The translations under genes were made by a program, and so were the position numbers. The notes under the pieces are model-generated. The model was not told the origin of the DNA. It did not search any database and saw only the letters and a list, made by a program, of their open reading frames with translations. From assembly GCF_900115975.1 (NCBI RefSeq), contig NZ_FOYM01000016.1, forward strand, positions 1 to 64,000: a stretch of DNA of 64,000 bases, read 5' to 3'. Below are positions 1-64,000 of this stretch, in pieces; the first letter of the stretch is position 1; each line of letters opens with the position of its first letter. Source of the DNA: Desulfoscipio geothermicus DSM 3669 (lineage in GTDB: Bacteria; Bacillota; Desulfotomaculia; Desulfotomaculales; Desulfallaceae).

Positions 1-336
1 TCCTGAAAAGGCATATTGGGTGCGGGCGGGTTGTTCCCCGCAAGTGATGTATCGGAGCGTCGGTAACGGGACTTGGTGAAGCTGAGGCTGCCGAATTGGC
101 GGGACGAATCGCGCAACAAACCACTGGCATAGCTTGAAAAGAGAAAGCTATTGTTAATAGATGACCCAGTATAACTACCCGTTCTGCGCATTATGCAGGA
201 CCGCCAAATTCGGCCCGAAGCGAACCTTAGTCCCGTCGACGCGGAGATTTTGAACGCAGCGGGGAACAACCCGACCTGCACGCTTTTCATCCTCTGTTGG
301 TGCCGCGATAGCGGCATGAAAGTCTGTCCCCTTTTT
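1..336 (-). repeat. Long palindromic repeat, copy R1 (left edge cut by window)
   Basis: This stretch matches the reverse complement of 36948-37299 almost base for base, at roughly 90 percent identity judged by eye. It is itself an imperfect palindrome: the left arm starting near 28 (GGGTTGTTCCCCGC) is repeated inverted near 259-272, and weaker similarity between the arms continues for about 110 bp around a small central hairpin near 129-150. The right end is a CTGTCCCC box (324-331); the matching left box would lie just outside the window. A 61-codon reading frame (193-378) runs through it but is probably not a gene. It looks like a non-autonomous, MITE-like element. Confidence 0.8.
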
Positions 337-376
337 GTCTGTCCCCTTTTCAGCTCAGCCTCCTTTTCAGCCCAAT

Positions 377-431
377 AAAAAAGGGGACAGGCACCGGTTC
401 AAAAAACGAATCGGAGCCAGTCCCCTTTTTT
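377..431. repeat. Family A short palindrome A1
   Basis: An A-run followed by GGGGACAGGC, a central stem-loop (CCGGTTC and GAATCGG arms), then GCCAGTCCCC and a T-run. It lies directly after the stop of the minus-strand signalling gene. Its A-run/T-run layout would let it act as a Rho-independent terminator in either direction. Further CTGTCCCC half-boxes lie at 324-350. Confidence 0.75.
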
Positions 432-433
432 AT

Positions 434-2656
434 TCAGTCCCCAACGCGCTTTTCCAGTTGTAATTTCACGAACAATTCCACCAGTTTGGGGTCGAACTGG
501 GTACCGGCGCAACGTTGTAATTCGGCTATCGCTTCCTCTCTGCTTAGGGCCTTTCGGTAAGGGCGGTCATTGGTCATGGCGTCGTAGGCGTCGGTTATGG
601 CCAATATGCGACAGGCCACCGGGATTTCCTTTCCTGAAAACCCCAGGGGATAGCCGTGGCCGTTCCACCATTCGTGATGGGCCAGGATGAGGTCGGCGAT
701 ATGTACCAGATCGGGCGCCGCCCGGGCAATCCGGTAGCCAATTTCACAGTGACTTTTTATTTCCACGCGTTCACTATCAGTTAAGGGTTCAGATTTAAAC
801 AACACCTTATCTGACAAGCCCACCTTGCCGATGTCGTGAAATTGAGCCAGCAAAACAAGTTCGGCCAGTTCCCGGTTTGGCAGGCCAAGGGCCCGGCCCA
901 TGCCGGTTACAGTTTCCTGGAGACGGGTAATATGCCCCTGTTTGATAAAATCCCTGTCTTCCAGGGCGCTCATCAAAGCGCGGAAAATTGTGCTTTTAGA
1001 GCCGTTGCTGGTAAGCACTTTTTCCCGGTACATGTTATTGTCGGCCCGTTTAAACAAATTGCTCATTTCCGACCCGGTTTTTGCCGTAGACCAGCCCAGG
1101 GAGATGTGCAGGGGCAACTCGGGATTTTGCCGGTTATGCCGGTCGATGGATTCCTGGATGCGGCGGCAGGTGTTTTCCGCCCCGGCTTCATCTGTTTCCG
1201 GTAAAACTACCACAAATTCGTCGCCGCCCATCCGGGCCACCACGTCGGAGGCGCGCAGTGCTTCCTTGATGGCCCTGGCCGCGGCTTTGAGCAGCTGGTC
1301 GCCTTTTTTATGGCCCAGCGTATCGTTGATCAGTTTCAGACCGTCCAAATCGCCGCAGATCAGCGAAACGGGAAACCGGCGTCCCTTTTCCAGCCGCCGC
1401 ATTTCCTCTTCAAAGTAGGTGCGGTTGTACAGCCCGGTGAGGGTGTCGTGCAAGCTCAGGTAACGCAGGCGGTCTTCGACCTGCTTGCGTTCGGTAATGT
1501 CCCGGGCGGTACCGCGAAAACCGCAAATGTTACCACGCTGATCCCGGATGGGGGAAACTGAAACCTCCATATCCCTTTTTTGCCCGTCCGGGCGGGTAAT
1601 GGCCCAACAAAAACCACGTTCCGGAATGCCGCTGGTGAAAACTTTGTTGTAGGCGGCAAAGGCCTTGCGGGCGTTTTCTTGATCCACCAGTTCCCGGTAA
1701 TTGCGGCCGATGAGTTCGTTTTTATCGTACCCGAAAACGCGGTAAGCCGAATCGTTTACGTAGGTGAAGTTACCCCGGAGGTCCACCTCGTAAAAAACAT
1801 CTTCGATGTTCTCCAGCAGCAGGCGGTATTTTTCTTCAGATTCCCGCAGTTTCAATTCCACTTGTTTGCGCTCGGTTATGTCGATCATGGAGCCGATACT
1901 TTGCTTGGTGCCGGGTATCATGGCGATGGTGTAAAAAATGTGCCTGATCTGCCCCCGGGAATCAATGAGCCTGAATTCGTATTGATTTGGCACTTTGCCC
2001 CCGTTGGCCCTTCTTTCCGTGTGATACCGCAGCATGCGCTCTTTATCTTCGGGATGCACAAATTCACCCCACGTTCTTTTGCCGACGATTTCGTCGCGTG
2101 TATAACCGGTGATGCGCTCCGTTTCCCGGTTAGCCATGGCAATGGTCCGGTCTTCGTTTATCACCAGCATGGCGGTGCCAGTATGTTCAAACATGGCCCG
2201 GTAAATGGCCTCGGATTGCGACAGGTATTTTTCCAGTATTTTGCGCAGGCTTAACTCTTCTTTCAGCTTTTGTTCGGTTGAGATGTATAAATTCTCGTAT
2301 TCCCGCAGGCGGGTGATGTCCTGCATTATTATGACGCTGCCCGTCACTTGCCCGTTTTCCGTCAGCGGTGAAGCGGATACCCGGACATGGCGGATTTCTT
2401 CGCCAAATATGCGGATGGTTTTTTCCACCCGGCAGGAGTGTACAGCGCCGTTAAGTTTTCGCGCAGGACAATTTACCACACAAGCATCTATTGTACTGTC
2501 GAAAATCTCATAACATTTCTTGCCGGATAATTTTTCAATCGACCACCCGGTAAAATCAATGAAAGCCTTGTTTGCGTAGAGCAGGTTATCCCGGAGGTCC
2601 CTGACATAAACTGCCTCGCCGATACTGTCAAGTATGGTAAAACGCAACTGGTTCAT
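434..2656 (-). CDS. PAS-PAS-PAS-GGDEF-HD-GYP cyclic-di-GMP signalling protein
   Basis: A 740-residue cytoplasmic sensor with no clear membrane segment. Three PAS domains occupy about residues 1-118, 148-262 and 272-395, followed by a GGDEF domain carrying an intact GGDEF motif (RMGGDEFVVVL) and an HD-GYP domain with HDIGK and HHEWWNGHGYP. Both cyclase and phosphodiesterase signatures look intact, so it could make or degrade c-di-GMP; which dominates cannot be told from sequence. The first PAS contains a Cys cluster (Cys-Tyr-Glu, then CVVNCPA), which suggests redox or metal sensing, but this is inference. The ATG start follows a GGAGG site. No operon partners are visible; repeat A1 follows its stop. 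Confidence 0.93.
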   Translation of the reverse strand: MNQLRFTILDSIGEAVYVRDLRDNLLYANKAFIDFTGWSIEKLSGKKCYEIFDSTIDACVVNCPARKLNGAVHSCRVEKTIRIFGEEIRHVRVSASPLTENGQVTGSVIIMQDITRLREYENLYISTEQKLKEELSLRKILEKYLSQSEAIYRAMFEHTGTAMLVINEDRTIAMANRETERITGYTRDEIVGKRTWGEFVHPEDKERMLRYHTERRANGGKVPNQYEFRLIDSRGQIRHIFYTIAMIPGTKQSIGSMIDITERKQVELKLRESEEKYRLLLENIEDVFYEVDLRGNFTYVNDSAYRVFGYDKNELIGRNYRELVDQENARKAFAAYNKVFTSGIPERGFCWAITRPDGQKRDMEVSVSPIRDQRGNICGFRGTARDITERKQVEDRLRYLSLHDTLTGLYNRTYFEEEMRRLEKGRRFPVSLICGDLDGLKLINDTLGHKKGDQLLKAAARAIKEALRASDVVARMGGDEFVVVLPETDEAGAENTCRRIQESIDRHNRQNPELPLHISLGWSTAKTGSEMSNLFKRADNNMYREKVLTSNGSKSTIFRALMSALEDRDFIKQGHITRLQETVTGMGRALGLPNRELAELVLLAQFHDIGKVGLSDKVLFKSEPLTDSERVEIKSHCEIGYRIARAAPDLVHIADLILAHHEWWNGHGYPLGFSGKEIPVACRILAITDAYDAMTNDRPYRKALSREEAIAELQRCAGTQFDPKLVELFVKLQLEKRVGD

Positions 2657-2886
2657 TTAAGGCAGCCTCCTTATTTAACAACTTACATATTGGACACCGC
2701 ATGGGGAAATTCCTGCCAGTTGCAGACAGTATATAAATATATTATTCAGTAATACTCGGCATTCCAGTGCATATTTAAGCGTCGGATAAAATTTGAAAAA
2801 GTTAGCAATAATATATTACCAGTAGTAATTTGTATCATAAAAAAGCTGATTGTTTTCAGGTAGGTTTTATTAAGGAGGCATCCTTT

Positions 2887-4611
2887 GTGGAATTTTCCAG
2901 TGGTGTAGCAAGTTTTATCATTTTTATCCAGGTATTTTTTGCGGTGATTATCGGTTTATATTTTTGGAATTTGCTTAAAACTCAGCAGGGTAACAAATCG
3001 GCGGTGGAAAGGGAATCCCGCAAGGAGATGGAAAAATTACAGCGCTTGCGCCAGATTTCCCTTTCAGAGCCGCTGGCGGAAAGGACCAGGCCGGGAAAAT
3101 TTGAAGACATTATCGGCCAGAAGGAAGGGTTGAAATCGCTCCGGGCCGCGCTGTGCGGCCCCAACCCGCAGCACGTCATTATTTACGGACCGCCCGGGGT
3201 GGGTAAAACCGCTGCGGCGCGGTTAGTGCTGGAGGAGGCGAAAAAGAACCCCGATTCGCCGTTCAAGGAAAACGCCCGGTTTGTCGAGGTGGACGCCACC
3301 ACCGCCCGTTTTGACGAACGGGGCATTGCCGACCCGCTGATCGGTTCGGTGCATGACCCCATTTACCAGGGGGCCGGGCCCATGGGCATGGCGGGCATTC
3401 CCCAGCCCAAGCCGGGAGCGGTGACCAAGGCCCACGGCGGCATGCTGTTCATTGACGAAATCGGAGAATTGCATCCCATTCAGATGAATAAATTGCTCAA
3501 GGTGATGGAAGACCGCAAGGTGCTCTTGGAGAGCGCCTATTACAGCTCCGAAGACACCAATATTCCGGGGCATATTCATGATATTTTCCAGAACGGGCTG
3601 CCGGCTGATTTTCGTATGGTGGGGGCGACCACCCGGAACGCTGAAGAAATTCCCCCTGCCATTCGGTCGCGCTGCCTGGAGATTTTTTTCCGGCAGTTGA
3701 TGCCGGAAGAAATTGGACAAATTGCGGCCAACGCGGCGCAGAAAATAAATTATCCCATAGAACCGGGGGCTCTGGAAATTATCAAAAAGTACGCCACCAA
3801 CGGGCGGGAGGCGGTTAACATTGTCCAACTGGCGGCGGGGGTGGCCATCACCGAAGGCCGCGGGGAAATCGGCACCGCCGACGTGGAGTGGGTGGTCAAC
3901 AGCGGTCAGTACGTGCCCCGCCCGGAAAAGAAAGTGCCGGCCAAGCCCCAGGTGGGACTGGTCAACGGGTTGGCGGTATACGGCCCCAATATGGGAGCGC
4001 TTTTGGAAATAGAAGCGGGTGCCATACCGGCGCCCCGGGGACTGGGCAAGCTGGTGGTCACCGGGGTGGTGGACGAAGAAGAACTGGGCGGCCGGGGCAA
4101 AACCATCCGGCGCAAGAGTATGGCGCGGGGATCGGTGGAAAACGTGTTGACCGTGCTCCGGCGGACCATGGATGTGGACCCCCGGGACTATGACCTGCAC
4201 GTGAACTTCCCGGGCGGCGCGCCGGTGGACGGGCCCTCCGCCGGGGTGGCCATAGCCACCGCCGTTTATTCCGCCATTACCGGCATACCGGTGGACAACA
4301 CCGTGGCCATGACCGGCGAGGTATCCATCCGGGGTCTGGTCATGCCCGTGGGCGGGGTGGTGGCCAAGGTGGAGGCCGCCAAACACGCCGGGGCCAAAAA
4401 AGTATACATCCCGGCCGACAATAACCAGGAGATGTTCCGGGGCATCCCGGATCTGCAGGTGATCCCGTCGGAAACTCTGGACGAAGTTATCCGGGGAGCG
4501 CTGCTGGCGGGAACGGAAAAGAAACTGGTGCTGGCCGGCCCACAAAGGGAACCGGTGGGTGCCGGCGCCTTCGTACCCGCCACCGGCGCGCCGGTGACGG
4601 GGGAGTATTAA
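2887..4611 (+). CDS. lonB: ATP-dependent protease LonB
   Basis: A 574-residue LonB-type protease, about the length of the Bacillus protein (near 550). The N-terminus has one hydrophobic segment (residues about 5-25), predicting a membrane anchor. The AAA+ domain carries GPPGVGKT (Walker A) and LFIDEIGEL (Walker B), and the C-terminal protease domain has the catalytic Ser in DGPSAGVA with the partner Lys in the following GGVVAKVEAA segment. GTG at 2887 is chosen because AAGGAGG lies 8 nt upstream; the frame is open to an ATG at 2830 but that has no ribosome site. It precedes lonA, as in Bacillus, where LonB acts in the forespore. Confidence 0.95.
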   Translation: MEFSSGVASFIIFIQVFFAVIIGLYFWNLLKTQQGNKSAVERESRKEMEKLQRLRQISLSEPLAERTRPGKFEDIIGQKEGLKSLRAALCGPNPQHVIIYGPPGVGKTAAARLVLEEAKKNPDSPFKENARFVEVDATTARFDERGIADPLIGSVHDPIYQGAGPMGMAGIPQPKPGAVTKAHGGMLFIDEIGELHPIQMNKLLKVMEDRKVLLESAYYSSEDTNIPGHIHDIFQNGLPADFRMVGATTRNAEEIPPAIRSRCLEIFFRQLMPEEIGQIAANAAQKINYPIEPGALEIIKKYATNGREAVNIVQLAAGVAITEGRGEIGTADVEWVVNSGQYVPRPEKKVPAKPQVGLVNGLAVYGPNMGALLEIEAGAIPAPRGLGKLVVTGVVDEEELGGRGKTIRRKSMARGSVENVLTVLRRTMDVDPRDYDLHVNFPGGAPVDGPSAGVAIATAVYSAITGIPVDNTVAMTGEVSIRGLVMPVGGVVAKVEAAKHAGAKKVYIPADNNQEMFRGIPDLQVIPSETLDEVIRGALLAGTEKKLVLAGPQREPVGAGAFVPATGAPVTGEY

Positions 4612-4838
4612 AGTTTTTTCATGGTACCTATAACTGCCAAGGCAAAAGAAAGCAAACAGGCCAAAAATAGCAGCTTTTCGCTATTATTTGCCTTATCTCC
4701 GGCTCGTACCGGCTTTACCGGCATTATGGCAGTTATTGCTATGGCGATGCCCCTTATGGTATGTTACAATAAACTGTACATCTGCCCATGCATAGTTTGT
4801 AATAAATATAATCAAAAATTCAACCAAGGAGGTGCTCC

Positions 4839-7265
4839 ATGAGTTCGATAGAAAAAAGGGTGTTACCTCTTTTACCTTTAAGGGGTATACTGGTTTTTCC
4901 CTTCATGGTCATTCACCTGGATGTGGGTAGGGAAAAATCAGTTCAAGCCATAGAAGAAGCCATGATCAAGGACAGGGTTATCTTCCTGGCTACCCAGAAA
5001 GAAGCCCAGACGGACGACCCCGGCGAGGACGACATTTACAACGTTGGTACCGTGGCCGAGGTCAAGCAGCTGCTCAAGCTGCCCGGCGGCACCATCCGGG
5101 TGCTTGTGGAAGGTATTGCCAGGGCTAAAATTAATCAATACATTGATCATGAGCCTTACTTTAGCGTGGAGGTAGACCAGTACTCGGAGGAATACGAAAA
5201 GAATTCCCAGGTGGAAGCGCTGATGCGCAACCTGATTTCACAGTTTGAACAGTATGTCAAGCTGAGCAAAAAAATTCCGCCCGAAACCGTGGTTACCGTT
5301 GTCAACATTGAGGAGCCGGGCCGCCTGGCCGACATTGTGGCATCGCACCTGGCTCTGCGCATCGAGGATAAACAGTCTATTCTGGAAGCCGTGGACATTG
5401 CCAAGCGGCTGGAAAAACTTTGTGGTATTGTATCAAGGGAACTGGAAATTGTGGAACTGGAACGTAAAATAAACGTTCGGGTCCGCAAGCAGATGGAAAA
5501 GACGCAGAAAGAATATTACCTGCGGGAACAAATCAAGGCCATTCAAAAGGAACTGGGCGAAAAGGACGACCGCATGGCGGAAGGCGAGGAGTTGAGGGAT
5601 AAAATCGCCAAAGCCAAGCTGCCCAGGGAGGTGGAAGAAAAGGCCCTGAAGGAACTGGACCGGCTGGAAAAAATGCCGCCCATGGCTGCCGAGGCGGCCG
5701 TTGTGCGCAACTACCTGGACTGGCTTTTGGCCCTACCCTGGGCGAAGGGCACCCGGGACCGGCTGGACATCAACATGGCGGAAACAATTTTGAACGAAGA
5801 TCATTACGGTTTGGAAATAGTCAAGGAACGTATCCTGGAGTACTTGGCCATCCGCAAGCTGGCCAAAAAAATGAAAGGACCCATCCTGTGCTTTGTGGGA
5901 CCGCCCGGGGTGGGTAAAACTTCGCTGGGTCGTTCCATCGCCCGGGCTCTGGAGCGCAAATTTGTGCGCATCTCCCTCGGGGGCGTGCGGGATGAAGCTG
6001 AAATCCGGGGACACCGCCGCACCTACGTGGGTGCCATGCCGGGCCGGATTATTCAGGGCATGAAGACCGCGGGTTCCAAAAACCCGGTGTTCCTGCTGGA
6101 TGAAATCGACAAAATGAGCATGGACTTTCGGGGCGACCCGTCATCGGCGCTGTTGGAAGTGCTGGACCCCGAGCAGAACAACAGCTTCAGCGACCATTAC
6201 ATTGAAGCGCCGTATGATCTGAGCAACGTAATGTTCATTACCACGGCCAACATTCAGCACAACATCCCCCGGCCGCTGCTGGACCGGATGGAAATTATCA
6301 ATATTTCGGGTTACACCGAGGAAGAAAAGGTTCAGATCGCTTTGCGTCACCTGCTGCCCAAGCAGGTCAAGGAGCATGGGTTAAATAATAATATGGTGCA
6401 TATTTCCGAAAACACAATCCGGCGGGTGATTCGGGAATATACCCGGGAAAGCGGCGTCAGGAACCTGGAACGCAACATTGCTTCGCTGTGCCGAAAAGCG
6501 GCCAAGCAAATCGTGGCCGGCAAGGCCAAGAAGGTCAAGGTGACCGTGCAGAACCTGGAACAGTTCCTGGGCAAGCCCAAGTATCGTTTCGGTATCGCGG
6601 AAAAGGAAGACCAGGTGGGCGTGGCCACCGGACTGGCCTGGACCGAAGTGGGCGGCGATACGCTGGCCATCGAGGTCACCACCTACAAGGGTAACGGCAA
6701 GCTAACCCTGACCGGCAAGCTGGGGGATGTGATGAAAGAATCCGCCCAGGCCAGCTACAGCTACGTGCGCAGCAGGGCCGCGGAACTGGGTATCAAACAC
6801 GATGTTTTTGAGAAATACGACATTCATGTGCATGTTCCCGAGGGCGCCATACCCAAGGACGGCCCTTCCGCCGGTATTACCATGGCGGTGGCTCTGGCAT
6901 CGGCGCTGACCAACCGCCGGGTGCGGCACGACGTCGCCATGACCGGCGAAATCACTTTGCGGGGACGGGTGCTGCCCATCGGCGGGGTCAAGGAAAAGGT
7001 GCTGGCCGCGCACCGGGCCGGCGTCAAGACCGTCATTCTGCCCATGGATAACCGGAAGGATATCGAAGAAATCCCCAACAATGTGCAAAAGCAATTGGAA
7101 CTGGTCCTGGTGGACCATATGGACGAAGTGTTGAAGGTTGCCCTGCGGGAAGCCAAATTCTCGCCCGAGACCGCGCAAGTCGAGCCGCCGCCCGCGGTGG
7201 CGTACAGCAACGTGGTGGAGGTCGAGGGAGGCTCGGAACTGCCCAATGAAAATAACCTCAGCTGA
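4839..7265 (+). CDS. lon: ATP-dependent protease LonA
   Basis: 808 residues, full length for LonA. An N-terminal substrate-binding domain (about 1-205) and helical linker are followed by the AAA+ module with GPPGVGKTS and LLDEIDKM, then the Ser-Lys protease domain with [11 protein letters not shown] and the Lys in [10 protein letters not shown]. It degrades misfolded and regulatory proteins in the cytosol. The ATG follows AAGGAGG with good spacing. Its 3' end overlaps the start of engB by 20 nt, an arrangement shared with many Firmicutes and suggesting translational coupling. A 227-bp spacer separates it from lonB, so it may have its own promoter. Confidence 0.97.
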
Positions 7266-7830
7266 ATTCGTAACCAGTGCTGCCGGGCTTGACAAATGCC
7301 CGGCCACAAGCCGCCCCGAGGTAGCCCTGGCCGGGCGTTCCAATGTCGGCAAGTCCAGCTTGCTCAATATCCTGGTCAACCGCAAACGGCTGGCCCGGAC
7401 CAGCAACACGCCCGGGCGCACTCAGTTGATTAATTTTTTCGCTATCAACGACAGTTTTCACCTGGTGGACCTGCCTGGTTACGGCTTTGCCAAGGTGCCG
7501 GCGCATGTCAAGGCCCGGTGGGGCAAAATGGTGGAAGGGTACCTGGCCGGGCGGGAACAACTATGCGGTGTTATCCTGCTGGTGGATGTGCGTCATAAAC
7601 CCACGGCGGACGATCGGCAGATGTACGACTGGTTGAAACATTACCAAATCCCCACCGCCGTGGTGGCCACCAAGGCCGACAAGCTCGGCCGGGGACGGGC
7701 TATGCAGAATTTGCAGGTGGTGCGCAAAGCGCTACCCCTGGCGGGCGCGGACCCGCTGTTACTGTTCTCCGCCGTTACCCGCCAGGGGAGGGACGAAGTG
7801 TGGAGTATCATCGAGGAATGGATAAAATAA
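7246..7830 (+). CDS. engB: Ribosome biogenesis GTPase EngB (YsxC/YihA)
   Basis: A 194-residue small GTPase needed for late assembly of the large ribosomal subunit. G1 ([11 protein letters not shown]), G3 (DLPGYG) and G4 (TKAD) are all present in order. The ATG at 7246 lies inside the last codons of lonA, with a GGGAGG site about 14 nt upstream; the longer open frame from 7138 would have an arginine-rich, non-conserved leader and is rejected. The gene ends at a family A repeat (7830-7937) that probably terminates both this operon and the convergent Hsp20 gene. Confidence 0.96.
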
Positions 7831-7937
7831 AAAAAAGGGGACAGGCAAAAAAGGGGACAGGCTCTTTTTTCGTTTTTTGAAAAAAGTGCCTGTCCCCTTT
7901 TTTGCCCCCTTTTACCGGAGCCTGTCCCCTTTTTTTT
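7830..7937. repeat. Family A palindrome A2 (compound copy)
   Basis: Two GGGGACAGGC boxes on the left, a T6CG-T6GA6 central hairpin, and two CCTGTCCCC boxes on the right, with A-runs and T-runs at the ends. It lies between convergent engB and hsp20, overlapping the engB stop, and is well placed as a bidirectional terminator. Confidence 0.75.
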
Positions 7938-7951
7938 GTCCGCTTATTCTG

Positions 7952-8386
7952 TTAATGAAAATCGACATTGATGGTCCTGTGCTGCCCGTGGGTTTCCTTG
8001 GGCATTCTAACCTCCAGGACTCCGTTTCGGTAAGATGCTTTGACCCCCTCGGAACGCACCCGGGCGGGCAGAGCTATGCTGCGCTGGATCCGACCGTAAA
8101 ACCTTTCCGAGCGATGGAAACGATTTTCTTCCTTGATTTCGTTGGTCCGGTTGATGATGCCCGAGATGGACAGCACGTTGTCGTGTATATCGAGATGAAT
8201 ATCCTCTTTTTTCTCAATACCGGGGATTTCACAGAGGGCGATTACCTCATTATCGGTTTCGTAAACATCGACCCGGGGCCCGATATCCACGTCGCGCCGG
8301 AAATCGTAAAACGGTGATAAAAAGCGGTCCATTTCCCGGCGTATGATGTCCATGCTCCTAAATGGGTCATAGGGTACCAGAGCCAT
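7952..8386 (-). CDS. Small heat-shock protein, Hsp20/alpha-crystallin family
   Basis: 144 residues. An N-terminal segment (about 1-35) beginning [13 protein letters not shown] is followed by an alpha-crystallin domain of about 90 residues containing the PGIEKKEDI and [10 protein letters not shown] signatures and a C-terminal [10 protein letters not shown] strand typical of the family. It acts as an ATP-independent holdase against aggregation. The ATG at 8386 follows GGAGGTGA; the frame is open further upstream but those residues are not conserved and lack a ribosome site. Single gene, convergent with engB; no CIRCE operator was seen upstream. Confidence 0.93.
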
Positions 8387-8617
8387 ATAAATCACCTCCA
8401 TGTTTTTTTCTGTAATATTATTTACCCGAAGAACGTAAAAAATGCGCGCGGCACCACGGTGGGCGTATGCGGAAGCGCAACAATTCAACACCCGGCTCCA
8501 CGGGCATTTTTGTTGTTAATATTCTTTTTATCTGTGCAGTGGAGGAATTTTTACCTTAACGTCGAAAAATTAAAAAATTTACCAAAAGATATATTGCCTG
8601 AGGAGGAGGAATTATTT

Positions 8618-10477
8618 TTGAACAGTTTAAGGCTTAAGCTGGTGATCATTATATCTGTGGCCACCATTGCGCTAATGGGTGCAGTATCTTATATCAATTA
8701 CAAAACAGCATCAAATATGCTTATGGACACATTACAAGGTTCAGCCGCCGGCAGTGCCGAATACAACGCAAAGATTGTAAACGAATGGCTGAAAGGCATA
8801 GTTAAAGACATTAATACCATTTCCAAAACAAAATCCATACGCAGTATGGACCCGGAAGAATTCTTGCCTGTTTTAAAGGGCATTGAAAAAGATAACGAAG
8901 ACTATGAATACCTTTATGTGGCGGATAAAAACGGTGACGGCATAGGCACAAATGACAAGCCTGTTAACGTGGCGGACCGGGGTTACTTTGGCAAGGTATT
9001 GCAGGGACAGACCGTCATATCCGATCCCATAATCAGCAAAGCTACCGGCAACCGGGTAATCGCCGTTATTACACCGGTATATCAAGACAGTGACGATAAA
9101 CCGGATGGCCTGGTGGGCGTGACCTTTACGATCAAATACCTGCAAGAATTGATCAAAGAAATGAAAATAAACGGGTATGGCTACGGATTTATTCAAAATA
9201 AAGATATGATCACAATTGCCCACCCAGAGGAGGAATTTGTAGGCAACAAAAAGATAGTCGACGTTGCCGGTGAAAGATTAAAATCTATCTTGCAAAGGAT
9301 GAGCAATGGCGAAAAGGGTTACGATGAATATACCTTCGAAGGCACCCAAAAATTAATGGCCTTTGCCCCGGTGGAGATTAGCGGCTGGTCTGTAGCCCAA
9401 ACGGCCAATATGGCCGATGTGATGTCGCCTCTGGGAAAGATCCGGGAAACCAGAATGATGGTATCTGTCGTTTCCGTAGTGGTTATGCTGTTAATTGCTT
9501 TACTGATCGCCAACTTCATAGCCAAGCCTTTATTGAAACTGAGTCAAACCGCCGAGGCCGTCGCCGGTGGAGATTTAACCCAAAGGGTTGACATTGGCCT
9601 GAACAGCAAGGATGAAATCGGCAGGCTGGTCGGTGCATTTGCTAAGATGATTGAAAATTTAAAGGCCATGATAGCAGATATACGAAAGAACTCCGAGCAG
9701 CTGACATCCCACAGCCAGGAACTGGCCTCCGCCAGTGAAGAGGTAAGCGCCACGGTGGAAGAGGTGGCCAGCACCACCAACGAAGTGGCGGCCACATCGG
9801 CCCAGGGTGCGGAAAACGCGGAAGAAGCGACCAGGGAATCCGAACAGATGTGGCAGGTGGCCCAAGAGGGCAGCCGGGCCGTCCGGGATACCATCGCCAA
9901 AATCAATGCCATTGCCTCGGCTTCCCAAAATGTATCCGGGGCGGTTCAAAAACTGGGCGAGCAGTCCAACCAAATCGGGGAAATTATTAGCACCATCACC
10001 AACATTGCGGACCAGACCAACCTGCTGGCCCTGAACGCCGCCATAGAAGCTGCCCGGGCCGGGGAACAAGGTCGCGGGTTTGCCGTGGTGGCGGAAGAAG
10101 TGCGCAAGCTGGCCGAGCAGTCGGCCGGCGCGGCCAGCGAAATTACTGATTTGATCAAAGAAATACAGGCCGGTGTGGACGAGGCCATAGCGGCCATGGA
10201 GCACGGGACTGCGGAAGTCAATGAGGGGGTGCAGGTGGCCGGCAGCGCCGGTTCCGCATTGGATCAAATCGTACAAGCCGTTGAAAAGAACACGGCGCTG
10301 ATACAGGACGTTGCCGCCGGTTCAAAACAGGCCAGCGAAGGCACCCAGCAACTTACTGCAGCCGGCGAACAGATAGCCTCCACCGTGCAGCAGGTTTCCG
10401 GCGCCGCACAGAAACTGGCCAATATCGCCGAAGAATTGCAAAACACTGTGATAAAGTTCAAGGTTGATGAGGTTTGA
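8618..10477 (+). CDS. Methyl-accepting chemotaxis protein with extracellular Cache-type sensor
   Basis: About 619 residues from the TTG at 8618, which sits 8 nt after AGGAGGAGG; the open frame extends to 8459 but that part lacks family character. Layout: membrane helix (about 6-25), a dCache-like extracellular domain of roughly 250 residues ([31 protein letters not shown]), a second membrane helix, HAMP, then the cytoplasmic signalling domain with the hairpin tip of the MCP family ([21 protein letters not shown]). It senses a small ligand outside the cell and signals to CheA. No che genes are in the window, so it is an orphan receptor. Confidence 0.94.
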
Positions 10478-10515
10478 GGCCATTTGACAAACAGTTTTAA
10501 GGGACTGGCTTCGGT

Positions 10516-10568
10516 AAAAGGGGACAGGCACCGATTCAACAAAACGAATCGGAGCCAGTCCCCTTTTA
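10516..10568. repeat. Family A short palindrome A3
   Basis: AAAAGGGGACAGGCA, a central perfect 7-bp stem (CCGATTC and GAATCGG), then GCCAGTCCCCTTTTA. It lies between the convergent chemoreceptor and the binding-protein gene. A degraded further box (TGCCTATCCCC) lies at 10572-10582. Confidence 0.75.
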
Positions 10569-10606
10569 CAGTGCCTATCCCCTATTTGTTTTTTTACGCT
10601 AATGGA

Positions 10607-11674
10607 TCAGTCAAATATTTTCCTAAACCAGCTTTTTTCCCGTTCTTCTTTGGGGATATACTTTATGATTTGCGCTGCCCGGCGGGCAAAGGAATTATCG
10701 ACGGCGTAGCCGTACGTTACAGGCACCGCCAACTGGCCGGCAACCTCCATGGTTTGCTCGATTTTGTTAAAGGTGGCGTTGTCGACCCAGGGGCCGGGCT
10801 GCCACATATTTATTTTGGAATACTTTTCAAGAAGTTGATTGCTGATTTTTTTGTCCAGGTTATGGAAGTGGTTTTTCACCGCCCTGGCGCCCAGTTCGGG
10901 TTCTTCCCGCATCCATAGCTGGGCTTTGTAGATGGCGTTGACGAATCCCTGCACCGCCCCGGGATGCCGGTCGATTGTTTCCGGCCAGGCGGCGCAAAGT
11001 ACCGAGGGGAAAACCCTGGTTTCCTCGCCCAGACATGCGGATATATATCCCGTGCCGTTTTGCTCGGCCTTAACTGCTTCCGGTCCGGCAAGCTGGATGT
11101 ATGAGCCGCTGCCCGATTTGAAAGCGCTGAGACGTAAATCCCGGGGTATACGGATATACAGGTTCACGTCGAGCATGGGTGCCATGTTTTCCGCACGTAA
11201 TTTTTGGTCCAATGCCAGGCCGGGCCCGGTTTCGGGCGGGTAGGCAATAATATTTTTGCCGTTTAGTTTTTCCCAGCTGAAAACCTCCTTTTTCCTGCCC
11301 AGAAGGAATGTGCCGTCCCGGCTGGCGATGGTAGTTATTATCAGGGGTGAACCCGGGTTAATGGACTTGCGGTACAGGCATTCCACCGGGTCGGTCAATA
11401 TCAAGTCTGTTATGCGGTCGGTATAGGGATTGTTGCCCGTATTGCCGGAGCGGGCAACCAGTTTTACATTAATGCCTTGTTCTTTAAAGTAACCTTCCTG
11501 CAGGGCCACGTATAGTGGAAGGTGTAAGATGGATTTTTCCCCTTCCCATATCGTTAGGGTTATCGTTTCTTTTTTATCCCTGTCTTTGCTGTTCAGCATA
11601 AAAACAAATCCGCCGACCAGGGACATTATTACCAGCAGCAACAGCGCCAGAAACGGTTTTGTTTTAAACAACAC
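10607..11674 (-). CDS. ABC-type nitrate/sulfonate/NMT1-like substrate-binding protein (orphan)
   Basis: 355 residues with an N-terminal hydrophobic signal or anchor (about 8-28) and no lipobox Cys. The mature part resembles SsuA/TauA/NMT1-like periplasmic binding proteins: LPLYVALQEGYFKEQGINV near the start of the domain, then a two-lobe fold ending in a helical C-terminus. The ligand cannot be assigned. No permease or ATPase gene lies next to it, unusual for a transporter component, so it may serve a remote transporter or act as a sensor subunit. Divergent from the TIGR04086-like gene; repeat A3 lies after its stop. Confidence 0.8.
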   Translation of the reverse strand: MLFKTKPFLALLLLVIMSLVGGFVFMLNSKDRDKKETITLTIWEGEKSILHLPLYVALQEGYFKEQGINVKLVARSGNTGNNPYTDRITDLILTDPVECLYRKSINPGSPLIITTIASRDGTFLLGRKKEVFSWEKLNGKNIIAYPPETGPGLALDQKLRAENMAPMLDVNLYIRIPRDLRLSAFKSGSGSYIQLAGPEAVKAEQNGTGYISACLGEETRVFPSVLCAAWPETIDRHPGAVQGFVNAIYKAQLWMREEPELGARAVKNHFHNLDKKISNQLLEKYSKINMWQPGPWVDNATFNKIEQTMEVAGQLAVPVTYGYAVDNSFARRAAQIIKYIPKEEREKSWFRKIFD

Positions 11675-11809
11675 ATCACCCCCGGGGAAAGTACTTTATC
11701 TTTTTATAGTTATTTTTATTTATTTGATTTAATGACTGATAAATTATTGCATAAACTTGTCACTGTCGTCATACAATAGTTAGAAATATAATTTGCGGGG
11801 GTAGGTTTT

Positions 11810-12268
11810 ATGTTCAGGGGGATAACGCTGGTTAGCTGGTCCCACAGGGATGGGCAGGCCGGTTTGTTCAAAATGGGCGCTCTGTGGGGCGGGGTGCTCT
11901 GGGCTCTCACCAGCACATTATTTGTTTGTGCCGCGCTGATGCTCTGGGTGTTTATGACCGGTGGACAGGTTTACCATTTTAGCGGTATAGTAACGGCGGG
12001 TATATTGCTGGGGACCTTTACAGGGGGGGCGGTCAGCGGTAAAATTGCCGGTCGTATGGGGTGGCTGCACGGTGCAGCGGTGGGCCTGCTTTATTGCCTG
12101 GCCATAGTTTTGTTTCTTGCAGTTTGGAGCACAGGTTTTCCTACTTTACCGGTATTGGTAGCCCGCTTCTTTATGGTATTGGTCCTGGCTGCTGCCGGCG
12201 GTATTATCGGTGTCAACTTGCCGGCGTTTAAAAGCGGGCGAGGAAATTACAAACCCGGGCTAAGGTAA
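11810..12268 (+). CDS. TIGR04086-like small membrane protein
   Basis: 152 residues with four predicted membrane helices (about 20-45, 58-80, 88-108, 117-137) rich in Gly and Ala, including the GGAVSGKIAGRMGWLHGA loop. Length and pattern match the TIGR04086 (YrzE-like) family of Firmicutes membrane proteins, whose function is not known. The ATG is preceded by a G-rich GGGGGTAGG stretch. It stands alone between a divergent binding-protein gene and decayed sequence. Confidence 0.7.
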   Translation: MFRGITLVSWSHRDGQAGLFKMGALWGGVLWALTSTLFVCAALMLWVFMTGGQVYHFSGIVTAGILLGTFTGGAVSGKIAGRMGWLHGAAVGLLYCLAIVLFLAVWSTGFPTLPVLVARFFMVLVLAAAGGIIGVNLPAFKSGRGNYKPGLR

Positions 12269-12295
12269 ATATGTATAAAGCCCTTATGGATCTGA

Positions 12296-12475
12296 ACACC
12301 GGCGCCGCCCTCATTTGCTGCCCTGCCTGCGGAGGCTCGCTTTGTCCACGAGGCGGTGGAGATTGACGAGAGCATTACTGAAAAAGAAATTATGAAGATG
12401 ATAGACCCCTCGTATTCGCTTGTCTGCAAGGGGCTAAAAAAGTCTGAGCGGGAAAAGCTTGAGCAGATGGAATAA
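12296..12475 (+). pseudogene. Remnant of an unidentified gene
   Basis: The 402-bp stretch between the TIGR04086-like gene and the antitoxin has no intact gene. One frame is open from 12296 to the stop at 12473 and reads like real protein at its end (EIMKMIDPSYSLV, KSEREKLEQME) but has no start codon or ribosome site. Another frame starting with ATG at 12271 reads MYKALMDLNTGAAL and stops after about 30 codons, so a frameshifted gene is likely. I do not recognise the family. Further right (12480-12660) only AT-rich sequence with a possible TATAAT near 12634 is seen. Confidence 0.45.
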
Positions 12476-12670
12476 CTTAGACATAATGGAACGATAAGCC
12501 CATCCAATAGCGATACGTAGGTGAATTATTTTAGGGAGAGAATTCTGCCATTGCCACCTGCAAGCAACAGCCTGCCATCAACAAAGTTATATTGCTGGCA
12601 AAAAAAGCCCCGCATTTTTATCAAAATTGTGATATAATAATGACATAAAATTAATCACGAGGTGTATGAT

Positions 12671-12946
12671 ATGCCAGTAATTCGTCCCGTTTCCGATTTA
12701 CGGAACAAGACCCCTGAGATTGAGGAAATCTGCATCAAAGAGAAAAAGCCGGTTTTTATCACCAAAAACGGTAACGGTCATTTAGTCATCATGAGTCAGG
12801 AGCTTTTTGAGGAACAGCAAGCCCTATTAGACCTTTATGACAAACTGTACGAGGCCGAAGAACAAAGCCGCGCAGGAAAACGCCTCCCGTTCCGTGAGGT
12901 TATGGCAGACCTAAGGACCCGCATCCATGCCAAAGCATCTAATTAG
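12671..12946 (+). CDS. Type II antitoxin, Phd/YefM family
   Basis: 91 residues. The N-terminal half (MPVIRPVSDLRNKTPEIEEIC, ..KPVFITKNGNGHLVIMS) is the Phd/YefM DNA-binding fold, and the C-terminal half is the charged helix that wraps a toxin. It would neutralise the product of the overlapping downstream gene and repress its own promoter. ATG at 12671 follows GAGG at 8-nt spacing. The stop overlaps the toxin start by 20 nt, the usual toxin-antitoxin layout. Confidence 0.9.
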   Translation: MPVIRPVSDLRNKTPEIEEICIKEKKPVFITKNGNGHLVIMSQELFEEQQALLDLYDKLYEAEEQSRAGKRLPFREVMADLRTRIHAKASN

Positions 12947-13337
12947 TATCACCGAGGCGGCAGAGCAGGATCTGGCCGAAATTGTTGATTATATCTCAAA
13001 CGACAACCCCGCTGCCGCGCTTAAACTGGCAGAAAATATCGAACAGAGCATTTTACAGCTTGAGGACTTCCCGCTGATCGGCGCAATACCGAAAAATCGA
13101 AGATTAACCCGGCAAGGATATCGTATTTTGATAGTCGATAGTTACTTGGTGTTTTACGTCTCCGATTTTACTTTTTTCATCATTGTTCAGCCTTTCAAGT
13201 TCAACCTTTCAACACCCGGCACCATGTTGACAAGCGGTAGTAAAAAAATTAATATATATGGTAGTTTAAAACAGGCTTTGAAAGGGAGGGCGTCCCGCCA
13301 AAAAGCGACCCAAGAGAGGGAATACCCGTGGCTGTAA
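12927..13337 (+). CDS. RelE/ParE-family toxin with a remodelled, probably inactive C-terminus
   Basis: The first about 85 residues (TEAAEQDLAEIVDYI, LEDFPLIGAIP, GYRILIVDSYLVFYV) are a good RelE/ParE domain. The normal family ending, a last beta strand and Arg/His-rich tail, is missing: after SDFTFFIIVQ the frame runs into a half-copy of repeat B (13207-13223), then into the promoter and Stem I of the valS T-box, ending at 13337. About 45 residues are thus non-homologous read-out. The toxin is probably damaged, while the antitoxin looks intact. It starts at ATG 12927 inside the antitoxin gene. Confidence 0.75.
   Translation: MPKHLISITEAAEQDLAEIVDYISNDNPAAALKLAENIEQSILQLEDFPLIGAIPKNRRLTRQGYRILIVDSYLVFYVSDFTFFIIVQPFKFNLSTPGTMLTSGSKKINIYGSLKQALKGRASRQKATQEREYPWL
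13207..13223 (-). repeat. Family B half-copy B3
   Basis: TTTCAACACCCGGCACC, one arm of the B palindrome (full copies at 48504-48564 and 58121-58178). It lies inside the open frame of the RelE-like toxin, at the point where homology to the family ends, and 4 nt before the -35 box of the valS leader promoter. Confidence 0.7.
13227..13255 (+). promoter_or_regulatory. Sigma-A-type promoter of the valS T-box leader
   Basis: TTGACA (13227-13232), a 17-nt spacer and TAATAT (13250-13255). A start point near 13262 would put the T-box Stem I at the 5' end of the transcript. It lies within the toxin open frame. Confidence 0.7.
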
Positions 13338-13534
13338 GGTATCCCGGTCGCTGCGGTCGCTGTCGCCCCGGAGCCGCCGGGTCGAAAGGTCGAGCGCTGA
13401 TTAGGCCCGCGCCGGGTTCAGCCCGCTATAGCTGACAAGAGCCGCGCGCAAGCCTGCGCATTTCTTCGCCTGCGCCGGAATTAAGGTGGTACCGCGAAGC
13501 CCTTTCGTCCTTAAATGAAAGGGCTTTTATATTT
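13262..13534 (+). ncRNA. T-box riboswitch, valine specifier, upstream of valS
   Basis: Stem I includes the AAGAGAGGG apical-side motif (13312-13320) and ends with GUC-G-CC at 13362-13367, giving a GUC (Val) specifier. The T-box core AAGGTGGTACCGCG is at 13483-13496, followed by a perfect 10-bp terminator stem (13497-13506 with 13517-13526) and a T-rich run. Uncharged tRNA-Val should stabilise the antiterminator and allow valS transcription. The specifier loop looks unusual: 3' of helix GCGACC/GGTCGC only U-GUC-G is left, without the GAA normally before the specifier. Confidence 0.9.
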
Positions 13535-13622
13535 GGGGTCAGACTTTAACTTGTTATAACTAAACACTTTGTCTTAATAAATAAAAAATACGGTTAGTTT
13601 AAATAAGTTTAAGTTTGACCCC
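13535..13622. repeat. Family C palindrome C1 in the valS 5' UTR
   Basis: GGGGTCAGACTTTAACTTG on the left and an imperfect reverse complement (TAAGTTTAAGTTTGACCCC) on the right, with AT-rich sequence between. It fills the space between the T-box terminator and the valS ribosome site (GAGGAGG at 13629). The left arm recurs alone at 55645-55676. Confidence 0.75.
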
Positions 13623-13640
13623 GCTATGAGGAGGAAGAAG

Positions 13641-16295
13641 ATGGCTGATCAGTTCGATATGCCCAAAACCTACGATCCCCATAAAGTGGAGGACAAGTGG
13701 TACAAGCACTGGGAAGAAAACAAGTACTTTCGTTCCACGGTGGACCCGGAAAAGGAACCGTTCTGCATTGTCATGCCGCCGCCCAACGTGACCGGGCAGC
13801 TGCACATGGGTCACGCCCTGGACAACACCATGCAGGACATCCTCACCCGCTGGCGGCGCATGCAAGGTTACAATGCCCTGTGGTTGCCCGGCACCGACCA
13901 CGCCGGGATAGCCACCCAGGCCAAGGTGGAAGAACAACTGCACAAAGAGGGCACCGGCAAGTACGATTTGGGCCGGGAAAAATTTCTGGAACGGGTCTGG
14001 GCCTGGAAGGAGCAGTACGGTGGGCGTATCACCACCCAGTTGCGCCGTTTGGGTGCTTCCTGCGACTGGGACCGGGAACGCTTTACCATGGATGAGGGTT
14101 GTTCCGACGCCGTGCTGGAGGTGTTCACCCGCCTGTATGAACGGGGCCTGATATACCGGGATTACTATATTACCAACTGGTGCCCCCATTGCCAGACCAC
14201 CATCAGCGACATTGAGGTGGAGCACCTGGACAAGCCCGGCCAACTTTATTACATCAAGTATCCGGTCAAAGACAACCCGGAGGAATATATCCCCGTGGCC
14301 ACCACCCGGCCGGAAACCATGCTGGGAGACACGGCGGTGGCGGTACACCCCGAAGATGAGCGCTATCGCCACTTGGTGGGCAAAACCGTGATTTTGCCCC
14401 TGGTGGAACGGGAAATCCCGGTGATCGCCGATGAATACGTGGAACCTGAATTCGGCACCGGCGCGGTGAAAATCACCCCGGCTCACGACCCCAACGATTT
14501 CGAGGTGGGCCGCCGGCACGACCTGCCTTCGGTGCAGGTCATAGACAAGGAAGCCCGGATGACCGACGAGGCCGGTCCAAAGTACCGGGGGCTGGACCGC
14601 TGGGAGTGCCGCAAGCGTATTGTCAAGGATTTGCAGTCCCGCGGGTTGTTGTTTAAAACTGAAGACCTGTCCCACGCCGTGGGCCACTGTTACCGCTGTG
14701 CTTCGGTCATCGAGCCCATGCTTTCCAAGCAATGGTTTGTGCGCATGAAGCCGCTGGCCGAGCCTGCCATTGCCGCAGCCCGGGACGGTCGCATAAAGTT
14801 TATCCCCGAAAGATTCACCAAGATATATTTGAACTGGATGGAGAATATTCGGGACTGGTGCATCAGCCGCCAGCTCTGGTGGGGGCACCGCATTCCGGTG
14901 TATTACTGCCGGGATTGCGATGAAATGATCGTCAGCAAAACGCCCCCGGAAAAATGCCAGTGCGGCTCTACGAACCTGGAACAGGACCCGGACGTGCTGG
15001 ATACCTGGTTCAGTTCGGCGCTGTGGCCCTTTTCCACCCTGGGTTGGCCGAAAAAAACCGTGGACCTGGCTTACTATTATCCAACTTCGGTGCTGGTGAC
15101 GGGGCGGGACATTATCTTCTTCTGGGTGGCCCGGATGATTTTCAGCGGGCTGGCCTTCATGGACGAGGTGCCGTTCCGGGAGGTGTTCATCCACGGTTTG
15201 GTGCTGGATGCCCTGGGACGCAAGATGAGCAAGTCGCTGGGCAACGGGGTGGACCCCATAGACGTTATAGAAAGCCACGGAGCGGACAGTCTGCGGTTCA
15301 TGCTGGTAACGGGCAACACCCCGGGTAATGACTTGCGTTTCCATTTCGAGCGCCTGGACGGGGCGCGCAACTTCGCCAACAAGATATGGAACGCCTCCCG
15401 CTTTGCCCTGATGAACCTGCAGGATTACGCGCCCGAAAAGTCGCCGGCGCGGGAGCAGTATACCCTGTCCGACCGCTGGATAATCAGCCGCTACCAGCGG
15501 GCGGTGCGGGATTGCACCGAATTCCTGGAAAAATATGAACTGGGCGAAGCTGCCCGGGTGTTGTATGAATTTATTTGGAACGAACTGTGTGACTGGTACA
15601 TTGAGCTGGTCAAGCCGCGCCTGTACGGCAAAACCAGCGCCGCCGACCGGGAGGCGGCCCAGCACGTGCTGGCCGGTGTGCTGCGGGGGGCACTGGAACT
15701 TTTGCACCCCTTTATGCCCTTTATCACCGAAGAAATCTGGCAGCGCCTGCCGCACCGCGGGCGGACTGTTATGCGCGCCTCCTGGCCCCGGTATAACGCC
15801 GATCTGGCGGACCGGGAAGCCGAGGAGCAGATGGAGATGCTTATGGAAGTCATTCGGGGCATCAGGCAGATCCGCAGTGAAATGAACGTGCCGCCGGGCA
15901 AGCAGGCCGAAGCGCTGATCGTGACCGGCGCGCCCCAAATACGCGAGGTATTGAACAGCAACCTGTCCTACGTGGAAAGCCTGGCCAACTGCCGGGCCGA
16001 GGTACTGGCCCAACTGGCGGACAAGCCCGAACAGGCGGCCACCGCCGTGGCCCGGGACGTCCAGGTGTATGTGCCCTTGCGGGGACTGATCGACGTGGAC
16101 CGGGAACTGGCCCGGCTGAACAAAGAACTGCAGGCGTTGGAAAAAGACTTGGCCCGGGTGCAGGGCAAATTGAACAACCCGAACTTCCTGAACAAGGCGC
16201 CCGCCGAGGTGGTGGAGAAGGAACGCGGCAAAGAGGCGGAGCTTTCTTCCAAGGCGGGGGCCATAAAAGAACGCCTGGCCATGTTCGGGGAGTAA
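13641..16295 (+). CDS. valS: Valyl-tRNA synthetase
   Basis: 884 residues, class I synthetase charging tRNA-Val. The HIGH motif is [13 protein letters not shown] near residue 50, the KMSKS loop is [10 protein letters not shown], and between them lies the CP1 editing domain with [13 protein letters not shown]. The C-terminus ends in the coiled-coil arm found in ValRS ([21 protein letters not shown]). ATG 13641 is chosen because the in-frame ATG at 13626 immediately precedes GAGGAGG, which is then correctly spaced. Controlled by the valine T-box upstream and followed by a strong terminator. Confidence 0.97.
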
Positions 16296-16317
16296 ATAAG
16301 TGAGGCTCATGTTTACG

Positions 16318-16346
16318 AAAAAAATCCCCGCGCAGGGGATTTTTTT
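16318..16346. terminator. Bidirectional Rho-independent terminator
   Basis: A perfect 12-bp stem, seven A then TCCCC pairing with GGGGA and seven T, loop GCGCA. It lies between the convergent valS and feo operons and would work in both directions. Confidence 0.9.
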
Positions 16347-16365
16347 CCACATGTATAACGGCCGT

Positions 16366-16539
16366 TCAATCTTTACGCATGTTGTGGCAGGTTTTATCCT
16401 TCAGGCATTTGCTGCATGAGCCGGAGCAGCCGCCCGGGGTGACGGCGGGCTTGCAGCAGCGCGGGCAGCGTATATCGGCCGCCGGGGTAAAACGGTAACC
16501 GCACCGGGAACAGGTTACATAGGCTGCTTGCTTTTCCAA
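16366..16539 (-). CDS. Cys-rich small protein downstream of feoB
   Basis: 57 residues with nine cysteines: CSRC and CPRCC form a zinc-ribbon-like pair (TCSRCGYRF, IRCPRCC), followed by a Gly/Ser/Cys tail with three more Cys (GGCSGSC, KC) and KTCHN. TTG at 16539 is the best start, 8 nt after AGGAGG; the GTG at 16548 overlaps that site. It follows feoB on the same strand and is probably the last gene of the operon. Position recalls the small FeoC or Cys-rich FeoB-associated proteins, but the sequence is not clearly either. A metal-binding or Fe-S role is inference. Confidence 0.7.
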   Translation of the reverse strand: MEKQAAYVTCSRCGYRFTPAADIRCPRCCKPAVTPGGCSGSCSKCLKDKTCHNMRKD

Positions 16540-16630
16540 ACTAAACACCTCCTTGATGGAGGGCGCTGAACTTGTCTGTTGAATAAAAGCTTAGATCGCC
16601 GATTGTCGACGCACCTTTCACCAACCTATC

Positions 16631-16647
16631 TTTCAACACCCGGCACC
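16631..16647 (+). repeat. Family B half-copy B4 at the feoB 3' end
   Basis: TTTCAACACCCGGCACC, identical to B3. Read on the minus strand it encodes the last feoB residues (Ser-Gly-Ala-Gly-Cys) and the TGA stop, so the repeat defines the C-terminus of FeoB. Confidence 0.7.
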
Positions 16648-18606
16648 GGAGTTTTTCGGTTTCTTGGCAAAGCGGCAGGTTAGCAATACTGCCAGGGCCA
16701 GCGTGACAAAGGCGGCGATGATCAGGGGGATGCCCCGTGCGGCGTTGCCGTTGCCGAAGATGCCGGACAGTTGCGCCACCAGGCCGCCGATGGTAAAGGC
16801 GATCACCCAGGTGCCGGCCCACATCAGGGCGGCTTCCTTGCGGCCCCGCTCTTTAAAGATGACCAGGATGGAAGCGATGCAGGGCACAAACAGGGTGATG
16901 GTGATCAGCGATATCACGGTGGCCATGGGGGTCAGGGCCATGTCGGTCAGGCCGGCGGCCCCGAAGTCGCGGCGCACAATGCCCATGATAAAGGCCGTGG
17001 CGGTTTCCGGCGGCAGATTCAGCCAGCCGACGGTCACCGGGGCCAGTAAATTCTGCAGCATGGTCAAAATGCCCGTTACCTGGAATATACTGATGATCAG
17101 CGCCCCCAGGGCAAACAAGGGGGTGGCCTCCTTCAGGAACATGTAGGACTTGGTGGCGGTTTTCCGCAGCACATTGTCCATCCGGGGCAGACGCAGCGGC
17201 GGCAGGTCGATCAACAATTCCGCAGATTTGCCCGGCAGCAGGGTGTTTAAAACAGTGCCTACGATGACGAGCACGGTCAGGATGACCAGGGCGTACAGAA
17301 CGGCATACTGCGGGCCGACGCCGGCCAGCAGCCCGGCGATCACTCCCAGCTGGGCCGAGCAGGGGATGGCCAGTCCCAGCAGGAAGATGGTGATTCTCCT
17401 TTCCCGCTCGGAACTCAACAGCCGGGTGGTGATGCTGGCCATGGTGACGCAGCCGAACCCTAAAATCATCGGGATTACGGCCCGCCCGTTCAGGCCGATG
17501 CCGGTGAGCAACCTGTCCACCAGCGTGGCGATGCGCGGCAGGTAACCGGAGTCTTCAAATAATGACAGGAAAAAGTAAAATCCCACCACCAGCGGCATCA
17601 ACAGGCCGAGCACATAGGTGACCGTCATGGTCAGCACGCCGAATTCACCGATTAAAATGGTGCCCGGGGTGCTGTTTTCCGCAATAAACTGCCCCACAAA
17701 ACCCCGCACTGCCGGCTCATACTTGCCGATCATGATGGTTTCCTCGGTAACGCCGACCACCGCCCCGGCGATAAATACCCCGATTACCTGGTACATGGCC
17801 CATAATGCCAGGGCCAGCATGGGGATGCCGGTGGCGGGCTTGATCATCCAGCGGCCCAAAATGCTGCTTATGTTGGCCCCCCTGCTGGTTTCTTTGACTA
17901 CGTGACCGGTAATGTCATTTACCCGCTCCCGGCGGCTTAAGTAAATCTCTTCCCGTTCTCCGCCGGGCTCCAGGCCGTGGCGACCGGCCACCACCGGGTC
18001 GCCCTCCAGTACCAGCAGCGCTTCTGCCTGACTGCCCACCCGGTCCACCAGGCGGGTGAGTTTTTGCTGCAGCCCGGCGTCAATGTTGCCAGGCCGGGCT
18101 GCAGCCAGCGCCTTCTTAACCCGGTCAAGCCCCTGCTTACGCACCGCTACGGTCGGGATAACCGGTACTCCCAGCAGGTCGCTCAGTAGATCCACATCTA
18201 TTTCAATACCCTGTTTCTGTGCCTCGTCCACCATGTTTAAAGCCACCACCACCGGGACCCCGGTGTCAATGATTTGCTGGGTCAAAAACAGGTCCCTTTC
18301 CAGATGCACGGCGTTGACAATGTTGATTACCGTATCGGCGGACAGGATAATATCCCGGGCGATGCGTTCTTCGTCGTTAAACGATGAAATTCCGTAAACT
18401 CCCGGGGTGTCGATGATGACATCGCTGCCGAACCGCCCGTGGGATATTTCCAGGGTGGTCCCCGGGTAGTTGGAGACGTCTACATATAAGCCGGTAAAGT
18501 GATTGAAGAAAACCGATTTTCCGGCATTGGGGTTACCGGCCAGCACGATCTTTCGGGCGCCTGCCGGAATATCCATTTTCAGGCCTGTGTTATGGCAATG
18601 GGCCAT
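16633..18606 (-). CDS. feoB: Ferrous iron transporter FeoB
   Basis: 657 residues. The N-terminal GTPase domain carries GNPNAGKS (G1), DTPGVYG (G3) and NMVDE (G4), followed by a helical GDI-like region and a membrane domain with the two Gate motifs (GFGCVTMAS near the middle and FVPCIAS near the end). It takes up Fe(II) across the cytoplasmic membrane. The N-terminal MAHCHNTGLKM adds a Cys/His pair of unknown meaning. Preceded by feoA with a 42-nt gap and followed by a Cys-rich small gene; the last codons come from repeat B4. Regulated by the Fur-type boxes upstream of feoA. Confidence 0.96.
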   Translation of the reverse strand: MAHCHNTGLKMDIPAGARKIVLAGNPNAGKSVFFNHFTGLYVDVSNYPGTTLEISHGRFGSDVIIDTPGVYGISSFNDEERIARDIILSADTVINIVNAVHLERDLFLTQQIIDTGVPVVVALNMVDEAQKQGIEIDVDLLSDLLGVPVIPTVAVRKQGLDRVKKALAAARPGNIDAGLQQKLTRLVDRVGSQAEALLVLEGDPVVAGRHGLEPGGEREEIYLSRRERVNDITGHVVKETSRGANISSILGRWMIKPATGIPMLALALWAMYQVIGVFIAGAVVGVTEETIMIGKYEPAVRGFVGQFIAENSTPGTILIGEFGVLTMTVTYVLGLLMPLVVGFYFFLSLFEDSGYLPRIATLVDRLLTGIGLNGRAVIPMILGFGCVTMASITTRLLSSERERRITIFLLGLAIPCSAQLGVIAGLLAGVGPQYAVLYALVILTVLVIVGTVLNTLLPGKSAELLIDLPPLRLPRMDNVLRKTATKSYMFLKEATPLFALGALIISIFQVTGILTMLQNLLAPVTVGWLNLPPETATAFIMGIVRRDFGAAGLTDMALTPMATVISLITITLFVPCIASILVIFKERGRKEAALMWAGTWVIAFTIGGLVAQLSGIFGNGNAARGIPLIIAAFVTLALAVLLTCRFAKKPKNSGAGC

Positions 18607-18648
18607 TTGATATTCACCGCCTTATAAGAATAATGGTAAATGGTAAGG

Positions 18649-18867
18649 TTAATTGAGCGCTACGCTGATTCTGTTGGCCAGGCCCCGGCCGATGGCAATT
18701 TCCTGCTTGTTTTTGCGCAGTACAATGGGGCCGGCGGGCACTACTTCTTCGCAGAGCACTATCGCTCCCTCGGCGATGCCGAAGCGGATGGCCTGGGCCC
18801 GGATCATCTCGTCCGGAATGGATAAAATTTTAATATGCTGTCCTTTTTTAACCCGATCCAGGGTCAT
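18649..18867 (-). CDS. feoA: Ferrous iron transport accessory protein FeoA
   Basis: 72 residues with the SH3-like FeoA fold: MTLDRVKKGQHIKILSIPDE, the central RAQAIRFGIAEGAIV, and the C-terminal EIAIGRGLANRISV. It assists FeoB at the membrane. ATG 18867 follows GGAGGTG; the frame is open to 18921 but the extra residues overlap the operator region and are not conserved. First gene of the feoA-feoB-Cys-rich operon. Confidence 0.93.
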   Translation of the reverse strand: MTLDRVKKGQHIKILSIPDEMIRAQAIRFGIAEGAIVLCEEVVPAGPIVLRKNKQEIAIGRGLANRISVALN

Positions 18868-18905
18868 GGTAAAGCACCTCCAATATGTAGTTGGCAGTTC
18901 GAAAA

Positions 18906-18920
18906 TGATAATCTTTATCA
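18906..18920. promoter_or_regulatory. Fur-type operator 1 upstream of feoA
   Basis: TGATAATCTTTATCA fits the 7-1-7 Fur inverted repeat (consensus TGATAATNATTATCA) with one mismatch. It lies about 39 nt before the feoA start. Confidence 0.8.
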
Positions 18921-18948
18921 CTAACTAATTAAAATGAAAACCGTTAGC

Positions 18949-18963
18949 TGATAACGATTTTCA
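18949..18963. promoter_or_regulatory. Fur-type operator 2 upstream of feoA
   Basis: TGATAACGATTTTCA, a second 7-1-7 Fur-like site with two mismatches, centred 43 bp from the first. Two sites suggest cooperative iron-dependent repression of the feo operon. Confidence 0.7.
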
Positions 18964-19181
18964 CTTTCATTATAGACATTGTATTTATGCGTGTCAATAT
19001 TTTTTGGGAATAGTTTTTTGTGCTGGTTTTCTGATACTATCAACTAATATATTACAAGGGATTTTTGCAAATGACATCGAATTAAACTGTTGGTTCACAA
19101 CTGGACACAAAACTGGACACAAAAATATCACCGGCTGTTTTCGGATTAAAGTGCCGGAAGGCGCACATAATGGGGACTGAT

Positions 19182-20336
19182 TTAGTGCGCGCCTTTGGTG
19201 TTGTTTTCGTTGCCGAAGTGCCAGATGTCAGCTACTTGTTTCAAGCTTAGCGCGCTTCTGGTCAGTTCCTGGGCCACGGCGGCTGTTTCCTGGGAACTGG
19301 CTGCCGCCTGCTGAGCCACAGCGGCGATGGCCTGGGCACCGCCCAGCATTTCATCGGTGGATTCGGCTTGTTCCCTGGCGACCCGGGAGATATTATCCAC
19401 CAGAATACCGGTTTCATCCAGGGTTTTATTTATTTCGTGGAAAATTTCCTCGGCTTCCCGCGAACAGGAAAGGCCGGTTTGCACCGCTTGCACGGTATCG
19501 GCCACGGCGGAAGAAATTTCGTTGACTATCTGGGCCACCTCCTTGGTGGCCTTTTCCGAGCTTTCCGCCAGGTTGCGCACTTCTTCGGCCACAACGGCGA
19601 AGCCGCGCCCTTGTTCCCCGGCCCGGGCAGCTTCAATGGCGGCGTTGAGCGCAAGCAGGTTGGTTTGGGAAGCGATGTCCTGGATCACTTCCAAAAATTT
19701 AACGATGTTGGTGGCACTCCGGCTCAAGTGTGCAAATTTCTGTTCCAGCAGGGTCATTTCGTGCAATACCTTTTGCACGGCGGCGCTGCCCCGGCCGGTG
19801 GTGGCGGCGGCGTTGCGGGCGGCTTTTTCGGCTTCGGCGGCCTGGCGCGCACAATCCCCGGCCTGTCCGGCCAGTTTTTCAATGGAGCTTAACAATTTGG
19901 TGACCTGCTCGGCCTGGTCCTGGCTGCCCGTGCTGACCTGTTCGGTGCCGGCGGTAATTTGTTCGGCGGCCCGGTCAAGGGTGACGCTGGTATCCTTGAC
20001 CAAGGCGAACCATTTGTGCACCCCTTTTAAAATTCTACGGATATTATTGATTAAAAGGTTAAACTCTCCCCAGCCGTAATTTTTTTGTTCAATGTGGCCG
20101 GTCAAATCCCCCCGGATGGCTTTTTCGGTATTGGCCAGAATGTGCTGCAGGTCTTGATGTAACCGGCTGAACAGGTAATAACTTAAAGCCGCTGCCATTA
20201 ACAGCCCCATCAGGCCCCCGCCAACCAGGCCGGTTGCGGTTTTGCCGGTGAACCACCACCCACCGCAGGCGGCGCCCAGGGTGAGCATGCTGAAAAGCGC
20301 GGTAACCATGGTCATCTGTGCCCGAAGTGTTTGCAT
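19182..20336 (-). CDS. Methyl-accepting chemotaxis protein without an extracellular sensor domain
   Basis: 384 residues. Two closely spaced hydrophobic helices (about 9-28 and 36-56) leave almost nothing outside the membrane, so any sensing must be by the membrane or cytoplasmic part. The rest is an MCP signalling domain with the conserved tip [21 protein letters not shown]. Possible roles are sensing of redox or energy state or scaffolding in a mixed array; this is inference. Single gene, minus strand, divergent from folC. Confidence 0.9.
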
Positions 20337-20502
20337 GTTTTTTTTTCCTCCCGATTCAGATTGTTAATAATAAAATTAGACAGAAAATTTGGAATAACCT
20401 GCCGGTAAATCTTTTTTTCTTGCTAGAAAGCCGATAGTATAGGAGAATAAAAAAGGACGTCGAAATAAATCTTATTACTTGCCCCGAAAGAGGTGACAAT
20501 CA

Positions 20503-21810
20503 TTGCATTACCAGGAGGCCATGGAATACCTGCAGAATTTAACCAAGTTCGGCATGAATTTCGGGTTGGGGCGGATTACCGAATTGCTGCGGCGGATCGG
20601 CAACCCGCACCGGCAGATCAAGACGATACATATCGGCGGGACCAACGGCAAAGGTTCCACCACGGCGATGGTGGCCGGCGTTCTGCATAGCGCGGGATAT
20701 CGGGTTGGCACCTTCACCTCTCCGCACCTGCACTCGTACACCGAGCGTTACCGGATCAACGGCCGGGAAATTGAGCCGGACCGGGTGGCCGGGCTGATTG
20801 CGCGCCTGCGTCCCCACCTGGAGGCCATGGTGCAAGAAGGATTTGAACATCCCACGGAATTTGAAGTGAGCACGGCCATGGCGTTTTGCTATTTCCTGGA
20901 GGAAAAGGTGGACTATCTGGTGCTGGAAGTGGGGTTGGGCGGCTCCATTGACTCCACCAACGTGGTCGACCCCATAATTTCCGTAATAACCAACGTGGCC
21001 ATGGATCACATGGATTACCTTGGTAACACCCTGGTGGAAATCGCCCGGGTTAAAGCGGGGATAATCAAGCCGGGCGTGCCGGTAGTTACCGCGGCCGCCA
21101 AGCCCGAGGTGTTGGAAATAATCAAGGAAACCTGCCGGGAAAAAGGGTGCCCGCTGGTTCAGTTGGGCCGGGATGTTCGCTGGGCCTGCGGCGAACACTC
21201 GCTGCGCGGGCAATTTTTCGATTATTGCGGCCTGGACCGGAATCTGTCGCAGTTATGGATTCCCTTGATCGGTCGGCACCAGGTCAGCAATGCCGCCACC
21301 GCCTTGGCGACGCTGGAGGTTCTGTCCGGTCGGGGAGTGCATTTGCCGGAAAGGGCTTTGCGGGAAGGATTGCGAAATACGGTGTGGCCCGCGCGGCTGG
21401 AACTGATCGGCGACAGCCCGCCTGTATTAATAGACGGGGCGCATAATTACGACGGGGCCCGCAGCCTGCGGCAGGCACTGGATGAATATTTTCCGGAGTA
21501 TAACGTCATCATGGTGTTGGGTATGCTGGGCGACAAGGAGCGGGCCCGGGTGGTGGCCGAACTGGCGCCCCGTTCCCGGCATGTGGTGATAACCAGGCCC
21601 AACAGCCCCCGGGCGGGGGACTGGCAGCAGATGGCCGGAGAAGCGCGCCGCTACGTTGCCCGTGTGGATACCGTTGAAAATATCGAAAAAGCGGTGCTGG
21701 CCGGCATGCAACTGGCCCGGGAAGGCGACCTGGTGTGTGTCACGGGCTCCCTGTATATGGTGGCCGAAGCCCGGGAAGTGGTGCTACGGGCCAACAACCG
21801 GCCGGTTTAG
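20503..21810 (+). CDS. folC: Folylpolyglutamate synthase / dihydrofolate synthase
   Basis: 435 residues, normal for FolC. The Mur-ligase-like ATP site is HIGGTNGKGSTTAM near residue 45; the central domain has FEVSTAMAF and VLEVGLGGSIDSTNVV, and the C-terminal domain has LIDGAHNYDGA. It adds glutamates to folates and may also make dihydrofolate. TTG at 20503 is preceded by AAAGAGGTGA at good spacing. Often beside valS in Firmicutes; here separated from it by the feo operon and a chemoreceptor, which suggests a later insertion between them. Confidence 0.96.
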   Translation: MHYQEAMEYLQNLTKFGMNFGLGRITELLRRIGNPHRQIKTIHIGGTNGKGSTTAMVAGVLHSAGYRVGTFTSPHLHSYTERYRINGREIEPDRVAGLIARLRPHLEAMVQEGFEHPTEFEVSTAMAFCYFLEEKVDYLVLEVGLGGSIDSTNVVDPIISVITNVAMDHMDYLGNTLVEIARVKAGIIKPGVPVVTAAAKPEVLEIIKETCREKGCPLVQLGRDVRWACGEHSLRGQFFDYCGLDRNLSQLWIPLIGRHQVSNAATALATLEVLSGRGVHLPERALREGLRNTVWPARLELIGDSPPVLIDGAHNYDGARSLRQALDEYFPEYNVIMVLGMLGDKERARVVAELAPRSRHVVITRPNSPRAGDWQQMAGEARRYVARVDTVENIEKAVLAGMQLAREGDLVCVTGSLYMVAEAREVVLRANNRPV

Positions 21811-21987
21811 CCCCGGATTGGCATTGGTTCCTATGCAATGATGTGCGTAAAAATGCGTATAATAAACATAATGTCTACCACCTGCGGAAAATTTGTTGAC
21901 GCGACGAACTTTTTGCGTTAGACTTGAACGGAAAAAAGTACCATCCTTGTTTAACGCCAAGTTATCCAACGCTGGAGTGAGCAAAAT

Positions 21988-22992
21988 TTGCGAGATATAG
22001 CCATTTTAATCATCAGCTTGGGGATTATCCTGATCAGCGCCGGGTTTTTTACCAACGGCGTGGAGTGGTTGGGTAAAAAAATGAACCTCTCCGAAGGGGC
22101 TGTGGGCAGCGTGCTGGCTGCCGTGGGCACTGCATTGCCTGAAACCATCATTCCCCTTATCGCCATATTTTTCGGAGCCGGTGAAGCGGGCCATGAGATA
22201 GGTATCGGAGCCATTCTGGGTGCTCCTTTCATGCTGGGCACCCTGGCGCTTTTCCTGAGCGGGGGGGCGGTGCTGATGTTCCGCAGCCGGCGCGCGGACA
22301 ACTACCCCCGCATTGAGCCCGACCCCCACGTATTAAAAAGGGATTTGGGATTTTTTTTGCTGGTGTACACCATAGCCATATCCGCCTCCTTTATGAACCA
22401 GGCGTTGAAAGTGGCTGTCATTATCGGGCTGATCGGAGCCTACATATATTACGTTTATAAGACTTTTACCGAAGGGGCCGGATTCAACGAAGAATGTGAA
22501 ATGGACCCGCTGCTCTTGTGTCGCCGTCATGAGGATCCGCCGTTGTTTATGGTTATATCCCAGGTATTGCTGGCCTTTGTCGGTATAGTTGCGGGCGCCA
22601 AATATTTTGTCGGGGGGATTGAACACCTGTCCTCCAGCCTGGGCGCTTCACCCCTGGTTATTGCGCTGCTTATAGCACCGATCGCCACAGAAATGCCGGA
22701 AAAGTTCAACAGCGTAATCTGGTTGTCACAGCGCAAGGACACCCTGGCCCTGGGCAATATTACCGGAGCCATGGTTTTCCAAAGTTCCGTGATTCCGGCC
22801 GTGGGTATAGCGCTTACCCCGTGGCAGCTCAATTCGGTGGCTCTTTTAAGCGCTGCGCTGGCCATCTTGTCTGCGCTGGTGGTCTATATTTTGGTGCGCG
22901 TGCGCGGTTACCTGGACAGCCGGGTGATTGTTTGCACCGGCGGGTTGTTTTACGGGGGCTATGTTTACGCCATTGCCCGGGGGTTGGTTTAA
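21988..22992 (+). CDS. Sodium/calcium exchanger-family membrane protein (CaCA)
   Basis: 334 residues, about ten membrane helices arranged as two inverted halves. The two alpha-repeats are visible: GSVLAAVGTALPETIIPL in the first half and LIAPIATEMPEKFNSV in the second, each with an acidic residue in a TALPE/ATEMPE motif as in YrbG-type cation:proton or sodium antiporters. The transported cation is not known. TTG at 21988 follows GGAGTGA. No obvious partner genes; a 177-bp spacer with AT-rich promoter-like sequence separates it from folC. Confidence 0.88.
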   Translation: MRDIAILIISLGIILISAGFFTNGVEWLGKKMNLSEGAVGSVLAAVGTALPETIIPLIAIFFGAGEAGHEIGIGAILGAPFMLGTLALFLSGGAVLMFRSRRADNYPRIEPDPHVLKRDLGFFLLVYTIAISASFMNQALKVAVIIGLIGAYIYYVYKTFTEGAGFNEECEMDPLLLCRRHEDPPLFMVISQVLLAFVGIVAGAKYFVGGIEHLSSSLGASPLVIALLIAPIATEMPEKFNSVIWLSQRKDTLALGNITGAMVFQSSVIPAVGIALTPWQLNSVALLSAALAILSALVVYILVRVRGYLDSRVIVCTGGLFYGGYVYAIARGLV

Positions 22993-23063
22993 TGTACGGG
23001 GAACAACCGGCCCCGATTTACTTGGAGGATTTTTCAAGATGATTTTTGGAGGTGCTTGTTTTA

Positions 23064-23528
23064 ATGAAGCCCGCGGAAAAAATTGCTGCGCTGGGGATCA
23101 AGTTGCCGCCGGTGCCGCGCCCGGTGGCGGCTTATGCGCCGGGTGTGCTGGTGGACGGCCTGGTTTATGTTTCCGGGCAACTGCCCTTTGAAGAAGGGAA
23201 GCTGCGTTATGCCGGCAAGGTGGGCGGTGATCTGACGGCGGAAGAGGGGTATGCCGCCGCCCGTATCTGCGCGGTGAACTGTCTGACCGTGGCTGCCGAC
23301 CTGGCCGGAGGTATCGACCGTATTGAGCGGGTAGTCAAGGCAACCGGTTATGTTAACAGCGCCCCCGGTTTTACCGGGCAGCCGGCGGTGATCAACGGGG
23401 CATCGGAACTTTTAAAAGAAATTTTCGGCTCCCGGGGCGTGCATGCCCGGGCTGCGGTGGGGGTCGGCGAACTGCCCCTGAACGCGGCGGTGGAAGTGGA
23501 AATGATTATAAAAGTTTTAACAGATTAA
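23064..23528 (+). CDS. RidA/YjgF-family protein
   Basis: 154 residues, in the longer RidA subgroup. Features: LVDGLVYVSGQLPF near residue 30, a mid-region helix with CAVNCLTVAADLAGG, then ERVVKATGYVNSAPGFTGQPAVINGASELL and ARAAVGVGELPLNAAVEVEMI with the conserved Arg that contacts the carboxylate of 2-aminoacrylate-type substrates in RidA. Likely imine/enamine deaminase or a related role. ATG 23064 follows GGAGGTG; the frame opens at 23046 but that would overlap the ribosome site. Confidence 0.9.
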   Translation: MKPAEKIAALGIKLPPVPRPVAAYAPGVLVDGLVYVSGQLPFEEGKLRYAGKVGGDLTAEEGYAAARICAVNCLTVAADLAGGIDRIERVVKATGYVNSAPGFTGQPAVINGASELLKEIFGSRGVHARAAVGVGELPLNAAVEVEMIIKVLTD

Positions 23529-23623
23529 AATTTTTGCAAAACAGCCATTGGACAAGAAGATATGATACAATTATTATGTGTGTTATTAGCCGAGCAGGTA
23601 CTTACAAGAGTCGGGGTGGTTAA

Positions 23624-23881
23624 ATGAGCAGAGTTCATCGGGGGGGCAAGAGCCCCTGGGTGCTTTTGTTGTTGTTGCTGGCCGGCGGGCTGGCCGGCAG
23701 CGCGCTTTCCGGCACCCTGGCGCAGAGTTTTCCGTTTCTGGCAGCTACCGGCAAAATCGGCCTGCAGCCGGCAACGCTGAATTTACACTTTATGCAGTTG
23801 ACCTTCGGGGCAACCGTGGACATGGGACCGGTAACCGCCCTGGGGCTGGTATTGGGTTACCTGATTTATCGTAAGATTTAA
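23624..23881 (+). CDS. DUF4321-like small membrane protein
   Basis: 85 residues with two hydrophobic helices (about 11-33 and 62-82) joined by a loop containing LAATGKIGLQPATLNLHFMQLTFG, the pattern of DUF4321 proteins that sit beside maf in many Clostridia. No function is known. The location at the start of the maf-radC-mre run suggests a link to cell envelope or shape genes, but this is context only. Confidence 0.8.
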   Translation: MSRVHRGGKSPWVLLLLLLAGGLAGSALSGTLAQSFPFLAATGKIGLQPATLNLHFMQLTFGATVDMGPVTALGLVLGYLIYRKI

Positions 23882-23933
23882 CTTAATTAATCACCAGGTC
23901 CACGGTATCTGCGCAATGCTAGGAGGAATGTTC

Positions 23934-24521
23934 TTGCCCACCATATACCTGGCCTCGTCGTCACCCAGGCGGCGGGATTTGCTGAACCAGATTAACTTGC
24001 CTCATATTGTAATCGCCACGGATGTTGACGAAAGCCTACCCGGGGAGATGCCGCCCGCCGAACAGGTAATGGAACTTTCCCGGCGCAAAGCCAGGGCTGC
24101 GGCCAGGCAACTGGCGGTCGGGGTAATCATTGCCGCCGATACCGTTGTGGTGCTGAATAATGAAGTGCTGGGCAAACCGGAAAACGAGGCGGATGCGCTG
24201 GCCATACTGGAGCGGTTGCAGGGGGCGACCCACGAGGTGTATACCGGCCTGACGGTGCTGGAACTGCCGGGTGAACGGGTGTTGACTGATTTTGAACGCA
24301 CAACGGTAAAAATGCGCGAAGCAGACCGTGCGGAATTGATGCGTTATGTGCAAAGCGGCGAGCCGCTGGACAAGGCCGGGGCGTACGGTATACAGGGATT
24401 GGCGTCTGTATTTGTCGAGGGTATTCGCGGTTGTTACTTTAACGTGGTAGGACTTCCAATTACCAGATTGGTCTTAATGTTGAAAAAAATGGATATTGAC
24501 GTTTCCGCGTACTGGAGGTAA
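23934..24521 (+). CDS. maf: Maf-like nucleoside triphosphate pyrophosphatase
   Basis: 195 residues, full length. Conserved LASSSPRRRDLL at the N-terminus, the central IIAADTVVVLNNEVLGKP, and KAGAYGIQG near residue 155. The family hydrolyses modified or non-canonical dNTP/NTPs and can influence septum formation. TTG at 23934 is preferred: AGGAGG lies 7 nt upstream, while the ATGs at 23916 and 23928 overlap or abut it. First of a run with radC, mreB, mreC, mreD and PBP2. Confidence 0.94.
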   Translation: MPTIYLASSSPRRRDLLNQINLPHIVIATDVDESLPGEMPPAEQVMELSRRKARAAARQLAVGVIIAADTVVVLNNEVLGKPENEADALAILERLQGATHEVYTGLTVLELPGERVLTDFERTTVKMREADRAELMRYVQSGEPLDKAGAYGIQGLASVFVEGIRGCYFNVVGLPITRLVLMLKKMDIDVSAYWR

Positions 24522-24526
24522 TATTA

Positions 24527-26282
<1,756 letters not shown>

Positions 26283-26303
26283 AAATTAAGGTGTGCATGC
26301 CGT

Positions 26304-27161
26304 GTGTCCCGTATGTCAGGTGGTAAGAGATTAATTTTTCTGGCTGTTTTATTGATTGTTATTTTGGTGGGCCTGCATTATTCCGCGGGTAACGTGGACC
26401 GGTTGACGCCCCTGGAATCCGCCTTGCGGGAAACGCTGGCCCCGGTGCAGCGGTTGGCGATGGTTGCCGGGCGGGAGGTCAGCGGCTTTGTGTCTGCACC
26501 GGCCAGGTTGATTAAAGTCTCCCGGCGTAACCAAGCGCTGGAGGAACGTGTTGAAGAGCTGGAGGGGAAGCTGGCGCAGTACGGGGAGATCAAGGAAGAA
26601 AATGCGCGTCTGAAAGAGCTGCTGGCTTTCAAGACCAACCTGGCCTCGCAACTGACCACCGAGGCGGCGGCGGTGATCGGCCGTACCCCCGGCAACTGGT
26701 TTGGCAGTATCATTATTAACAAAGGTGCCAAAGACGGCATTCGTCGCGATATGACAGTTATCACGCCCGCCGGGCTGGTTGGCCGGGTGATGAGGGTTTC
26801 CGACAGCACCGCCGAAGTGTTGCTCATCACTGACCCGCGCAGCGGGGTGGGCGGCCTGGTGCAAGAAACGCGCGCTCCCGGGATTGTTGAAGGCGTAGCC
26901 GGCGGACGGGGAGTTTTGCAAATGGTGCATATACCCAACGACCTGGCGCCTGACAAAGGGCACGGAATCATAACATCCGGGTTCGGCAGTGTTTTTCCCA
27001 AGGGGATTCCGGTGGGCACCGTTACTGAAGTGCGCCGGGAAAGATCGGGCCTTTTTAAGATGGCGCTGGTTAAATCAGCCGTGGATTTTAACCGTTTGGA
27101 GGAGGTACTGGTAATTACGTCGGTTAATCCGGGCGGGAGCGACAATTCCCGGGGGGGTTAA
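26304..27161 (+). CDS. mreC: Rod shape-determining protein MreC
   Basis: 285 residues: membrane helix (about 9-26), coiled-coil (LEERVEELEGKLAQYGEIKEENARLKELL near 75-110) and a beta-rich domain outside the membrane containing VIGRTPGNWFGSIIINKGAKDGI and GLVGRVMRVS, typical of MreC. It links MreB to extracellular penicillin-binding proteins. GTG start, AAGGTG upstream. Confidence 0.95.
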   Translation: MSRMSGGKRLIFLAVLLIVILVGLHYSAGNVDRLTPLESALRETLAPVQRLAMVAGREVSGFVSAPARLIKVSRRNQALEERVEELEGKLAQYGEIKEENARLKELLAFKTNLASQLTTEAAAVIGRTPGNWFGSIIINKGAKDGIRRDMTVITPAGLVGRVMRVSDSTAEVLLITDPRSGVGGLVQETRAPGIVEGVAGGRGVLQMVHIPNDLAPDKGHGIITSGFGSVFPKGIPVGTVTEVRRERSGLFKMALVKSAVDFNRLEEVLVITSVNPGGSDNSRGG

Positions 27162-27164
27162 ATA

Positions 27165-27665
27165 TTGCGTTCACTGTATTTTTTGCTGCTGGTGCTGGGA
27201 GCGCTGATCCTGCAGGTTACGGCTTTGCATTTCATTGTGGTGCTCGGCGTTAAACCGGACCTGGTTTTAATTCTGGTTATTTTAAACGGCTTCCTCCGGG
27301 GTACCCGGGAGGGGGCTTTTTTGGGTTTTGTAGGGGGTATTTTGCAAGATCTGGTGAGCGGCGGGTATTTTGGCATGCATGCTCTAACGAATATGTTTGC
27401 GGGGTATCTGGCCGGCCTGGGCGAAGGCCGTCTTTACCGGGACAACCGGGTTATCGCCGCCGGGCTCAGCGGTTTTTGCACCCTGGGGGCGCAACTGGTT
27501 TATTATTTGTTGCTGGAGCTGGTTGGCGTGCAGGTGCCCGTGTTGACGGCGTTGGTCAGTATTATCATTCCGCTGGGCGTATACAATGCGCTGGTGGCAC
27601 TGGTCATCTACGGGTGGTATTATCGCTCTCACCAGCGCGGCATGTTGCGGGGCAGGGAAATTTAA
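27165..27665 (+). CDS. mreD: Rod shape-determining protein MreD
   Basis: 166 residues, mostly hydrophobic, with five or six membrane helices and the family pattern KPDLVLILVILNGFLRG and GFVGGILQDLVSGGYFGMHAL. It completes the MreBCD complex. TTG start 3 nt after the mreC stop, so it is probably coupled to mreC. Confidence 0.93.
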   Translation: MRSLYFLLLVLGALILQVTALHFIVVLGVKPDLVLILVILNGFLRGTREGAFLGFVGGILQDLVSGGYFGMHALTNMFAGYLAGLGEGRLYRDNRVIAAGLSGFCTLGAQLVYYLLLELVGVQVPVLTALVSIIIPLGVYNALVALVIYGWYYRSHQRGMLRGREI

Positions 27666-27682
27666 ATTGAAAGGGCGGCAGA

Positions 27683-30520
27683 ATGAAACGAAAACTGGTT
27701 GAATATAAAATGAAATTCGTGCTGGGCGCGGTAATGCTGGTGCTGTTGGTGCTGCTGGCCAAAATATCCTACCTGCAGCTGGTGCAGACCGAAGAATACC
27801 GTACCATGGCCCGGAACAACTATATCCGTATTGTGCCGGTTTTTGCCCCGCGGGGGGAAATATTTGACCGGGACGGGGAAAAAATTGTCACTAACCGGCC
27901 TATTTACACCGTATCCATCAACGATTTGAACTTACAGGGCACCGCTTACCACCTCTACCTGGACCGTACCGGAGCCGACGCCGTGCGTATGGCCGATACT
28001 CTGGCCTGGATACTGGCCGGCGATGAGGAAGCGGTATTATATTTCGAGCAAATAAGTGACCAGGAGTTGGTGATTGGTGATAATTTCACCGAGGCTGAAG
28101 CCTATACGGTTAAAAAGAAATTTATCGAGGAAACTATCAAGGACCGCATAAGCGGCAACAAAGTCAAACTGGAAACAGGCAAACCCCTGGAAATAGCTGT
28201 GGCTTATCATCCAGAAACGGTCAAAACTTTGCGCCGGCAGGACCTGGCCTCCTTTGGCGTGAGGATGGAAAAGGAAACGGATGAACTGAGCAAGCTGGTG
28301 GCTATGCTGTTTGATGCGGGCGTATTTGAAGATGAAACCCCTTACGAGGTGGAATCACGGGTGCGGCAAAACATCCGGGACAAGAAATGGTACAGGCCCT
28401 ATGAGCCGGTGCTGGTGGCGGAAGATATTCCGCCCCAGATGGTGGTGGCATTGCGTGAAAAGCAAATGGACCTGCCCGGAGTGGTGGTTGATATCAAGCC
28501 TACCCGGGCCTATCCCCACAAAGAACTGCTCAGCCACGTACTGGGTTACGTGCAGAACATCAATGCCGAGCAGTACCGGGAGCATAAAGATGAAGGTTAT
28601 TTAATGAACGACCTGTTCGGGCAAAACGGCCTGGAAAAGGTTTATGAAAAATACCTGCGCGGCGAGCACGGCGCCCGGCAGGTGGAGGTGGACGCCAGCA
28701 GCCGCCCGGTGCGCGATTTGGGCATGAAGCAGCCGGTGCCCGGCAACGATCTGGTGCTGACTGTTGACCTGGAATTGCAAAAGGCGGCGGAACAGGCGCT
28801 GGCGGACGGGGTAAAACGGGCCCAGCAGGCGGGTTACGTTTATTCCAAGGGCGGTGCGGCGGTGGTGATGGATGTGAACACCGGGGCTGTCCTGGCCATG
28901 GCCAGTTACCCGGGGTTTGAGCCGCAGCTTTTTGAAGGGGGGCTGTCCGAAACTCAATACCGGGAGCTGCAGGAATCAAAGGCGCTGATGAACCGCGCCA
29001 TCACCGGCTTATATCCCCCGGGGTCAACATTTAAGATGGTGACGGCGGCGGCCATACTGGAAAATAAGGTCGTGGATCCCGAATATAAAATGCCCGACCC
29101 GGGTTATTTCATGTTAGGCAAAGGGCGTTTCCGGGACTGGAAGCCCGGCGGGCACGGTTCGGTTGACCTACGTGAGGCCCTGGAAGTTTCGTGTGACACA
29201 TATTTTTACAAATTCGGGCTGCAGGTCGGGGTAAATGCCATTGCCCATTACGCCCGGGAATTCGGGCTTGGGGAAAAAACCGGCATTAATTTGCCCGGGG
29301 AAATGGGCGGCGCGGTACCTACCCCGCAATACAAATATGATAAGGAAAAGTCTTTCCTGGTTTGGACGCATAAAGATTTTGCCCGGGTTCGCGAACTGAA
29401 TGAAGCAATTGATAATGCTGATACCGAAGAGCAAAAGCAGCAATTAAGGCGCTTGCGGGATAAAGAACTGGAAAAACAGCTGAAGAAATTCGAGTGGAAT
29501 TTGAACTGGCATGCCTACGATACGGTGAACATGTCCACCGGACAGGGTTACAATATGTACACGCCGCTGCAGTTGGCTGCATACGTAACGGCCATAGCCA
29601 ACGGGGGTATCCTGTATCGCCCTTACCTGGTGGATAAGATTGTTTCCCCGGACGGCAAGGTGGTTAAAGAATTCGCGCCCAAAGTCAGGCAAAAGGTGGA
29701 TATTAAACCGGATAACCTGCAGATTATCCGGGAAGGGATGCACATGGTGACCTTACCGCCGGCCGGCACCGCGGCTGCGGTTTTTGCCGGGGCCAAGTAT
29801 ACGGCGGCGGCTAAAACGGGTACAGCGGAAAACGAAAAGGGAGAAGGTAACGCCCACGCCCTGTTTGTGTCCTTCGCGCCCTATGAAAAACCCGAAGTGG
29901 CAGTGGCTGTGGTGTTGGAGTACGGCCATTCCGGCAGCGGTTACGCCGGACCCATTGCCCGGCAGATCCTGGACGCTTACTTTGCCGGGCAGGAACCGGT
30001 CGAACCCGGTGACGCGACGGCACAGAAACCGGGTGACGCCACGACCGGCGTGGAAACGCCGGACCGGGCGGAAACTGAACAGGCTGACAATCCGGTAGAT
30101 TGGGCGGCTATACCGTCTTTAAACTGGCCGGGCTGGGAGCCGGAACCCGGTCCCGAAACGACCGGCCCGGCATCCCGGCCGGCGATGCCGGGAGCCGGGG
30201 AACACGCGCAGCCGGCCTCGCCGGCACAAACCACAGTACGGCCCGAAGTGCCGGCCGGGCAGTCACGGCGGGTGGTTGTTCCTGCTGAGCGGCAACCTGC
30301 CCCTGCAACTGCTCCCGCGCCCGAGGCGGTACCCGGCCTACCGGTGCAGCAGTCTGAGCCGCAGCAAGCCCACCCGGCCCCGTCGATACCGGACCGGGTG
30401 CCGGAGCAGAACCTGCCGCCGCAAACGCCCGCACCGCTGCAGGGCGCGCAGGAACAACCGGCCCCGCCGCCGGCCGGGCCGGAAGAACAGGCGGAAAACC
30501 GGCAAAATATTGATGAGTAA
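27683..30520 (+). CDS. mrdA: Elongation-specific penicillin-binding protein 2 with long Pro-rich tail
   Basis: 945 residues, long for PBP2 (usually 600-750). A membrane helix (about 12-32) is followed by the dimerisation domain (VFAPRGEIFDRDG) and the transpeptidase domain with PPGSTFKM (SxxK), SCDTY and AAKTGTAEN (KTG). There is a helical insertion with LREL-type heptads around residues 555-600. From about residue 775 to the end is a low-complexity Pro/Ala/Glu/Gln extension with no recognised domain, probably outside the cell and possibly wall-spanning. It ends the mre operon; RodA is encoded 5 kb downstream. Confidence 0.95.
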   Translation: MKRKLVEYKMKFVLGAVMLVLLVLLAKISYLQLVQTEEYRTMARNNYIRIVPVFAPRGEIFDRDGEKIVTNRPIYTVSINDLNLQGTAYHLYLDRTGADAVRMADTLAWILAGDEEAVLYFEQISDQELVIGDNFTEAEAYTVKKKFIEETIKDRISGNKVKLETGKPLEIAVAYHPETVKTLRRQDLASFGVRMEKETDELSKLVAMLFDAGVFEDETPYEVESRVRQNIRDKKWYRPYEPVLVAEDIPPQMVVALREKQMDLPGVVVDIKPTRAYPHKELLSHVLGYVQNINAEQYREHKDEGYLMNDLFGQNGLEKVYEKYLRGEHGARQVEVDASSRPVRDLGMKQPVPGNDLVLTVDLELQKAAEQALADGVKRAQQAGYVYSKGGAAVVMDVNTGAVLAMASYPGFEPQLFEGGLSETQYRELQESKALMNRAITGLYPPGSTFKMVTAAAILENKVVDPEYKMPDPGYFMLGKGRFRDWKPGGHGSVDLREALEVSCDTYFYKFGLQVGVNAIAHYAREFGLGEKTGINLPGEMGGAVPTPQYKYDKEKSFLVWTHKDFARVRELNEAIDNADTEEQKQQLRRLRDKELEKQLKKFEWNLNWHAYDTVNMSTGQGYNMYTPLQLAAYVTAIANGGILYRPYLVDKIVSPDGKVVKEFAPKVRQKVDIKPDNLQIIREGMHMVTLPPAGTAAAVFAGAKYTAAAKTGTAENEKGEGNAHALFVSFAPYEKPEVAVAVVLEYGHSGSGYAGPIARQILDAYFAGQEPVEPGDATAQKPGDATTGVETPDRAETEQADNPVDWAAIPSLNWPGWEPEPGPETTGPASRPAMPGAGEHAQPASPAQTTVRPEVPAGQSRRVVVPAERQPAPATAPAPEAVPGLPVQQSEPQQAHPAPSIPDRVPEQNLPPQTPAPLQGAQEQPAPPPAGPEEQAENRQNIDE

Positions 30521-30543
30521 GGTTTTGAAACACCAGCTTGCAT

Positions 30544-30563
30544 GTATCAAAAATATTTGATAC
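30544..30563. promoter_or_regulatory. ArsR-type operator upstream of arsR
   Basis: GTATCAAA-AATA-TTTGATAC, a perfect 8-bp inverted repeat with a 4-nt centre, ending 9 nt before the arsR ATG. The form suits an ArsR/SmtB-family repressor site and predicts autoregulation. Confidence 0.75.
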
Positions 30564-30572
30564 AATGACAAC

Positions 30573-30887
30573 ATGTTGGATGCTGTAAGAATTGCCAAAG
30601 CGCTGAGTGATCCGGTAAGGTACCAAATTCTACTGATGCTGGCTCGAAGCCAAAAAGAATGTTGTCCGGTTCCGGGAGCCCGGGACCAAAGGCCGGGATT
30701 GTGCAACTGTGAGATCATGGCTGAGTTGGGCCTTATCCAATCCCGCGTGTCATATCATATGAAAGAGCTGGCGGAGGCGGGCTTGGTTACCGAAGAGCCC
30801 AGGGGCAAATGGAAGATGTACTATATCAATCAAAAAACTTTAACTGGTTTCACCCAGCTGTTGAAGTCAGATTTTAATCTTAAATAA
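30573..30887 (+). CDS. arsR: ArsR-family metalloregulator
   Basis: 104 residues with an ArsR winged helix-turn-helix (IAKALSDPVRYQILLML; SRVSYHMKELAEAGLV). Two thiol clusters, ECCPVPG near residue 30 and GLCNCEIM near residue 47 just before the recognition helix, are plausible As(III) ligands. It is expected to repress itself and arsM until trivalent arsenic binds. The ATG lies only 10 nt from the operator, so translation initiation is close to leaderless or uses a weak site. Confidence 0.92.
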   Translation: MLDAVRIAKALSDPVRYQILLMLARSQKECCPVPGARDQRPGLCNCEIMAELGLIQSRVSYHMKELAEAGLVTEEPRGKWKMYYINQKTLTGFTQLLKSDFNLK

Positions 30888-30903
30888 TTTTTTTTATAAT
30901 TAC

Positions 30904-30923
30904 AAATCAAAAAAAATTGATAT
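30904..30923. promoter_or_regulatory. Second ArsR-type site between arsR and arsM
   Basis: ATCAA...TTGAT arms separated by an A-run (30906-30921) share the ATCAA/TTGAT core of the operator at 30544-30563. It suggests separate control of arsM by the same repressor. Confidence 0.5.
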
Positions 30924-30938
30924 GAACGGAGGTAGAAA

Positions 30939-31763
30939 ATGAAAGAAAATATTCGGGAAGTAGTCAGGCAAAAATACGCCCGGGCCATTACCGGGAAAAG
31001 CAGTTGCTGCGGGGGGAACAGCTGCTGCGGGGGCGGCTCGGAGCAGGTTGACATGATTACGGGTGACCTGTACAGTGCCGGTGAAATTGACGGCCTGCCC
31101 CGGGATATGGTGGCGACTTCCTTTGGCTGCGGCAACCCCACGGCACTGGCTGAGCTGCGTCCCGGTGAAGTAGTGCTGGATTTGGGCAGCGGGGCGGGGT
31201 TGGACGTGCTGCTGTCGGCCCGCCGGGTCGGCCCTGGCGGCAAGGCTTACGGGCTGGACATGACCGGAGAAATGCTGGAACGGGCCAGAGCCAACCAGAA
31301 GCGGGCCGGAATCAACAATGTGGAATTTCTGCAGGGACATATCGAGTCCATACCCCTGCCTGGCGAGAGCGTGGATGTGATTATTTCCAATTGCGTCATA
31401 AACCTGTCCGCCGATAAAGACCGGGTTTTGAGGGAAGCGTACCGGGTATTGAAACCGGGCGGCAGGTTTGCAGTATCAGATATTGTACTTACAAGGGAAC
31501 TGCCTCTTAAAGTGCGGCAGGATTTGCTGGCCTGGGCCGGGTGTGTCGCGGGTGCTTTGCGGGAAGAGGAATACCGTGACAAGCTTGCTAGTGCCGGTTT
31601 CAAAGAAGTAGATGTGCAGGTGACCAGAGTTTATGATTTTAACAGCCCCGGGGCGGAGAATATTTTACCCGGTTTATCCGAGCCCGAGCTCCGCGAATTG
31701 AACGGTGCTGTTGTCAGTGCCTTCATACGCGCCCGAAAGCCGGTTATGAACCCGTCAACATGA
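30939..31763 (+). CDS. arsM: Arsenite S-adenosylmethionine methyltransferase ArsM
   Basis: 274 residues. SAM-binding motif [11 protein letters not shown] near residue 80. Three conserved catalytic cysteines are visible: Cys64 (SFGCGNP), Cys152 (SNCVINL) and Cys202 (AGCVAGAL), matching the As(III)-binding triad of ArsM enzymes. An extra N-terminal cluster [13 protein letters not shown] (residues 21-33) may also bind arsenic. The product converts As(III) to methylated arsenicals. GGAGG ribosome site. Downstream of arsR and convergent with a thioredoxin/permease operon; its 3' end lies in a perfect hairpin. Confidence 0.95.
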
Positions 31764-31778
31764 CGGGTTCATAACCGG
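31740..31778. terminator. Perfect 18-bp hairpin over the arsM stop
   Basis: Arms 31740-31757 and 31761-31778 are exact reverse complements around a 3-nt loop (ACA). The hairpin includes the last codons and stop of arsM. No T-run follows on either strand, so it is not a textbook terminator; it may protect mRNA ends or block convergent transcription. Confidence 0.6.
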
Positions 31779-31811
31779 GTACTCCCCCCGGCGGCACCTT
31801 ATGCTAAAAAG

Positions 31812-32135
31812 TTATTTCTGACAATCACAGCTGATATTGCCGGCAATAATTTCTTGCCAGTCTCCGATTACATCATGGGTCCAGCAGTCGTCTGCGCCTG
31901 CCGCTTCCCGCATAACCAGGGCCAGGATGTAAGCAAGTTCCTGTACTGTTGCTCCGGCTTCCAGCGCGCCTTTAAAATGCTTGAGCACGCAAGGTTTGGA
32001 CCTGGCTTTAATGGAAAGGGCAAAGCAGATAAATTGATATGTTTTTTCATCGATCATTCTTTTCTCTTGATATAAGGAGTCTATTTCGTCAAGTTTTTCG
32101 GCAAACTCCGGGAAGAATTCCGCCAGCATACGCAT
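31812..32135 (-). CDS. Carboxymuconolactone decarboxylase-family (AhpD-like) protein
   Basis: 107 residues with the all-helical CMD fold: KTYQFICFALSIKARSKPCVLKHFKGALEAGATVQELAYILAL. Only one Cys stands at the AhpD active-site position (KPCVLKH) rather than the usual CxxC, so peroxidase-partner activity is uncertain; a CDC lies at the C-terminus. Third gene of the permease-thioredoxin-CMD operon on the minus strand. A thiol-redox role with the neighbouring small thioredoxin is inference. Confidence 0.85.
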   Translation of the reverse strand: MRMLAEFFPEFAEKLDEIDSLYQEKRMIDEKTYQFICFALSIKARSKPCVLKHFKGALEAGATVQELAYILALVMREAAGADDCWTHDVIGDWQEIIAGNISCDCQK

Positions 32136-32161
32136 GGTTACAAAACCTCCTTAATATGCGG

Positions 32162-32404
32162 TTATTTTCGTTCCTGCTCGATGTATTTTTGCACTTCGCT
32201 TTTGCTTAAAACCTTGCCGGTTGATTTGATCTTGCCGTTGATTATCAAACCCGGCGTCAGCATGATCCCGTGGGCGGCAATTTCTTTGATGCCGGTTATT
32301 TTTTTGACCTCGGCGACAATGCCTGTTTCAGCTAAAACTTCCCGCACGGTTTTTTCCAGGGTATGGCACTTAGGGCATCCGGGTCCCAATACTTTGATTT
32401 CCAC
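32162..32404 (-). CDS. Small thioredoxin-like redox-active disulfide protein
   Basis: 80 residues of the TM0996/MTH895 family: MEIKVLGPGCPKCHTLEKTV with a CPKC active site at residues 10-13 and the cis-Pro loop LTPGLIINGK. Proteins of this type often accompany PF03773-type permeases. It may hand electrons to, or reduce the cargo of, the neighbouring permease. Gap of 35 nt from the permease. Confidence 0.92.
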   Translation of the reverse strand: MEIKVLGPGCPKCHTLEKTVREVLAETGIVAEVKKITGIKEIAAHGIMLTPGLIINGKIKSTGKVLSKSEVQKYIEQERK

Positions 32405-32439
32405 AAGTATACACCTTCCTTCTCGGTTTACTTAATCAA

Positions 32440-33612
32440 TTAACTTACTATTGAGCCGAAAATGAATCCCGACAGAGTGGACATGACAACTACCAGTGAA
32501 ATATATATTAATGTTTTTTGGGTACCCATGATGGTTTTAATTGTAATCATGCTGGGCAGGCTGAGCGCCGGCCCGGCCAACAGCAATGCAAGCGCCGGTC
32601 CCTTGCCCATGCCGCTGCCGATTAATCCTTGCAAAATGGGCACTTCAGTCAAGGTGGCAAAGTACATGAATGCTCCAAGGACGGAGGCTATCAGGTTGGC
32701 ACTTAAAGAATTGCCGCCCACCAAACCGGATACATATGAACTGGGTATTATACCGGCGTCCAAGCCGGGTCTGCCCATTAAAAATCCTGCCGCCAGAACC
32801 CCGGCCAGCAATAAAGGAAAGATTTGCTTTACGAAACTCCAGGTGGAATCCGTCCACATGACAAGCTCTTCTTTATTAAACCACAGCTTGACGATAACAC
32901 CCAGTATAACCAGGAATAAAGCTGCAATATACCAGTGTACTTCGTAAACCGCGTTAAAAAATCCTACCGGCTGAGATGGTTTGCCCCAGGCTGCGAAGAT
33001 TAAAAATAATATCATGGTTCCAAAAAAGATTGCGTACTGCGGGAGCGTTCGGCTGTTTTCGTCGGCATCAGGCAAATCCAGGGCGGTTTTTTCTTTCTCT
33101 TTTTCTTCCTTTAAAAATAGAAAATGCATGATCAAGCCGATGATTATGGAGAAAAAAACTGCTCCCACAGCCCGGGCCGCACCCAGGTCGGGGCCCAGTA
33201 TCCTGGCTGTTAGAATAATGGCCAAAATATTTATGGCCGGTCCTGAATACAGAAACGCCGTTGCGGGGCCGATGCCGGCGCCGCGAGTATAAATGCCCGC
33301 GAACAGCGGCAGGACAGTACAGGAACAGACGGCCAGGACGCTGCCTGACACCGAGGCCACGCCGTAGGATAATATTTTGTTCGCGCCTGTACCGAAATAT
33401 TTCAAAACAGATGCCTGTGATATAAATACTGCTATGGCTCCGGCAATGAAAAATGCCGGTATAAGACAGGCCAGCACGTGCTGCTGCGCGTAATCCTGGA
33501 GCATGAAGAACGCTTCAAGAATGGCCGACTGCACTCTTTGATTGCCGAGGGGCAGATAAAAGGCGGTTAAAAAAACCGCCACTATGATGGCCAGTTTTTT
33601 TCTTTCACTCAC
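32440..33612 (-). CDS. PF03773-type permease, probably ArsP-like
   Basis: 390 residues from the GTG at 33612, eight to ten membrane helices in two similar halves, with a hydrophilic mid-loop (EEKEKEKTALDLPDADE). The first half has the family motif AVCSCTVLPLFAGIYTRG; the second has FATLTEVPILQGL and GPALSLPS. In Campylobacter, ArsP of this family exports trivalent methylarsenicals; arsM next door makes that function plausible here, but other substrates are possible. The GTG overlaps the stop of a truncated arsR frame, suggesting translational coupling; the frame is open to 33690. Confidence 0.85.
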   Translation of the reverse strand: MSERKKLAIIVAVFLTAFYLPLGNQRVQSAILEAFFMLQDYAQQHVLACLIPAFFIAGAIAVFISQASVLKYFGTGANKILSYGVASVSGSVLAVCSCTVLPLFAGIYTRGAGIGPATAFLYSGPAINILAIILTARILGPDLGAARAVGAVFFSIIIGLIMHFLFLKEEKEKEKTALDLPDADENSRTLPQYAIFFGTMILFLIFAAWGKPSQPVGFFNAVYEVHWYIAALFLVILGVIVKLWFNKEELVMWTDSTWSFVKQIFPLLLAGVLAAGFLMGRPGLDAGIIPSSYVSGLVGGNSLSANLIASVLGAFMYFATLTEVPILQGLIGSGMGKGPALALLLAGPALSLPSMITIKTIMGTQKTLIYISLVVVMSTLSGFIFGSIVS

Positions 33613-33721
33613 AACTATCAGCTTCTTTCTCAGAAGGTATAAACCGGGTGTTGCTTTTCGACCGGCTTTGTTGCCGCGTACCGTCTGCAAGTGCTTTTAA
33701 AATTTCTAAGTTATTTTTAAT
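33605..33721 (-). pseudogene. Stump of a second arsR, 5' end only
   Basis: A 38-codon frame starts with ATT (33721-33719), 7 nt after an excellent AAGGAGG. It reads xKNNLEILKALADGTR, the N-terminus of ArsR repressors, then loses homology at CAACAAAGCCGG, where a CAACACCCGG piece resembling repeat B is present. The frame ends in TGA (33607-33605) overlapping the permease GTG. The original start was probably ATG. It may survive as a leader peptide that couples translation to the permease. Confidence 0.65.
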
Positions 33722-33734
33722 TTAAACACCTCCT

Positions 33735-33762
33735 TATATAAACATATTTAAATTTGCTTATA
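33735..33762. promoter_or_regulatory. ArsR/SmtB-type operator upstream of the permease operon
   Basis: ATATAAACATATTTAAATTTGCTTATAT is an imperfect inverted repeat resembling the 12-2-12 sites of ArsR/SmtB repressors, and differs from the operator at 30544-30563. It probably belonged to the now-truncated second arsR. Confidence 0.55.
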
Positions 33763-33952
33763 TAATAAGACTGTATGTTTCTGTCTGTCAATAGAAAATT
33801 TAAAATTGCTGGCGTAAATTCCACACGGAAAAAAGCTCTTTGTTTTTAGTTTTTTAGCAGGATTTGGTTATTGGTCGTAGAAATAATAAAACGTAATGGC
33901 ATCTGCAAATTAATCATATGATTGAACTTTGTCTCGCAGGGAGGAGTAGAGC

Positions 33953-34369
33953 GTGGCTCCGGATTGGACTGGCGGTAATCTGGTGCATTTCCCCGGCAAG
34001 GGGGAAGCTGGCGATATGATGGACGATAATACTATTCTGGTGCAGCGCACCGTGCGTTCCGGCCAGTCGATAAGGTTTGACGGCAACGTGGTTGTTTTGG
34101 GAGATGTTAATCCCGGCGGGGAGGTGGTGGCGACCGGCAATGTGGTGGTGATGGGCAATTTGCGCGGCGTGGTGCACGCCGGCGCCGGCGGAAATGAAAA
34201 GGCGGCGGTATATGCTTTTCGCATGCAGCCCACCCAGTTGCGTATCGCCAATCATATAACCCGCGCTCCGGACGGGGAGGAGCCCGGTTCGCCCGTTCCC
34301 GAAATTGCCAGAATAAAAGATGGGATGGTGATTATCGAGGCCTTTATACCAGGTCCGGAACGTCAGTAA
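33953..34369 (+). CDS. minC: Septum site-determining protein MinC, C-terminal domain only
   Basis: 138 residues. From about residue 27 it is the right-handed beta-helix C-domain of MinC (TVRSGQSIRFDGNVVVLGDV, GGEVVATGNVVVMGNLRG, AFRMQPTQLRIA). MinC is usually about 220 residues, with an N-terminal domain that disrupts FtsZ; here only about 25 unrelated residues precede the C-domain. GTG follows GGGAGGAG, and no frame upstream encodes the missing domain. The C-domain can dimerise and bind MinD and FtsZ tails, so it may still act, but division inhibition may rely on another factor. First of minC-minD-minE. Confidence 0.9.
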   Translation: MAPDWTGGNLVHFPGKGEAGDMMDDNTILVQRTVRSGQSIRFDGNVVVLGDVNPGGEVVATGNVVVMGNLRGVVHAGAGGNEKAAVYAFRMQPTQLRIANHITRAPDGEEPGSPVPEIARIKDGMVIIEAFIPGPERQ

Positions 34370-34417
34370 TGACTTTAACGCCAATGTAAAAGCATAATAA
34401 GGGAGGAAATAAATCTT

Positions 34418-35212
34418 ATGGGAGAAGTGATTGTTGTTACTTCCGGCAAGGGAGGGGTGGGTAAAACCACCACCACCGCCAACCTGGGCGCCGGTTTGGC
34501 CTCGTTGGGAAGTCGGGTGTGCTTGATTGACGCTGACATCGGCCTGCGCAACCTGGATGTGGTCATGGGCCTGGAAAACCGCATCGTTTATGATTTGGTG
34601 GATGTCACCAGCGGTAACTGCCATTTCCGGAAAGCTCTGATCAAGGATAAGCGCTTTGAAAACCTGTTTTTGTTGCCGGCCGCCCAGACCAAGGACAAGA
34701 CCGCGGTCAGTCCCGAGCAGATGAAAACTCTCTGTGAGGAAATAAAGGACGAGTTTGATTATGTAATCGTTGATTGCCCGGCCGGTATTGAGCAGGGGTT
34801 CCGCAATGCCATAGCCGGGGCGAACCAGGCGGTGGTGGTTACCACCCCGGAAGTGTCGGCGGTGCGGGACGCGGACCGGATCATCGGCCTCTTGGAAAAG
34901 GAAGACCTGCGGGAGCCCAAATTGGTAATTAACCGGATGCGTTTTCAAATGGTTAAACACGGGGACATGATGAGTATTGACGATATTATTGAGATTCTGG
35001 CCGTGGACCTGTTGGGAGTGGTGCCTGAAGACGAGCTGGTGGTGGTGAGTACCAACCGGGGCGAAATGGTGGTAATGAACAACGCTTCGCGTTCCGGGCA
35101 GGCTTATCGTAATATTGTGCGCAGGATTAAGGGTGAAGAGGTGCCCATGATGGATCTTGAGGAAAACAGCGGTCTTTTTAACAGGTTACGCCGGATGATC
35201 GGCCTGAAGTAA
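34418..35212 (+). CDS. minD: Septum site-determining ATPase MinD
   Basis: 264 residues with the deviant Walker A GKGGVGKTTTT near residue 9, DADIGLRNLDVVMGL, DCPAGIE and a C-terminal amphipathic membrane-targeting helix (GLFNRLRRMIGLK). It binds the membrane as an ATP dimer and recruits MinC and MinE. GGGAGG site upstream. Confidence 0.97.
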   Translation: MGEVIVVTSGKGGVGKTTTTANLGAGLASLGSRVCLIDADIGLRNLDVVMGLENRIVYDLVDVTSGNCHFRKALIKDKRFENLFLLPAAQTKDKTAVSPEQMKTLCEEIKDEFDYVIVDCPAGIEQGFRNAIAGANQAVVVTTPEVSAVRDADRIIGLLEKEDLREPKLVINRMRFQMVKHGDMMSIDDIIEILAVDLLGVVPEDELVVVSTNRGEMVVMNNASRSGQAYRNIVRRIKGEEVPMMDLEENSGLFNRLRRMIGLK

Positions 35213-35233
35213 AAAAAGAAGGGAGGAGGCGCT

Positions 35234-35515
35234 GTGCTGGATTTTATCAACCGCATTTTCGGCCGGGAAAACCATTCCAGCAGGAACGTGGCCAAGGAAA
35301 GATTGCGCCTGGTGCTGGTGCATGATCGCGCCGGTGTTTCACCGGAACTGCTGCAGGCTTTGAAGGCCGAATTGATTCAAGTTATTTCCAATTACATGGA
35401 AATTGATGAGCAAGCCCTGGAAGTTTCGCTGGACAGCAGTGAAAACCAGGTGGCGCTGGTGGCCAACATACCGGTAAAGAGGATGAAAAGAAGGTTTCAA
35501 ACCGAAAGCGCGTAA
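35234..35515 (+). CDS. minE: Cell division topological specificity factor MinE
   Basis: 93 residues: N-terminal membrane/MinD-contact segment (MLDFINRIFG, KERLRLVLVHDRAGVSPE) and the C-terminal beta-sheet dimer domain ending in NQVALVANIPVKRMKRR. MinE with MinD gives pole-to-pole oscillation, so this organism has MinE rather than relying only on DivIVA. GTG start after GGGAGGAGG. Confidence 0.93.
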   Translation: MLDFINRIFGRENHSSRNVAKERLRLVLVHDRAGVSPELLQALKAELIQVISNYMEIDEQALEVSLDSSENQVALVANIPVKRMKRRFQTESA

Positions 35516-35645
35516 TGGTTGAAAACATGCTCATAAGGATAAGTCCGGTAAATTATGTTACCGGCTTTTTTTGTTTTGACGCCTGTTATATAATTGAATA
35601 CGTGGCGCGTATTTTACTTAAATCAATTAACCGCAAGGCAAGGCG

Positions 35646-36848
35646 GTGGTTTTTTTGGGAACCAGACGACTTTTCAAAAACCTTGATTTTACCTTGATCG
35701 GGGTTACCGGGGTAATCATCATGTTCGGCCTGGTAATCATCGGCAGTGCCAGCACCGACTACGGGTGGTGGATGCGTCTCGGGCTGGATATTGACAAGCT
35801 GCAGGAGGCCAATATTCTGCAGCGTTTGCTGTGGATGAAAAAAGAATATGTTTTCAAACAGGCTGTCTGGGCCTTGCTTGGTGCCGGAGTTGCCGCAGCG
35901 GTTGTTTATATCCCCTACGAAGATTGGCGTAAATACACCAGGCACTTGTATGTTATAAACCTACTCATGCTCGGGGCGGTGCTGGTGTTGGGACATACGG
36001 CCATGGGGGCGCAGCGCTGGATTAACATCGGGCCGTTTGTATTTCAACCGTCGGAGTTCGCCAAGTTGATTATCATTATCACCCTGGCCGATTTTCTGGC
36101 CAAAAGGGAAGGAAGACTCCGCAATTTCAAGGAATTGTTGCCCACCTTCATTTTTGTGGGGGTGCCCTTGATATTTATTTTGATGCAGCCCGACCTGGGC
36201 ACTTCCCTGGTATTTATAGCCATTTTGTTCGGCATGCTGTTTACCGCCAGTTCCAAGCCCTGGCTGGTTTCCGGTCTTTTTGGCGCGGGAGTGGCCGGGG
36301 CGGTCGGCCTGGTCTGGGCGCACCTCAAATTCGGCACCTGGATTCCCCTGCACGATTACCAGTTGAAAAGACTTACCATATTTCTGGACCCCTGGTCGGA
36401 TATCCAGGGGGCCGGCTACCACGTTATTCAGTCTCAAATAGCCATTGGTTCCAGCGGTTTATGGGGCAAGGGGCTGATGCGCGGGACCCAGAGCTTTCTG
36501 GAATTTTTGCCTATCAGGCATACGGACTTTATTTTCTCCGTACTGGCTGAAGAGACAGGCTTTCTGGGTGCCACCCTGATGTTGGTTTTATTTGGTATAT
36601 TTTTATACCGGGGCGTGCGGATTGCCATAGAATCCAAGGATACATTCGGCACGCTGCTGGCGGTGGGGGTGGTGAGCATGTTTACCTTCCACATACTGGT
36701 CAATGTGGGTATGACCATTGCCATCATGCCCATAACCGGCCTGCCGTTACCCCTGTTCAGTTACGGGGGCAGCAGCATGATCACCAACATGGCCGCCATA
36801 GGCGTACTGCTCAATATTTACCTGCGCAGGCAAAAGATAATTTTTTAG
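35646..36848 (+). CDS. rodA: SEDS-family glycan polymerase RodA
   Basis: 400 residues, about ten membrane helices. SEDS hallmarks include GAQRWINIGPFVFQPSEFAKL, LMQPDLGTSLV, GLWGKGLMRGTQSFLEFLPIRHTDFIFSVLAEE and LPLPLFSYGGSSM. It polymerises lipid II together with PBP2 (mrdA, 27683-30520). The GTG start is inferred from the family N-terminus; the ribosome site (AAGGCAAGG) is weak. Its stop is followed directly by family A repeats. FtsW/SpoVE cannot be fully excluded but context favours RodA. Confidence 0.93.
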   Translation: MVFLGTRRLFKNLDFTLIGVTGVIIMFGLVIIGSASTDYGWWMRLGLDIDKLQEANILQRLLWMKKEYVFKQAVWALLGAGVAAAVVYIPYEDWRKYTRHLYVINLLMLGAVLVLGHTAMGAQRWINIGPFVFQPSEFAKLIIIITLADFLAKREGRLRNFKELLPTFIFVGVPLIFILMQPDLGTSLVFIAILFGMLFTASSKPWLVSGLFGAGVAGAVGLVWAHLKFGTWIPLHDYQLKRLTIFLDPWSDIQGAGYHVIQSQIAIGSSGLWGKGLMRGTQSFLEFLPIRHTDFIFSVLAEETGFLGATLMLVLFGIFLYRGVRIAIESKDTFGTLLAVGVVSMFTFHILVNVGMTIAIMPITGLPLPLFSYGGSSMITNMAAIGVLLNIYLRRQKIIF

Positions 36849-36851
36849 AAT

Positions 36852-36907
36852 AAAAAGGGGACAGGCTACTTTTTCGTTTTTTGAAAAAGTTGCCTGTCCC
36901 CTTTTTA
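36852..36907. repeat. Family A short palindrome A4
   Basis: AAAAAGGGGACAGGC, a T5CG-T6G-A5 central hairpin, then GCCTGTCCCCTTTTT. It starts 3 nt after the rodA stop. A partial second copy of the central hairpin (36911-36938) leads into the long element R2. Confidence 0.8.
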
Positions 36908-36947
36908 TTCTCTTTTTCGTTTTTTGAAAAAGTTGCCCAGGTACCGT

Positions 36948-37299
36948 AAAAGGGGACAGACTTTCATGTCGCTGTTGCGACACCATCAGAGGGTGAAAAG
37001 CGTGCAGGTCGGGTTGTTCCCCGCTGCGCTTGCAAATCTCCGCGTCGACGGGACTAAGGTTCGCTTCGGGCCGAATTTGGCGGTCCTGCATATTGCGCAG
37101 AACGGGTAGTTATACTGAGTCATTTATTAACAATAGCTTTCTCTTTTCAAACTATGCCAGTGGTTTCTGCGCGATTCGTCCCGCCAATTCGGCAGCCTCA
37201 GCTTCACCAAGTCCCGTTACCGACGCTCCGATACATCACTTGCGGGGAACAACCCGCCCCGCACCCAATATACCTTTTACAGCCTGTCCCCTTTTTTTT
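36948..37299 (+). repeat. Long palindromic repeat, copy R2 (complete)
   Basis: Bounded by AAAAGGGGACAG on the left and CTGTCCCC plus a T-run on the right, so the ends are those of the short family A palindromes. Inside is the same about 320-bp imperfect palindrome as R1 (1-336), in opposite orientation, with GGGTTGTTCCCCGC in one arm (37010-37023) and its inverse in the other. A 6-bp hairpin near the left end (36967-36982) differs from R1 by a compensated base pair. No transposase gene is inside. Confidence 0.85.
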
Positions 37300-37369
37300 G
37301 CATGTATCAGCGGCGTATCTTTTACAAATTATAACTTTGATGATAATTTAAGATTTTATGGAGGCCTAT

Positions 37370-38020
37370 ATGGGTAAAGAAAATACCGTGCGCCAGGTAG
37401 CGAAAAAAGAATACAACTGGTACGGATCCGTCGGGGTGCCGGTGGGGGTGTATAATGTCAATGTACTGGCTCGGGTGGAGAGCATTCGCCCGCAGCTTTT
37501 GGAAAATTCGGTGTTGCGGGTGGGTGTGTTGGTGCGCCTGTTTGTTATATTGCCGAAAAACGGTGTGGAACCGGACCATGACCTGGCCTGCAAGAAAATT
37601 ACCAAGGACATAGATACTACCTTTTTTGTGCAGCTACGGCGTGTGCAGGATTTTGAGAACATAGTTTCCATTCATCACCGGATCAGCGTGGATAAAGTGA
37701 GTGTCCGCATGGGGCGCGTATCCGTGGTGGGGACCCTCGGGTTGGATGTGACATACCTGGGCTATGTAATCCTGGAAGGTATGGTAAGTGAATTCCCAAG
37801 GAATACCCCGGTGCGGGGGGCCGCCGTGCATGTAAAGGAATTGGACGGCGGGGAGGTGCTGCATTCCACGACCACGGATAAAAACGGTCAGTATGTTTTT
37901 AATGAAATCGATCCGGGCACCTACCGGGTGATCGTGGAAGCCGAGGGTTACGAAGGAGGTGAGGATGTGGCGGTAGTGATGCTGCATGATGAGGTTAATT
38001 TTATTCTGCACCGGACATAA
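37370..38020 (+). CDS. SPOCS-like plus CnaB/carboxypeptidase-regulatory-like domain protein
   Basis: 216 residues, no signal peptide. Residues about 5-135 resemble the SPOCS (DUF3794) domain of spore-assembly proteins, with YNVNVLARVESIRPQLLENSVLRVGVLVRL and VDKVSVRMGRVSVVGTLGLDVTY. Residues about 140-215 are a beta-sandwich of the carboxypeptidase-regulatory/CnaB type (VRGAAVHVKEL, TTTDKNGQYVFNEIDPGTYRVIVEAEGY). A coat or spore-envelope role is suggested by the first domain and by spoIVFAB next to it; neither is proof. ATG 37370 follows GGAGG. Single gene between repeat R2 and spoIVFA. Confidence 0.6.
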   Translation: MGKENTVRQVAKKEYNWYGSVGVPVGVYNVNVLARVESIRPQLLENSVLRVGVLVRLFVILPKNGVEPDHDLACKKITKDIDTTFFVQLRRVQDFENIVSIHHRISVDKVSVRMGRVSVVGTLGLDVTYLGYVILEGMVSEFPRNTPVRGAAVHVKELDGGEVLHSTTTDKNGQYVFNEIDPGTYRVIVEAEGYEGGEDVAVVMLHDEVNFILHRT

Positions 38021-38225
38021 GCTTGTCATATTTGTCCACCCCCTGAAATATATATAGCATAGCGACATGAAAGCCGATGAAAGCCGCGTGGGATTTGTGC
38101 ATGAAGACAAGCATAGCCCGCGCGCTTTTATATCATAACATTACTATAATTCCGGTGCGGTCAAGTAATTTGGCGATTGCGCACCGGATGCAGCAGCCAA
38201 AATGCTTTTTTGGGGGGGAAGTATC

Positions 38226-39005
38226 TTGAAATGGGGCAGGTTACCACGCGGGGAAAAACGGAACAAATACGGAGCTGATGAATGGGCAAGCTATTATGAA
38301 TCCGTCACCGGGCGGCGGCCGGGATATTCGCCGGCCAGGCGCAAAAGCAGGCGGAGCGGTGTTTTCCGCATCACTGCCGTACTGGTTATACTGACGGTGT
38401 TGATGGTGGCGCGCCAGTACCCGCACCCCGTGGGGGACCAGGTACGCGATAATCTGCGCCACATGTTGACCGCGGAATGGGATTTTGGGCCGCTGATTAA
38501 TAAATCGGTGCTCCTGGCCGCCCAATTAGTTAACTGGGACAATCCCGTTATGCCGCCTTCTCCCGGCGTGGATGGCGACACGAAGCCCGTTGCAGGGTCG
38601 GACTTGACGAAAGCGGAGCTTTATGTGCCTGTTTCGGGCAAGGTGGTTGAAGAATTCGGCTGGGTACAATCTTCTGTGGATGGCATGGAGAGATATCATG
38701 CCGGAATTGATATCAGCGCCCCGCCGGGGGCGAGCGTGGCCGCTGCCATGGACGGTCAGGTGGAAAGAATCTCCCGGGATAAAGAGCTGGGACAGTATAT
38801 TTTAATCAATCACGGCGAGGGAACCTATACTTTGTACGGTGGAGTTGACGACGTCGCTGTGGTGGAGGGACAGACGGTCCGGGCGGGCCAGGAGATTGCC
38901 GTAGTGGGCGAGGGGGAAGTGCCCGGCGGCGGCCTGCATTTTGAGCTGCGTGAAAACGGCAAACTGGTGGACCCGCTGACGCGCCTGCAGGTGAAAGGGA
39001 ATTGA
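38226..39005 (+). CDS. spoIVFA: SpoIVFA-like LytM/M23-fold membrane protein
   Basis: 259 residues from the TTG at 38226 (GGGGGGAAG upstream). One membrane helix (about 48-65) and a C-terminal M23/LytM fold with HAGIDISAPPGASVAAAMDGQV and GGGLHFELRENGK. Active M23 enzymes have HxxxD and HxH; here HAGID is kept but the first His of HxH is Gly (GLH), so zinc binding and peptidase activity are doubtful. This matches SpoIVFA, which holds and inhibits the intramembrane protease SpoIVFB, encoded 13 nt downstream. The 205-bp upstream gap has no clear promoter. Confidence 0.85.
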   Translation: MKWGRLPRGEKRNKYGADEWASYYESVTGRRPGYSPARRKSRRSGVFRITAVLVILTVLMVARQYPHPVGDQVRDNLRHMLTAEWDFGPLINKSVLLAAQLVNWDNPVMPPSPGVDGDTKPVAGSDLTKAELYVPVSGKVVEEFGWVQSSVDGMERYHAGIDISAPPGASVAAAMDGQVERISRDKELGQYILINHGEGTYTLYGGVDDVAVVEGQTVRAGQEIAVVGEGEVPGGGLHFELRENGKLVDPLTRLQVKGN

Positions 39006-39018
39006 CGGGGGTGCGGGA

Positions 39019-39894
39019 ATGCGTTTGGGACGTTTAATGGGGGTTGAGCTTTATTTAAACCCCTTCTTTATGGCCTTGCTGGCCCTGTTTTTCGTAGCCG
39101 GGGTTCTGGGCCGGGGGCTCGTGGCCTTCGGCGTGGTGCTGGTGCATGAAATGGCCCACGCGCTGGCGGCCCGGCGACTGGGGGTTACATTGGACGACGT
39201 GGAGCTTTTGCCCTTCGGTGGGGTGGCCCGGGCGGGCGCCGAACTGGCGGTGGACCCGGTGCGGGAAATATACATTGCCGTGGCCGGGCCGGCCAGTAAC
39301 CTGATCATGCTCGGCATGGGAGTGGCGGCAAAAAATTACGGGCTCTGGCATACTGACCTGGGTCCGTTTTTTTTGCAATGTAATTTGCTGGTGGCGGCGT
39401 TCAACTTGTTGCCCGCGCTGCCCCTGGACGGCGGGCGGATATACCGGGCCTGTCTGTCCGGCCGGGTGGGGATCAGGCTGGCCACGTACCGGGCGGCCCG
39501 GCTGGGGCAGTTTTGGGCCGTGATAATTGCCGTTGCCGGTGCGCTGGGCATGTGGGCCGGCTACTGCGGGCTGGACATTCCGGTGACGGCGCTTTTTCTT
39601 TTTTACGCGGCCACCCGGGAGCAAAAGACGGCCCCGTACCTGTTCATGCAGCTTGTCATGCGCAAGCAGGAAGAAATGGCCCGGGAAGGGGTGCTGCCAG
39701 CCAACTGGTTGGCGGCCATGGAATACGTGCCCCTGGGGCAGTTGGTGCGCCCCTTTGTGCCCCGCCGTTTTCACCTGGTGACGGTGCTGGACCGCCAGGG
39801 ACGGTTCCGGGGCACGGTAACGGAAACGATCGTTATTGATGCCCTTTTACACCGGGGCGCGGATGTTCCGGTGGGCGAACTGCTGGAAGGGTGA
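39019..39894 (+). CDS. spoIVFB: SpoIVFB intramembrane metalloprotease (M50)
   Basis: 291 residues with at least five hydrophobic segments. Zinc motif HEMAH (VLVHEMAHALAARRLG, near residue 42) and third ligand region ALPLDGGRI are intact. A short cytosolic CBS-like tail follows (LVTVLDRQGRFRGTV). In Bacillus SpoIVFB cleaves pro-sigma-K in the mother cell outer forespore membrane. Adjacent to spoIVFA and upstream of the rplU cluster, the classical order. Confidence 0.93.
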   Translation: MRLGRLMGVELYLNPFFMALLALFFVAGVLGRGLVAFGVVLVHEMAHALAARRLGVTLDDVELLPFGGVARAGAELAVDPVREIYIAVAGPASNLIMLGMGVAAKNYGLWHTDLGPFFLQCNLLVAAFNLLPALPLDGGRIYRACLSGRVGIRLATYRAARLGQFWAVIIAVAGALGMWAGYCGLDIPVTALFLFYAATREQKTAPYLFMQLVMRKQEEMAREGVLPANWLAAMEYVPLGQLVRPFVPRRFHLVTVLDRQGRFRGTVTETIVIDALLHRGADVPVGELLEG

Positions 39895-39898
39895 GATT

Positions 39899-39987
39899 GC
39901 AGAATACAGAATTCAGAATTTAGAATTTAGAATGAAAAACATAATAAATCCTATCTCCTGAATTCTGAATTCTGACTTCTGTATTCT
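39899..39987. repeat. Family D palindrome (AGAATTC-type)
   Basis: The left arm is three to four tandem AGAATT units beginning AGAATACAG, and the right arm is its near-perfect reverse complement ending CTGTATTCT; arms about 34 nt with a short AT-rich loop. It starts 5 nt after spoIVFB and may act as its terminator. Only copy in the window. Confidence 0.8.
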
Positions 39988-40121
39988 TATACAAATGTGT
40001 CTTTTGTCGGAAATCGGGTAAAATAAAAGTAGATAATCCGGTAATCGCTTGATTTTTTTAATAAATAATGTTATTTATCTTGGGAAGGTATTTTAAAGGC
40101 AATTTTTGGAGGAAAGTATAA

Positions 40122-41999
40122 ATGGACAAACAGCTGGAAAAAATATTGCGCCGGGTGCAAAAGCCGGGCCGCTATGCCGGAGGAGAATGGAATGCCGTGC
40201 GCAAGGACTGGAGCAGCACTTACATAAAAATGGCCTTCGCCTTTCCCGATGTCTATGAGGTGGGCATGAGTCACCTGGGCATGCAGATTTTATACGGTGC
40301 GGTGAACGAGCGCGAGGATGCCCTGCTGGAAAGGGTGTTTGCTCCCTGGCCGGACATGGAGGAGCAGATGCGCAAAACGGGCCTGCCGCTGTTCAGCCTG
40401 GAATCCCGCAAACCGGTGCGGGATTTTGACATTATAGGATTTACCCTGCAATATGAACTGAGCTTTACCAATATACTGAATATGCTGGACCTGGCCGGTA
40501 TTCCCCTGCGCACGGAGGACCGCGCCGGGGACGATTTCCCCCTGGTGGTGGCCGGGGGACCCTGCGCCTTCAATCCCGAGCCGCTGGCCGAGTTTATTGA
40601 TGCCTTTGTGCTCGGCGAGGGGGAGGAAATCGTCAATGAATTGCTGGACGCCTACCTGGAATCGCGCCGGCGGGGCGAGGGGTGGCGGGAAATGCTGCTG
40701 CGGCTGGCGCGAATCGACGGAATTTACGTGCCTTCATTCTATGAAGTGGAGTATAATGAAGACGGAGGGATAAAGTCGGTGACTCCAACGGTCGGCGGGG
40801 TGCCGGCCCTGGTGAAAAAAAGGGTGGTTGCCGATATTGAAAACGTATATTTCCCCACCCGTCCGGTGGTGCCGGCCATTGAGTCGGTGCATGACCGGGC
40901 CATGCTGGAGGTGCAGCGGGGCTGCACCCGCGGCTGCCGGTTTTGCCAGGCCGGCGTGATATACCGGCCGGTGCGCGAAAAGGAACCGGAAACGCTGTTG
41001 CGCCATGCCCGGGAAATAATCGGCGCCACCGGCTATGGCGAAATATCGCTTACCTCGCTGAGCACTTCGGATTACTCCCGGGTGCGCCCGCTGGTCAGCG
41101 ATCTGACCCGTAAGCACGGGGACACAGGAGTAAATGTATCACTGCCCTCCCTGCGGGTGGACGCCTTTTCGGTGGACCTGGCCAAGGAAGTGCAGAAAGT
41201 GCGTCGCTCCAGCCTGACTTTCGCACCCGAAGCGGGCACCCAACGCCTGCGGGATGTAATCAACAAGGGAGTTACCGAAGAAAACCTGATGGAGGCGGTT
41301 ACGGCGGCTTTTTCCGGCGGCTGGCAGGCCATTAAACTGTACTTCATGATCGGGCTGCCCACGGAAACCGACGCTGACCTGGCCGGAATTGTAGAACTGG
41401 CCCGCCGGGTGCTGCAGCGGGGTCGCGAACTGGTTACAGCCAGGGGGCGGCTGAAAGTCACCGTCAGCGTATCATCGTTTGTGCCCAAGTCCCATACTCC
41501 TTTCCAGTGGGAGCCCCAGGATACCATGGAAGAGCTCAGGCGCAAGCAGGCGTTCCTGCGCGAGCGGCTGCGGGGCAAGGGGCTGGTGTTCAATTGGCAC
41601 GATCCCGAAACCAGTTTTATTGAGGCGGTGCTCTCCCGGGGCGACCGGCGCCTGGCCGGTGCCATTGAGGCCGCTTGGCGCAAGGGTTCCCGTTTTGACG
41701 GCTGGTCCGAATTTTTTGACCTCAATAAGTGGCTGGCCGCTTTTGATGAGACGGGAATTGAACCGGGGCGGTACGCACACCGCCGTTATAATTACGAAGA
41801 TATTTTACCCTGGGACCATATCGGCGCCGGGGTCAGTAAAAAATACCTGGTCAAAGAACATCGCCGGGCCATGGACGGGCAAACCACCCATGATTGCCGA
41901 GGCGGGCGATGCCCGGGGTGCGGGCTGTGCCCCACCCTGGCAGTCAAGCCGTACATGGCGGGAGGTGAAACCGTTGCCCCGGTACAGGATAATCTATAG
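40122..41999 (+). CDS. TIGR03960-family radical SAM protein
   Basis: 625 residues. N-terminal cobalamin-binding-like domain (VYEVGMSHLGMQILYGAVN) and radical SAM core with the 4Fe-4S motif CTRGCRFC (RGCTRGCRFCQAGVIYRP), then SLPSLRVD and FAPEAGTQRLRD. The C-terminus has another Cys cluster, DCRGGRCPGCGLC. This family regularly precedes a TIGR03936 protein and rng in Clostridia; its reaction is not firmly known, with RNA modification a reasonable guess from context. GGAGG site upstream; overlaps the next gene by 26 nt. Confidence 0.93.
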   Translation: MDKQLEKILRRVQKPGRYAGGEWNAVRKDWSSTYIKMAFAFPDVYEVGMSHLGMQILYGAVNEREDALLERVFAPWPDMEEQMRKTGLPLFSLESRKPVRDFDIIGFTLQYELSFTNILNMLDLAGIPLRTEDRAGDDFPLVVAGGPCAFNPEPLAEFIDAFVLGEGEEIVNELLDAYLESRRRGEGWREMLLRLARIDGIYVPSFYEVEYNEDGGIKSVTPTVGGVPALVKKRVVADIENVYFPTRPVVPAIESVHDRAMLEVQRGCTRGCRFCQAGVIYRPVREKEPETLLRHAREIIGATGYGEISLTSLSTSDYSRVRPLVSDLTRKHGDTGVNVSLPSLRVDAFSVDLAKEVQKVRRSSLTFAPEAGTQRLRDVINKGVTEENLMEAVTAAFSGGWQAIKLYFMIGLPTETDADLAGIVELARRVLQRGRELVTARGRLKVTVSVSSFVPKSHTPFQWEPQDTMEELRRKQAFLRERLRGKGLVFNWHDPETSFIEAVLSRGDRRLAGAIEAAWRKGSRFDGWSEFFDLNKWLAAFDETGIEPGRYAHRRYNYEDILPWDHIGAGVSKKYLVKEHRRAMDGQTTHDCRGGRCPGCGLCPTLAVKPYMAGGETVAPVQDNL

Positions 42000-42651
42000 C
42001 AAAAGGGGACCGGCCCGCTACATTTCACACCTGGACCTGGTGCGCGCGCTGGAGCGGTCCATGCGCCGGGCCGGATTGCCTATCGCCTTTTCCGAGGGTT
42101 TTAATCCCCACCCCCGTATGAGTTTTGCCGCCCCTCTGCCCGTTGGCATTGAAGGATTGGCGGAAGTGATGGACGTAGAAATGACCGCACCGGTGCCGCG
42201 CCGGGACCTGGCGGACCGGCTGAATGCAGCGCTGCCGCCGGGGCTGGCGGTCAAGGAAGTGCTTGAAGTGGCGGATAATGCCCCGGCGCCCATGGCCGTG
42301 CTGGATAAGGCCGCTTACATAGTGCACCTGGATGCTGACGACCTGCCCGCCCCGCTGTTCGAGTGCACAGTGGAGGAATTTCTGGCCCTGGACAAGGTGG
42401 AAGTGAGCCGCAGGGGTAAGAACGGCCGGGAAAAAACGCGCGACATCCGGCCCGGGATTATAAAGATGGAGGTGCAGTCCAGGGTTTGCGGTTTGACTAT
42501 GCGCCTGGAACTGAAAACCGGCAGCGCCATGAACGTGCGCCCGGAAGAGGCCATGACAGCCCTTTTCCGGCACGCCGGCATACCGGTGGACCCGGTTGAA
42601 CTGGAAATCACCCGGATGAAACTGTTTGCCGGGGACAGCGGGCTGGATTAG
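41974..42651 (+). CDS. TIGR03936-family protein (DUF2344)
   Basis: 225 residues: RYRIIYSKRGPARYISHLDLVRALERSMRRAGLPIAFSEGFNPHPRMSFAAPLPVG-type N-terminus (only its core motifs are quoted elsewhere) is diagnostic of the family, with a less conserved C-terminus. It is the fixed partner of TIGR03960 and is sometimes fused to it. TTG at 41974 follows GGAGGTGA; the open frame continues upstream in the shadow of TIGR03960. Confidence 0.9.
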   Translation: MPRYRIIYSKRGPARYISHLDLVRALERSMRRAGLPIAFSEGFNPHPRMSFAAPLPVGIEGLAEVMDVEMTAPVPRRDLADRLNAALPPGLAVKEVLEVADNAPAPMAVLDKAAYIVHLDADDLPAPLFECTVEEFLALDKVEVSRRGKNGREKTRDIRPGIIKMEVQSRVCGLTMRLELKTGSAMNVRPEEAMTALFRHAGIPVDPVELEITRMKLFAGDSGLD

Positions 42652-42681
42652 TTTTTCATATATAGATTGTGGGGAAAAGAA

Positions 42682-44376
42682 ATGTTTAAAGAGATACTGA
42701 TTAATGTTGGTGAAGAAGAGACCAGGGTAGCCGTACTGGAAAACAAGATACTGGTGGAAATGTATATTGAGCGTTCGCCCAACCAGCGCCTGGTCGGGAA
42801 CATATACAAAGGTCGGGTGGAAAACGTGCTGCCCGGTATGCAGGCGGCCTTTGTGGATATCGGACTGGAAAAAAACGCATTCCTATACGTGGAGGACGCT
42901 ATCCCCGCCCGTGCCCCCGATGCCGGGCAGGGCCAAGGCAACTCGGCCCTGGGTACCAATATATGCGATATACTGAAACACGGCCAGGAAGTAATTGTCC
43001 AGATTATTAAAGAGCCCATAGGCACCAAGGGGGCCCGGGTGACCACCCATATTACACTGCCCGGCCGCTACCTGGTGCTGATGCCCACCGCGGAATACAT
43101 CGGCATTTCCCGGCGCATCGAGGACGAGCGGGAAAGGGACCGCCTGCGGGAAATGGCTGCCCGGATTAAACCCCCGGGCATGGGCGTTATTGTGCGCACC
43201 GTGGCCGAAGGGGTCGATGAAGACGAACTGTGCCTGGATGTCAACCTGCTCACCAACCTTTGGCAAAAGATCATTAACCGCTCCAACCACGGTCCGGTCC
43301 CCAACTTGCTGCACCGCGATTTGGAACTGGTCCAGCGTATTTTGCGCGACATTTTTACCGAAGATGTGGACCGGCTGATCATTGATTCCCGGTACGAATA
43401 CGAAAAGATCCTGGATTTACTGGATATTGTCGGGCCGCGCCTGAAAGTCAAAGTTTTCCTGGAAGAGCGCAATCAGCTGTTTGAAGATAACAATGTGGAC
43501 GTTGAGCTGGAAAAGGCCCTGAAGCGCAAAGTCTGGCTTAAATGCGGCGGTTATATCGTCATCGATCAGGCCGAGGCGCTAACCGCCATAGATGTCAATA
43601 CCGGCAAGTACGTGGGCACCACCAATCTTGAGGATACGGTGTTGAAAACCAACCTGGACGCGGCGGTGGAAATCGCGCGCCAGCTGCGCCTGCGTAACAT
43701 CGGCGGCATCATCATTGTTGATTTTATTGACATGAGCCGGGAAGAGCACCGCCGGCAGGTACTGGAAGTGCTGGAGGAGGAAATTCGCAAGGACAAGACC
43801 AAAACCAATATTCTGGGTATTACCCAGCTGGGTTTGGTAGAAATGACCAGGAAAAAGGTACGCCCCAGCCTGGCCGAGGTGCTGCAGAAGGTCTGCCCGT
43901 ACTGCGACGGGCGGGGCAAGGTGCTTTCCGAGGAAACCGTGGGGATCAGCATCAAGCAGCAAATTTACCAGATGGCCAGGCAGACCGCGGCTGAAACCAT
44001 TTTGGTGGAGGCCAACCCGCTGGTGGCCGCCCGGCTCATCGGCAGCGGGGGGGCCAACCTGCGGGAACTGGAGGCCCGTACCGGTAAAAACGTGTACATC
44101 AGGGGCTGCGCGGAACATCATATAGAATCGGTTGCCATGCGCCCGATATACGACCAGGCCGATATCCAGGCGCAAACTTTACCTGTTAAACCGGGGCAGG
44201 TGCTGGAAGTTAAGGTCGAAGAACCGCATGTCAACAACTTCAACGACGGGATTGCCCGGGTCAACGGATTTATCCTGGATATCGAAGGAGCGGGCGCCCT
44301 GGTGGGGGAAATTATACCCGTGGAAGTCAGCAAGGTGTTCCGCACCTACGCCAAGGCCAAAATGATTAGAACTTAG
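42682..44376 (+). CDS. rng: Ribonuclease G/E
   Basis: 564 residues. N-terminal S1 region (NQRLVGNIYKGRVENVLPGMQAAFVDIG), DNase I-like catalytic part (IDVNTGKYVGTTNLEDTV, GGIIIVDFIDM) and the zinc-link CPYCDGRG. C-terminal about 100 residues resemble a TRAM/S1-like RNA-binding tail. It cleaves single-stranded AU-rich RNA and helps mature rRNA. ATG 42682 is preceded by GGGGAAAAG; the upstream GTG-containing frame from 42667 would overlap that site. Confidence 0.95.
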   Translation: MFKEILINVGEEETRVAVLENKILVEMYIERSPNQRLVGNIYKGRVENVLPGMQAAFVDIGLEKNAFLYVEDAIPARAPDAGQGQGNSALGTNICDILKHGQEVIVQIIKEPIGTKGARVTTHITLPGRYLVLMPTAEYIGISRRIEDERERDRLREMAARIKPPGMGVIVRTVAEGVDEDELCLDVNLLTNLWQKIINRSNHGPVPNLLHRDLELVQRILRDIFTEDVDRLIIDSRYEYEKILDLLDIVGPRLKVKVFLEERNQLFEDNNVDVELEKALKRKVWLKCGGYIVIDQAEALTAIDVNTGKYVGTTNLEDTVLKTNLDAAVEIARQLRLRNIGGIIIVDFIDMSREEHRRQVLEVLEEEIRKDKTKTNILGITQLGLVEMTRKKVRPSLAEVLQKVCPYCDGRGKVLSEETVGISIKQQIYQMARQTAAETILVEANPLVAARLIGSGGANLRELEARTGKNVYIRGCAEHHIESVAMRPIYDQADIQAQTLPVKPGQVLEVKVEEPHVNNFNDGIARVNGFILDIEGAGALVGEIIPVEVSKVFRTYAKAKMIRT

Positions 44377-44428
44377 GGTAGCCGGCTTAACAAACGCTGC
44401 AGGGGACCGGCGAAACCGTAAAGCAGCC

Positions 44429-44456
44429 TTGACAATATTAGTCTTTATGATAAAAT
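44429..44456 (+). promoter_or_regulatory. Sigma-A promoter of the rplU leader
   Basis: TTGACA (44429-44434), a 16-nt spacer and TAAAAT (44451-44456). It drives the rplU-rpmA ribosomal protein unit. Confidence 0.75.
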
Positions 44457-44462
44457 ACTTGT

Positions 44463-44545
44463 GTTGTTAATCTTGTTATAAGTACCGCACGGAACGGGTC
44501 GCTAAAAGGTAAAACCTTACCCGGCTCCGGCGAGTCCTGTATTAA
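44463..44545 (+). ncRNA. Ribosomal protein L21 leader
   Basis: The about 80-nt leader between the promoter and rplU contains the ACCGCACGGAACGGGTCGC and CCGGCTCCGGCGAGTCCTG elements typical of the L21 leader of Firmicutes. It is thought to bind L21 and give autogenous control. The assignment is from motif memory, not a covariance search. Confidence 0.7.
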
Positions 44546-44559
44546 GGGGGGAACTAACT

Positions 44560-44871
44560 ATGTACGCAATTATGGAAACCGGCGGCAAACAATACAAGGT
44601 CAGCGAAGGGGATACCCTGTATATTGAAAAACTGCCGGCTGACGCGGGTGAAACCTATGAAGTAAACAAGGTGCTGGCCGTGGAAAAGGACGGTCAACTG
44701 CAGATGGGCACTCCCTTGCTGGAGGGCGCCAAGGTGATTCTCAAAGTGGAAAAGCACGGCAAGGGCAAGAAGATTATTGTCTTCAAGTACAAGCCCAAGA
44801 AGAATTACCGGCGTAAAAAAGGCCACCGCCAACCTTTTACCAGGGTTGTGGTGGAAAAAATACAGGCCTGA
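44560..44871 (+). CDS. rplU: Ribosomal protein L21 (bL21)
   Basis: 103 residues, full length: [14 protein letters not shown] at the start and the RNA-binding [20 protein letters not shown] signature near the end. 50S subunit protein. GGGGGG-rich ribosome site. The gene for the Prp protease, usually between rplU and rpmA in Firmicutes, is absent; only 18 nt separate the two. Confidence 0.98.
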
Positions 44872-44889
44872 TTTCGGAGGTGAAATAAA

Positions 44890-45162
44890 TTGGCACATAA
44901 GAAAGGTGTAGGCAGTTCGCGTAACGGTCGTGATTCCAATCCCAAGATGCTTGGTGTCAAGCGGGGCGACGGTCAGTTTGTCACCGCCGGCAGCATCCTG
45001 GTTCGCCAGCGGGGCACACGGATACACCCGGGCAACAATGTCGGCCGCGGGGGCGACGATACCCTGTTTGCCAAGGTGGACGGCATTGTAACTTTTCAGA
45101 CCAAGGGCAAGGATAAAAAAGTGGTCAGCGTCCGGGAAGTTGAGGAAGCCGCTGTGTCATAA
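44890..45162 (+). CDS. rpmA: Ribosomal protein L27 (bL27), without cleavable N-terminal extension
   Basis: 90 residues: [24 protein letters not shown] is the mature-type N-terminus that reaches the peptidyl transferase centre. In most Firmicutes L27 is made with a nine-or-so-residue extension (..LQFFA) removed by Prp. Here TTG at 44890 follows GGAGGTGA, and an in-frame TGA nine nt upstream excludes any extension. This agrees with the missing prp gene. Confidence 0.97.
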
Positions 45163-45223
45163 CAATAAGTATAAAGTTGGAAGCAGCCCAATACGGGCTG
45201 CTTTGTGTTTTAAGGAAAGAACG

Positions 45224-45340
45224 CAAAAAGGGGCCCCCTTTTACGGGGCCCCTTTTTACGGAGCCTAATAAGCAAAAAGGGGACAGGCACTTTTTTCAAA
45301 ATACGAAAAAAGAGCCAGTCCCCTTTTTGCCGGTCCCCTT
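45224..45340. repeat. Family A palindromes A5 (compound)
   Basis: First an AAAAAGGGGCCCCC/GGGGCCCCTTTTT variant hairpin (45224-45257), then a standard family A unit (45273-45328) with GGGGACAGGC, a T6/A6 central stem and GCCAGTCCCC, then an extra GGTCCCCTTTTT box. It lies downstream of rpmA and would end the ribosomal transcript. Confidence 0.75.
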
Positions 45341-45447
45341 TTTATTCTTCGCCATAATTTAGTGCAAAAATTTAATAATACTGGTATAATGCTTACTATA
45401 TGCCAATTCTAACGTGATTACATACATGCAAAAGGGGAGAGTTCCCG

Positions 45448-46011
45448 GTGGATATGGCTAGAATGCTGGAATTATTGTCCTTGCAGCGGCATGATTTTCT
45501 CAACCACCTGCAGGTAATATCCGGCCTGCTGCAGTTAAACAAGGAAGACCGGGCGAGGGAATATATACGCGAAGTCACCCGTGATATTGTCCGCCTGAGC
45601 AGGGTGGTGCACTTAAAAGTGCCGGAGGTGGCGGCAGCCTTTTTAATCGCCCATCACCGGTTTGCGGACCATGATATAGAGGTGCATTACGATGTGCAGG
45701 CCGACCTGGCCGGATGCGCAGTGCCCGGCAAAGAACTGGGCCCGGTGCTGGAGGATGTACTGCAGAACATTGTGGAATACCTGGCTCCGGTGGAAAATAC
45801 CGAGCGCGACCTGTTTATCAAGATAAACAGGTCGGGCCGGGATTACGAGTGCATATTCAGTTTTAATACCATGTCCGGCGGGCGTTGCTATAATGGCCGG
45901 GAAACGATTCAGCGGGTGGAAGAAAGGCTCGCGCCTTACTGGGGTAAACTGGACGGCAATGTGGGCGATCGAAAGTGTCATATAGTAATGTTTCTGCCCG
46001 CCGGGGAGTAG
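45448..46011 (+). CDS. spo0B: Spo0B-like sporulation phosphotransferase
   Basis: 187 residues. The N-terminal helical hairpin contains the phospho-accepting His in LQRHDFLNHLQVISGLLQLN (near residue 14), followed by a degenerate histidine-kinase-like ATPase fold (GPVLEDVLQNIVEYL) without full nucleotide motifs, as in Spo0B. It relays phosphate from Spo0F to Spo0A. GTG start after AAAGGGGAGAG. Position between rpmA and obgE is the same as in Bacillus. Confidence 0.85.
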   Translation: MDMARMLELLSLQRHDFLNHLQVISGLLQLNKEDRAREYIREVTRDIVRLSRVVHLKVPEVAAAFLIAHHRFADHDIEVHYDVQADLAGCAVPGKELGPVLEDVLQNIVEYLAPVENTERDLFIKINRSGRDYECIFSFNTMSGGRCYNGRETIQRVEERLAPYWGKLDGNVGDRKCHIVMFLPAGE

Positions 46012-46103
46012 AAAAAACGTGGGTTTTTCCGATCAATGCCTGAACAGGCGCTTTAATGAGCATAATATGGGTAATAATTTATCAAAAATTCAGGTGAGTG
46101 AGC

Positions 46104-47369
46104 ATGTTTTACGACAGGGCGAGGATTTATGTCAAGGGCGGCGACGGCGGCAATGGTTGCGCCGCCTTCCGGCGTGAAAAATACGTGGCCGAGGGCGGTC
46201 CCTGGGGCGGCGACGGCGGCAAGGGCGGCGATGTCATCTTTATGGGTGACGGGGGCCTGCGCACCCTGGTGGACTTTCGCTACCAGCGTCATTACAAGGC
46301 CGGGCGGGGCCGGCACGGGCGCGGTAAAAACATGCACGGTCGTACCGGGGAGGACCTGGTGGTCCGGGTCCCCCTGGGCACCGTGATCCGGGCGGAGGAC
46401 AGCGGTCGGTTGCTGGGCGATATCACCCGGGACGGCCAGAGATTGGTGGTGGCCCGCGGTGGGCGCGGCGGCAGGGGCAACGCCCGGTTTGCCGGCCCGC
46501 ATAACAAAGCGCCCACCATGGCGGAAAAGGGCGAGCCCGGTGAAGAACTCTGGCTCATGCTGGAACTGAAGTTACTGGCCGATGTGGGCCTGATCGGTTA
46601 CCCCAATGCCGGCAAATCCACGTTGATTTCCCGTGTTTCGGCGGCCCGGCCCAAAATTGCCGATTATCCCTTCACCACCCTGACGCCAAATTTGGGCGTG
46701 GTCAGCCTGGGCGAGGGAAAAAGTTTTGTCATGGCCGACATTCCGGGTTTGATCGAGGGGGCCCACGGCGGGGCGGGCCTGGGGCATGATTTTTTGCGCC
46801 ACGTCGAACGCACCAGGCTTTTGGTGCATGTTTTGGATACGGCGGGTACCGAGGGGCGTGATCCGTTGGCTGATTTTCAGGTGATCAACCGGGAACTGGC
46901 TCTGTATAATGAAGCGCTGGCCGGCCGGCCGCAGATAGTGGTACCCAATAAAATGGATTTGCCGGAAAGCGAGGACAACCTGGCCAGAATAAAGGACGCG
47001 CTGGCCGGCAAGTATGAAATATTTCCCATTTCCGCGGTCACTGGAGCGGGGACGGCGGAATTGATCGGGCGCATTTACGATCTTTTGCAGGAAATACCGG
47101 CGGAGCCGCTGCACGCGGAAGAACCGGCGGAAGTGGTGCATCATGCCGGCCCCAGGTTTGAAATTTACCGGGAGGACGGCATGCTGGTGGTTACCGGCCG
47201 GGAAATAGAGAAACACGTGGCTATGACCGACCTGGACAACGAGGAAGCGGTAGAGCGCCTGCAGCGTATCATGCACCTGATGGGGCTGGAACAGGCCCTG
47301 CGCGACCAAGGAGCCAGGAATGGCGACCTGGTGCGGATCAGAGATTTTACTTTTGAATTTGTGGATTAA
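46104..47369 (+). CDS. obgE: GTPase ObgE/CgtA
   Basis: 421 residues: glycine-rich Obg domain (KGGDGGNGCAAFRREKYV), G domain with GYPNAGKSTL, DIPGLIEGA and NKMDLP, and the C-terminal OCT domain (GPRFEIYREDGMLVVTGREIEKHV). Involved in 50S assembly, stress response and, in Bacillus, sporulation. ATG 46104 is chosen over the GTG two codons earlier because of spacing from AGGTGAG. Confidence 0.97.
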   Translation: MFYDRARIYVKGGDGGNGCAAFRREKYVAEGGPWGGDGGKGGDVIFMGDGGLRTLVDFRYQRHYKAGRGRHGRGKNMHGRTGEDLVVRVPLGTVIRAEDSGRLLGDITRDGQRLVVARGGRGGRGNARFAGPHNKAPTMAEKGEPGEELWLMLELKLLADVGLIGYPNAGKSTLISRVSAARPKIADYPFTTLTPNLGVVSLGEGKSFVMADIPGLIEGAHGGAGLGHDFLRHVERTRLLVHVLDTAGTEGRDPLADFQVINRELALYNEALAGRPQIVVPNKMDLPESEDNLARIKDALAGKYEIFPISAVTGAGTAELIGRIYDLLQEIPAEPLHAEEPAEVVHHAGPRFEIYREDGMLVVTGREIEKHVAMTDLDNEEAVERLQRIMHLMGLEQALRDQGARNGDLVRIRDFTFEFVD

Positions 47370-47382
47370 AGCGGAGTGGATT

Positions 47383-48498
47383 ATGAGTAAAAGAGACTTC
47401 AGCCGGATGCAAAGGCTGGTGGTGAAGGTGGGTTCCAGCTCGCTGACCTATGCCACCGGCAAACTTAATATAGAACAAATCGAACGCCTGGTGCGCCAGC
47501 TGGTCGACCTGCACAACCGGGGGATGGACGTGCTGCTGGTCACTTCCGGGGCCGTCGGCGCCGGCATGGGTAAACTGGGTTTTACCGCCCGCCCCCGCAC
47601 CATCCCCGAAAAACAGGCGGCGGCCGCCGTGGGGCAGGGCATATTGCTGCATATGTATGAAAAAATATTTGCGGAATACGGTATAGTGGTGGGGCAGGTG
47701 CTGCTGACCCGGGAGGACTTCGCCGACCGGCGGCGCTTTTTAAACGCCCGTCACACCCTGCAGGCGATGCTGGGCCTGCATGTTATACCGGTTATCAATG
47801 AAAATGACACCGTGGCCGTGGATGAAATCAAGCTGGGGGACAATGATAACCTGGCCGCGTTGGTGGCGGGGCTGGTGGACGCAGACTTGCTGGTGCTGCT
47901 CTCGGACGTGGACGGGCTTTACGACGGTAAGCCTGGGGCTGCCGGGGCCCGGGTGATTAAAGAAATTCATGAAATTAATGATAAGATTGAGGCGCTGGCC
48001 GGGGGCGTCGGTTCCAACGTGGGCACCGGCGGCATGGCGACCAAAATTCAGGCCGCCCGCATTGCCATGCATTCCGGGCTGGTGACCATTATCGCCCGGG
48101 CGTCGGAAACAGACGTGCTGCGCCGGCTGGTGGCCGGTGAGCCGCTGGGCACGGCCTTCTGGCCCTCGGTTAAGCTGGTCAATAAAAAAAGGTGGATTGC
48201 TTACGGCGCCACGGTGTGCGGGCGTATTCACATTGACGAGGGGGCGGTGCGGGCCCTGCGGCAAAACGGTAAAAGCCTGCTGCCCTCCGGTGTTACCGGC
48301 GTGGAGGGCAGCTTTGAAATGGGCAATACCGTAAGCGTTATTGCCCCGGACGGCAGGGAAATAGCCCGGGGGATAGTCAATTATTCGGCTATCGAGGTGG
48401 AAAAAATCAAGGGCAAAAAGACCGGCGAAATAGCGGCATTGCTGGGCTACAAGGACTACGATGAAATAATCCACCGGGACAACCTGGCCCTGGAATAA
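47383..48498 (+). CDS. proB: Glutamate 5-kinase
   Basis: 371 residues: amino-acid kinase domain (LVVKVGSSSLT, VTSGAVGAGMGKLG, INENDTVAVDEIKLGDNDNLAALVA, GTGGMATKIQAA) and a C-terminal PUA domain. First step of proline synthesis, sensitive to proline. The proA partner that often follows is not here; repeat B1 and nadD come next. ATG 47383, weak GCGGAG ribosome site, 13 nt after obgE. Confidence 0.96.
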   Translation: MSKRDFSRMQRLVVKVGSSSLTYATGKLNIEQIERLVRQLVDLHNRGMDVLLVTSGAVGAGMGKLGFTARPRTIPEKQAAAAVGQGILLHMYEKIFAEYGIVVGQVLLTREDFADRRRFLNARHTLQAMLGLHVIPVINENDTVAVDEIKLGDNDNLAALVAGLVDADLLVLLSDVDGLYDGKPGAAGARVIKEIHEINDKIEALAGGVGSNVGTGGMATKIQAARIAMHSGLVTIIARASETDVLRRLVAGEPLGTAFWPSVKLVNKKRWIAYGATVCGRIHIDEGAVRALRQNGKSLLPSGVTGVEGSFEMGNTVSVIAPDGREIARGIVNYSAIEVEKIKGKKTGEIAALLGYKDYDEIIHRDNLALE

Positions 48499-48503
48499 AA
48501 GAC

Positions 48504-48564
48504 GGTGCCGGGTGTTGAAAGTTGAAAGTTAATTATTGACTTTCAACTTTCAACACCCGGCACC
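48504..48564. repeat. Family B palindrome B1 (complete)
   Basis: Perfect 26-bp arms: 48504-48529 begins GGTGCCGGGTGTTGAAAG and 48539-48564 is its exact reverse complement, loop TAATTATTG. It lies 5 nt after the proB stop and ends 1 nt before the GGAGGAG ribosome site of nadD. Confidence 0.9.
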
Positions 48565-48577
48565 GGAGGAGTTGTAC

Positions 48578-49213
48578 ATGTTTAAGGATACCGGTCAAAA
48601 GAAAGGCACAAAAAGAATCGGTTTAATGGGGGGAACATTCGACCCCATCCACCACGGCCATCTGGTCACAGCGGAAGAAGCGCGCTGCCAGTTCGGTATG
48701 GAGAAAGTCATTTTTATCCCGGCCGCCATGCCGCCCCATAAGACCAGAAAAGGTATTTCCCACCCGCAACACAGGCTGGAAATGACCCAAAGCGCGGTGC
48801 GGACCAATTCTTACTTTACCGTTTCGGATATAGAAATAAAAAGGGAAGGACTTTCTTATACCATAGATACGGTGCAGGAAATGCGGGAAATATATGCCGG
48901 CTGGGAATTGTTTTTTATTACCGGTGCGGATGCCGTGCTGGAGATTTTAACCTGGAAAAATGTTATCGGACTGTTGGAGCAATGTTATTTTGTGGCGGCC
49001 ACCCGCCCGGGATTTAAACTGGAAAGTATAGGCGATAAGTTGGACAACCTGCCGGAGAACTGCCTGGCCAGGATCAAGACCATGGAAGTGCCCGCCCTGG
49101 CTATATCCTCTACCGAGATCAGGCGCCGGGTGCGCGAGGGCAGACCTATCAAATACCTGCTGCCGGAAGCGGTGGAGGAATATATTTATCAAAAAAGATT
49201 ATATCAAGGTTAA
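48578..49213 (+). CDS. nadD: Nicotinate-mononucleotide adenylyltransferase
   Basis: 211 residues: nucleotidyltransferase motif GGTFDPIHHGHLV, the central FITGADAVLEILTWKN, and the C-terminal ISSTEIRRRVREGRP. It makes NaAD for NAD synthesis. ATG 48578 follows GGAGGAG; the upstream open part lies inside repeat B1. Start of a nadD-RRM-yqeK-rsfS group. Confidence 0.96.
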   Translation: MFKDTGQKKGTKRIGLMGGTFDPIHHGHLVTAEEARCQFGMEKVIFIPAAMPPHKTRKGISHPQHRLEMTQSAVRTNSYFTVSDIEIKREGLSYTIDTVQEMREIYAGWELFFITGADAVLEILTWKNVIGLLEQCYFVAATRPGFKLESIGDKLDNLPENCLARIKTMEVPALAISSTEIRRRVREGRPIKYLLPEAVEEYIYQKRLYQG

Positions 49214-49309
49214 AAACTTGGCAAAGTTTAATTGTATTATGATTTTTCCTTTTGCAAATAATACATTACACACCACGAAATGCAGTACTGGAAAAGAGGT
49301 GATCAATCA

Positions 49310-49576
49310 ATGGCTCGTACACTCTATGTAGGCAACCTTCCGTGGGCAACCAAAGCCGAGGATCTGGCTGAAGCTTTTGCAAATTATGGTGAAGTCTTGG
49401 ACAGCCGAATTATTACTGACAGGGAAACCGGGCGTTCGCGCGGGTTCGGTTTTGTAGAGGTAAACGACGAGGATGCCGACGGAATGATCGAGGCACTTAA
49501 CGGCACCGAATTTGGCGGGCGGATAATTACCGTCAACGAAGCCCGGGCCAAAGAAAACAATAACCCAGCTCATTAA
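49310..49576 (+). CDS. RRM-domain RNA-binding protein
   Basis: 88 residues, one RNA recognition motif: RNP2 TLYVGNLPW at residues 3-11 and RNP1 RGFGFVEV near 43. Short basic/acidic tail. Such single-RRM proteins in bacteria resemble cold-induced RNA chaperones of cyanobacteria. ATG 49310 follows AGAGGTGA. A terminator overlaps its stop, so it is probably monocistronic. Confidence 0.93.
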   Translation: MARTLYVGNLPWATKAEDLAEAFANYGEVLDSRIITDRETGRSRGFGFVEVNDEDADGMIEALNGTEFGGRIITVNEARAKENNNPAH

Positions 49577-49600
49577 CCTCCTTAGCGGGAGGTTTTCTTT
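49574..49600 (+). terminator. Rho-independent terminator after the RRM gene
   Basis: AACCTCC and GGGAGGTT arms around TTAGC, followed by TTCTTT. The first bases are the stop codon of the RRM gene. Confidence 0.8.
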
Positions 49601-49658
49601 CAGTGCACAGCGTAATTTAAAAAAAGTTAACGGAGCTATAGGGACGGTTTTAAGGTAC

Positions 49659-49689
49659 GGGGACACACCTCCTTTGGAGGAATGTCCCC
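49659..49689. repeat. Family A-related hairpin A8
   Basis: GGGGACA and TGTCCCC arms enclosing an inner CTCC-TTT-GGAG stem. It shares the outer box with family A but has a different core, and lies just before yqeK. Confidence 0.55.
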
Positions 49690-49723
49690 AACTAATATAT
49701 GTTTACGGGGAGAAGAAGATTGT

Positions 49724-50317
49724 ATGGAGGTTTATTTACAGCGGTTAAAGGGTATGCTTGACAGTAAAAGATACGCTCATTCACTGAGGGTCATGGACAC
49801 CGCGGTGCGCTTGGCCGGCATATACGGCGCCGACCGGGAAAAGGCGGCGGTGGCGGGTCTGTTGCACGACTGCGCCAGGGATATGCCGGGGGAAAGGCTT
49901 TTGGCGCTGGCCCGGCAGCACGCCCTGGAAATTACCGAAGTGGAAGAGATTTTGCCGGTATTGCTGCACGCGCCGGTGGGCGCCCTTATGGCCCGGCTGG
50001 AATTCGGCGTACATAATATTGCGGTCCTTCGCGCCATTTCCCGGCATACGCTTGGTGGCGTCAGTATGAGTTTGTTGGATAAGATTGTGTTTGTAGCGGA
50101 TAAGGTGGAGCCGGGCCGCCGTTTTCCCGGTGTGCAAAAGCTGCGGGAAGAGGCGGAACAAAACCTGGACCGGACGTTGTTGCGCTGTTTTGACATGGCT
50201 ATAAACCTTTCCGTGCAAAAAGGGGAGCCGGTTCACCCCTTGACGGTAATGGCACGCAACCAGTTGATTTTTGCGGTTGAGGTTTCAGAAAAAAAATTCG
50301 CTTCTATTGAATTTTAA
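49724..50317 (+). CDS. yqeK: YqeK-like HD-domain Ap4A hydrolase
   Basis: 197 residues. HD motifs in order: AHSLRVMDTAV, LLHDCARD, LLHAPVGA and ISRHTLGG, then DKIVFVADKVEPGR, the pattern of YqeK symmetrical diadenosine tetraphosphatases. ATG 49724 follows GGGGAGAAG; the frame is open from 49682 but crosses hairpin A8. Conserved neighbour of nadD and rsfS. Confidence 0.93.
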   Translation: MEVYLQRLKGMLDSKRYAHSLRVMDTAVRLAGIYGADREKAAVAGLLHDCARDMPGERLLALARQHALEITEVEEILPVLLHAPVGALMARLEFGVHNIAVLRAISRHTLGGVSMSLLDKIVFVADKVEPGRRFPGVQKLREEAEQNLDRTLLRCFDMAINLSVQKGEPVHPLTVMARNQLIFAVEVSEKKFASIEF

Positions 50318-50388
50318 CGTTTTAGCAGGAACTTTTGGCCGGTGCGCGAATATCCATTTATTATAAAGAAAATTGGGGGGACTGCTTG

Positions 50389-50745
50389 TTGATAATTGAA
50401 CCACAGGTTCTGGCGCAGGTTGCAGTTGAAGCGGCGGAGGAAAAGAAAGCCATGGATATCACCGTATTAAACATCGGTGGTGTGTCCGTAGTTGCCGAAT
50501 ATTTTGTTATCTGCAGCAGCCGTTCGCCCGTGCATGCCCGGGCTATAGCCGAGGAGATTGAAAAAAGACTTCAACAGCTTAATGTCGCCCGACCCCGTAG
50601 GGAAGGTCTGAGGACGGGGCAGTGGGTGCTGCTGGATTACGGTTCAGTGGTGGTGCACATCTTTCAGGAAGAGCAGCGCCGTTTTTACAACCTTGAACAC
50701 CTGTGGGGGGATGCTCCGGTAGTCAGGTCCCCGATAAGTATTTAA
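50389..50745 (+). CDS. rsfS: Ribosomal silencing factor RsfS
   Basis: 118 residues: KKAMDITVLNIGGVSVVAEYFVICSSRSPVHARAIAEEI and GQWVLLDYGSVVVHIF are the family core. It binds L14 and blocks subunit joining in starvation. TTG at 50389 (or 50386) lies after a GGGGGG ribosome site. Confidence 0.94.
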   Translation: MIIEPQVLAQVAVEAAEEKKAMDITVLNIGGVSVVAEYFVICSSRSPVHARAIAEEIEKRLQQLNVARPRREGLRTGQWVLLDYGSVVVHIFQEEQRRFYNLEHLWGDAPVVRSPISI

Positions 50746-50762
50746 TACTTATAATTTTTACA

Positions 50763-50791
50763 TTGACTTTATGGATTGAATATCTTATAAT
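50763..50791 (+). promoter_or_regulatory. Sigma-A promoter of the T-box/tRNA-Ala leader
   Basis: TTGACT (50763-50768), an exact 17-nt spacer and a consensus TATAAT (50786-50791). This strong promoter would transcribe the T-box leader and the tRNA inside it. Confidence 0.85.
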
Positions 50792-50797
50792 AAGGCT

Positions 50798-51125
50798 CAG
50801 GTTTAATAATGAAAAACATTGAAGGGGAGTAGTAATCCATAGCATTATCCCCAGAGAGCCGCCGGTTGGTGCGAGGCGGTGGGTAATGCGGGTGAACTCG
50901 CCCCGGAGTTGCCCGGGGGAAAGCTGTCAAGTACACCGGGCCGGTGCGTGCCGTTAGCACGTTGAGCGGTTAAAGTTATGGGGATGTAGCTCAGATGGGA
51001 GAGCGCCTGAATGGCATTCAGGAGGTCAGGGGTTCGATCCCCCTCATCTCCACCACATAACTTTATCAATTAGGGTGGTACCGCGAGTAAACCTCTCGTC
51101 CCTAAACAGGACAAGGGGTTTTTTG
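50798..51125 (+). ncRNA. T-box riboswitch, Leu (CUC) specifier, interrupted by a tRNA gene
   Basis: Stem I is canonical: GGGG (50824-50827) pairs with CCCC (50901-50904). The internal loop has AGUAGUA on one side and GAACUCG on the other, giving specifier CUC at 50897-50899. GCAUUA pairs with UAAUGC above it, then AGAGAGCCGCC and GGCGG. Further stems end at GAGCGGT (50964-50970). After the inserted tRNA, AGGGTGGTACCGCGAG (51072-51087) forms the antiterminator with CTCGTCCCT (51095-51103), and a terminator stem (51090-51120) with a T-run follows. The UGGU bulge (51076-51079) suits an ACCA tRNA end. Next gene: acyl-CoA synthetase. Confidence 0.9.
50980..51055 (+). tRNA. tRNA-Ala (anticodon GGC), embedded in a T-box leader
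   Basis: 76 nt with encoded CCA. Acceptor GGGGATG pairs with CATCTCC with one G-U; D arm GCTC-AGATGGGA-GAGC; anticodon stem CCTGA/TCAGG around ATGGCAT, anticodon GGC; T arm AGGGG-TTCGATC-CCCCT; end ACCA. All stems are intact, so it should be functional. It is flanked by TAAAGTTAT (50971-50979) and ATAACTTTA (51057-51065), exact reverse complements that extend the acceptor stem. No promoter of its own was found between Stem I and the tRNA. Confidence 0.97.
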
Positions 51126-51248
51126 TTTTCTAATATACCCGTGCCGCCGGCGCGGCAAAATCAGAAGGGTGATATGTTTTACTTTCAAGGCATTGTAGAT
51201 TCTATATTCTTTAATGCGTTAACTCGATAAAGGATTAGGGGTGACAAC

Positions 51249-52913
51249 ATGATTAAAAATTGGGACCAGATAACCATCGGGGACTTGCTGGACCGGGCGG
51301 CGGGCCGTTACCCGCACAATGAAGCCTTGGTTTACCCGGACCGGAATCTCAGGTATACATACCGGCAGTTTCAACAGAAATGCAACCGGGTGGCCAAAGG
51401 GTTAATGGCTTTGGGGATCAAACGGGGCGAGCATATCGCCATCCTGGCGCCCAATGTGCCGGAGTGGGTGATTTGCCAGTTTGCCAGCGCTAAAATGGGC
51501 GCTGTCCTTACAACGGTCAATACCAATTACAAATTATTTGAGTTGGAGTACCTGCTTCGCCAGTCCGATGCCACCACCTTGATTTTTACCGGCGGGACCA
51601 AAGAAACTAACTATATAAATATGGTATATGAACTTTGCCCGGAACTTTATGACAGCATGCCCGGCCGGTTAAACAGCAAAAAGCTGCCCATGCTGAAAAA
51701 TCTGATATTTATCGGCGAAGAATCAATGCCGGGAATGTTTACCTGGGAACAAATGCTGGCCCTGGGTGAGAGAATTTCCGGCGAGGAACTGATAGCCCGG
51801 CAGCTTTCCCTGGAGCCGGACGATGTGGCCAACATGCAGTATACCTCGGGTACCACCGGCTTCCCCAAGGGAGTTATGCTTACGCACCGCAACCTGGTGG
51901 GGAATGCTTTGGGTATAGGCAAGTGCATGAATTTCAGTCCCGACGACCGCCTGTGTATCCCGGTGCCGCTGTTCCATTGCTTCGGTTGTGTGCTGGGCAC
52001 TTTGTCCTGTGTTTCTTATGCGTCCACCATGGTAGTGCTGGAAACATTCAACCCGGTCAAGGTTCTGGAAGCGGTGGAGAAAGAGCGGTGTACCGCGCTG
52101 CACGGGGTGCCTACCATGTTTATCACCGAGCTGGAGGTGCTGGAAAATCAGCCCTATGACACTTCTTCCCTGCGCACCGGCATTATGGCCGGAGCGCCGT
52201 GCCCCATTGAAGTGATGCGGGCCGTGGTGGAGAAAATGGGCATGCGTGAAATAGTGATCACTTACGGCCAGACCGAAGCCGCACCGGGCATTACCATGAC
52301 CAAGACGGATGACCCGCTGGAAGTGAGGGTGGCCACGGTGGGTAAAGCTCTGGACGGGGTGGAGGTCAAAGTAGTGGACCCGGCCAGCGGAGAAGAACTG
52401 CCCCCGGGCCGCCAGGGAGAAATATGCGCCCGCGGTTACAACGTAATGAAGGGGTATTACAAAATGCCCGAAGCGACCGCTGCCGCCATTGACAAGGACG
52501 GCTGGCTGCACACAGGTGACCTGGGAATCATGGATGAAAAAGGTTACCTGCGCATTACCGGCAGGATCAAGGATATGATCATCCGGGGCGGGGAGAACAT
52601 TTATCCCCGGGAAATTGAAGAATTCCTCTATACCCACCCGCAGATCAAAGATGTGCAGGTGGTTGGCGTGCCAAGCAAGAAGTACGGGGAAGAAGTGATG
52701 GCCTTTATCCAGTTAAAAGAGGGGGCCGGGGTAACCGATGAGGATGTCAAGAATTATTGCGCGGGTAAGATAGCCCGGTATAAAATTCCCTCGTACATCC
52801 AATTTGTAGATAGTTACCCCACCACCGCCAACGGCAAAGTGCAAAAATTCAAGCTGCGGGAAATGGGTATCAAAAGAATATCCAAAGGGGATGGGACAGC
52901 GGGGATAGTTTAA
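51249..52913 (+). CDS. AMP-forming acyl-CoA synthetase
   Basis: 554 residues of the ANL superfamily: P-loop-like YTSGTTGFPKGVMLTHRN near residue 200, ITYGQTEAAPG, GWLHTGDLGIMDEKGYLRITGRIKD and the C-terminal catalytic Lys in TTANGKVQKFKLR. It resembles medium- or long-chain and other fatty acyl-CoA synthetases; the acid is not predictable. It lies just behind the Leu-type T-box, which may make its expression respond to leucyl-tRNA charging; a branched-chain acid substrate would fit but is speculation. ATG 51249; the ribosome site (TTAGGGGTGA) is moderate. Confidence 0.93.
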   Translation: MIKNWDQITIGDLLDRAAGRYPHNEALVYPDRNLRYTYRQFQQKCNRVAKGLMALGIKRGEHIAILAPNVPEWVICQFASAKMGAVLTTVNTNYKLFELEYLLRQSDATTLIFTGGTKETNYINMVYELCPELYDSMPGRLNSKKLPMLKNLIFIGEESMPGMFTWEQMLALGERISGEELIARQLSLEPDDVANMQYTSGTTGFPKGVMLTHRNLVGNALGIGKCMNFSPDDRLCIPVPLFHCFGCVLGTLSCVSYASTMVVLETFNPVKVLEAVEKERCTALHGVPTMFITELEVLENQPYDTSSLRTGIMAGAPCPIEVMRAVVEKMGMREIVITYGQTEAAPGITMTKTDDPLEVRVATVGKALDGVEVKVVDPASGEELPPGRQGEICARGYNVMKGYYKMPEATAAAIDKDGWLHTGDLGIMDEKGYLRITGRIKDMIIRGGENIYPREIEEFLYTHPQIKDVQVVGVPSKKYGEEVMAFIQLKEGAGVTDEDVKNYCAGKIARYKIPSYIQFVDSYPTTANGKVQKFKLREMGIKRISKGDGTAGIV

Positions 52914-53001
52914 AAACTTGTTACCCATAACAAAATATGATAATATAAATTCGGTTTGCGAAGGTGTAAACCGAAAATGCTCCGATTCCTGGTAGATTGA
53001 G

Positions 53002-53047
53002 CCGGCGGGCCTGTTTTGACATGTTGGTTAAACAGGAGGCCGGTTTT
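53002..53047 (+). terminator. Terminator-like hairpin between the acyl-CoA synthetase gene and leuS
   Basis: Outer CCGGC/GCCGG and inner CCTGTTT/AAACAGG stems around a 13-nt loop, followed by TTTTATT. It ends 31 nt before the leuS ATG, so it may be an attenuator or may reduce read-through from the T-box unit into leuS. Confidence 0.6.
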
Positions 53048-53078
53048 ATTCATATAAATTTTATGTCGGGAGGATGCC

Positions 53079-55562
53079 ATGAAGGACCGTTATGATTTTA
53101 AGGAAATAGAAGCCAAGTGGCAACAAAAGTGGGCTGAACAGGATATTTACGCTGTTCCTGATTTCAGCGACCGGCCCAAGTATTACTGCCTGGAGATGTT
53201 CCCCTACCCCTCGGGAAAACTGCACATGGGGCACGTGCGCAATTATTCCATTGGCGACGTGGTGGCCCGTTATAAAACCATGCAGGGTTTCAATGTGCTG
53301 CACCCCATGGGGTGGGACGCCTTCGGCCTGCCGGCGGAAAACGCGGCCATCAAGCACGGGGCGCTGCACCCGGCCCAGTGGACCAAGGACAATATAGACG
53401 CCATGCGCGCGCAGTTGAAACAGCTGGGCATCAGTTACGACTGGAACCGGGAGGTGGCCACCTGTCATCCCGGTTACTACAAGTGGACCCAGTGGTTGTT
53501 CCTGCAGTTGTATCACAAAGGGCTGGCTTACAAAAAGAAAGCGGCCGTCAACTGGTGTCCTTCCTGCGCTACTGTACTGGCCAACGAGCAGGTCAAGGAG
53601 GGTATATGCGAGCGCTGCGCCAGTGATGTGGAGAAAAGGGAACTGGAACAGTGGTTCTTTAAGATCACCGACTACGCCGACCGGCTGCTGGCCGACCTGG
53701 ACAAGTTGCAGGGATGGCCGGACAAGGTCAAGATCATGCAGGAGAACTGGATCGGGCGCAGCGAAGGCGCTGAGATTACTTTTACCATAGACGGGTTTGA
53801 TGAAACCATCACGGTTTTCACCACCCGGCCGGATACGATATACGGTGTCACTTACATGGTGCTGGCGCCGGAGCATCCGCTGGTGGAAAAACTGATCGCG
53901 GGCCGGCCCCAGGCTGAACAAGTTAAAGAATTTGTAGCCCGGGTACGCAACCAGAGCGAGCTGGCCCGCACCTCCACCGAGACGGAGAAAATCGGCCTGC
54001 CAACCGGCGCTTACTGTGTCAACCCGCTGAGCGGGGAAAAGGTGCCCATCCTGGTGGCCAACTACGTGCTTTTGGAGTACGGCACCGGCGCGGTGATGGG
54101 CGTGCCGGCGCACGACCAGCGTGACTTTGAATTCGCCCGTAAATACAACCTGCCCATCCGGGTGGTTATTCAGCCCGAGGGTGCGGAACTGGAACCGGAT
54201 TCCATGACCGAGGCGTACGACGGCGAGGGCTTGATGGTCAATTCCGGGCCCTTTGACGGCACTCCCAACCGGGAAGGCATTGCCGCCGTCACCCGTTACC
54301 TGGAGGAAAGGGGTCTGGGCAAAGGCCGCGTTAATTACCGCCTGCGGGACTGGCTTATTTCCCGGCAGCGTTACTGGGGTGCACCCATCCCCATAATTTA
54401 CTGTGACCGGTGCGGCGTGGTGCCGGTGCCCGAAGAGGATTTGCCCGTCATGCTGCCCATGGATGTGGCCTTCAAGCCCACCGGTCGTTCACCGCTGGAG
54501 GAACACCGGGACTTTGTCAATACCGCCTGCCCGTCCTGCGGCGGTCCGGCCCGCCGGGAAACGGACACCATGGACACCTTCATGTGTTCATCATGGTATT
54601 ACTACCGGTACACCAGCCCGCGGGACGAAGACAACGCCTGGGACCCGGACAAAGTCCGCCGGTGGCTGCCGGTGGACCAGTACATCGGCGGCGTGGAGCA
54701 CGCCATATTGCACCTGCTGTACAGCCGGTTCTTTACCAAGGTGCTGTGCGACCTGAAACTGGTGGATAACGACGAGCCCTTTACCAACCTGCTCACCCAG
54801 GGCATGGTGCTCAAGGACGGGGCTAAAATGAGCAAGTCCAAAGGCAATGTAGTGAGCCCGGAAGATATTGTGGCCGCCTACGGGGCCGATACCGCCCGGC
54901 TGTTCATTCTGTTTGCTTCGCCGCCCGAGCGGGACCTGGAATGGAGCGACCAGGGCGTGGAGGGCTGTTACCGCTTCCTGAACCGGGTCTGGCGGTTGGT
55001 GGCGCCGCTGGGCGATACGCCGGCGGGCGCGCCATTGCCCGGGAACGCCAAGCTGGCCGGGGTTAACAAGGACATGCGCCGGGTGACCCACCAGGCTATC
55101 AAGAAGGTTACCGAGGATGTGGGCAACCGGTTCAACTTCAATACGGCGGTCAGCGCCATCATGGAACTGGTCAACGCCATGTACCAGTACCGGGAAGTGC
55201 CCGAATGCGACCGCGACGCCGGGGTATTGCGCGAGGCGGTGGATGCGCTGCTGCTGTTGCTGGCTCCCTTTGCTCCGCATATCACCGAGGAATTATGGGC
55301 TGTTACGGGTCACGAGGGCAGCATCCACGCCATGCCGTGGCCGGCTTACGACCCGGAGGCCATTGTAGAGGACGAAATTACCATCGTGGTGCAGATCAAC
55401 GGCAAGGTACGGGACCGCATGCTGGTGCCGGCCGGCATGGAGCCGGATGCCATGCAGGAGCTGGTGATGCAGCAGGAGCGGGTTCAGCAATTGATTGGGG
55501 ACAAAAAAGTTCTTAAGGTGATTCCCGTGCCCGGTAAGCTGGTAAATATTGTAGTAAAATAA
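53079..55562 (+). CDS. leuS: Leucyl-tRNA synthetase
   Basis: 827 residues. HIGH motif [16 protein letters not shown] near residue 45, editing domain with [24 protein letters not shown] loop [16 protein letters not shown], and C-terminal domain ending [14 protein letters not shown]. Class I synthetase charging tRNA-Leu. ATG follows GGGAGGATGCC. No T-box of its own is visible in the 165-bp gap; the nearest is the Leu-specifier T-box before the acyl-CoA synthetase gene. Confidence 0.97.
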
Positions 55563-55578
55563 AATCTATAAATAAAAA

Positions 55579-55644
55579 AAGCAAAAAGGGGACAGGCAAC
55601 TTTTTTCGCATTTTGAAAAAAGAGCCTGTCCCCTTTTGCTTTTT
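55579..55644. repeat. Family A short palindrome A6
   Basis: GCAAAAAGGGGACAGGCA, a T6CGCAT4-GA6 core, then GCCTGTCCCCTTTTGC. It lies between convergent leuS and the LCP-like gene. Confidence 0.8.
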
Positions 55645-55676
55645 GGGGTCAGACTTAAACTTGTTTAAACTAACCA
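55645..55676 (+). repeat. Family C half-copy C2
   Basis: GGGGTCAGACTTAAACTTG and the following TTTAAACTAACC match the left arm of C1 (13535-13622). No right arm is present. It abuts repeat A6. Confidence 0.65.
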
Positions 55677-55720
55677 TAATATTTATATATACTGCTTAAA
55701 AGTTTAATGCAATCACCAAT

Positions 55721-56443
55721 TTACGAAGTCACTTCCTTTAATGTCCTCGACCATGTGTCCGGCTCAACCCGGCGGTACTTGCGGTTGCCGATCATGCAGT
55801 CACGGCCCGGCACCGCCTTTTTTTGCAGCACGCCGGAGCCCCGGTATCGCAGCACATGGTAAAATGCCATCACGTGTTGCGGGCCGATATTGCTGTCAAT
55901 TTGCCGGCAAAAAATCCAGATAACCTCCGGTAGTTTCAACAACACTGCCGGCGTCAACAAGGCATCGGCCAGTTGCCTGATTTCCACCTGCAGGTTTACC
56001 GGGCCGTCGGTATAATTACCTTCAAAAACATCCCTGAGGGTTGTTTTTCTGCCGGCCATTTCTATGTTGCCGATTACATCACTGACATTGACCAGCGCCT
56101 GCTGGTCAATGGTGATGTAGGCCCCTATGGAGGTTTTAAATAAGTCCTCCATTTGCCGAATCAATTTATCCCTGCCGTATTTATAATAACATTCACTCAC
56201 CGTTGTTTCCTGTTTTTCGCTGTCAAGCCAGGTGTAAACGGGTACGGAAACGATCCCGATGGGCCCGGCCCGGTCGGGGAAGAAAGTCAGGTTCACCGCT
56301 TTCAGTTTGGGGCCGTCGGTCCAGAAAATAATCACGCTGTCCGGCGTACCGGTGTCGGCCTGTGCCGCAAAACCGGGTGTGGATAAAAAACCCGACAAAA
56401 ATATCAAGGACAACATCAACACGGTGATTTGCAACGTCCGCAA
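55721..56443 (-). CDS. Secreted LytR-CpsA-Psr (LCP)-like protein, divergent
   Basis: 240 residues with a signal peptide (about 1-27, ending GFAAQA). The mature part resembles an LCP domain: DSVIIFWTDG, IGIVSVPVYTWL, CYYKYGRDKLIRQMEDLFKTSIGAYITIDQQALVNVSDVIGNIEM-type core and a C-terminal HVMAFYHVLRYRG. The Arg-rich catalytic motif of phosphotransferase LCPs is not clear, so it may bind envelope polymers without transfer activity. TTG start 7 nt after AAGGAGA. Convergent with leuS. Confidence 0.7.
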   Translation of the reverse strand: MRTLQITVLMLSLIFLSGFLSTPGFAAQADTGTPDSVIIFWTDGPKLKAVNLTFFPDRAGPIGIVSVPVYTWLDSEKQETTVSECYYKYGRDKLIRQMEDLFKTSIGAYITIDQQALVNVSDVIGNIEMAGRKTTLRDVFEGNYTDGPVNLQVEIRQLADALLTPAVLLKLPEVIWIFCRQIDSNIGPQHVMAFYHVLRYRGSGVLQKKAVPGRDCMIGNRKYRRVEPDTWSRTLKEVTS

Positions 56444-56620
56444 TGATGGTTCTCCTTTCAGTAAAAAGTGTCGCGGATATTGGTGGTGGCAACAAAATCT
56501 GCAACTGGTCGCAGTTGTTATGCCATGCTTATTTTTGCCGGGTTGCCTGACAATTATTATTATTTATTAAAAAAGGGCGCTTTAGCCAATTGCACCGCTT
56601 TCCCGGTTGTAGCAAACATT

Positions 56621-56836
56621 TTAAGTGTAAAACTCCACGGGCGGGTTGGTGCTGTAATTTTTAACGCACCGGCCGCGAGAGGAACGGAACAGGTCCTGGA
56701 ACAGGCGGTGAAAATCTTCCACCGGTAGGCAGAGATAACCGTCCGTATTGGCCAGGGAACCATTGACATAAAAATTAAAGAAAATGTGATGTTTGGTGAC
56801 TTTAACCATGGAAAGCCTGTATTCATTGGTACTCAC
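56621..56836 (-). CDS. Hypothetical 71-residue protein
   Basis: GTG at 56836 follows AAGGTGAT. The protein (KVTKHHIFFNFYVNGSLANT, GYLCLPVEDFHRLFQDLF, NPPVEFYT) has no signal or membrane segment and two Cys. I do not recognise it. The ribosome site, amino-acid composition and lack of a competing gene support it as real. Upstream of the LCP-like gene on the same strand and divergent from hisG. Confidence 0.55.
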   Translation of the reverse strand: MSTNEYRLSMVKVTKHHIFFNFYVNGSLANTDGYLCLPVEDFHRLFQDLFRSSRGRCVKNYSTNPPVEFYT

Positions 56837-56902
56837 GTTTATCACCTTGTGCCTGTAATTTTTTATATTTTACGTGATAAAGTTAAAATAGTCCATAGAC
56901 CC

Positions 56903-56931
56903 TTGACAGTTGCCGGGCAGGGGTATATACT
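56903..56931 (+). promoter_or_regulatory. Sigma-A promoter of hisG
   Basis: TTGACA (56903-56908), 17-nt spacer, TATACT (56926-56931), 60 nt before the hisG start. No T-box or his attenuator was seen in the leader. Confidence 0.75.
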
Positions 56932-56991
56932 GAATAAAGTGCTTTAATACGCTAAATAGATAACGAGATAAAGTAAAGGGGATGGCTAAAT

Positions 56992-57867
56992 ATGCAAAAA
57001 AAGTTACGTTTGGGATTACCCAAAGGGAGCTTGCAAGAATCAACTTTTCAGCTGTTCAAGCGAGCGGGCTTTAACATTTCCGTGCGCAGCCGCTCTTACT
57101 TTCCGTCCATAGACGACCCGGAAATAGAAGTGGTGCTGATGCGCGCCCAGGAAATTCCCCGCTATGTCAACGAGGGTGTACTGGATGCTGGATTAAGCGG
57201 TCTGGACTGGATTTTGGAGAATGAAGCCGATGTGGTGGAAGTGGCCAACCTGGCCTATTCCAAGCAGACCAACAACCCTATCCGGGTGGTGCTGGCGGTT
57301 TCCGAATACAGCGATATCCAAACGGTTAAGGACCTGGAGGGTAAACGCATCGCCACCGAACTGGTGCGGCTTACCCGCAACTACCTGAAAAAGAACGGTG
57401 TCACCGCCTCGGTGGAATTCAGCTACGGGGCCACGGAGGTCAAGGTGCCGCACCTGGTGGACGCCATTGTCGATCTCACCGAAACCGGCAGTTCCTTGCG
57501 TGCCAACAAGCTCAAGGTGATTGACACCTTACTGGAGTCCACTACCAGGCTGCACGCCAACAAGCAGGCCTGGGACGACCCCTTCAAAAAGGAAAAATTG
57601 CAAAACCTGGCGGTATTGCTGCTGGGCGCGCTGCGCGCCGATTCCAAGGTGGGCCTGAAAATGAACCTGCCCAAGGACAAGCTGGACGACATCCTGACTA
57701 TTCTGCCCGCCATGAAGCACCCCACGGTGTCGCAGTTGATCAACAGCGACTGGCTGGCCCTGGAGACCATATTGGACGAAAAACAGGTGCGCGACCTGAT
57801 CCCCTCCCTGCGCCGGGCCGGCGCCCAGGACATCATCGAATACCCGCTCAACAAGGTAATCCCGTAA
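56992..57867 (+). CDS. hisG: ATP phosphoribosyltransferase, long (hexameric) form
   Basis: 291 residues: [23 protein letters not shown] at the start, [10 protein letters not shown], and [18 protein letters not shown] for the PRPP/ATP site. The extra about 80 C-terminal residues ([27 protein letters not shown]..) are the ACT-like histidine-binding regulatory domain of long HisG, so no HisZ is needed. First step of histidine synthesis. It stands alone; the other his genes are not in the window. Confidence 0.95.
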
Positions 57868-57880
57868 AACTGCCACGTTG

Positions 57881-57972
57881 CGCGCATTATGCAGGACCAC
57901 CGGAGCCGGTCCGAAACGAACCAAAGTCCTGTCGGAGCGGAGATTCGCAAGCGCAGCAGGGACTACCAATCC
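57881..57972 (+). repeat. Partial copy R3 of the long palindromic repeat
   Basis: CGCGCATTATGCAGGACC and about 75 further bases align with R1 at 187-265 (same orientation) at an estimated 75 percent identity, including GCGGAGATT and CGCAGC(G/A)GG. It lies just after the hisG stop and runs into family A sequence. It is an older, decayed fragment. Confidence 0.7.
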
Positions 57973-57973
57973 G

Positions 57974-58047
57974 CAAAAAGGGGACTGAAAAAAAGGGACT
58001 GGCTCCTTTTTCGCATTTTGAAAAAGGTGCCTGTCCCCCTTTTTTTT
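57974..58047. repeat. Family A palindrome A7
   Basis: AAAAAGGGGACTG and a variant GGGACTGGC box, T5CGCAT4-GA5 core, then GCCTGTCCCCC and a T-run. It would terminate hisG. More CTGTC/ACGGTGCC remnants follow to about 58080. Confidence 0.75.
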
Positions 58048-58120
58048 CCTGTCTCCTTTTACGGTGCCTTTTTTATTCTTGAGGTTGTTCGAAAAGTTCA
58101 CGCGAGACACACGTTTGATA

Positions 58121-58178
58121 GGTGCCAGGTGTTGAAAGTTGAAAAATCTTCGATTTTCAACTTTCAACACCTGGCACC
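58121..58178. repeat. Family B palindrome B2 (complete)
   Basis: Perfect 25-bp arms (58121-58145 with 58154-58178), loop ATCTTCGA. It matches B1 except for a compensated change (GGTGCCAGG/CCTGGCACC instead of GGTGCCGGG/CCCGGCACC) and the loop side. The remaining 58179-58363 holds no gene that I can support. Confidence 0.9.
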
Positions 58179-58363
58179 AAAGCTAACTACACCGACTTGG
58201 CAAACTTTGTTCAAATGCTGCACTAGCACCTACATGCTCCTTTTCGAACACACACTTCTTGTTTACAACCAAAAGCCAAATTTTTTTAATATAGCCGCGC
58301 GCAATTTGGTGAATTATAATATTATTAAGGTAATCGCTTTGCACGACGGAAGGGGAGAAATCA

Positions 58364-59050
58364 TTGATTCCGCTCAGAGACAGCGTCAGATCGCGAACTT
58401 TTCCCATTGTCAACCTGACCATTATAGTATTGAACCTAATTGTATATTTTTTGGAAGTTTCGGTCGAACCGTACCAATTGAACCAGATTTACTATACTTT
58501 TGGTTTGACTCCGGCTGAAGTGTTGAATACAATTTTTACGGGGGCGTCCCTGACGCCGGTGCTGGTAAGTTTTATTACCGCCATGTTTATACACGGCGGG
58601 TGGGTGCATGTAATAGGTAACATGCTGTTCTTATGGGTTTTTGGGGATAATGTCGAGGACCGGCTGGGGCATTTCAAGTACCTGCTTTTTTACCTGGCTG
58701 CCGGGATAGTTGGCAGCGTGGCCCATATTATGACCAATCCCACTTCCACCGTTCCGGTGGTGGGGGCCAGCGGCGCCGTGGCCGGGGTGCTGGGCGCTTA
58801 CATTATTGCCTTTCCACGCTCGCGCATTCTCGCCCTGGTACCCATTATAATCATCTTTACCCTTATGGAAATTCCGGCGGTTGTATTCATTGCTCTGTGG
58901 TTTTTAATCCAGCTGTTCAACGGTGTGGCGTCCCTGGGCGGCGCGGCCAACCCGGTGGCTTACTGGGCCCATGTGGGTGGTTTTATCATGGGCGCTGTGC
59001 TGATTAAAATAATGGCCCCGCGCGTGGCTAAAGGTTATTTTCGTCCATAA
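58364..59050 (+). CDS. Rhomboid-family intramembrane serine protease
   Basis: 228 residues, six or seven membrane helices. Catalytic Ser in VVGASGAVAGVLGAY (GASG), His in YWAHVGGFIMG, and the HGGWVHVIGNMLFLWVFGD segment of the family are all present. It cleaves membrane-protein substrates; the target is unknown. TTG at 58364 follows GGGGAG. The PspC-type protein gene follows 70 nt later. Confidence 0.95.
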   Translation: MIPLRDSVRSRTFPIVNLTIIVLNLIVYFLEVSVEPYQLNQIYYTFGLTPAEVLNTIFTGASLTPVLVSFITAMFIHGGWVHVIGNMLFLWVFGDNVEDRLGHFKYLLFYLAAGIVGSVAHIMTNPTSTVPVVGASGAVAGVLGAYIIAFPRSRILALVPIIIIFTLMEIPAVVFIALWFLIQLFNGVASLGGAANPVAYWAHVGGFIMGAVLIKIMAPRVAKGYFRP

Positions 59051-59120
59051 TGCCGACAAGCCGTGGCGACAAGATGCCCCGCGGCTTATAAGTTCCACCG
59101 ATCAAAGGAGATTTGTGCAT

Positions 59121-59321
59121 ATGGCCCGACAAATTAAACGATTATACCGATCCAGCCGCAATTACATGATAGGCGGGGTTTGCGGCGGGCTGGCGGAATA
59201 TTTGGGTCTGGACCCCGCCCTGGTACGCCTGGGATATGTGCTGCTTTCCGTGCTTTCTGCAGCTTTTCCGGGTATTCTTGTTTATTTGATTGCTTGGCTG
59301 GTAATCCCCAGGGACTTGTAA
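59121..59321 (+). CDS. PspC-domain membrane protein
   Basis: 66 residues: KRLYRSSRNYMIGGVCGGLAEYLGLDPALVRLGYVLL and a hydrophobic end GILVYLIAWLVIPRD define a minimal PspC domain with one or two membrane segments. Such proteins are linked to envelope stress responses. ATG 59121 follows AAAGGAG. Confidence 0.92.
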   Translation: MARQIKRLYRSSRNYMIGGVCGGLAEYLGLDPALVRLGYVLLSVLSAAFPGILVYLIAWLVIPRDL

Positions 59322-59452
59322 AAGTCGAGAAGGACAGCTCTTTGGGGGGGGTTAAAAACTACCTGGTTACGCAAGCCTTCGTAAAACTGCACGTATTCAT
59401 TATAGACGGTAATAATGTCGTAAAGTTCCCAATACGCTGTTCCCTTTGGATA

Positions 59453-59492
59453 AAAAAGCCTTAACCTTATATATATAGGAACCGGTTAAGGC
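59453..59492 (-). terminator. Terminator for the ferritin-like gene
   Basis: GCCTTAACC (59458-59466) and GGTTAAGGC (59484-59492) form a 9-bp stem. On the minus strand it is followed by six T, so it would stop transcription from the ferritin-like gene. The rest of 59322-59555 holds nothing I can support. Confidence 0.7.
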
Positions 59493-59555
59493 TATGCATA
59501 TATTGGTGTAAAAGTAATTGGAGATTGCTTTCTGACCAGGTTCCTGGTTGCCTGC

Positions 59556-59981
59556 TTACTTAAAATATCTATCCAGCAGCCCCTTTAGGGCTCGGGCGTG
59601 CCTGGCCTCATCCTTGGCGGCTTCGTCAAAAAAGTCGTGCGCCTCGTCAATGTTATCCTGCTTGGCCTTCACGGCAGCTTCACGCTTCATCTGGTTTGAT
59701 TTTTGTTCTCCGGCTAAAGCCTTTTCAATGTTTTCTTTGGTACTGGCGGAAATTTCACCGTTGAGTTCGCCGAAGCGAGCGGCGTGCATAGCTTCTTCCC
59801 AGGCAATTCGAATCAGCACTTCGCCAACCTCGGGGTAACCCTCGCGCTGCGCCTGGCGGGCAGCTGCCAGATACCAGCCCACCTCCCAGTTTTCGCCGCT
59901 GAAGTTATCTTTCACCGCCTGTTCCAGGGCTGTGCCTTTAGTAACCCCCAGTTTAACTTCTGTAGCAAAACTTAAATCCAT
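59556..59981 (-). CDS. Rubrerythrin-type ferritin-like diiron protein
   Basis: 141 residues, four-helix bundle without a rubredoxin domain. Diiron ligands are visible in NFSGENWEVGWYLAAARQAQ, AWEEAMHAARFGEL (ExxH) and AKDEARHARALKG (ExxH). Likely peroxide reductase or iron-oxidising function in oxidative-stress defence of an anaerobe. ATG 59981 follows GGGAGGG. The frame is open a further 115 codons upstream, through a broken methyltransferase, with no stop between them. Confidence 0.9.
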   Translation of the reverse strand: MDLSFATEVKLGVTKGTALEQAVKDNFSGENWEVGWYLAAARQAQREGYPEVGEVLIRIAWEEAMHAARFGELNGEISASTKENIEKALAGEQKSNQMKREAAVKAKQDNIDEAHDFFDEAAKDEARHARALKGLLDRYFK

Positions 59982-59984
59982 TTT

Positions 59985-60601
59985 TAACCCTCCCAATAGT
60001 ATTTTGTGATTATTTTCCCCACAACCACCCCAGCGCATACTAAATAGGTCAGTTAGGGCGTTACGAATTTTAGAACTCAAAGGAGCGGATATATCACCAA
60101 CAAAGGTCATTGCAGTAGTTTCTTGAAAACCTGCTTGTTTAAACCATTCACGGGCACGCATGATATGCCTCTCCGGTTTCATAGTTTTTTTAAATGGAGC
60201 AATTCCCGCCGAAGTTGCATTTAATTGAGCTTCCAACAGTGGATATCCAGGAAGTAGCATCTGTGACGACCATATTAGAATAAATACCAAAGGTGTTGTC
60301 ACTGTAAGGAATTGCATTGACATCACCCACCTTAAACGTAATCCTGTCTTTTAAGCCGGACTTAGATACTAAACAATAAGCTTCTTCCAAAAATTCCTTA
60401 GTTATGTCAAGACCCACTATGTGTCCGCTTGGCCCCACCACTTCTGCTAACAGCAGGGAATACAGCCCAATACCGCACCCTGCATCCAGCCCATAACTTG
60501 ATAAAGGAATAGGTAGTTCTTTTAGTATCTTTCTAACAACTGGCTCCCTAAGAGCATTTGATAAGCGTAACCTTGTAGAATATTGGTTAAATGTTGCTCA
60601 T
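59985..60601 (-). pseudogene. Broken SAM-dependent methyltransferase
   Basis: Pieces of a class I methyltransferase lie in three frames: SSYGLDAGCGIGLYSLLLAEVVGPSGHIVGLD (SAM site, near 60500-60410), ITFKVGDVNAIPYSDNTF (to about 60280), and after a frameshift near 60240 the C-terminal part PLLEAQLNATSAG, REWFKQAGFQETTAMTFVGD, ending NNHKILLGG just before the ferritin start. The 5' end near 60600 (YEQHLTN / YSTRLRLSNALREP) is also frameshifted. At least two lesions, so it should not be functional. Confidence 0.8.
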
Positions 60602-60664
60602 ATTTTATCACCACCACTATGAATATTGATCATGGTAGCGATATCTGGTAAGAAAAAGGTTTAA

Positions 60665-61552
60665 TCAGTTAAACAATTCAGAAATAGGCACCGGTTCCAG
60701 ATCACGTTCCCTTAATTTTTGAATGATTTCGGGTAGGGCCTGCAGCGTATTCTTATGCCCTTCGTGCAAAACAATAATTGAGCCGGGTATAGTCTGATTC
60801 AATATTTTAGCGACTATTTCTTCCGGGGGCGGGTCTTCCCAGTCCCGGGGATCAACATCCCACAGGATCAACTGCTGGTTTAACTCCTGAGCTGCCGCAA
60901 CCATGGCTTCGGAGTGGCGGCCATAGGGAGGGCGCAAAAGGCTTACCTCTTTGCCCACAATATCGTAAACCTGCTCTGCCACGCTCTGCAGGTCTGCAAA
61001 CACCTGCCCCGTCTCCAGTTGATCCAACCGGCCATGCCACCAGGAATGACTGCCGATTTCGCTTCCCTGTTCTATAACTTTACGAGCTAACTCGGGGTAA
61101 AGACTCACCCGCTGTCCCACCATGAAAAAAGTAGCCCGCGTATCATATTTTTCAAGGACGTCAAGATACTGTTCGGTCATCCCCGGAAAAGGGCCGTCAT
61201 CAAAGCTTATCCCCACTTTGCCCTTAACCTCAACTCGTTTCATTATTTGTGGATACTCTACCGGGGGAGGATCCACCGCTGTAGACTGTCGCGGCAGAGG
61301 CAGCATTTTTTCCGGCTGCGATGATATTTGCGGGGATTTACCTTTGTTACCTGCCTGCGGAAGCTTAGTTTCAGCCGATTGCTGGCCGGTAACGGAAAGG
61401 GATGATGCTGCCGTTGACTTGCTCGTTTGTTGATTTAACTCCTGCCACGAGTGATATCCGAGTGATTGTCTTGATAATGTAAACTGAAAAGGATAGAAAA
61501 AAACGCCAAGAAAAACCAGCGCCCCGATTACTGCCCGTAAGGCAGCTAACAT
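60665..61552 (-). CDS. Polysaccharide deacetylase (NodB/CE4), membrane-anchored
   Basis: 295 residues: one membrane helix (about 3-22), a Ser/Gln/Lys-rich linker to about residue 105, then a NodB domain with FDDGPFPGMT (motif 1), HSWWH (motif 2 His pair), RPPYGRHSEAM (motif 3), LWDVDPRDW (motif 4) and IVLHEG (motif 5). All catalytic motifs are present. It probably deacetylates peptidoglycan or spore-cortex glycans (PdaA-like), as inferred from the family. ATG 61552 follows GGGGAGGG; the open frame to 61609 is not conserved. Confidence 0.93.
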   Translation of the reverse strand: MLAALRAVIGALVFLGVFFYPFQFTLSRQSLGYHSWQELNQQTSKSTAASSLSVTGQQSAETKLPQAGNKGKSPQISSQPEKMLPLPRQSTAVDPPPVEYPQIMKRVEVKGKVGISFDDGPFPGMTEQYLDVLEKYDTRATFFMVGQRVSLYPELARKVIEQGSEIGSHSWWHGRLDQLETGQVFADLQSVAEQVYDIVGKEVSLLRPPYGRHSEAMVAAAQELNQQLILWDVDPRDWEDPPPEEIVAKILNQTIPGSIIVLHEGHKNTLQALPEIIQKLRERDLEPVPISELFN

Positions 61553-61715
61553 TTTACTTCGCCCTCCCCGATATATTAATACCTTATATTTATAGACGAA
61601 TTTTCTCATATTTTTGTTGCATCTTATGGAATGATTTTCATATGTATAACTCCTCTCTAATATAAAAGCTAATATCAGGGCTTGTAGTTTAGCTTTCTGA
61701 CAGGTTACTTAATAA

Positions 61716-62190
61716 TCAAAGGGAGGCCTTTTCTTCCACCGTGTTAGGTTTTAGGTCAAAACGAGCTACTTCTTCATCTCCTAAAGTAACAATCAAGTTA
61801 GCATTTAGGGCTTCTCGTTCTAATTGTTGCATTTCTTCAGGAGGGGGCAACAGTTTGACCTCCTGGTTTTCCTCTGCAGCACCTAAGTCGAAATGAAGGG
61901 TATATACCCCTTTTTGGCCTGGTTTGAGAACTGAAGTAAAAGTATGGCTGTGTCCTAATCCAGTCCCGCTATACCCCTCTGGATGATTAAATATGTCAAA
62001 TCCCATTGTCCTTTTTGAAACAGATAGGCGGGTTTGATTGTTTACGCCCAATTGCGGAAGAAGAGAAATGCGCGATGCCGTTTTTTCCCGTATTGGTCAA
62101 CTGCTTTAACTCATGGCCGTCTGGTGCCGCCATTCCCTTTTTTCCTTCAAGTGGCAACCGGCTTGTTCTCATTGAATTGATAGATTTCAA
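61716..62190 (-). pseudogene. Unrecognised reading frame(s), probably a frameshifted gene
   Basis: Two overlapping minus-strand frames share this space: 62190-61996 (GKKGMAAPDGHELKQLTNTG) and 62051-61716 (111 codons; DIFNHPEGYSGTGLGHSHTFTSVLKPGQKGVYTLHFDLG, PPPEEMQQLEREALNANLIVTLGDEEVARFDLKPN). The second looks like true protein, perhaps a beta-sandwich of a secreted protein, but its TTG start lacks a ribosome site. A frameshift near 62000-62050 would join them. I do not recognise the family. Confidence 0.4.
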
Positions 62191-62368
62191 GATAGTGTGC
62201 TTTTTCTGTCTATTGTTAATTATTTTAAAAAATGAACTTCAACCCAAGTGGTTTACTATCGCTATCCTTACTGGATATAATGTTACCAAACAATAAAGAC
62301 CTAATATTTTAAAACCTGTTGGTTGCTTGGCGGGTTGATTAAAGAGGTGTAATAGCGAGGTGAGGATA

Positions 62369-64000
62369 GTGAACGATCTCACAAGCATGGTCAGGCCGGA
62401 ATCGGTTGCCGTGGTCGGAGCTACACCAAAGCCGGGGAAAATTGGCCACACTATTTTTAACAATGTCATTAACAGCGGTTATCAGGGGAAAATATTTCCC
62501 ATTAATCCCAAGGAAAAGGAAATCGCTGGATTGCAAGCCTACCCAGCTGTATCCGAAGTGCCCGAACAGGTAGACATGGCGGTAATTGCCGTACCTGCGG
62601 CCCGGGTGTTGGATGTGGCGGAAGATTGCGGCCGGGCCGGCGTAAAAAGCCTGGCGGTGATTACCGCGGGCTTTAAGGAAGTTGGCTCGGAAGGACTGGA
62701 ACTGGAAAAACGGCTGGTACAAACTTGTAAAAATTACGGTATGCGCATGCTGGGTCCCAACGTAGTGGGGCTTATTGATACGCATACACCCATCAACGCT
62801 TCATTTTCAGCTACATTCCCCAAAAAGGGAGAAATCGCCTTCCTGTCACAGAGCGGTGCGATGCTGGTGGCCATTTTGGACTGGAGCATTGCGGTGGGGC
62901 TGGGCTTCAGCAAGGTGGTCAGCCTGGGTAACAAGGCTGACTTGTCCGAAATAGACTTTATCGAAGAAGCCGCCAACGACCCCAACACCAAGGTTATTCT
63001 TTGTTACATTGAAGATATCGTAGACGGTCCCAGGTTTCTTGATGTAGCCTCCCGGGCGGCGCGCAAAAAGCCGGTGATCGTAATCAAGTCCGGGACCAGC
63101 CAGGCCGGGGCGCAGGCCGCGTCGTCCCACACCGGTGCTCTGGCGGGCAGTGACCTGGCCTACGATGTGGCTTTCCGCCAGTGCGGTATCATCAGGGCCA
63201 AAAGTATGACGGAATTATTCGACCTGGCGGTAGCTTTCGCCAAGGCCCCGGTGCCCAAGGGCAACCGGGTGGCCATTGTTACCAACTCCGGCGGCCCCGG
63301 GATTATCGCTACGGATAACGTGGAGGCCATGGGTCTCACCATGGCCCGGTTTGAAAAGGAAACCATTGATGAATTGCGGGAAAACCTGCCGGCGGAATCC
63401 AACATCTACAACCCGGTGGATGTGCTGGGTGACGCCAAGGCCGATCGCTACCGGTTCGCGCTGCAAAAAGTGTGCGCCGACCCCAATGTGGACAGCGTGG
63501 TAGTGTTGATGTGCCCGGTGGGGGTTACCCAACCCATTGAAACCACCGAGGCCATCCTGGAGATGCGGGAAGCTTTCCCCGACAAGCCCATTTTCGGGGC
63601 TTACATGGGCGGTGAGACTCTGGCCGGGGGAGCGAACATGCTGGCTAAAGCCGGAGTGCCCTGCTTTACCTTCCCGGAACCGGCTATAGCGTCTATCAGC
63701 GGCCTGGTGCACTATAATGAAGTATTGCGGACTCCGGAGGAGGACAGCGCTGCTGATTTGCCGAATATTGACCGTAAAGGTGTAAAGGCTATATTTTATG
63801 ATGTGTTAAAAGACAACCGGCTGGTGCTGCTGGGCAGTGAAACTGCGGAAATAGCCAAATGTTACGGTATCCCGGCGGCGCCGGTGGCGCTGGCCACTTC
63901 ACCGGATGAGGCCGTGGAAGAGGCGGAAAAAATGGGTTTCCCGGTGGTGCTGAAGGTGGCTTCCCCGAAAATTATGCACAAGACAGATGTGGGTGGAGTT
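62369..64000 (+). CDS. ADP-forming acyl-CoA synthetase (acetate-CoA ligase type), 3' end outside window
   Basis: 544 codons are visible with no stop. The CoA-binding Rossmann domain opens with RPESVAVVGATPKPGKIGHTIFNN and is followed by the succinyl-CoA-synthetase-like domains (AFLSQSGAMLVA, SSHTGALAGSDLAYDVAF with the phospho-accepting His, VTNSGGPGIIATD). The start of the ATP-grasp domain (GIPAAPVALATSPDEAVEEAEKMGFPVVLKVASP) follows. It converts acyl-CoA plus ADP and Pi to acid plus ATP, or the reverse. GTG 62369 follows GAGGTGAGG; ATG 62387 is an alternative. Confidence 0.93.
   Translation, partial: MNDLTSMVRPESVAVVGATPKPGKIGHTIFNNVINSGYQGKIFPINPKEKEIAGLQAYPAVSEVPEQVDMAVIAVPAARVLDVAEDCGRAGVKSLAVITAGFKEVGSEGLELEKRLVQTCKNYGMRMLGPNVVGLIDTHTPINASFSATFPKKGEIAFLSQSGAMLVAILDWSIAVGLGFSKVVSLGNKADLSEIDFIEEAANDPNTKVILCYIEDIVDGPRFLDVASRAARKKPVIVIKSGTSQAGAQAASSHTGALAGSDLAYDVAFRQCGIIRAKSMTELFDLAVAFAKAPVPKGNRVAIVTNSGGPGIIATDNVEAMGLTMARFEKETIDELRENLPAESNIYNPVDVLGDAKADRYRFALQKVCADPNVDSVVVLMCPVGVTQPIETTEAILEMREAFPDKPIFGAYMGGETLAGGANMLAKAGVPCFTFPEPAIASISGLVHYNEVLRTPEEDSAADLPNIDRKGVKAIFYDVLKDNRLVLLGSETAEIAKCYGIPAAPVALATSPDEAVEEAEKMGFPVVLKVASPKIMHKTDVGGV

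Follow-up and report, generated by a model that had tools for sequence, protein, structure and literature searches.

The locus analyzed here raises the question of how one leader transcript can hold two RNAs, one regulatory and one structural, when the second is encoded inside the first, and what such a leader may deliver to the cell. It is part of a 64,000-nucleotide stretch from Desulfoscipio geothermicus DSM 3669 (contig NZ_FOYM01000016.1, positions 1 to 64,000), which as a whole is called the window. A sequence-only reading had assigned a Stem I and an antiterminator/terminator, with a tRNA gene lying between them, to one T-box. This assignment was borne out when an insertion was allowed, as the T-box model RF00230 matched end to end at 50810-51106 on the + strand with 134.7 bits (cut-off of 93 bits) and with the model complete from position 1 to 219. 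The insert relative to the model is 82 nt long and located in Stem III in the Rfam alignment of the window. The intact tRNA-Ala(GGC) with CCA that the same reading had placed at 50980-51055 (+ strand) was found by ARAGORN at these positions and by RF00005 at 50980-51052 (65.2 bits). The cloverleaf and the anticodon at 51013-51015 in both searches, a G3:U70 pair, A73, and the CCA at 51053-51055 identify the gene as tRNA-Ala(GGC). With its encoded CCA, it forms the apical loop of Stem III of the T-box.

All other elements of the leader are also located on the + strand. A promoter (TTGACT-17-TATAAT, 11 of 12 consensus positions) at 50763-50791 is followed by Stem I at 50816-50909, in which the RF00230 alignment indicated the loop E strand, the AGAGAG/GGUUGGUG distal loops, and the specifier loop. 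Stem II (50911-50941) and the Stem IIA/B region (50942-50956) were likewise taken from the Rfam alignment. The purine motif RRRxG that precedes Stem III (motif as in PMC7583486) takes the form GAGCG at 50964-50968, and next to it the 5' arm of Stem III, GTTAAAGTTAT at 50969-50979, ends at base 1 of the tRNA. This arm pairs and covaries with the 3' arm at 51057-51067, behind which the AA motif is positioned at 51068-51069. The antiterminator, with the T-box bulge UGGU at 51076-51079, occupies 51072-51103 in the Rfam alignment, and an intrinsic terminator at 51090-51124, composed of a hairpin followed by TTTTTT in a fold of 50960-51130, overlaps its 3' half. The hairpin at 51090-51120 together with the U-run was predicted to contribute -13.4 kcal/mol, and a simple terminator scan of the window did not pick it up. 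The overlap of antiterminator and terminator, the succession of RRRxG, Stem III and AA, a UGGN bulge, and the full match to the covariance model place the element among the T-boxes.

The genome to which the window belongs yielded 12 T-box matches, the longest being this leucine T-box with 297 nt, compared with 218 to 276 nt for the rest. A weaker T-box with its own terminator is present at 13269-13515 of the window (53.4 bits, below the Rfam cut-off), and an ORF at 13626, just after it, resembles a class I synthetase, probably valS. A tRNA-Cys(GCA) called by ARAGORN at 30391-30474 on the − strand, with 78.6% GC, poor pairing, and no Rfam support, is very likely a false call within GC-rich sequence.

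In a T-box, the specifier is the triplet between the GAA of the specifier loop and a purine. At this canonical position, the window carries the leucine triplet CUC (50897-50899, + strand, within GAA-CUC-G), and CUC is kept across the related loci described below: it was recognized by pattern in 93 distinct loci and by eye in 3 more of a total of 98, and the loci without it are a truncated one and another, L225, that apparently has no Stem I. The triplet 3' of CUC is variable (GCC in 69 cases, GTC in 15, ACC and GCT in 3 each, ATC in 2, and GTT in 1). Because CUC is constant while the next triplet varies, the specifier is one for leucine and not for alanine. The genome encodes a tRNA-Leu(GAG) ending with ACCA, which matches the UGGU bulge. 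Downstream of the leader, the operon starts in the window's lineage with a gene for an acyl-CoA synthetase of the AMP-binding type at 51249-52913 (+ strand; PF00501, 339.5 bits), the product of which had NF009233 as its top match, yet under the cut-off of that model. The operon continues with leuS for leucine--tRNA ligase at 53079-55562 (+ strand; TIGR00396, 1150.5 bits; cut-off of 548.4 bits), and no promoter-like or terminator-like site was found on the + strand between both genes. The amino acid of the specifier agrees with leuS as the operon gene and with the genomic tRNA-Leu(GAG). At nearly all distant nested loci, leuS starts downstream at a distance of a few hundred bases or less, and most genomes of the window's lineage have the acyl-CoA synthetase gene interposed between the leucine T-box and leuS; given this position, the gene should come under leucine control as well. 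As judged from CUC and leuS, the nested tRNA-Ala is not the ligand of the T-box. The leucine specifier CUC, the position of the tRNA in the loop of Stem III, and the operon leading to leuS are additions to the sequence-only reading.

Whether the arrangement is a peculiarity of one genome was answered by its distribution. The initial scan used one genome per species and looked for a tRNA T-loop 15 to 45 nt before a T-box motif, with any anticodon allowed. The scan and the relatives gave at least 65 loci with a tRNA recognized by ARAGORN, each of them a tRNA-Ala(GGC). After further searches, the number of nested loci rose to at least 127, of which 98 were distinct; the tRNA was tRNA-Ala(GGC) with G3:U70 in all 98 and ended with ACCA in 88 of them. 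Matches to the pattern were obtained in 85 of 398 genomes sampled from the window's phylum, 84 of which were real when inspected by eye (the single match that was not a tRNA came from G186), and a reversed control pattern gave no match in the same 398 genomes. Because 85 genomes matched and the control gave none, the nesting is not due to chance. Close relatives, the search of which the sequence-only reading had proposed, possess the same nesting: 13 of the 15 good genomes in the family carry it, as do about 55 of the 267 sampled genera of the phylum. Carriers belong to several classes of the Bacillota and to the Thermomicrobiota, Chloroflexota, Armatimonadota, Coprothermobacterota, and Caldisericota; lone bins labelled Actinomycetota and Pseudomonadota carry it too and may be misbinned. 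In a tree of leuS from nested loci only, a mostly Bacillota clade (support 99/99) stood apart from a group of Thermomicrobiota, Chloroflexota, and Armatimonadota (95/92); some rows were misplaced. On these comparative grounds, the nesting is a genuine, old, and widely distributed architecture and no oddity of one genome, its age being due to descent or to early transfer, between which the leuS tree does not choose.

A tRNA inside a leader could still be served by a promoter of its own. The single good promoter at 50763-50791 that had been proposed for the whole unit was the only strong promoter-like site on the + strand between 50650 and 51300, and no such site was found in this region between Stem I and the tRNA. 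The unit of one T-box, an enclosed complete tRNA, and a single upstream promoter holds in the window and in the 98 distinct loci. Among 93 nested loci with enough upstream DNA, 85 had a promoter-like site 140 to 330 nt upstream of the tRNA (12.3 expected), with a peak at about 180 to 200 nt before it. A site nearer to the tRNA was present in 6 of the 93 (2.5 expected), three of them, L060, L095, and L101, having unusually short leaders and a fourth being L225. A separate tRNA promoter was thus rejected for the window, and the few candidates in relatives are mostly found at loci with a shortened leader. Because the tRNA precedes the terminator, its transcription should be independent of the switch; the earlier expectation that the tRNA is made with or without read-through follows from this gene order. 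When the tRNAs of the window genome were gathered by an RF00005 search and the fetching of regions, no tRNA-Ala(GGC) other than the nested copy was found, and 26 of 28 strictly nested genomes of the order had no second match to the tRNA-Ala(GGC) pattern. Its being the sole genomic copy suggests that the nested tRNA-Ala(GGC) may be expressed, processed, and charged.

Stem III has recently been recognized as belonging to the discriminator, which senses aminoacylation, and is flanked by the RRRxG and AA motifs (PMC7583486; TBDB, PMC7778990). Both motifs were kept around the nested tRNA in 88 of the 98 distinct loci, AA alone in 91. The mean energy of the duplex between the arms of Stem III was -7.7 kcal/mol, compared with -3.6 kcal/mol (standard deviation, 0.24) when arms were swapped between loci, and 84% of the cells at Stem III positions 1 to 7 were paired, compared with 69% in shuffles; the relatedness of the loci inflates both contrasts, and the swapped arms keep their composition. 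Two-sided pair changes occurred at positions 1 to 9, with several pair types per position. For the nine inner pairs of Stem III in the window, the probabilities were between 0.77 and 0.99. The minimum-energy fold of the window leader contained Stem III and not the acceptor stem of the tRNA, which energy folding predicted to form in 73 of the 98 distinct loci. Minimum-energy folding is unreliable as proof of the cloverleaf here, and the tRNA was assigned from its covariance-model match and its identity elements.

Natural variants exist in which one of the two parts is decayed or apparently lost. Two relatives, G005 and G008 (loci L267 and L266), still have a leuS T-box that scores about 105.8 bits, above the Rfam cut-off, and their insert is a remnant of the tRNA with the halves of the acceptor stem retained and the anticodon arm missing. 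Their sister genome G012 contains an intact nested tRNA, and no tRNA-Ala(GGC) was present among the 44 tRNAs found in G008. Judged from these remnants, the T-box fold does not need the tRNA. At L225 (G441), the tRNA, antiterminator, terminator, and leuS were kept, Stem I was apparently lost, and a strong promoter is situated 64 nt before the tRNA; as a single draft genome, it carries little evidential weight. Together, these variants suggest that the tRNA and T-box modules may be maintained independently of each other in spite of their common RNA. Two quite different body types of tRNA-Ala(GGC) were seen within one family (L142, L145, and L151 versus L001 and L133), which suggests replacement or gene conversion inside the T-box.

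These data can be combined into a model for the function of the leader. It is likely that the leader has a dual output, with a leucine T-box gating leuS and the nested tRNA-Ala made regardless of its decision; a single transcript appears to act both as the source of a tRNA and as the regulator of an enzyme gene. The architecture, the specifier, the single promoter, the sole gene copy, the conservation, and the covariation come from sequence and comparison; that the leader is transcribed, that tRNA-Leu operates the switch, and when and where processing takes place are what we infer for this reading. The single promoter would give rise to a leucine-specific T-box transcript in which a working tRNA-Ala(GGC) gene closes Stem III. 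Uncharged tRNA-Leu(GAG), bound to Stem I via CUC and to the UGGU bulge, would lead to read-through into the operon that ends with leuS, and charged tRNA-Leu to termination at 51090-51124. Each initiation event passing the tRNA would yield one tRNA-Ala precursor in either state of the switch, so that terminated leaders, which are waste elsewhere, may serve as a source of tRNA. Once the decision has been made, RNase P and 3' nucleases would separate Stem I from the mRNA. Severing of the leader by RNase P and a decision that would fall during transcription or before processing, both put forward in the sequence-only reading, are soundly argued predictions. Cutting by RNase P before the terminator is reached would stop the action of Stem I, which counts against a dual output, as does the lack of the tRNA acceptor stem in the minimum-energy fold of the window leader. 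That the nesting has been maintained between such distant lineages likewise points to something beyond passive cohabitation.

A rival possibility is that cleavage of the nested tRNA is itself part of the regulation. Stem III would delay RNase P until the decision has been made; excision would then end sensing, free tRNA-Leu, and leave a leuS mRNA with a processed 5' end. We regard this as unlikely, in spite of the deep conservation of the nesting and the position of Stem III in the discriminator (PMC7583486), which excision should dismantle. Stem III also lengthens the acceptor region of the pre-tRNA, and leader pairing with RCCA slows the RNase P of E. coli, which cleaves best behind a leader AU and worst behind GG (PMC9433436); Stem III, however, pairs beyond the CCA and not with it. 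The bases at positions -2 and -1 before the nested tRNA were AU or GU in 77 of the 98 distinct loci, which leaves selection for slow cleavage via GG unsupported. With AU and GU dominant, the tRNA seems open to cleavage and not shielded from it, as far as these two bases are concerned. The T-box, moreover, was kept in the relatives with a decayed tRNA. The broader proposition of an ancient T-box class with a tRNA gene built into its sensing domain, in which excision would serve as an irreversible clock, closing the sensing phase and remodelling the leuS mRNA, appears to us unlikely as well.

A role of the tRNA as a structural or decoy part of the switch, its fold supporting Stem III or its internal ACCA competing for the UGGU bulge, is very unlikely. 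The tRNA does cap Stem III, the pairing of which is retained, and ACCA is complementary to UGGU, but the T-boxes of G005 and G008 score above the Rfam cut-off without a tRNA fold, the remaining T-boxes of the same genomes are of ordinary length, and the tRNA body was apparently exchanged for another tRNA-Ala type in one family, always with the full identity elements. That the T-box might read GCC and respond to its own tRNA-Ala is highly improbable: GCC follows CUC in 69 of 93 loci and could pair with the anticodon GGC, yet it is located one triplet beyond the canonical specifier position and is variable, in contrast to the constant CUC, and the regulated gene is leuS, not alaS. An alanine T-box of this kind was rejected on the position and the conservation of GCC. 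It is hardly credible, finally, that a chance insertion, an assembly artefact, or a functionless decayed tRNA is responsible. The remnants in two relatives demonstrate that the gene can be lost, but the nesting is present throughout most of the family and in about one-fifth of the sampled genera of the phylum, the identity elements are intact in 98 of 98 loci, and the nested gene is the sole GGC gene.

The proposed dual-output leader has to be compared with known systems. Genes for tRNAs are found inside mRNA or rRNA operons, for instance in the 16S-23S spacer, and these tRNAs are excised from a longer transcript. Such operon tRNAs sit between structural units, whereas the nested tRNA interrupts a ligand-sensing domain that would have to act before excision. 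The element resembles a transcriptional leuS T-box (RF00230) from Stem I, CUC, Stem II, and IIA/B through RRRxG-Stem III-AA, antiterminator, and terminator to leuS, and differs from an ordinary one in the apical loop of Stem III, where a complete tRNA-Ala gene takes the place of a short loop. Insertions of unknown function into the discriminator have been reviewed, mainly for translational T-boxes (PMC7583486); they also add sequence to Stem III or helix A2, but the insert here is a tRNA gene that should have a product of its own. The alaS T-box of Clostridium acetobutylicum likewise involves tRNA-Ala, there as a ligand in trans (PMC4695836) and here encoded in cis and not as the ligand. The sequence-only reading knew of no described system with such an architecture, and no description of a tRNA nested in a T-box was found in the open-access literature; subscription papers on comparative T-box analysis may mention it. 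What is new here is a leucine T-box of a known kind with a tRNA gene capping Stem III.

The biological meaning of this arrangement is that a structural and a regulatory RNA are combined in one molecule, with the structural RNA inside the domain that senses aminoacylation. The nesting allows a direct comparison of the decision time of a riboswitch with the processing time of a tRNA, and a natural series, with the tRNA nested, the tRNA decayed, or possibly the sensor lost, is available for the study of two RNA genes sharing a transcript. If true, the reading of excision as a clock would tie the maturation of a tRNA to the control of a synthetase. In many genomes, the nested copy is apparently the only source of tRNA-Ala(GGC), and a deletion of the leuS leader there would remove this tRNA.

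Follow-up and report, generated by a model that had tools for sequence, protein, structure and literature searches.

In the E. coli tufB operon, which gives a tRNA–mRNA cotranscript, tRNA is excised from the leader of a transcript that also encodes protein. The tufB tRNAs lie beside regulatory RNA, whereas the tRNA gene described here lies inside a helix of a regulatory RNA. We analyzed a window of 64,000 nt, i.e., the whole stretch of Desulfoscipio geothermicus DSM 3669 DNA under study (contig NZ_FOYM01000016.1, positions 1 to 64,000). T-box riboswitches of the transcriptional leuS class (RF00230) contain Stem I with a specifier, the RRRxG-Stem III-AA motif, a UGGN bulge, an overlapping antiterminator and terminator, and a leucyl-tRNA synthetase (LeuRS) gene downstream, and the leader in the window shares these features. 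However, its Stem III loop contains a complete tRNA-Ala(GGC) gene, which is unrelated to the sensed amino acid. Translational T-boxes also carry additional sequence in the Stem III of the discriminator (PMC7583486); in contrast, the insert in the window is a whole functional-looking tRNA, and the T-box is of the transcription-terminating type. GOLLD RNA, a phage-associated large structured non-coding RNA whose function is unknown, holds tRNAs in its linker (PMC12286853), whereas the window holds a chromosomal riboswitch with the sole isoacceptor gene of the host. The individual parts, i.e., the T-box, the variability of Stem III, tRNA–mRNA cotranscripts and tRNAs in GOLLD RNA, are known. In the open-licence literature, we found no T-box described as the carrier of a tRNA gene, although subscription papers on T-box genomics may report one.

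The leader and the genes behind it were assembled from the following features, all on the plus strand.

50763..50791, + strand: putative sigma-70-type promoter, TTGACT-17-TATAAT, with 11/12 matches (consensus match only)
50810..51106, + strand: T-box leader (RF00230) into which the tRNA is inserted; full model matched (1-219) at 134.7 bits, E 8.7e-30
50816..50910, + strand: Stem I (approximate limits), with the motifs AGUA, AGAGA and GGUG (cmscan alignment)
50897..50899, + strand: specifier CUC (leucine), after GAA (cmscan alignment)
50964..50968, + strand: RRRxG motif (GAGCG), 5' of Stem III (sequence; motif as in PMC7583486 and PMC7778990)
50969..50979, + strand: 5' arm of Stem III, including the helix arm 50971-50979 (sequence, cmscan, fold, relatives)
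50980..51055, + strand: tRNA-Ala(GGC) with G3:U70, A73 and encoded CCA, in the Stem III loop (ARAGORN; RF00005, 65.2 bits)
51057..51067, + strand: 3' arm of Stem III, including the helix arm 51057-51065 (sequence, cmscan, fold, relatives)
51068..51069, + strand: AA of the RRRxG-Stem III-AA motif (sequence; AA at equal spacing in 114/125 carriers, see below)
51072..51103, + strand: antiterminator, AGGGUGGUACCGCG...CUCGUCCCU, with the T-box bulge UGGU at 51076-51079 (cmscan alignment)
51090..51129, + strand: intrinsic terminator, AACCUCUCGUCC/GGACAAGGGGUU and a U-run, overlapping the 3' half of the antiterminator (sequence; computed fold)
51249..52913, + strand: AMP-binding acyl-CoA synthetase-like protein, 554 aa, first gene past the T-box (named from sequence)
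53079..55562, + strand: leuS, leucyl-tRNA synthetase, 827 aa (sequence)

The RF00230 score exceeded the curated gathering threshold of 93 bits, and the leader was the top-scoring of the 12 T-boxes in the genome. The specifier fits the regulated gene: CUC is followed downstream by leuS, and a tRNA-Leu(GAG) is encoded in the genome. In the sequence and the computed fold, the terminator hairpin proper spans 51090-51120 and is followed by the U-run; a simple consensus terminator scan gave no entry for this hairpin. These motifs make the leader a leucine-specific (CUC) T-box of the transcription-terminating type, located before the acyl-CoA synthetase gene and leuS.

The feature that drew attention to the locus was an inverted repeat around the tRNA gene. 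TAAAGTTAT (50971-50979) is the exact reverse complement of ATAACTTTA (51057-51065), as the initial annotation had claimed, and a single nucleotide, C51056, separates the encoded CCA end of the tRNA from the 3' arm. An extra pair, G50969-C51067, lies below the 9-bp helix, beneath a U.U mismatch. In the RF00230 alignment, the tRNA appears as 82 nt inserted into the loop of the third stem, and the helix is that stem. RRRxG-Stem III-AA is the discriminator motif of T-boxes (PMC7583486, PMC7778990); with RRRxG and AA on its flanks, the 9-bp helix is identified as the apical part of Stem III. The helix was present in the predicted minimum free energy (MFE) fold of 50798-51125, again as the initial annotation had expected; eight of its pairs had probabilities of 0.94-0.99, and the outermost pair had one of 0.62. 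The same MFE fold, however, lacks the cloverleaf. When ViennaRNA folded the insert without constraint, the helix was kept and the cloverleaf was replaced by other hairpins (-38.2 vs -31.3, ~7 kcal/mol). This fold may arise because the model ignores tertiary contacts and modifications, or it may be a real competitor. The free-energy gain of the helix on the cloverleaf was ~4 kcal/mol (from -27.3 to -31.3), which is small because of the 5-nt bulge.

According to ARAGORN and RF00005, the nested gene has the cloverleaf of an alanine tRNA, and it has the anticodon GGC, G3:U70 and A73. In the source genome, which is 99.99% complete, the tRNA-Ala genes found have the anticodons UGC, CGC and, in the embedded gene, GGC; the embedded gene is thus the sole tRNA-Ala(GGC) found there. 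Therefore, a cell that uses tRNA-Ala(GGC) must get it from the T-box leader. A GGC pattern search of 50 carrier genomes gave a match in 47, with exactly one match in 45. The nested tRNA at least looks selected.

We searched 84,980 species genomes of a public collection with a pattern that joined a tRNA T-loop to the T-box core, which gave at least 120 stretches. Among the matches listed, 96 entries had an ARAGORN tRNA call immediately 5' of the core, where the window and its own locus (L001) are both counted, and 87 of the 96 were tRNA-Ala(GGC). The other nine tRNAs near the GGTGGNACCGCG string among these matches belong to Asn, Glu, Gln, Pro, Arg and Ser and are apparently chance neighbours, and the listed matches included no tRNA nested in a T-box of other specificity. 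A strict pattern matched 33/113 genomes of the order and 70/398 of the phylum, with 1 match for the reversed control in the phylum set; these counts are lower bounds because carriers with the variant cores GGTATCGCG, GGTAACGCG and GGTACCACG exist. The latter were picked up through T-box length and inspection upstream of leuS.

The pooled set comprised at least 125 distinct loci with a nested tRNA (carriers) from Bacillota, Chloroflexota/Thermomicrobia, Armatimonadota and others; the phylum labels are those of the submitters, and many carriers are metagenome bins. They include Syntrophomonas, Thermosyntropha, Desulfofundulus, Symbiobacterium, Thermaerobacter and Sphaerobacter, as well as members of Chloroflexota, Thermomicrobiales, Armatimonadota, Coprothermobacterota, Caldisericota and one Actinomycetota MAG. 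The anticodon was GGC in every one of the 125 pooled carriers, all 125 had the alanine identity pair G3:U70, and the specifier was CUC in every carrier with a visible Stem I. Among the matches listed, nearly all carriers with enough sequence had a LeuRS gene downstream, as the first gene or as the second after, e.g., ilvE, GNAT or acyl-CoA synthetase. Of 18 diverse carrier loci that were searched with Rfam, 9 scored above the cut-off across the tRNA and 8 scored below it with low E-values; one of these eight (L115) matched upstream of the tRNA only. In a LeuRS tree, the carriers grouped largely by phylum, which is compatible with old and mostly vertical inheritance but does not prove it. At the 5' border of the tRNA, U was found at -1 in 97/125 carriers and A or G at -2 in 111/125, while 24/125 lacked an encoded CCA. 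E. coli RNase P is reported to work best with A(-2)U(-1) (PMC9433436), and the U(-1) and the purine at -2 fit the preferences of RNase P.

Two variants of the arrangement were observed among the carriers. In 12 from Chloroflexota (L018, L046, L049, L074, L086, L088, L089, L109, L112, L113, L114 and L118), the nested GGC tRNA is preceded on the same strand, at a distance of ~200-290 nt, by a second tRNA-Ala with the anticodon CGC, which seems to lie immediately ahead of Stem I. In L032, L057, L064 and L072, which are labelled Coprothermobacterota, Caldisericota and one Firmicutes MAG, Stem I is strongly shortened and lacks the AGAGA and GGUG loops.

The pairing of Stem III was then compared across carriers by motif-anchored counting of 77 distinct arm pairs, with 5000 partner shuffles. 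Native pairing was 80.3%, a figure depressed by residual anchoring errors, as opposed to 58.8 +/- 1.6% with shuffled partners and a shuffle maximum of 65.0% in 5000. By position, the first six pairs were formed in 76-90% of carriers. Two-sided changes were frequent (T-A 54 and C-G 34 at position 3; G-C 55 and A-T 29 at position 2); in the family of the window, 12 relatives have C-G as pair 9, where the window has U-A. Pairing above the shuffled level together with the two-sided changes indicates that Stem III is under selection, and the covarying pairing that had been predicted for homologues was thus found. The geometry was a different matter. A helix abutting the acceptor stem, with no 5' linker and at most 1 nt after CCA, occurred in the window only among the 125 pooled carriers, so that the stacking proposed by the initial annotation applies to the window sequence and does not extend to its homologues. 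Within the family of the window, the two pairs adjoining the acceptor stem were both formed only in the window and L188, and these topmost two pairs are usually broken. What the carriers conserve is therefore the base of Stem III rather than a clamp around the tRNA.

Relatives in the same order showed that Stem III persists independently of the tRNA. LeuS T-boxes without a tRNA carry an ordinary Stem III at the equivalent place (L224, GGTAAA-ACGTC-TTTACC; L225; L232-L237; L262), and these empty relatives retain all T-box motifs. In L264, Stem III is kept around a recognizable tRNA-Ala remnant; in L196, L226, L231, L189 and L215, it is kept around a more degraded insert that probably derives from a decayed tRNA. 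The proposal that the stem had been built for the tRNA therefore finds no support, since the stem is a canonical Stem III that is also found in leuS T-boxes with no tRNA or with a decayed one. The related proposal that the tRNA forms a domain within the riboswitch fared better, in that the tRNA is embedded between Stem I and the antiterminator, its flanks pair, and the T-box motifs are intact.

In a further set of loci (L238, L239, L241, L243, L247, L248 and L230), a free-standing tRNA-Ala(GGC) lies just upstream of leuS, and an Rfam search of these free-standing loci gave no T-box or remnant. In five of them (L238, L239, L243, L247 and L248), the tRNA lies between an rsfS-looking gene and leuS and is followed by a T-box-like terminator (CCTCTCATCC...), which may be the remnant of a T-box or may represent the ancestral state; as Rfam gave no T-box there, T-box loss at these loci would follow solely from the resemblance of the terminator. 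Most genomes with an empty or decayed T-box have a GGC copy elsewhere (G083, seven of family f8, G135, G136 and G138). The GGC pattern search gave no match elsewhere in G084, G146 and G148; as G146 and G148 have a decayed tRNA, the tRNA may be dispensable in some species. The empty, decayed and free-standing versions indicate that the tRNA and the T-box act as two modules, each of which can be lost without the other.

We consider it highly probable that the locus encodes a nested dual-function RNA, in which the leuS riboswitch is also a pre-tRNA and Stem III serves as an insulating scaffold. The leader would be transcribed from the constitutive-looking promoter, and Stem I would read tRNA-Leu via the CUC specifier. 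Stem III with its flanking purines, together with the antiterminator, would choose between termination and read-through of acs-leuS. The nested tRNA would form its own domain at the end of Stem III and be freed from the leader by RNase P and 3' processing. Stem III would have a double role, i.e., that of the usual discriminator stem and that of an insulator against mutual misfolding of the tRNA and the riboswitch. Because the tRNA is nested upstream of the terminator, the terminated leader and the read-through mRNA would both contain it; as the tRNA would be present in every leader transcribed past it, its supply should be leucine-independent.

Several points speak against the dual-function reading: ViennaRNA favours the non-cloverleaf fold of the insert, albeit with Stem III kept; cleavage by RNase P would part Stem I from the antiterminator; G146 and G148 combine a decayed tRNA with no GGC match elsewhere; and 24/125 carriers have no encoded CCA. 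Cleavage may follow the termination decision, or the halves may be held by Stem III; both are possible. In an extended form of the latter, which we regard as distinctly unlikely, the riboswitch would be bipartite: after excision of the tRNA, the arms of Stem III would join the halves and the T-box would remain able to switch, and leuS expression would be coupled to tRNA maturation through the competition of excision with antitermination. In an idea that goes back to the initial annotation, Stem III might otherwise be selected as an extended acceptor stem that delays RNase P until the decision has been made and then joins the halves of the leader. Pairing that lengthens the acceptor stem does slow E. 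coli RNase P (PMC9433436), the helix adjoins the acceptor stem in the window, and the base of the stem is paired in most carriers, so that the halves could remain joined. However, the inhibition in PMC9433436 involves a paired 3' RCCA, whereas the RCCA of the window is unpaired; moreover, the abutting geometry was found in 1/125 carriers, the top two pairs are mostly disrupted in the family, and Stem III also occurs without a tRNA. Selection for such delayed processing is thus unlikely.

The tRNA gene could instead be a passenger that a permissive loop next to leuS tolerates, contributing little, with the T-box working as if the tRNA were absent. The Stem III loop is variable (PMC7583486), and the order also contains T-boxes whose tRNA is missing or decayed, as this explanation would have it. 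Nevertheless, we hold it to be quite improbable, given that the gene is the sole GGC copy in nearly all carriers tested, that its identity elements are intact in 125 carriers, and that the nesting extends across several phyla. Conversely, the nested tRNA-Ala may itself join the switch, e.g., through cis pairing of ACCA (51052-51055) with the complementary UGGU (51076-51079) ~20 nt away, or through co-transcriptional binding of AlaRS, EF-Tu or RNase P. In the carriers found, the nested tRNA is always tRNA-Ala(GGC) and never another isoacceptor, which would suit such a role, but 24/125 carriers have no encoded CCA and the empty relatives keep all T-box motifs. In addition, 5/125 carriers combine a UGGC bulge with A73 in the nested tRNA; that is, the bulge and the tRNA end do not covary. 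A built-in regulatory domain therefore appears very improbable.

Under the dual-function reading, RNase P would need to cut within a regulatory helix that encloses a sole isoacceptor gene, and two fields would meet at this locus. Whether excision comes before or after the termination decision, and whether the T-box survives excision, are testable questions. If the bipartite reading were true, the riboswitch would be functional after being cut in two. Stem III naturally accommodates an inserted folded domain of ~76 nt, which is useful for engineering, and the evolution of the arrangement is traceable because empty, filled, decayed and free-standing versions occur in one bacterial order. T-box surveys that are blind to insertions may have missed the nested tRNA.

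Two other matches were observed in the window. A second T-box match at 13269-13515 was weak (53.4 bits) and below the cut-off. ARAGORN called a tRNA-Cys(GCA) of 84 nt at 30391-30474 on the minus strand, for which the Rfam tRNA model gave no match; a normal tRNA-Cys lies elsewhere in the genome, and the call is possibly false or an odd tRNA-like sequence.
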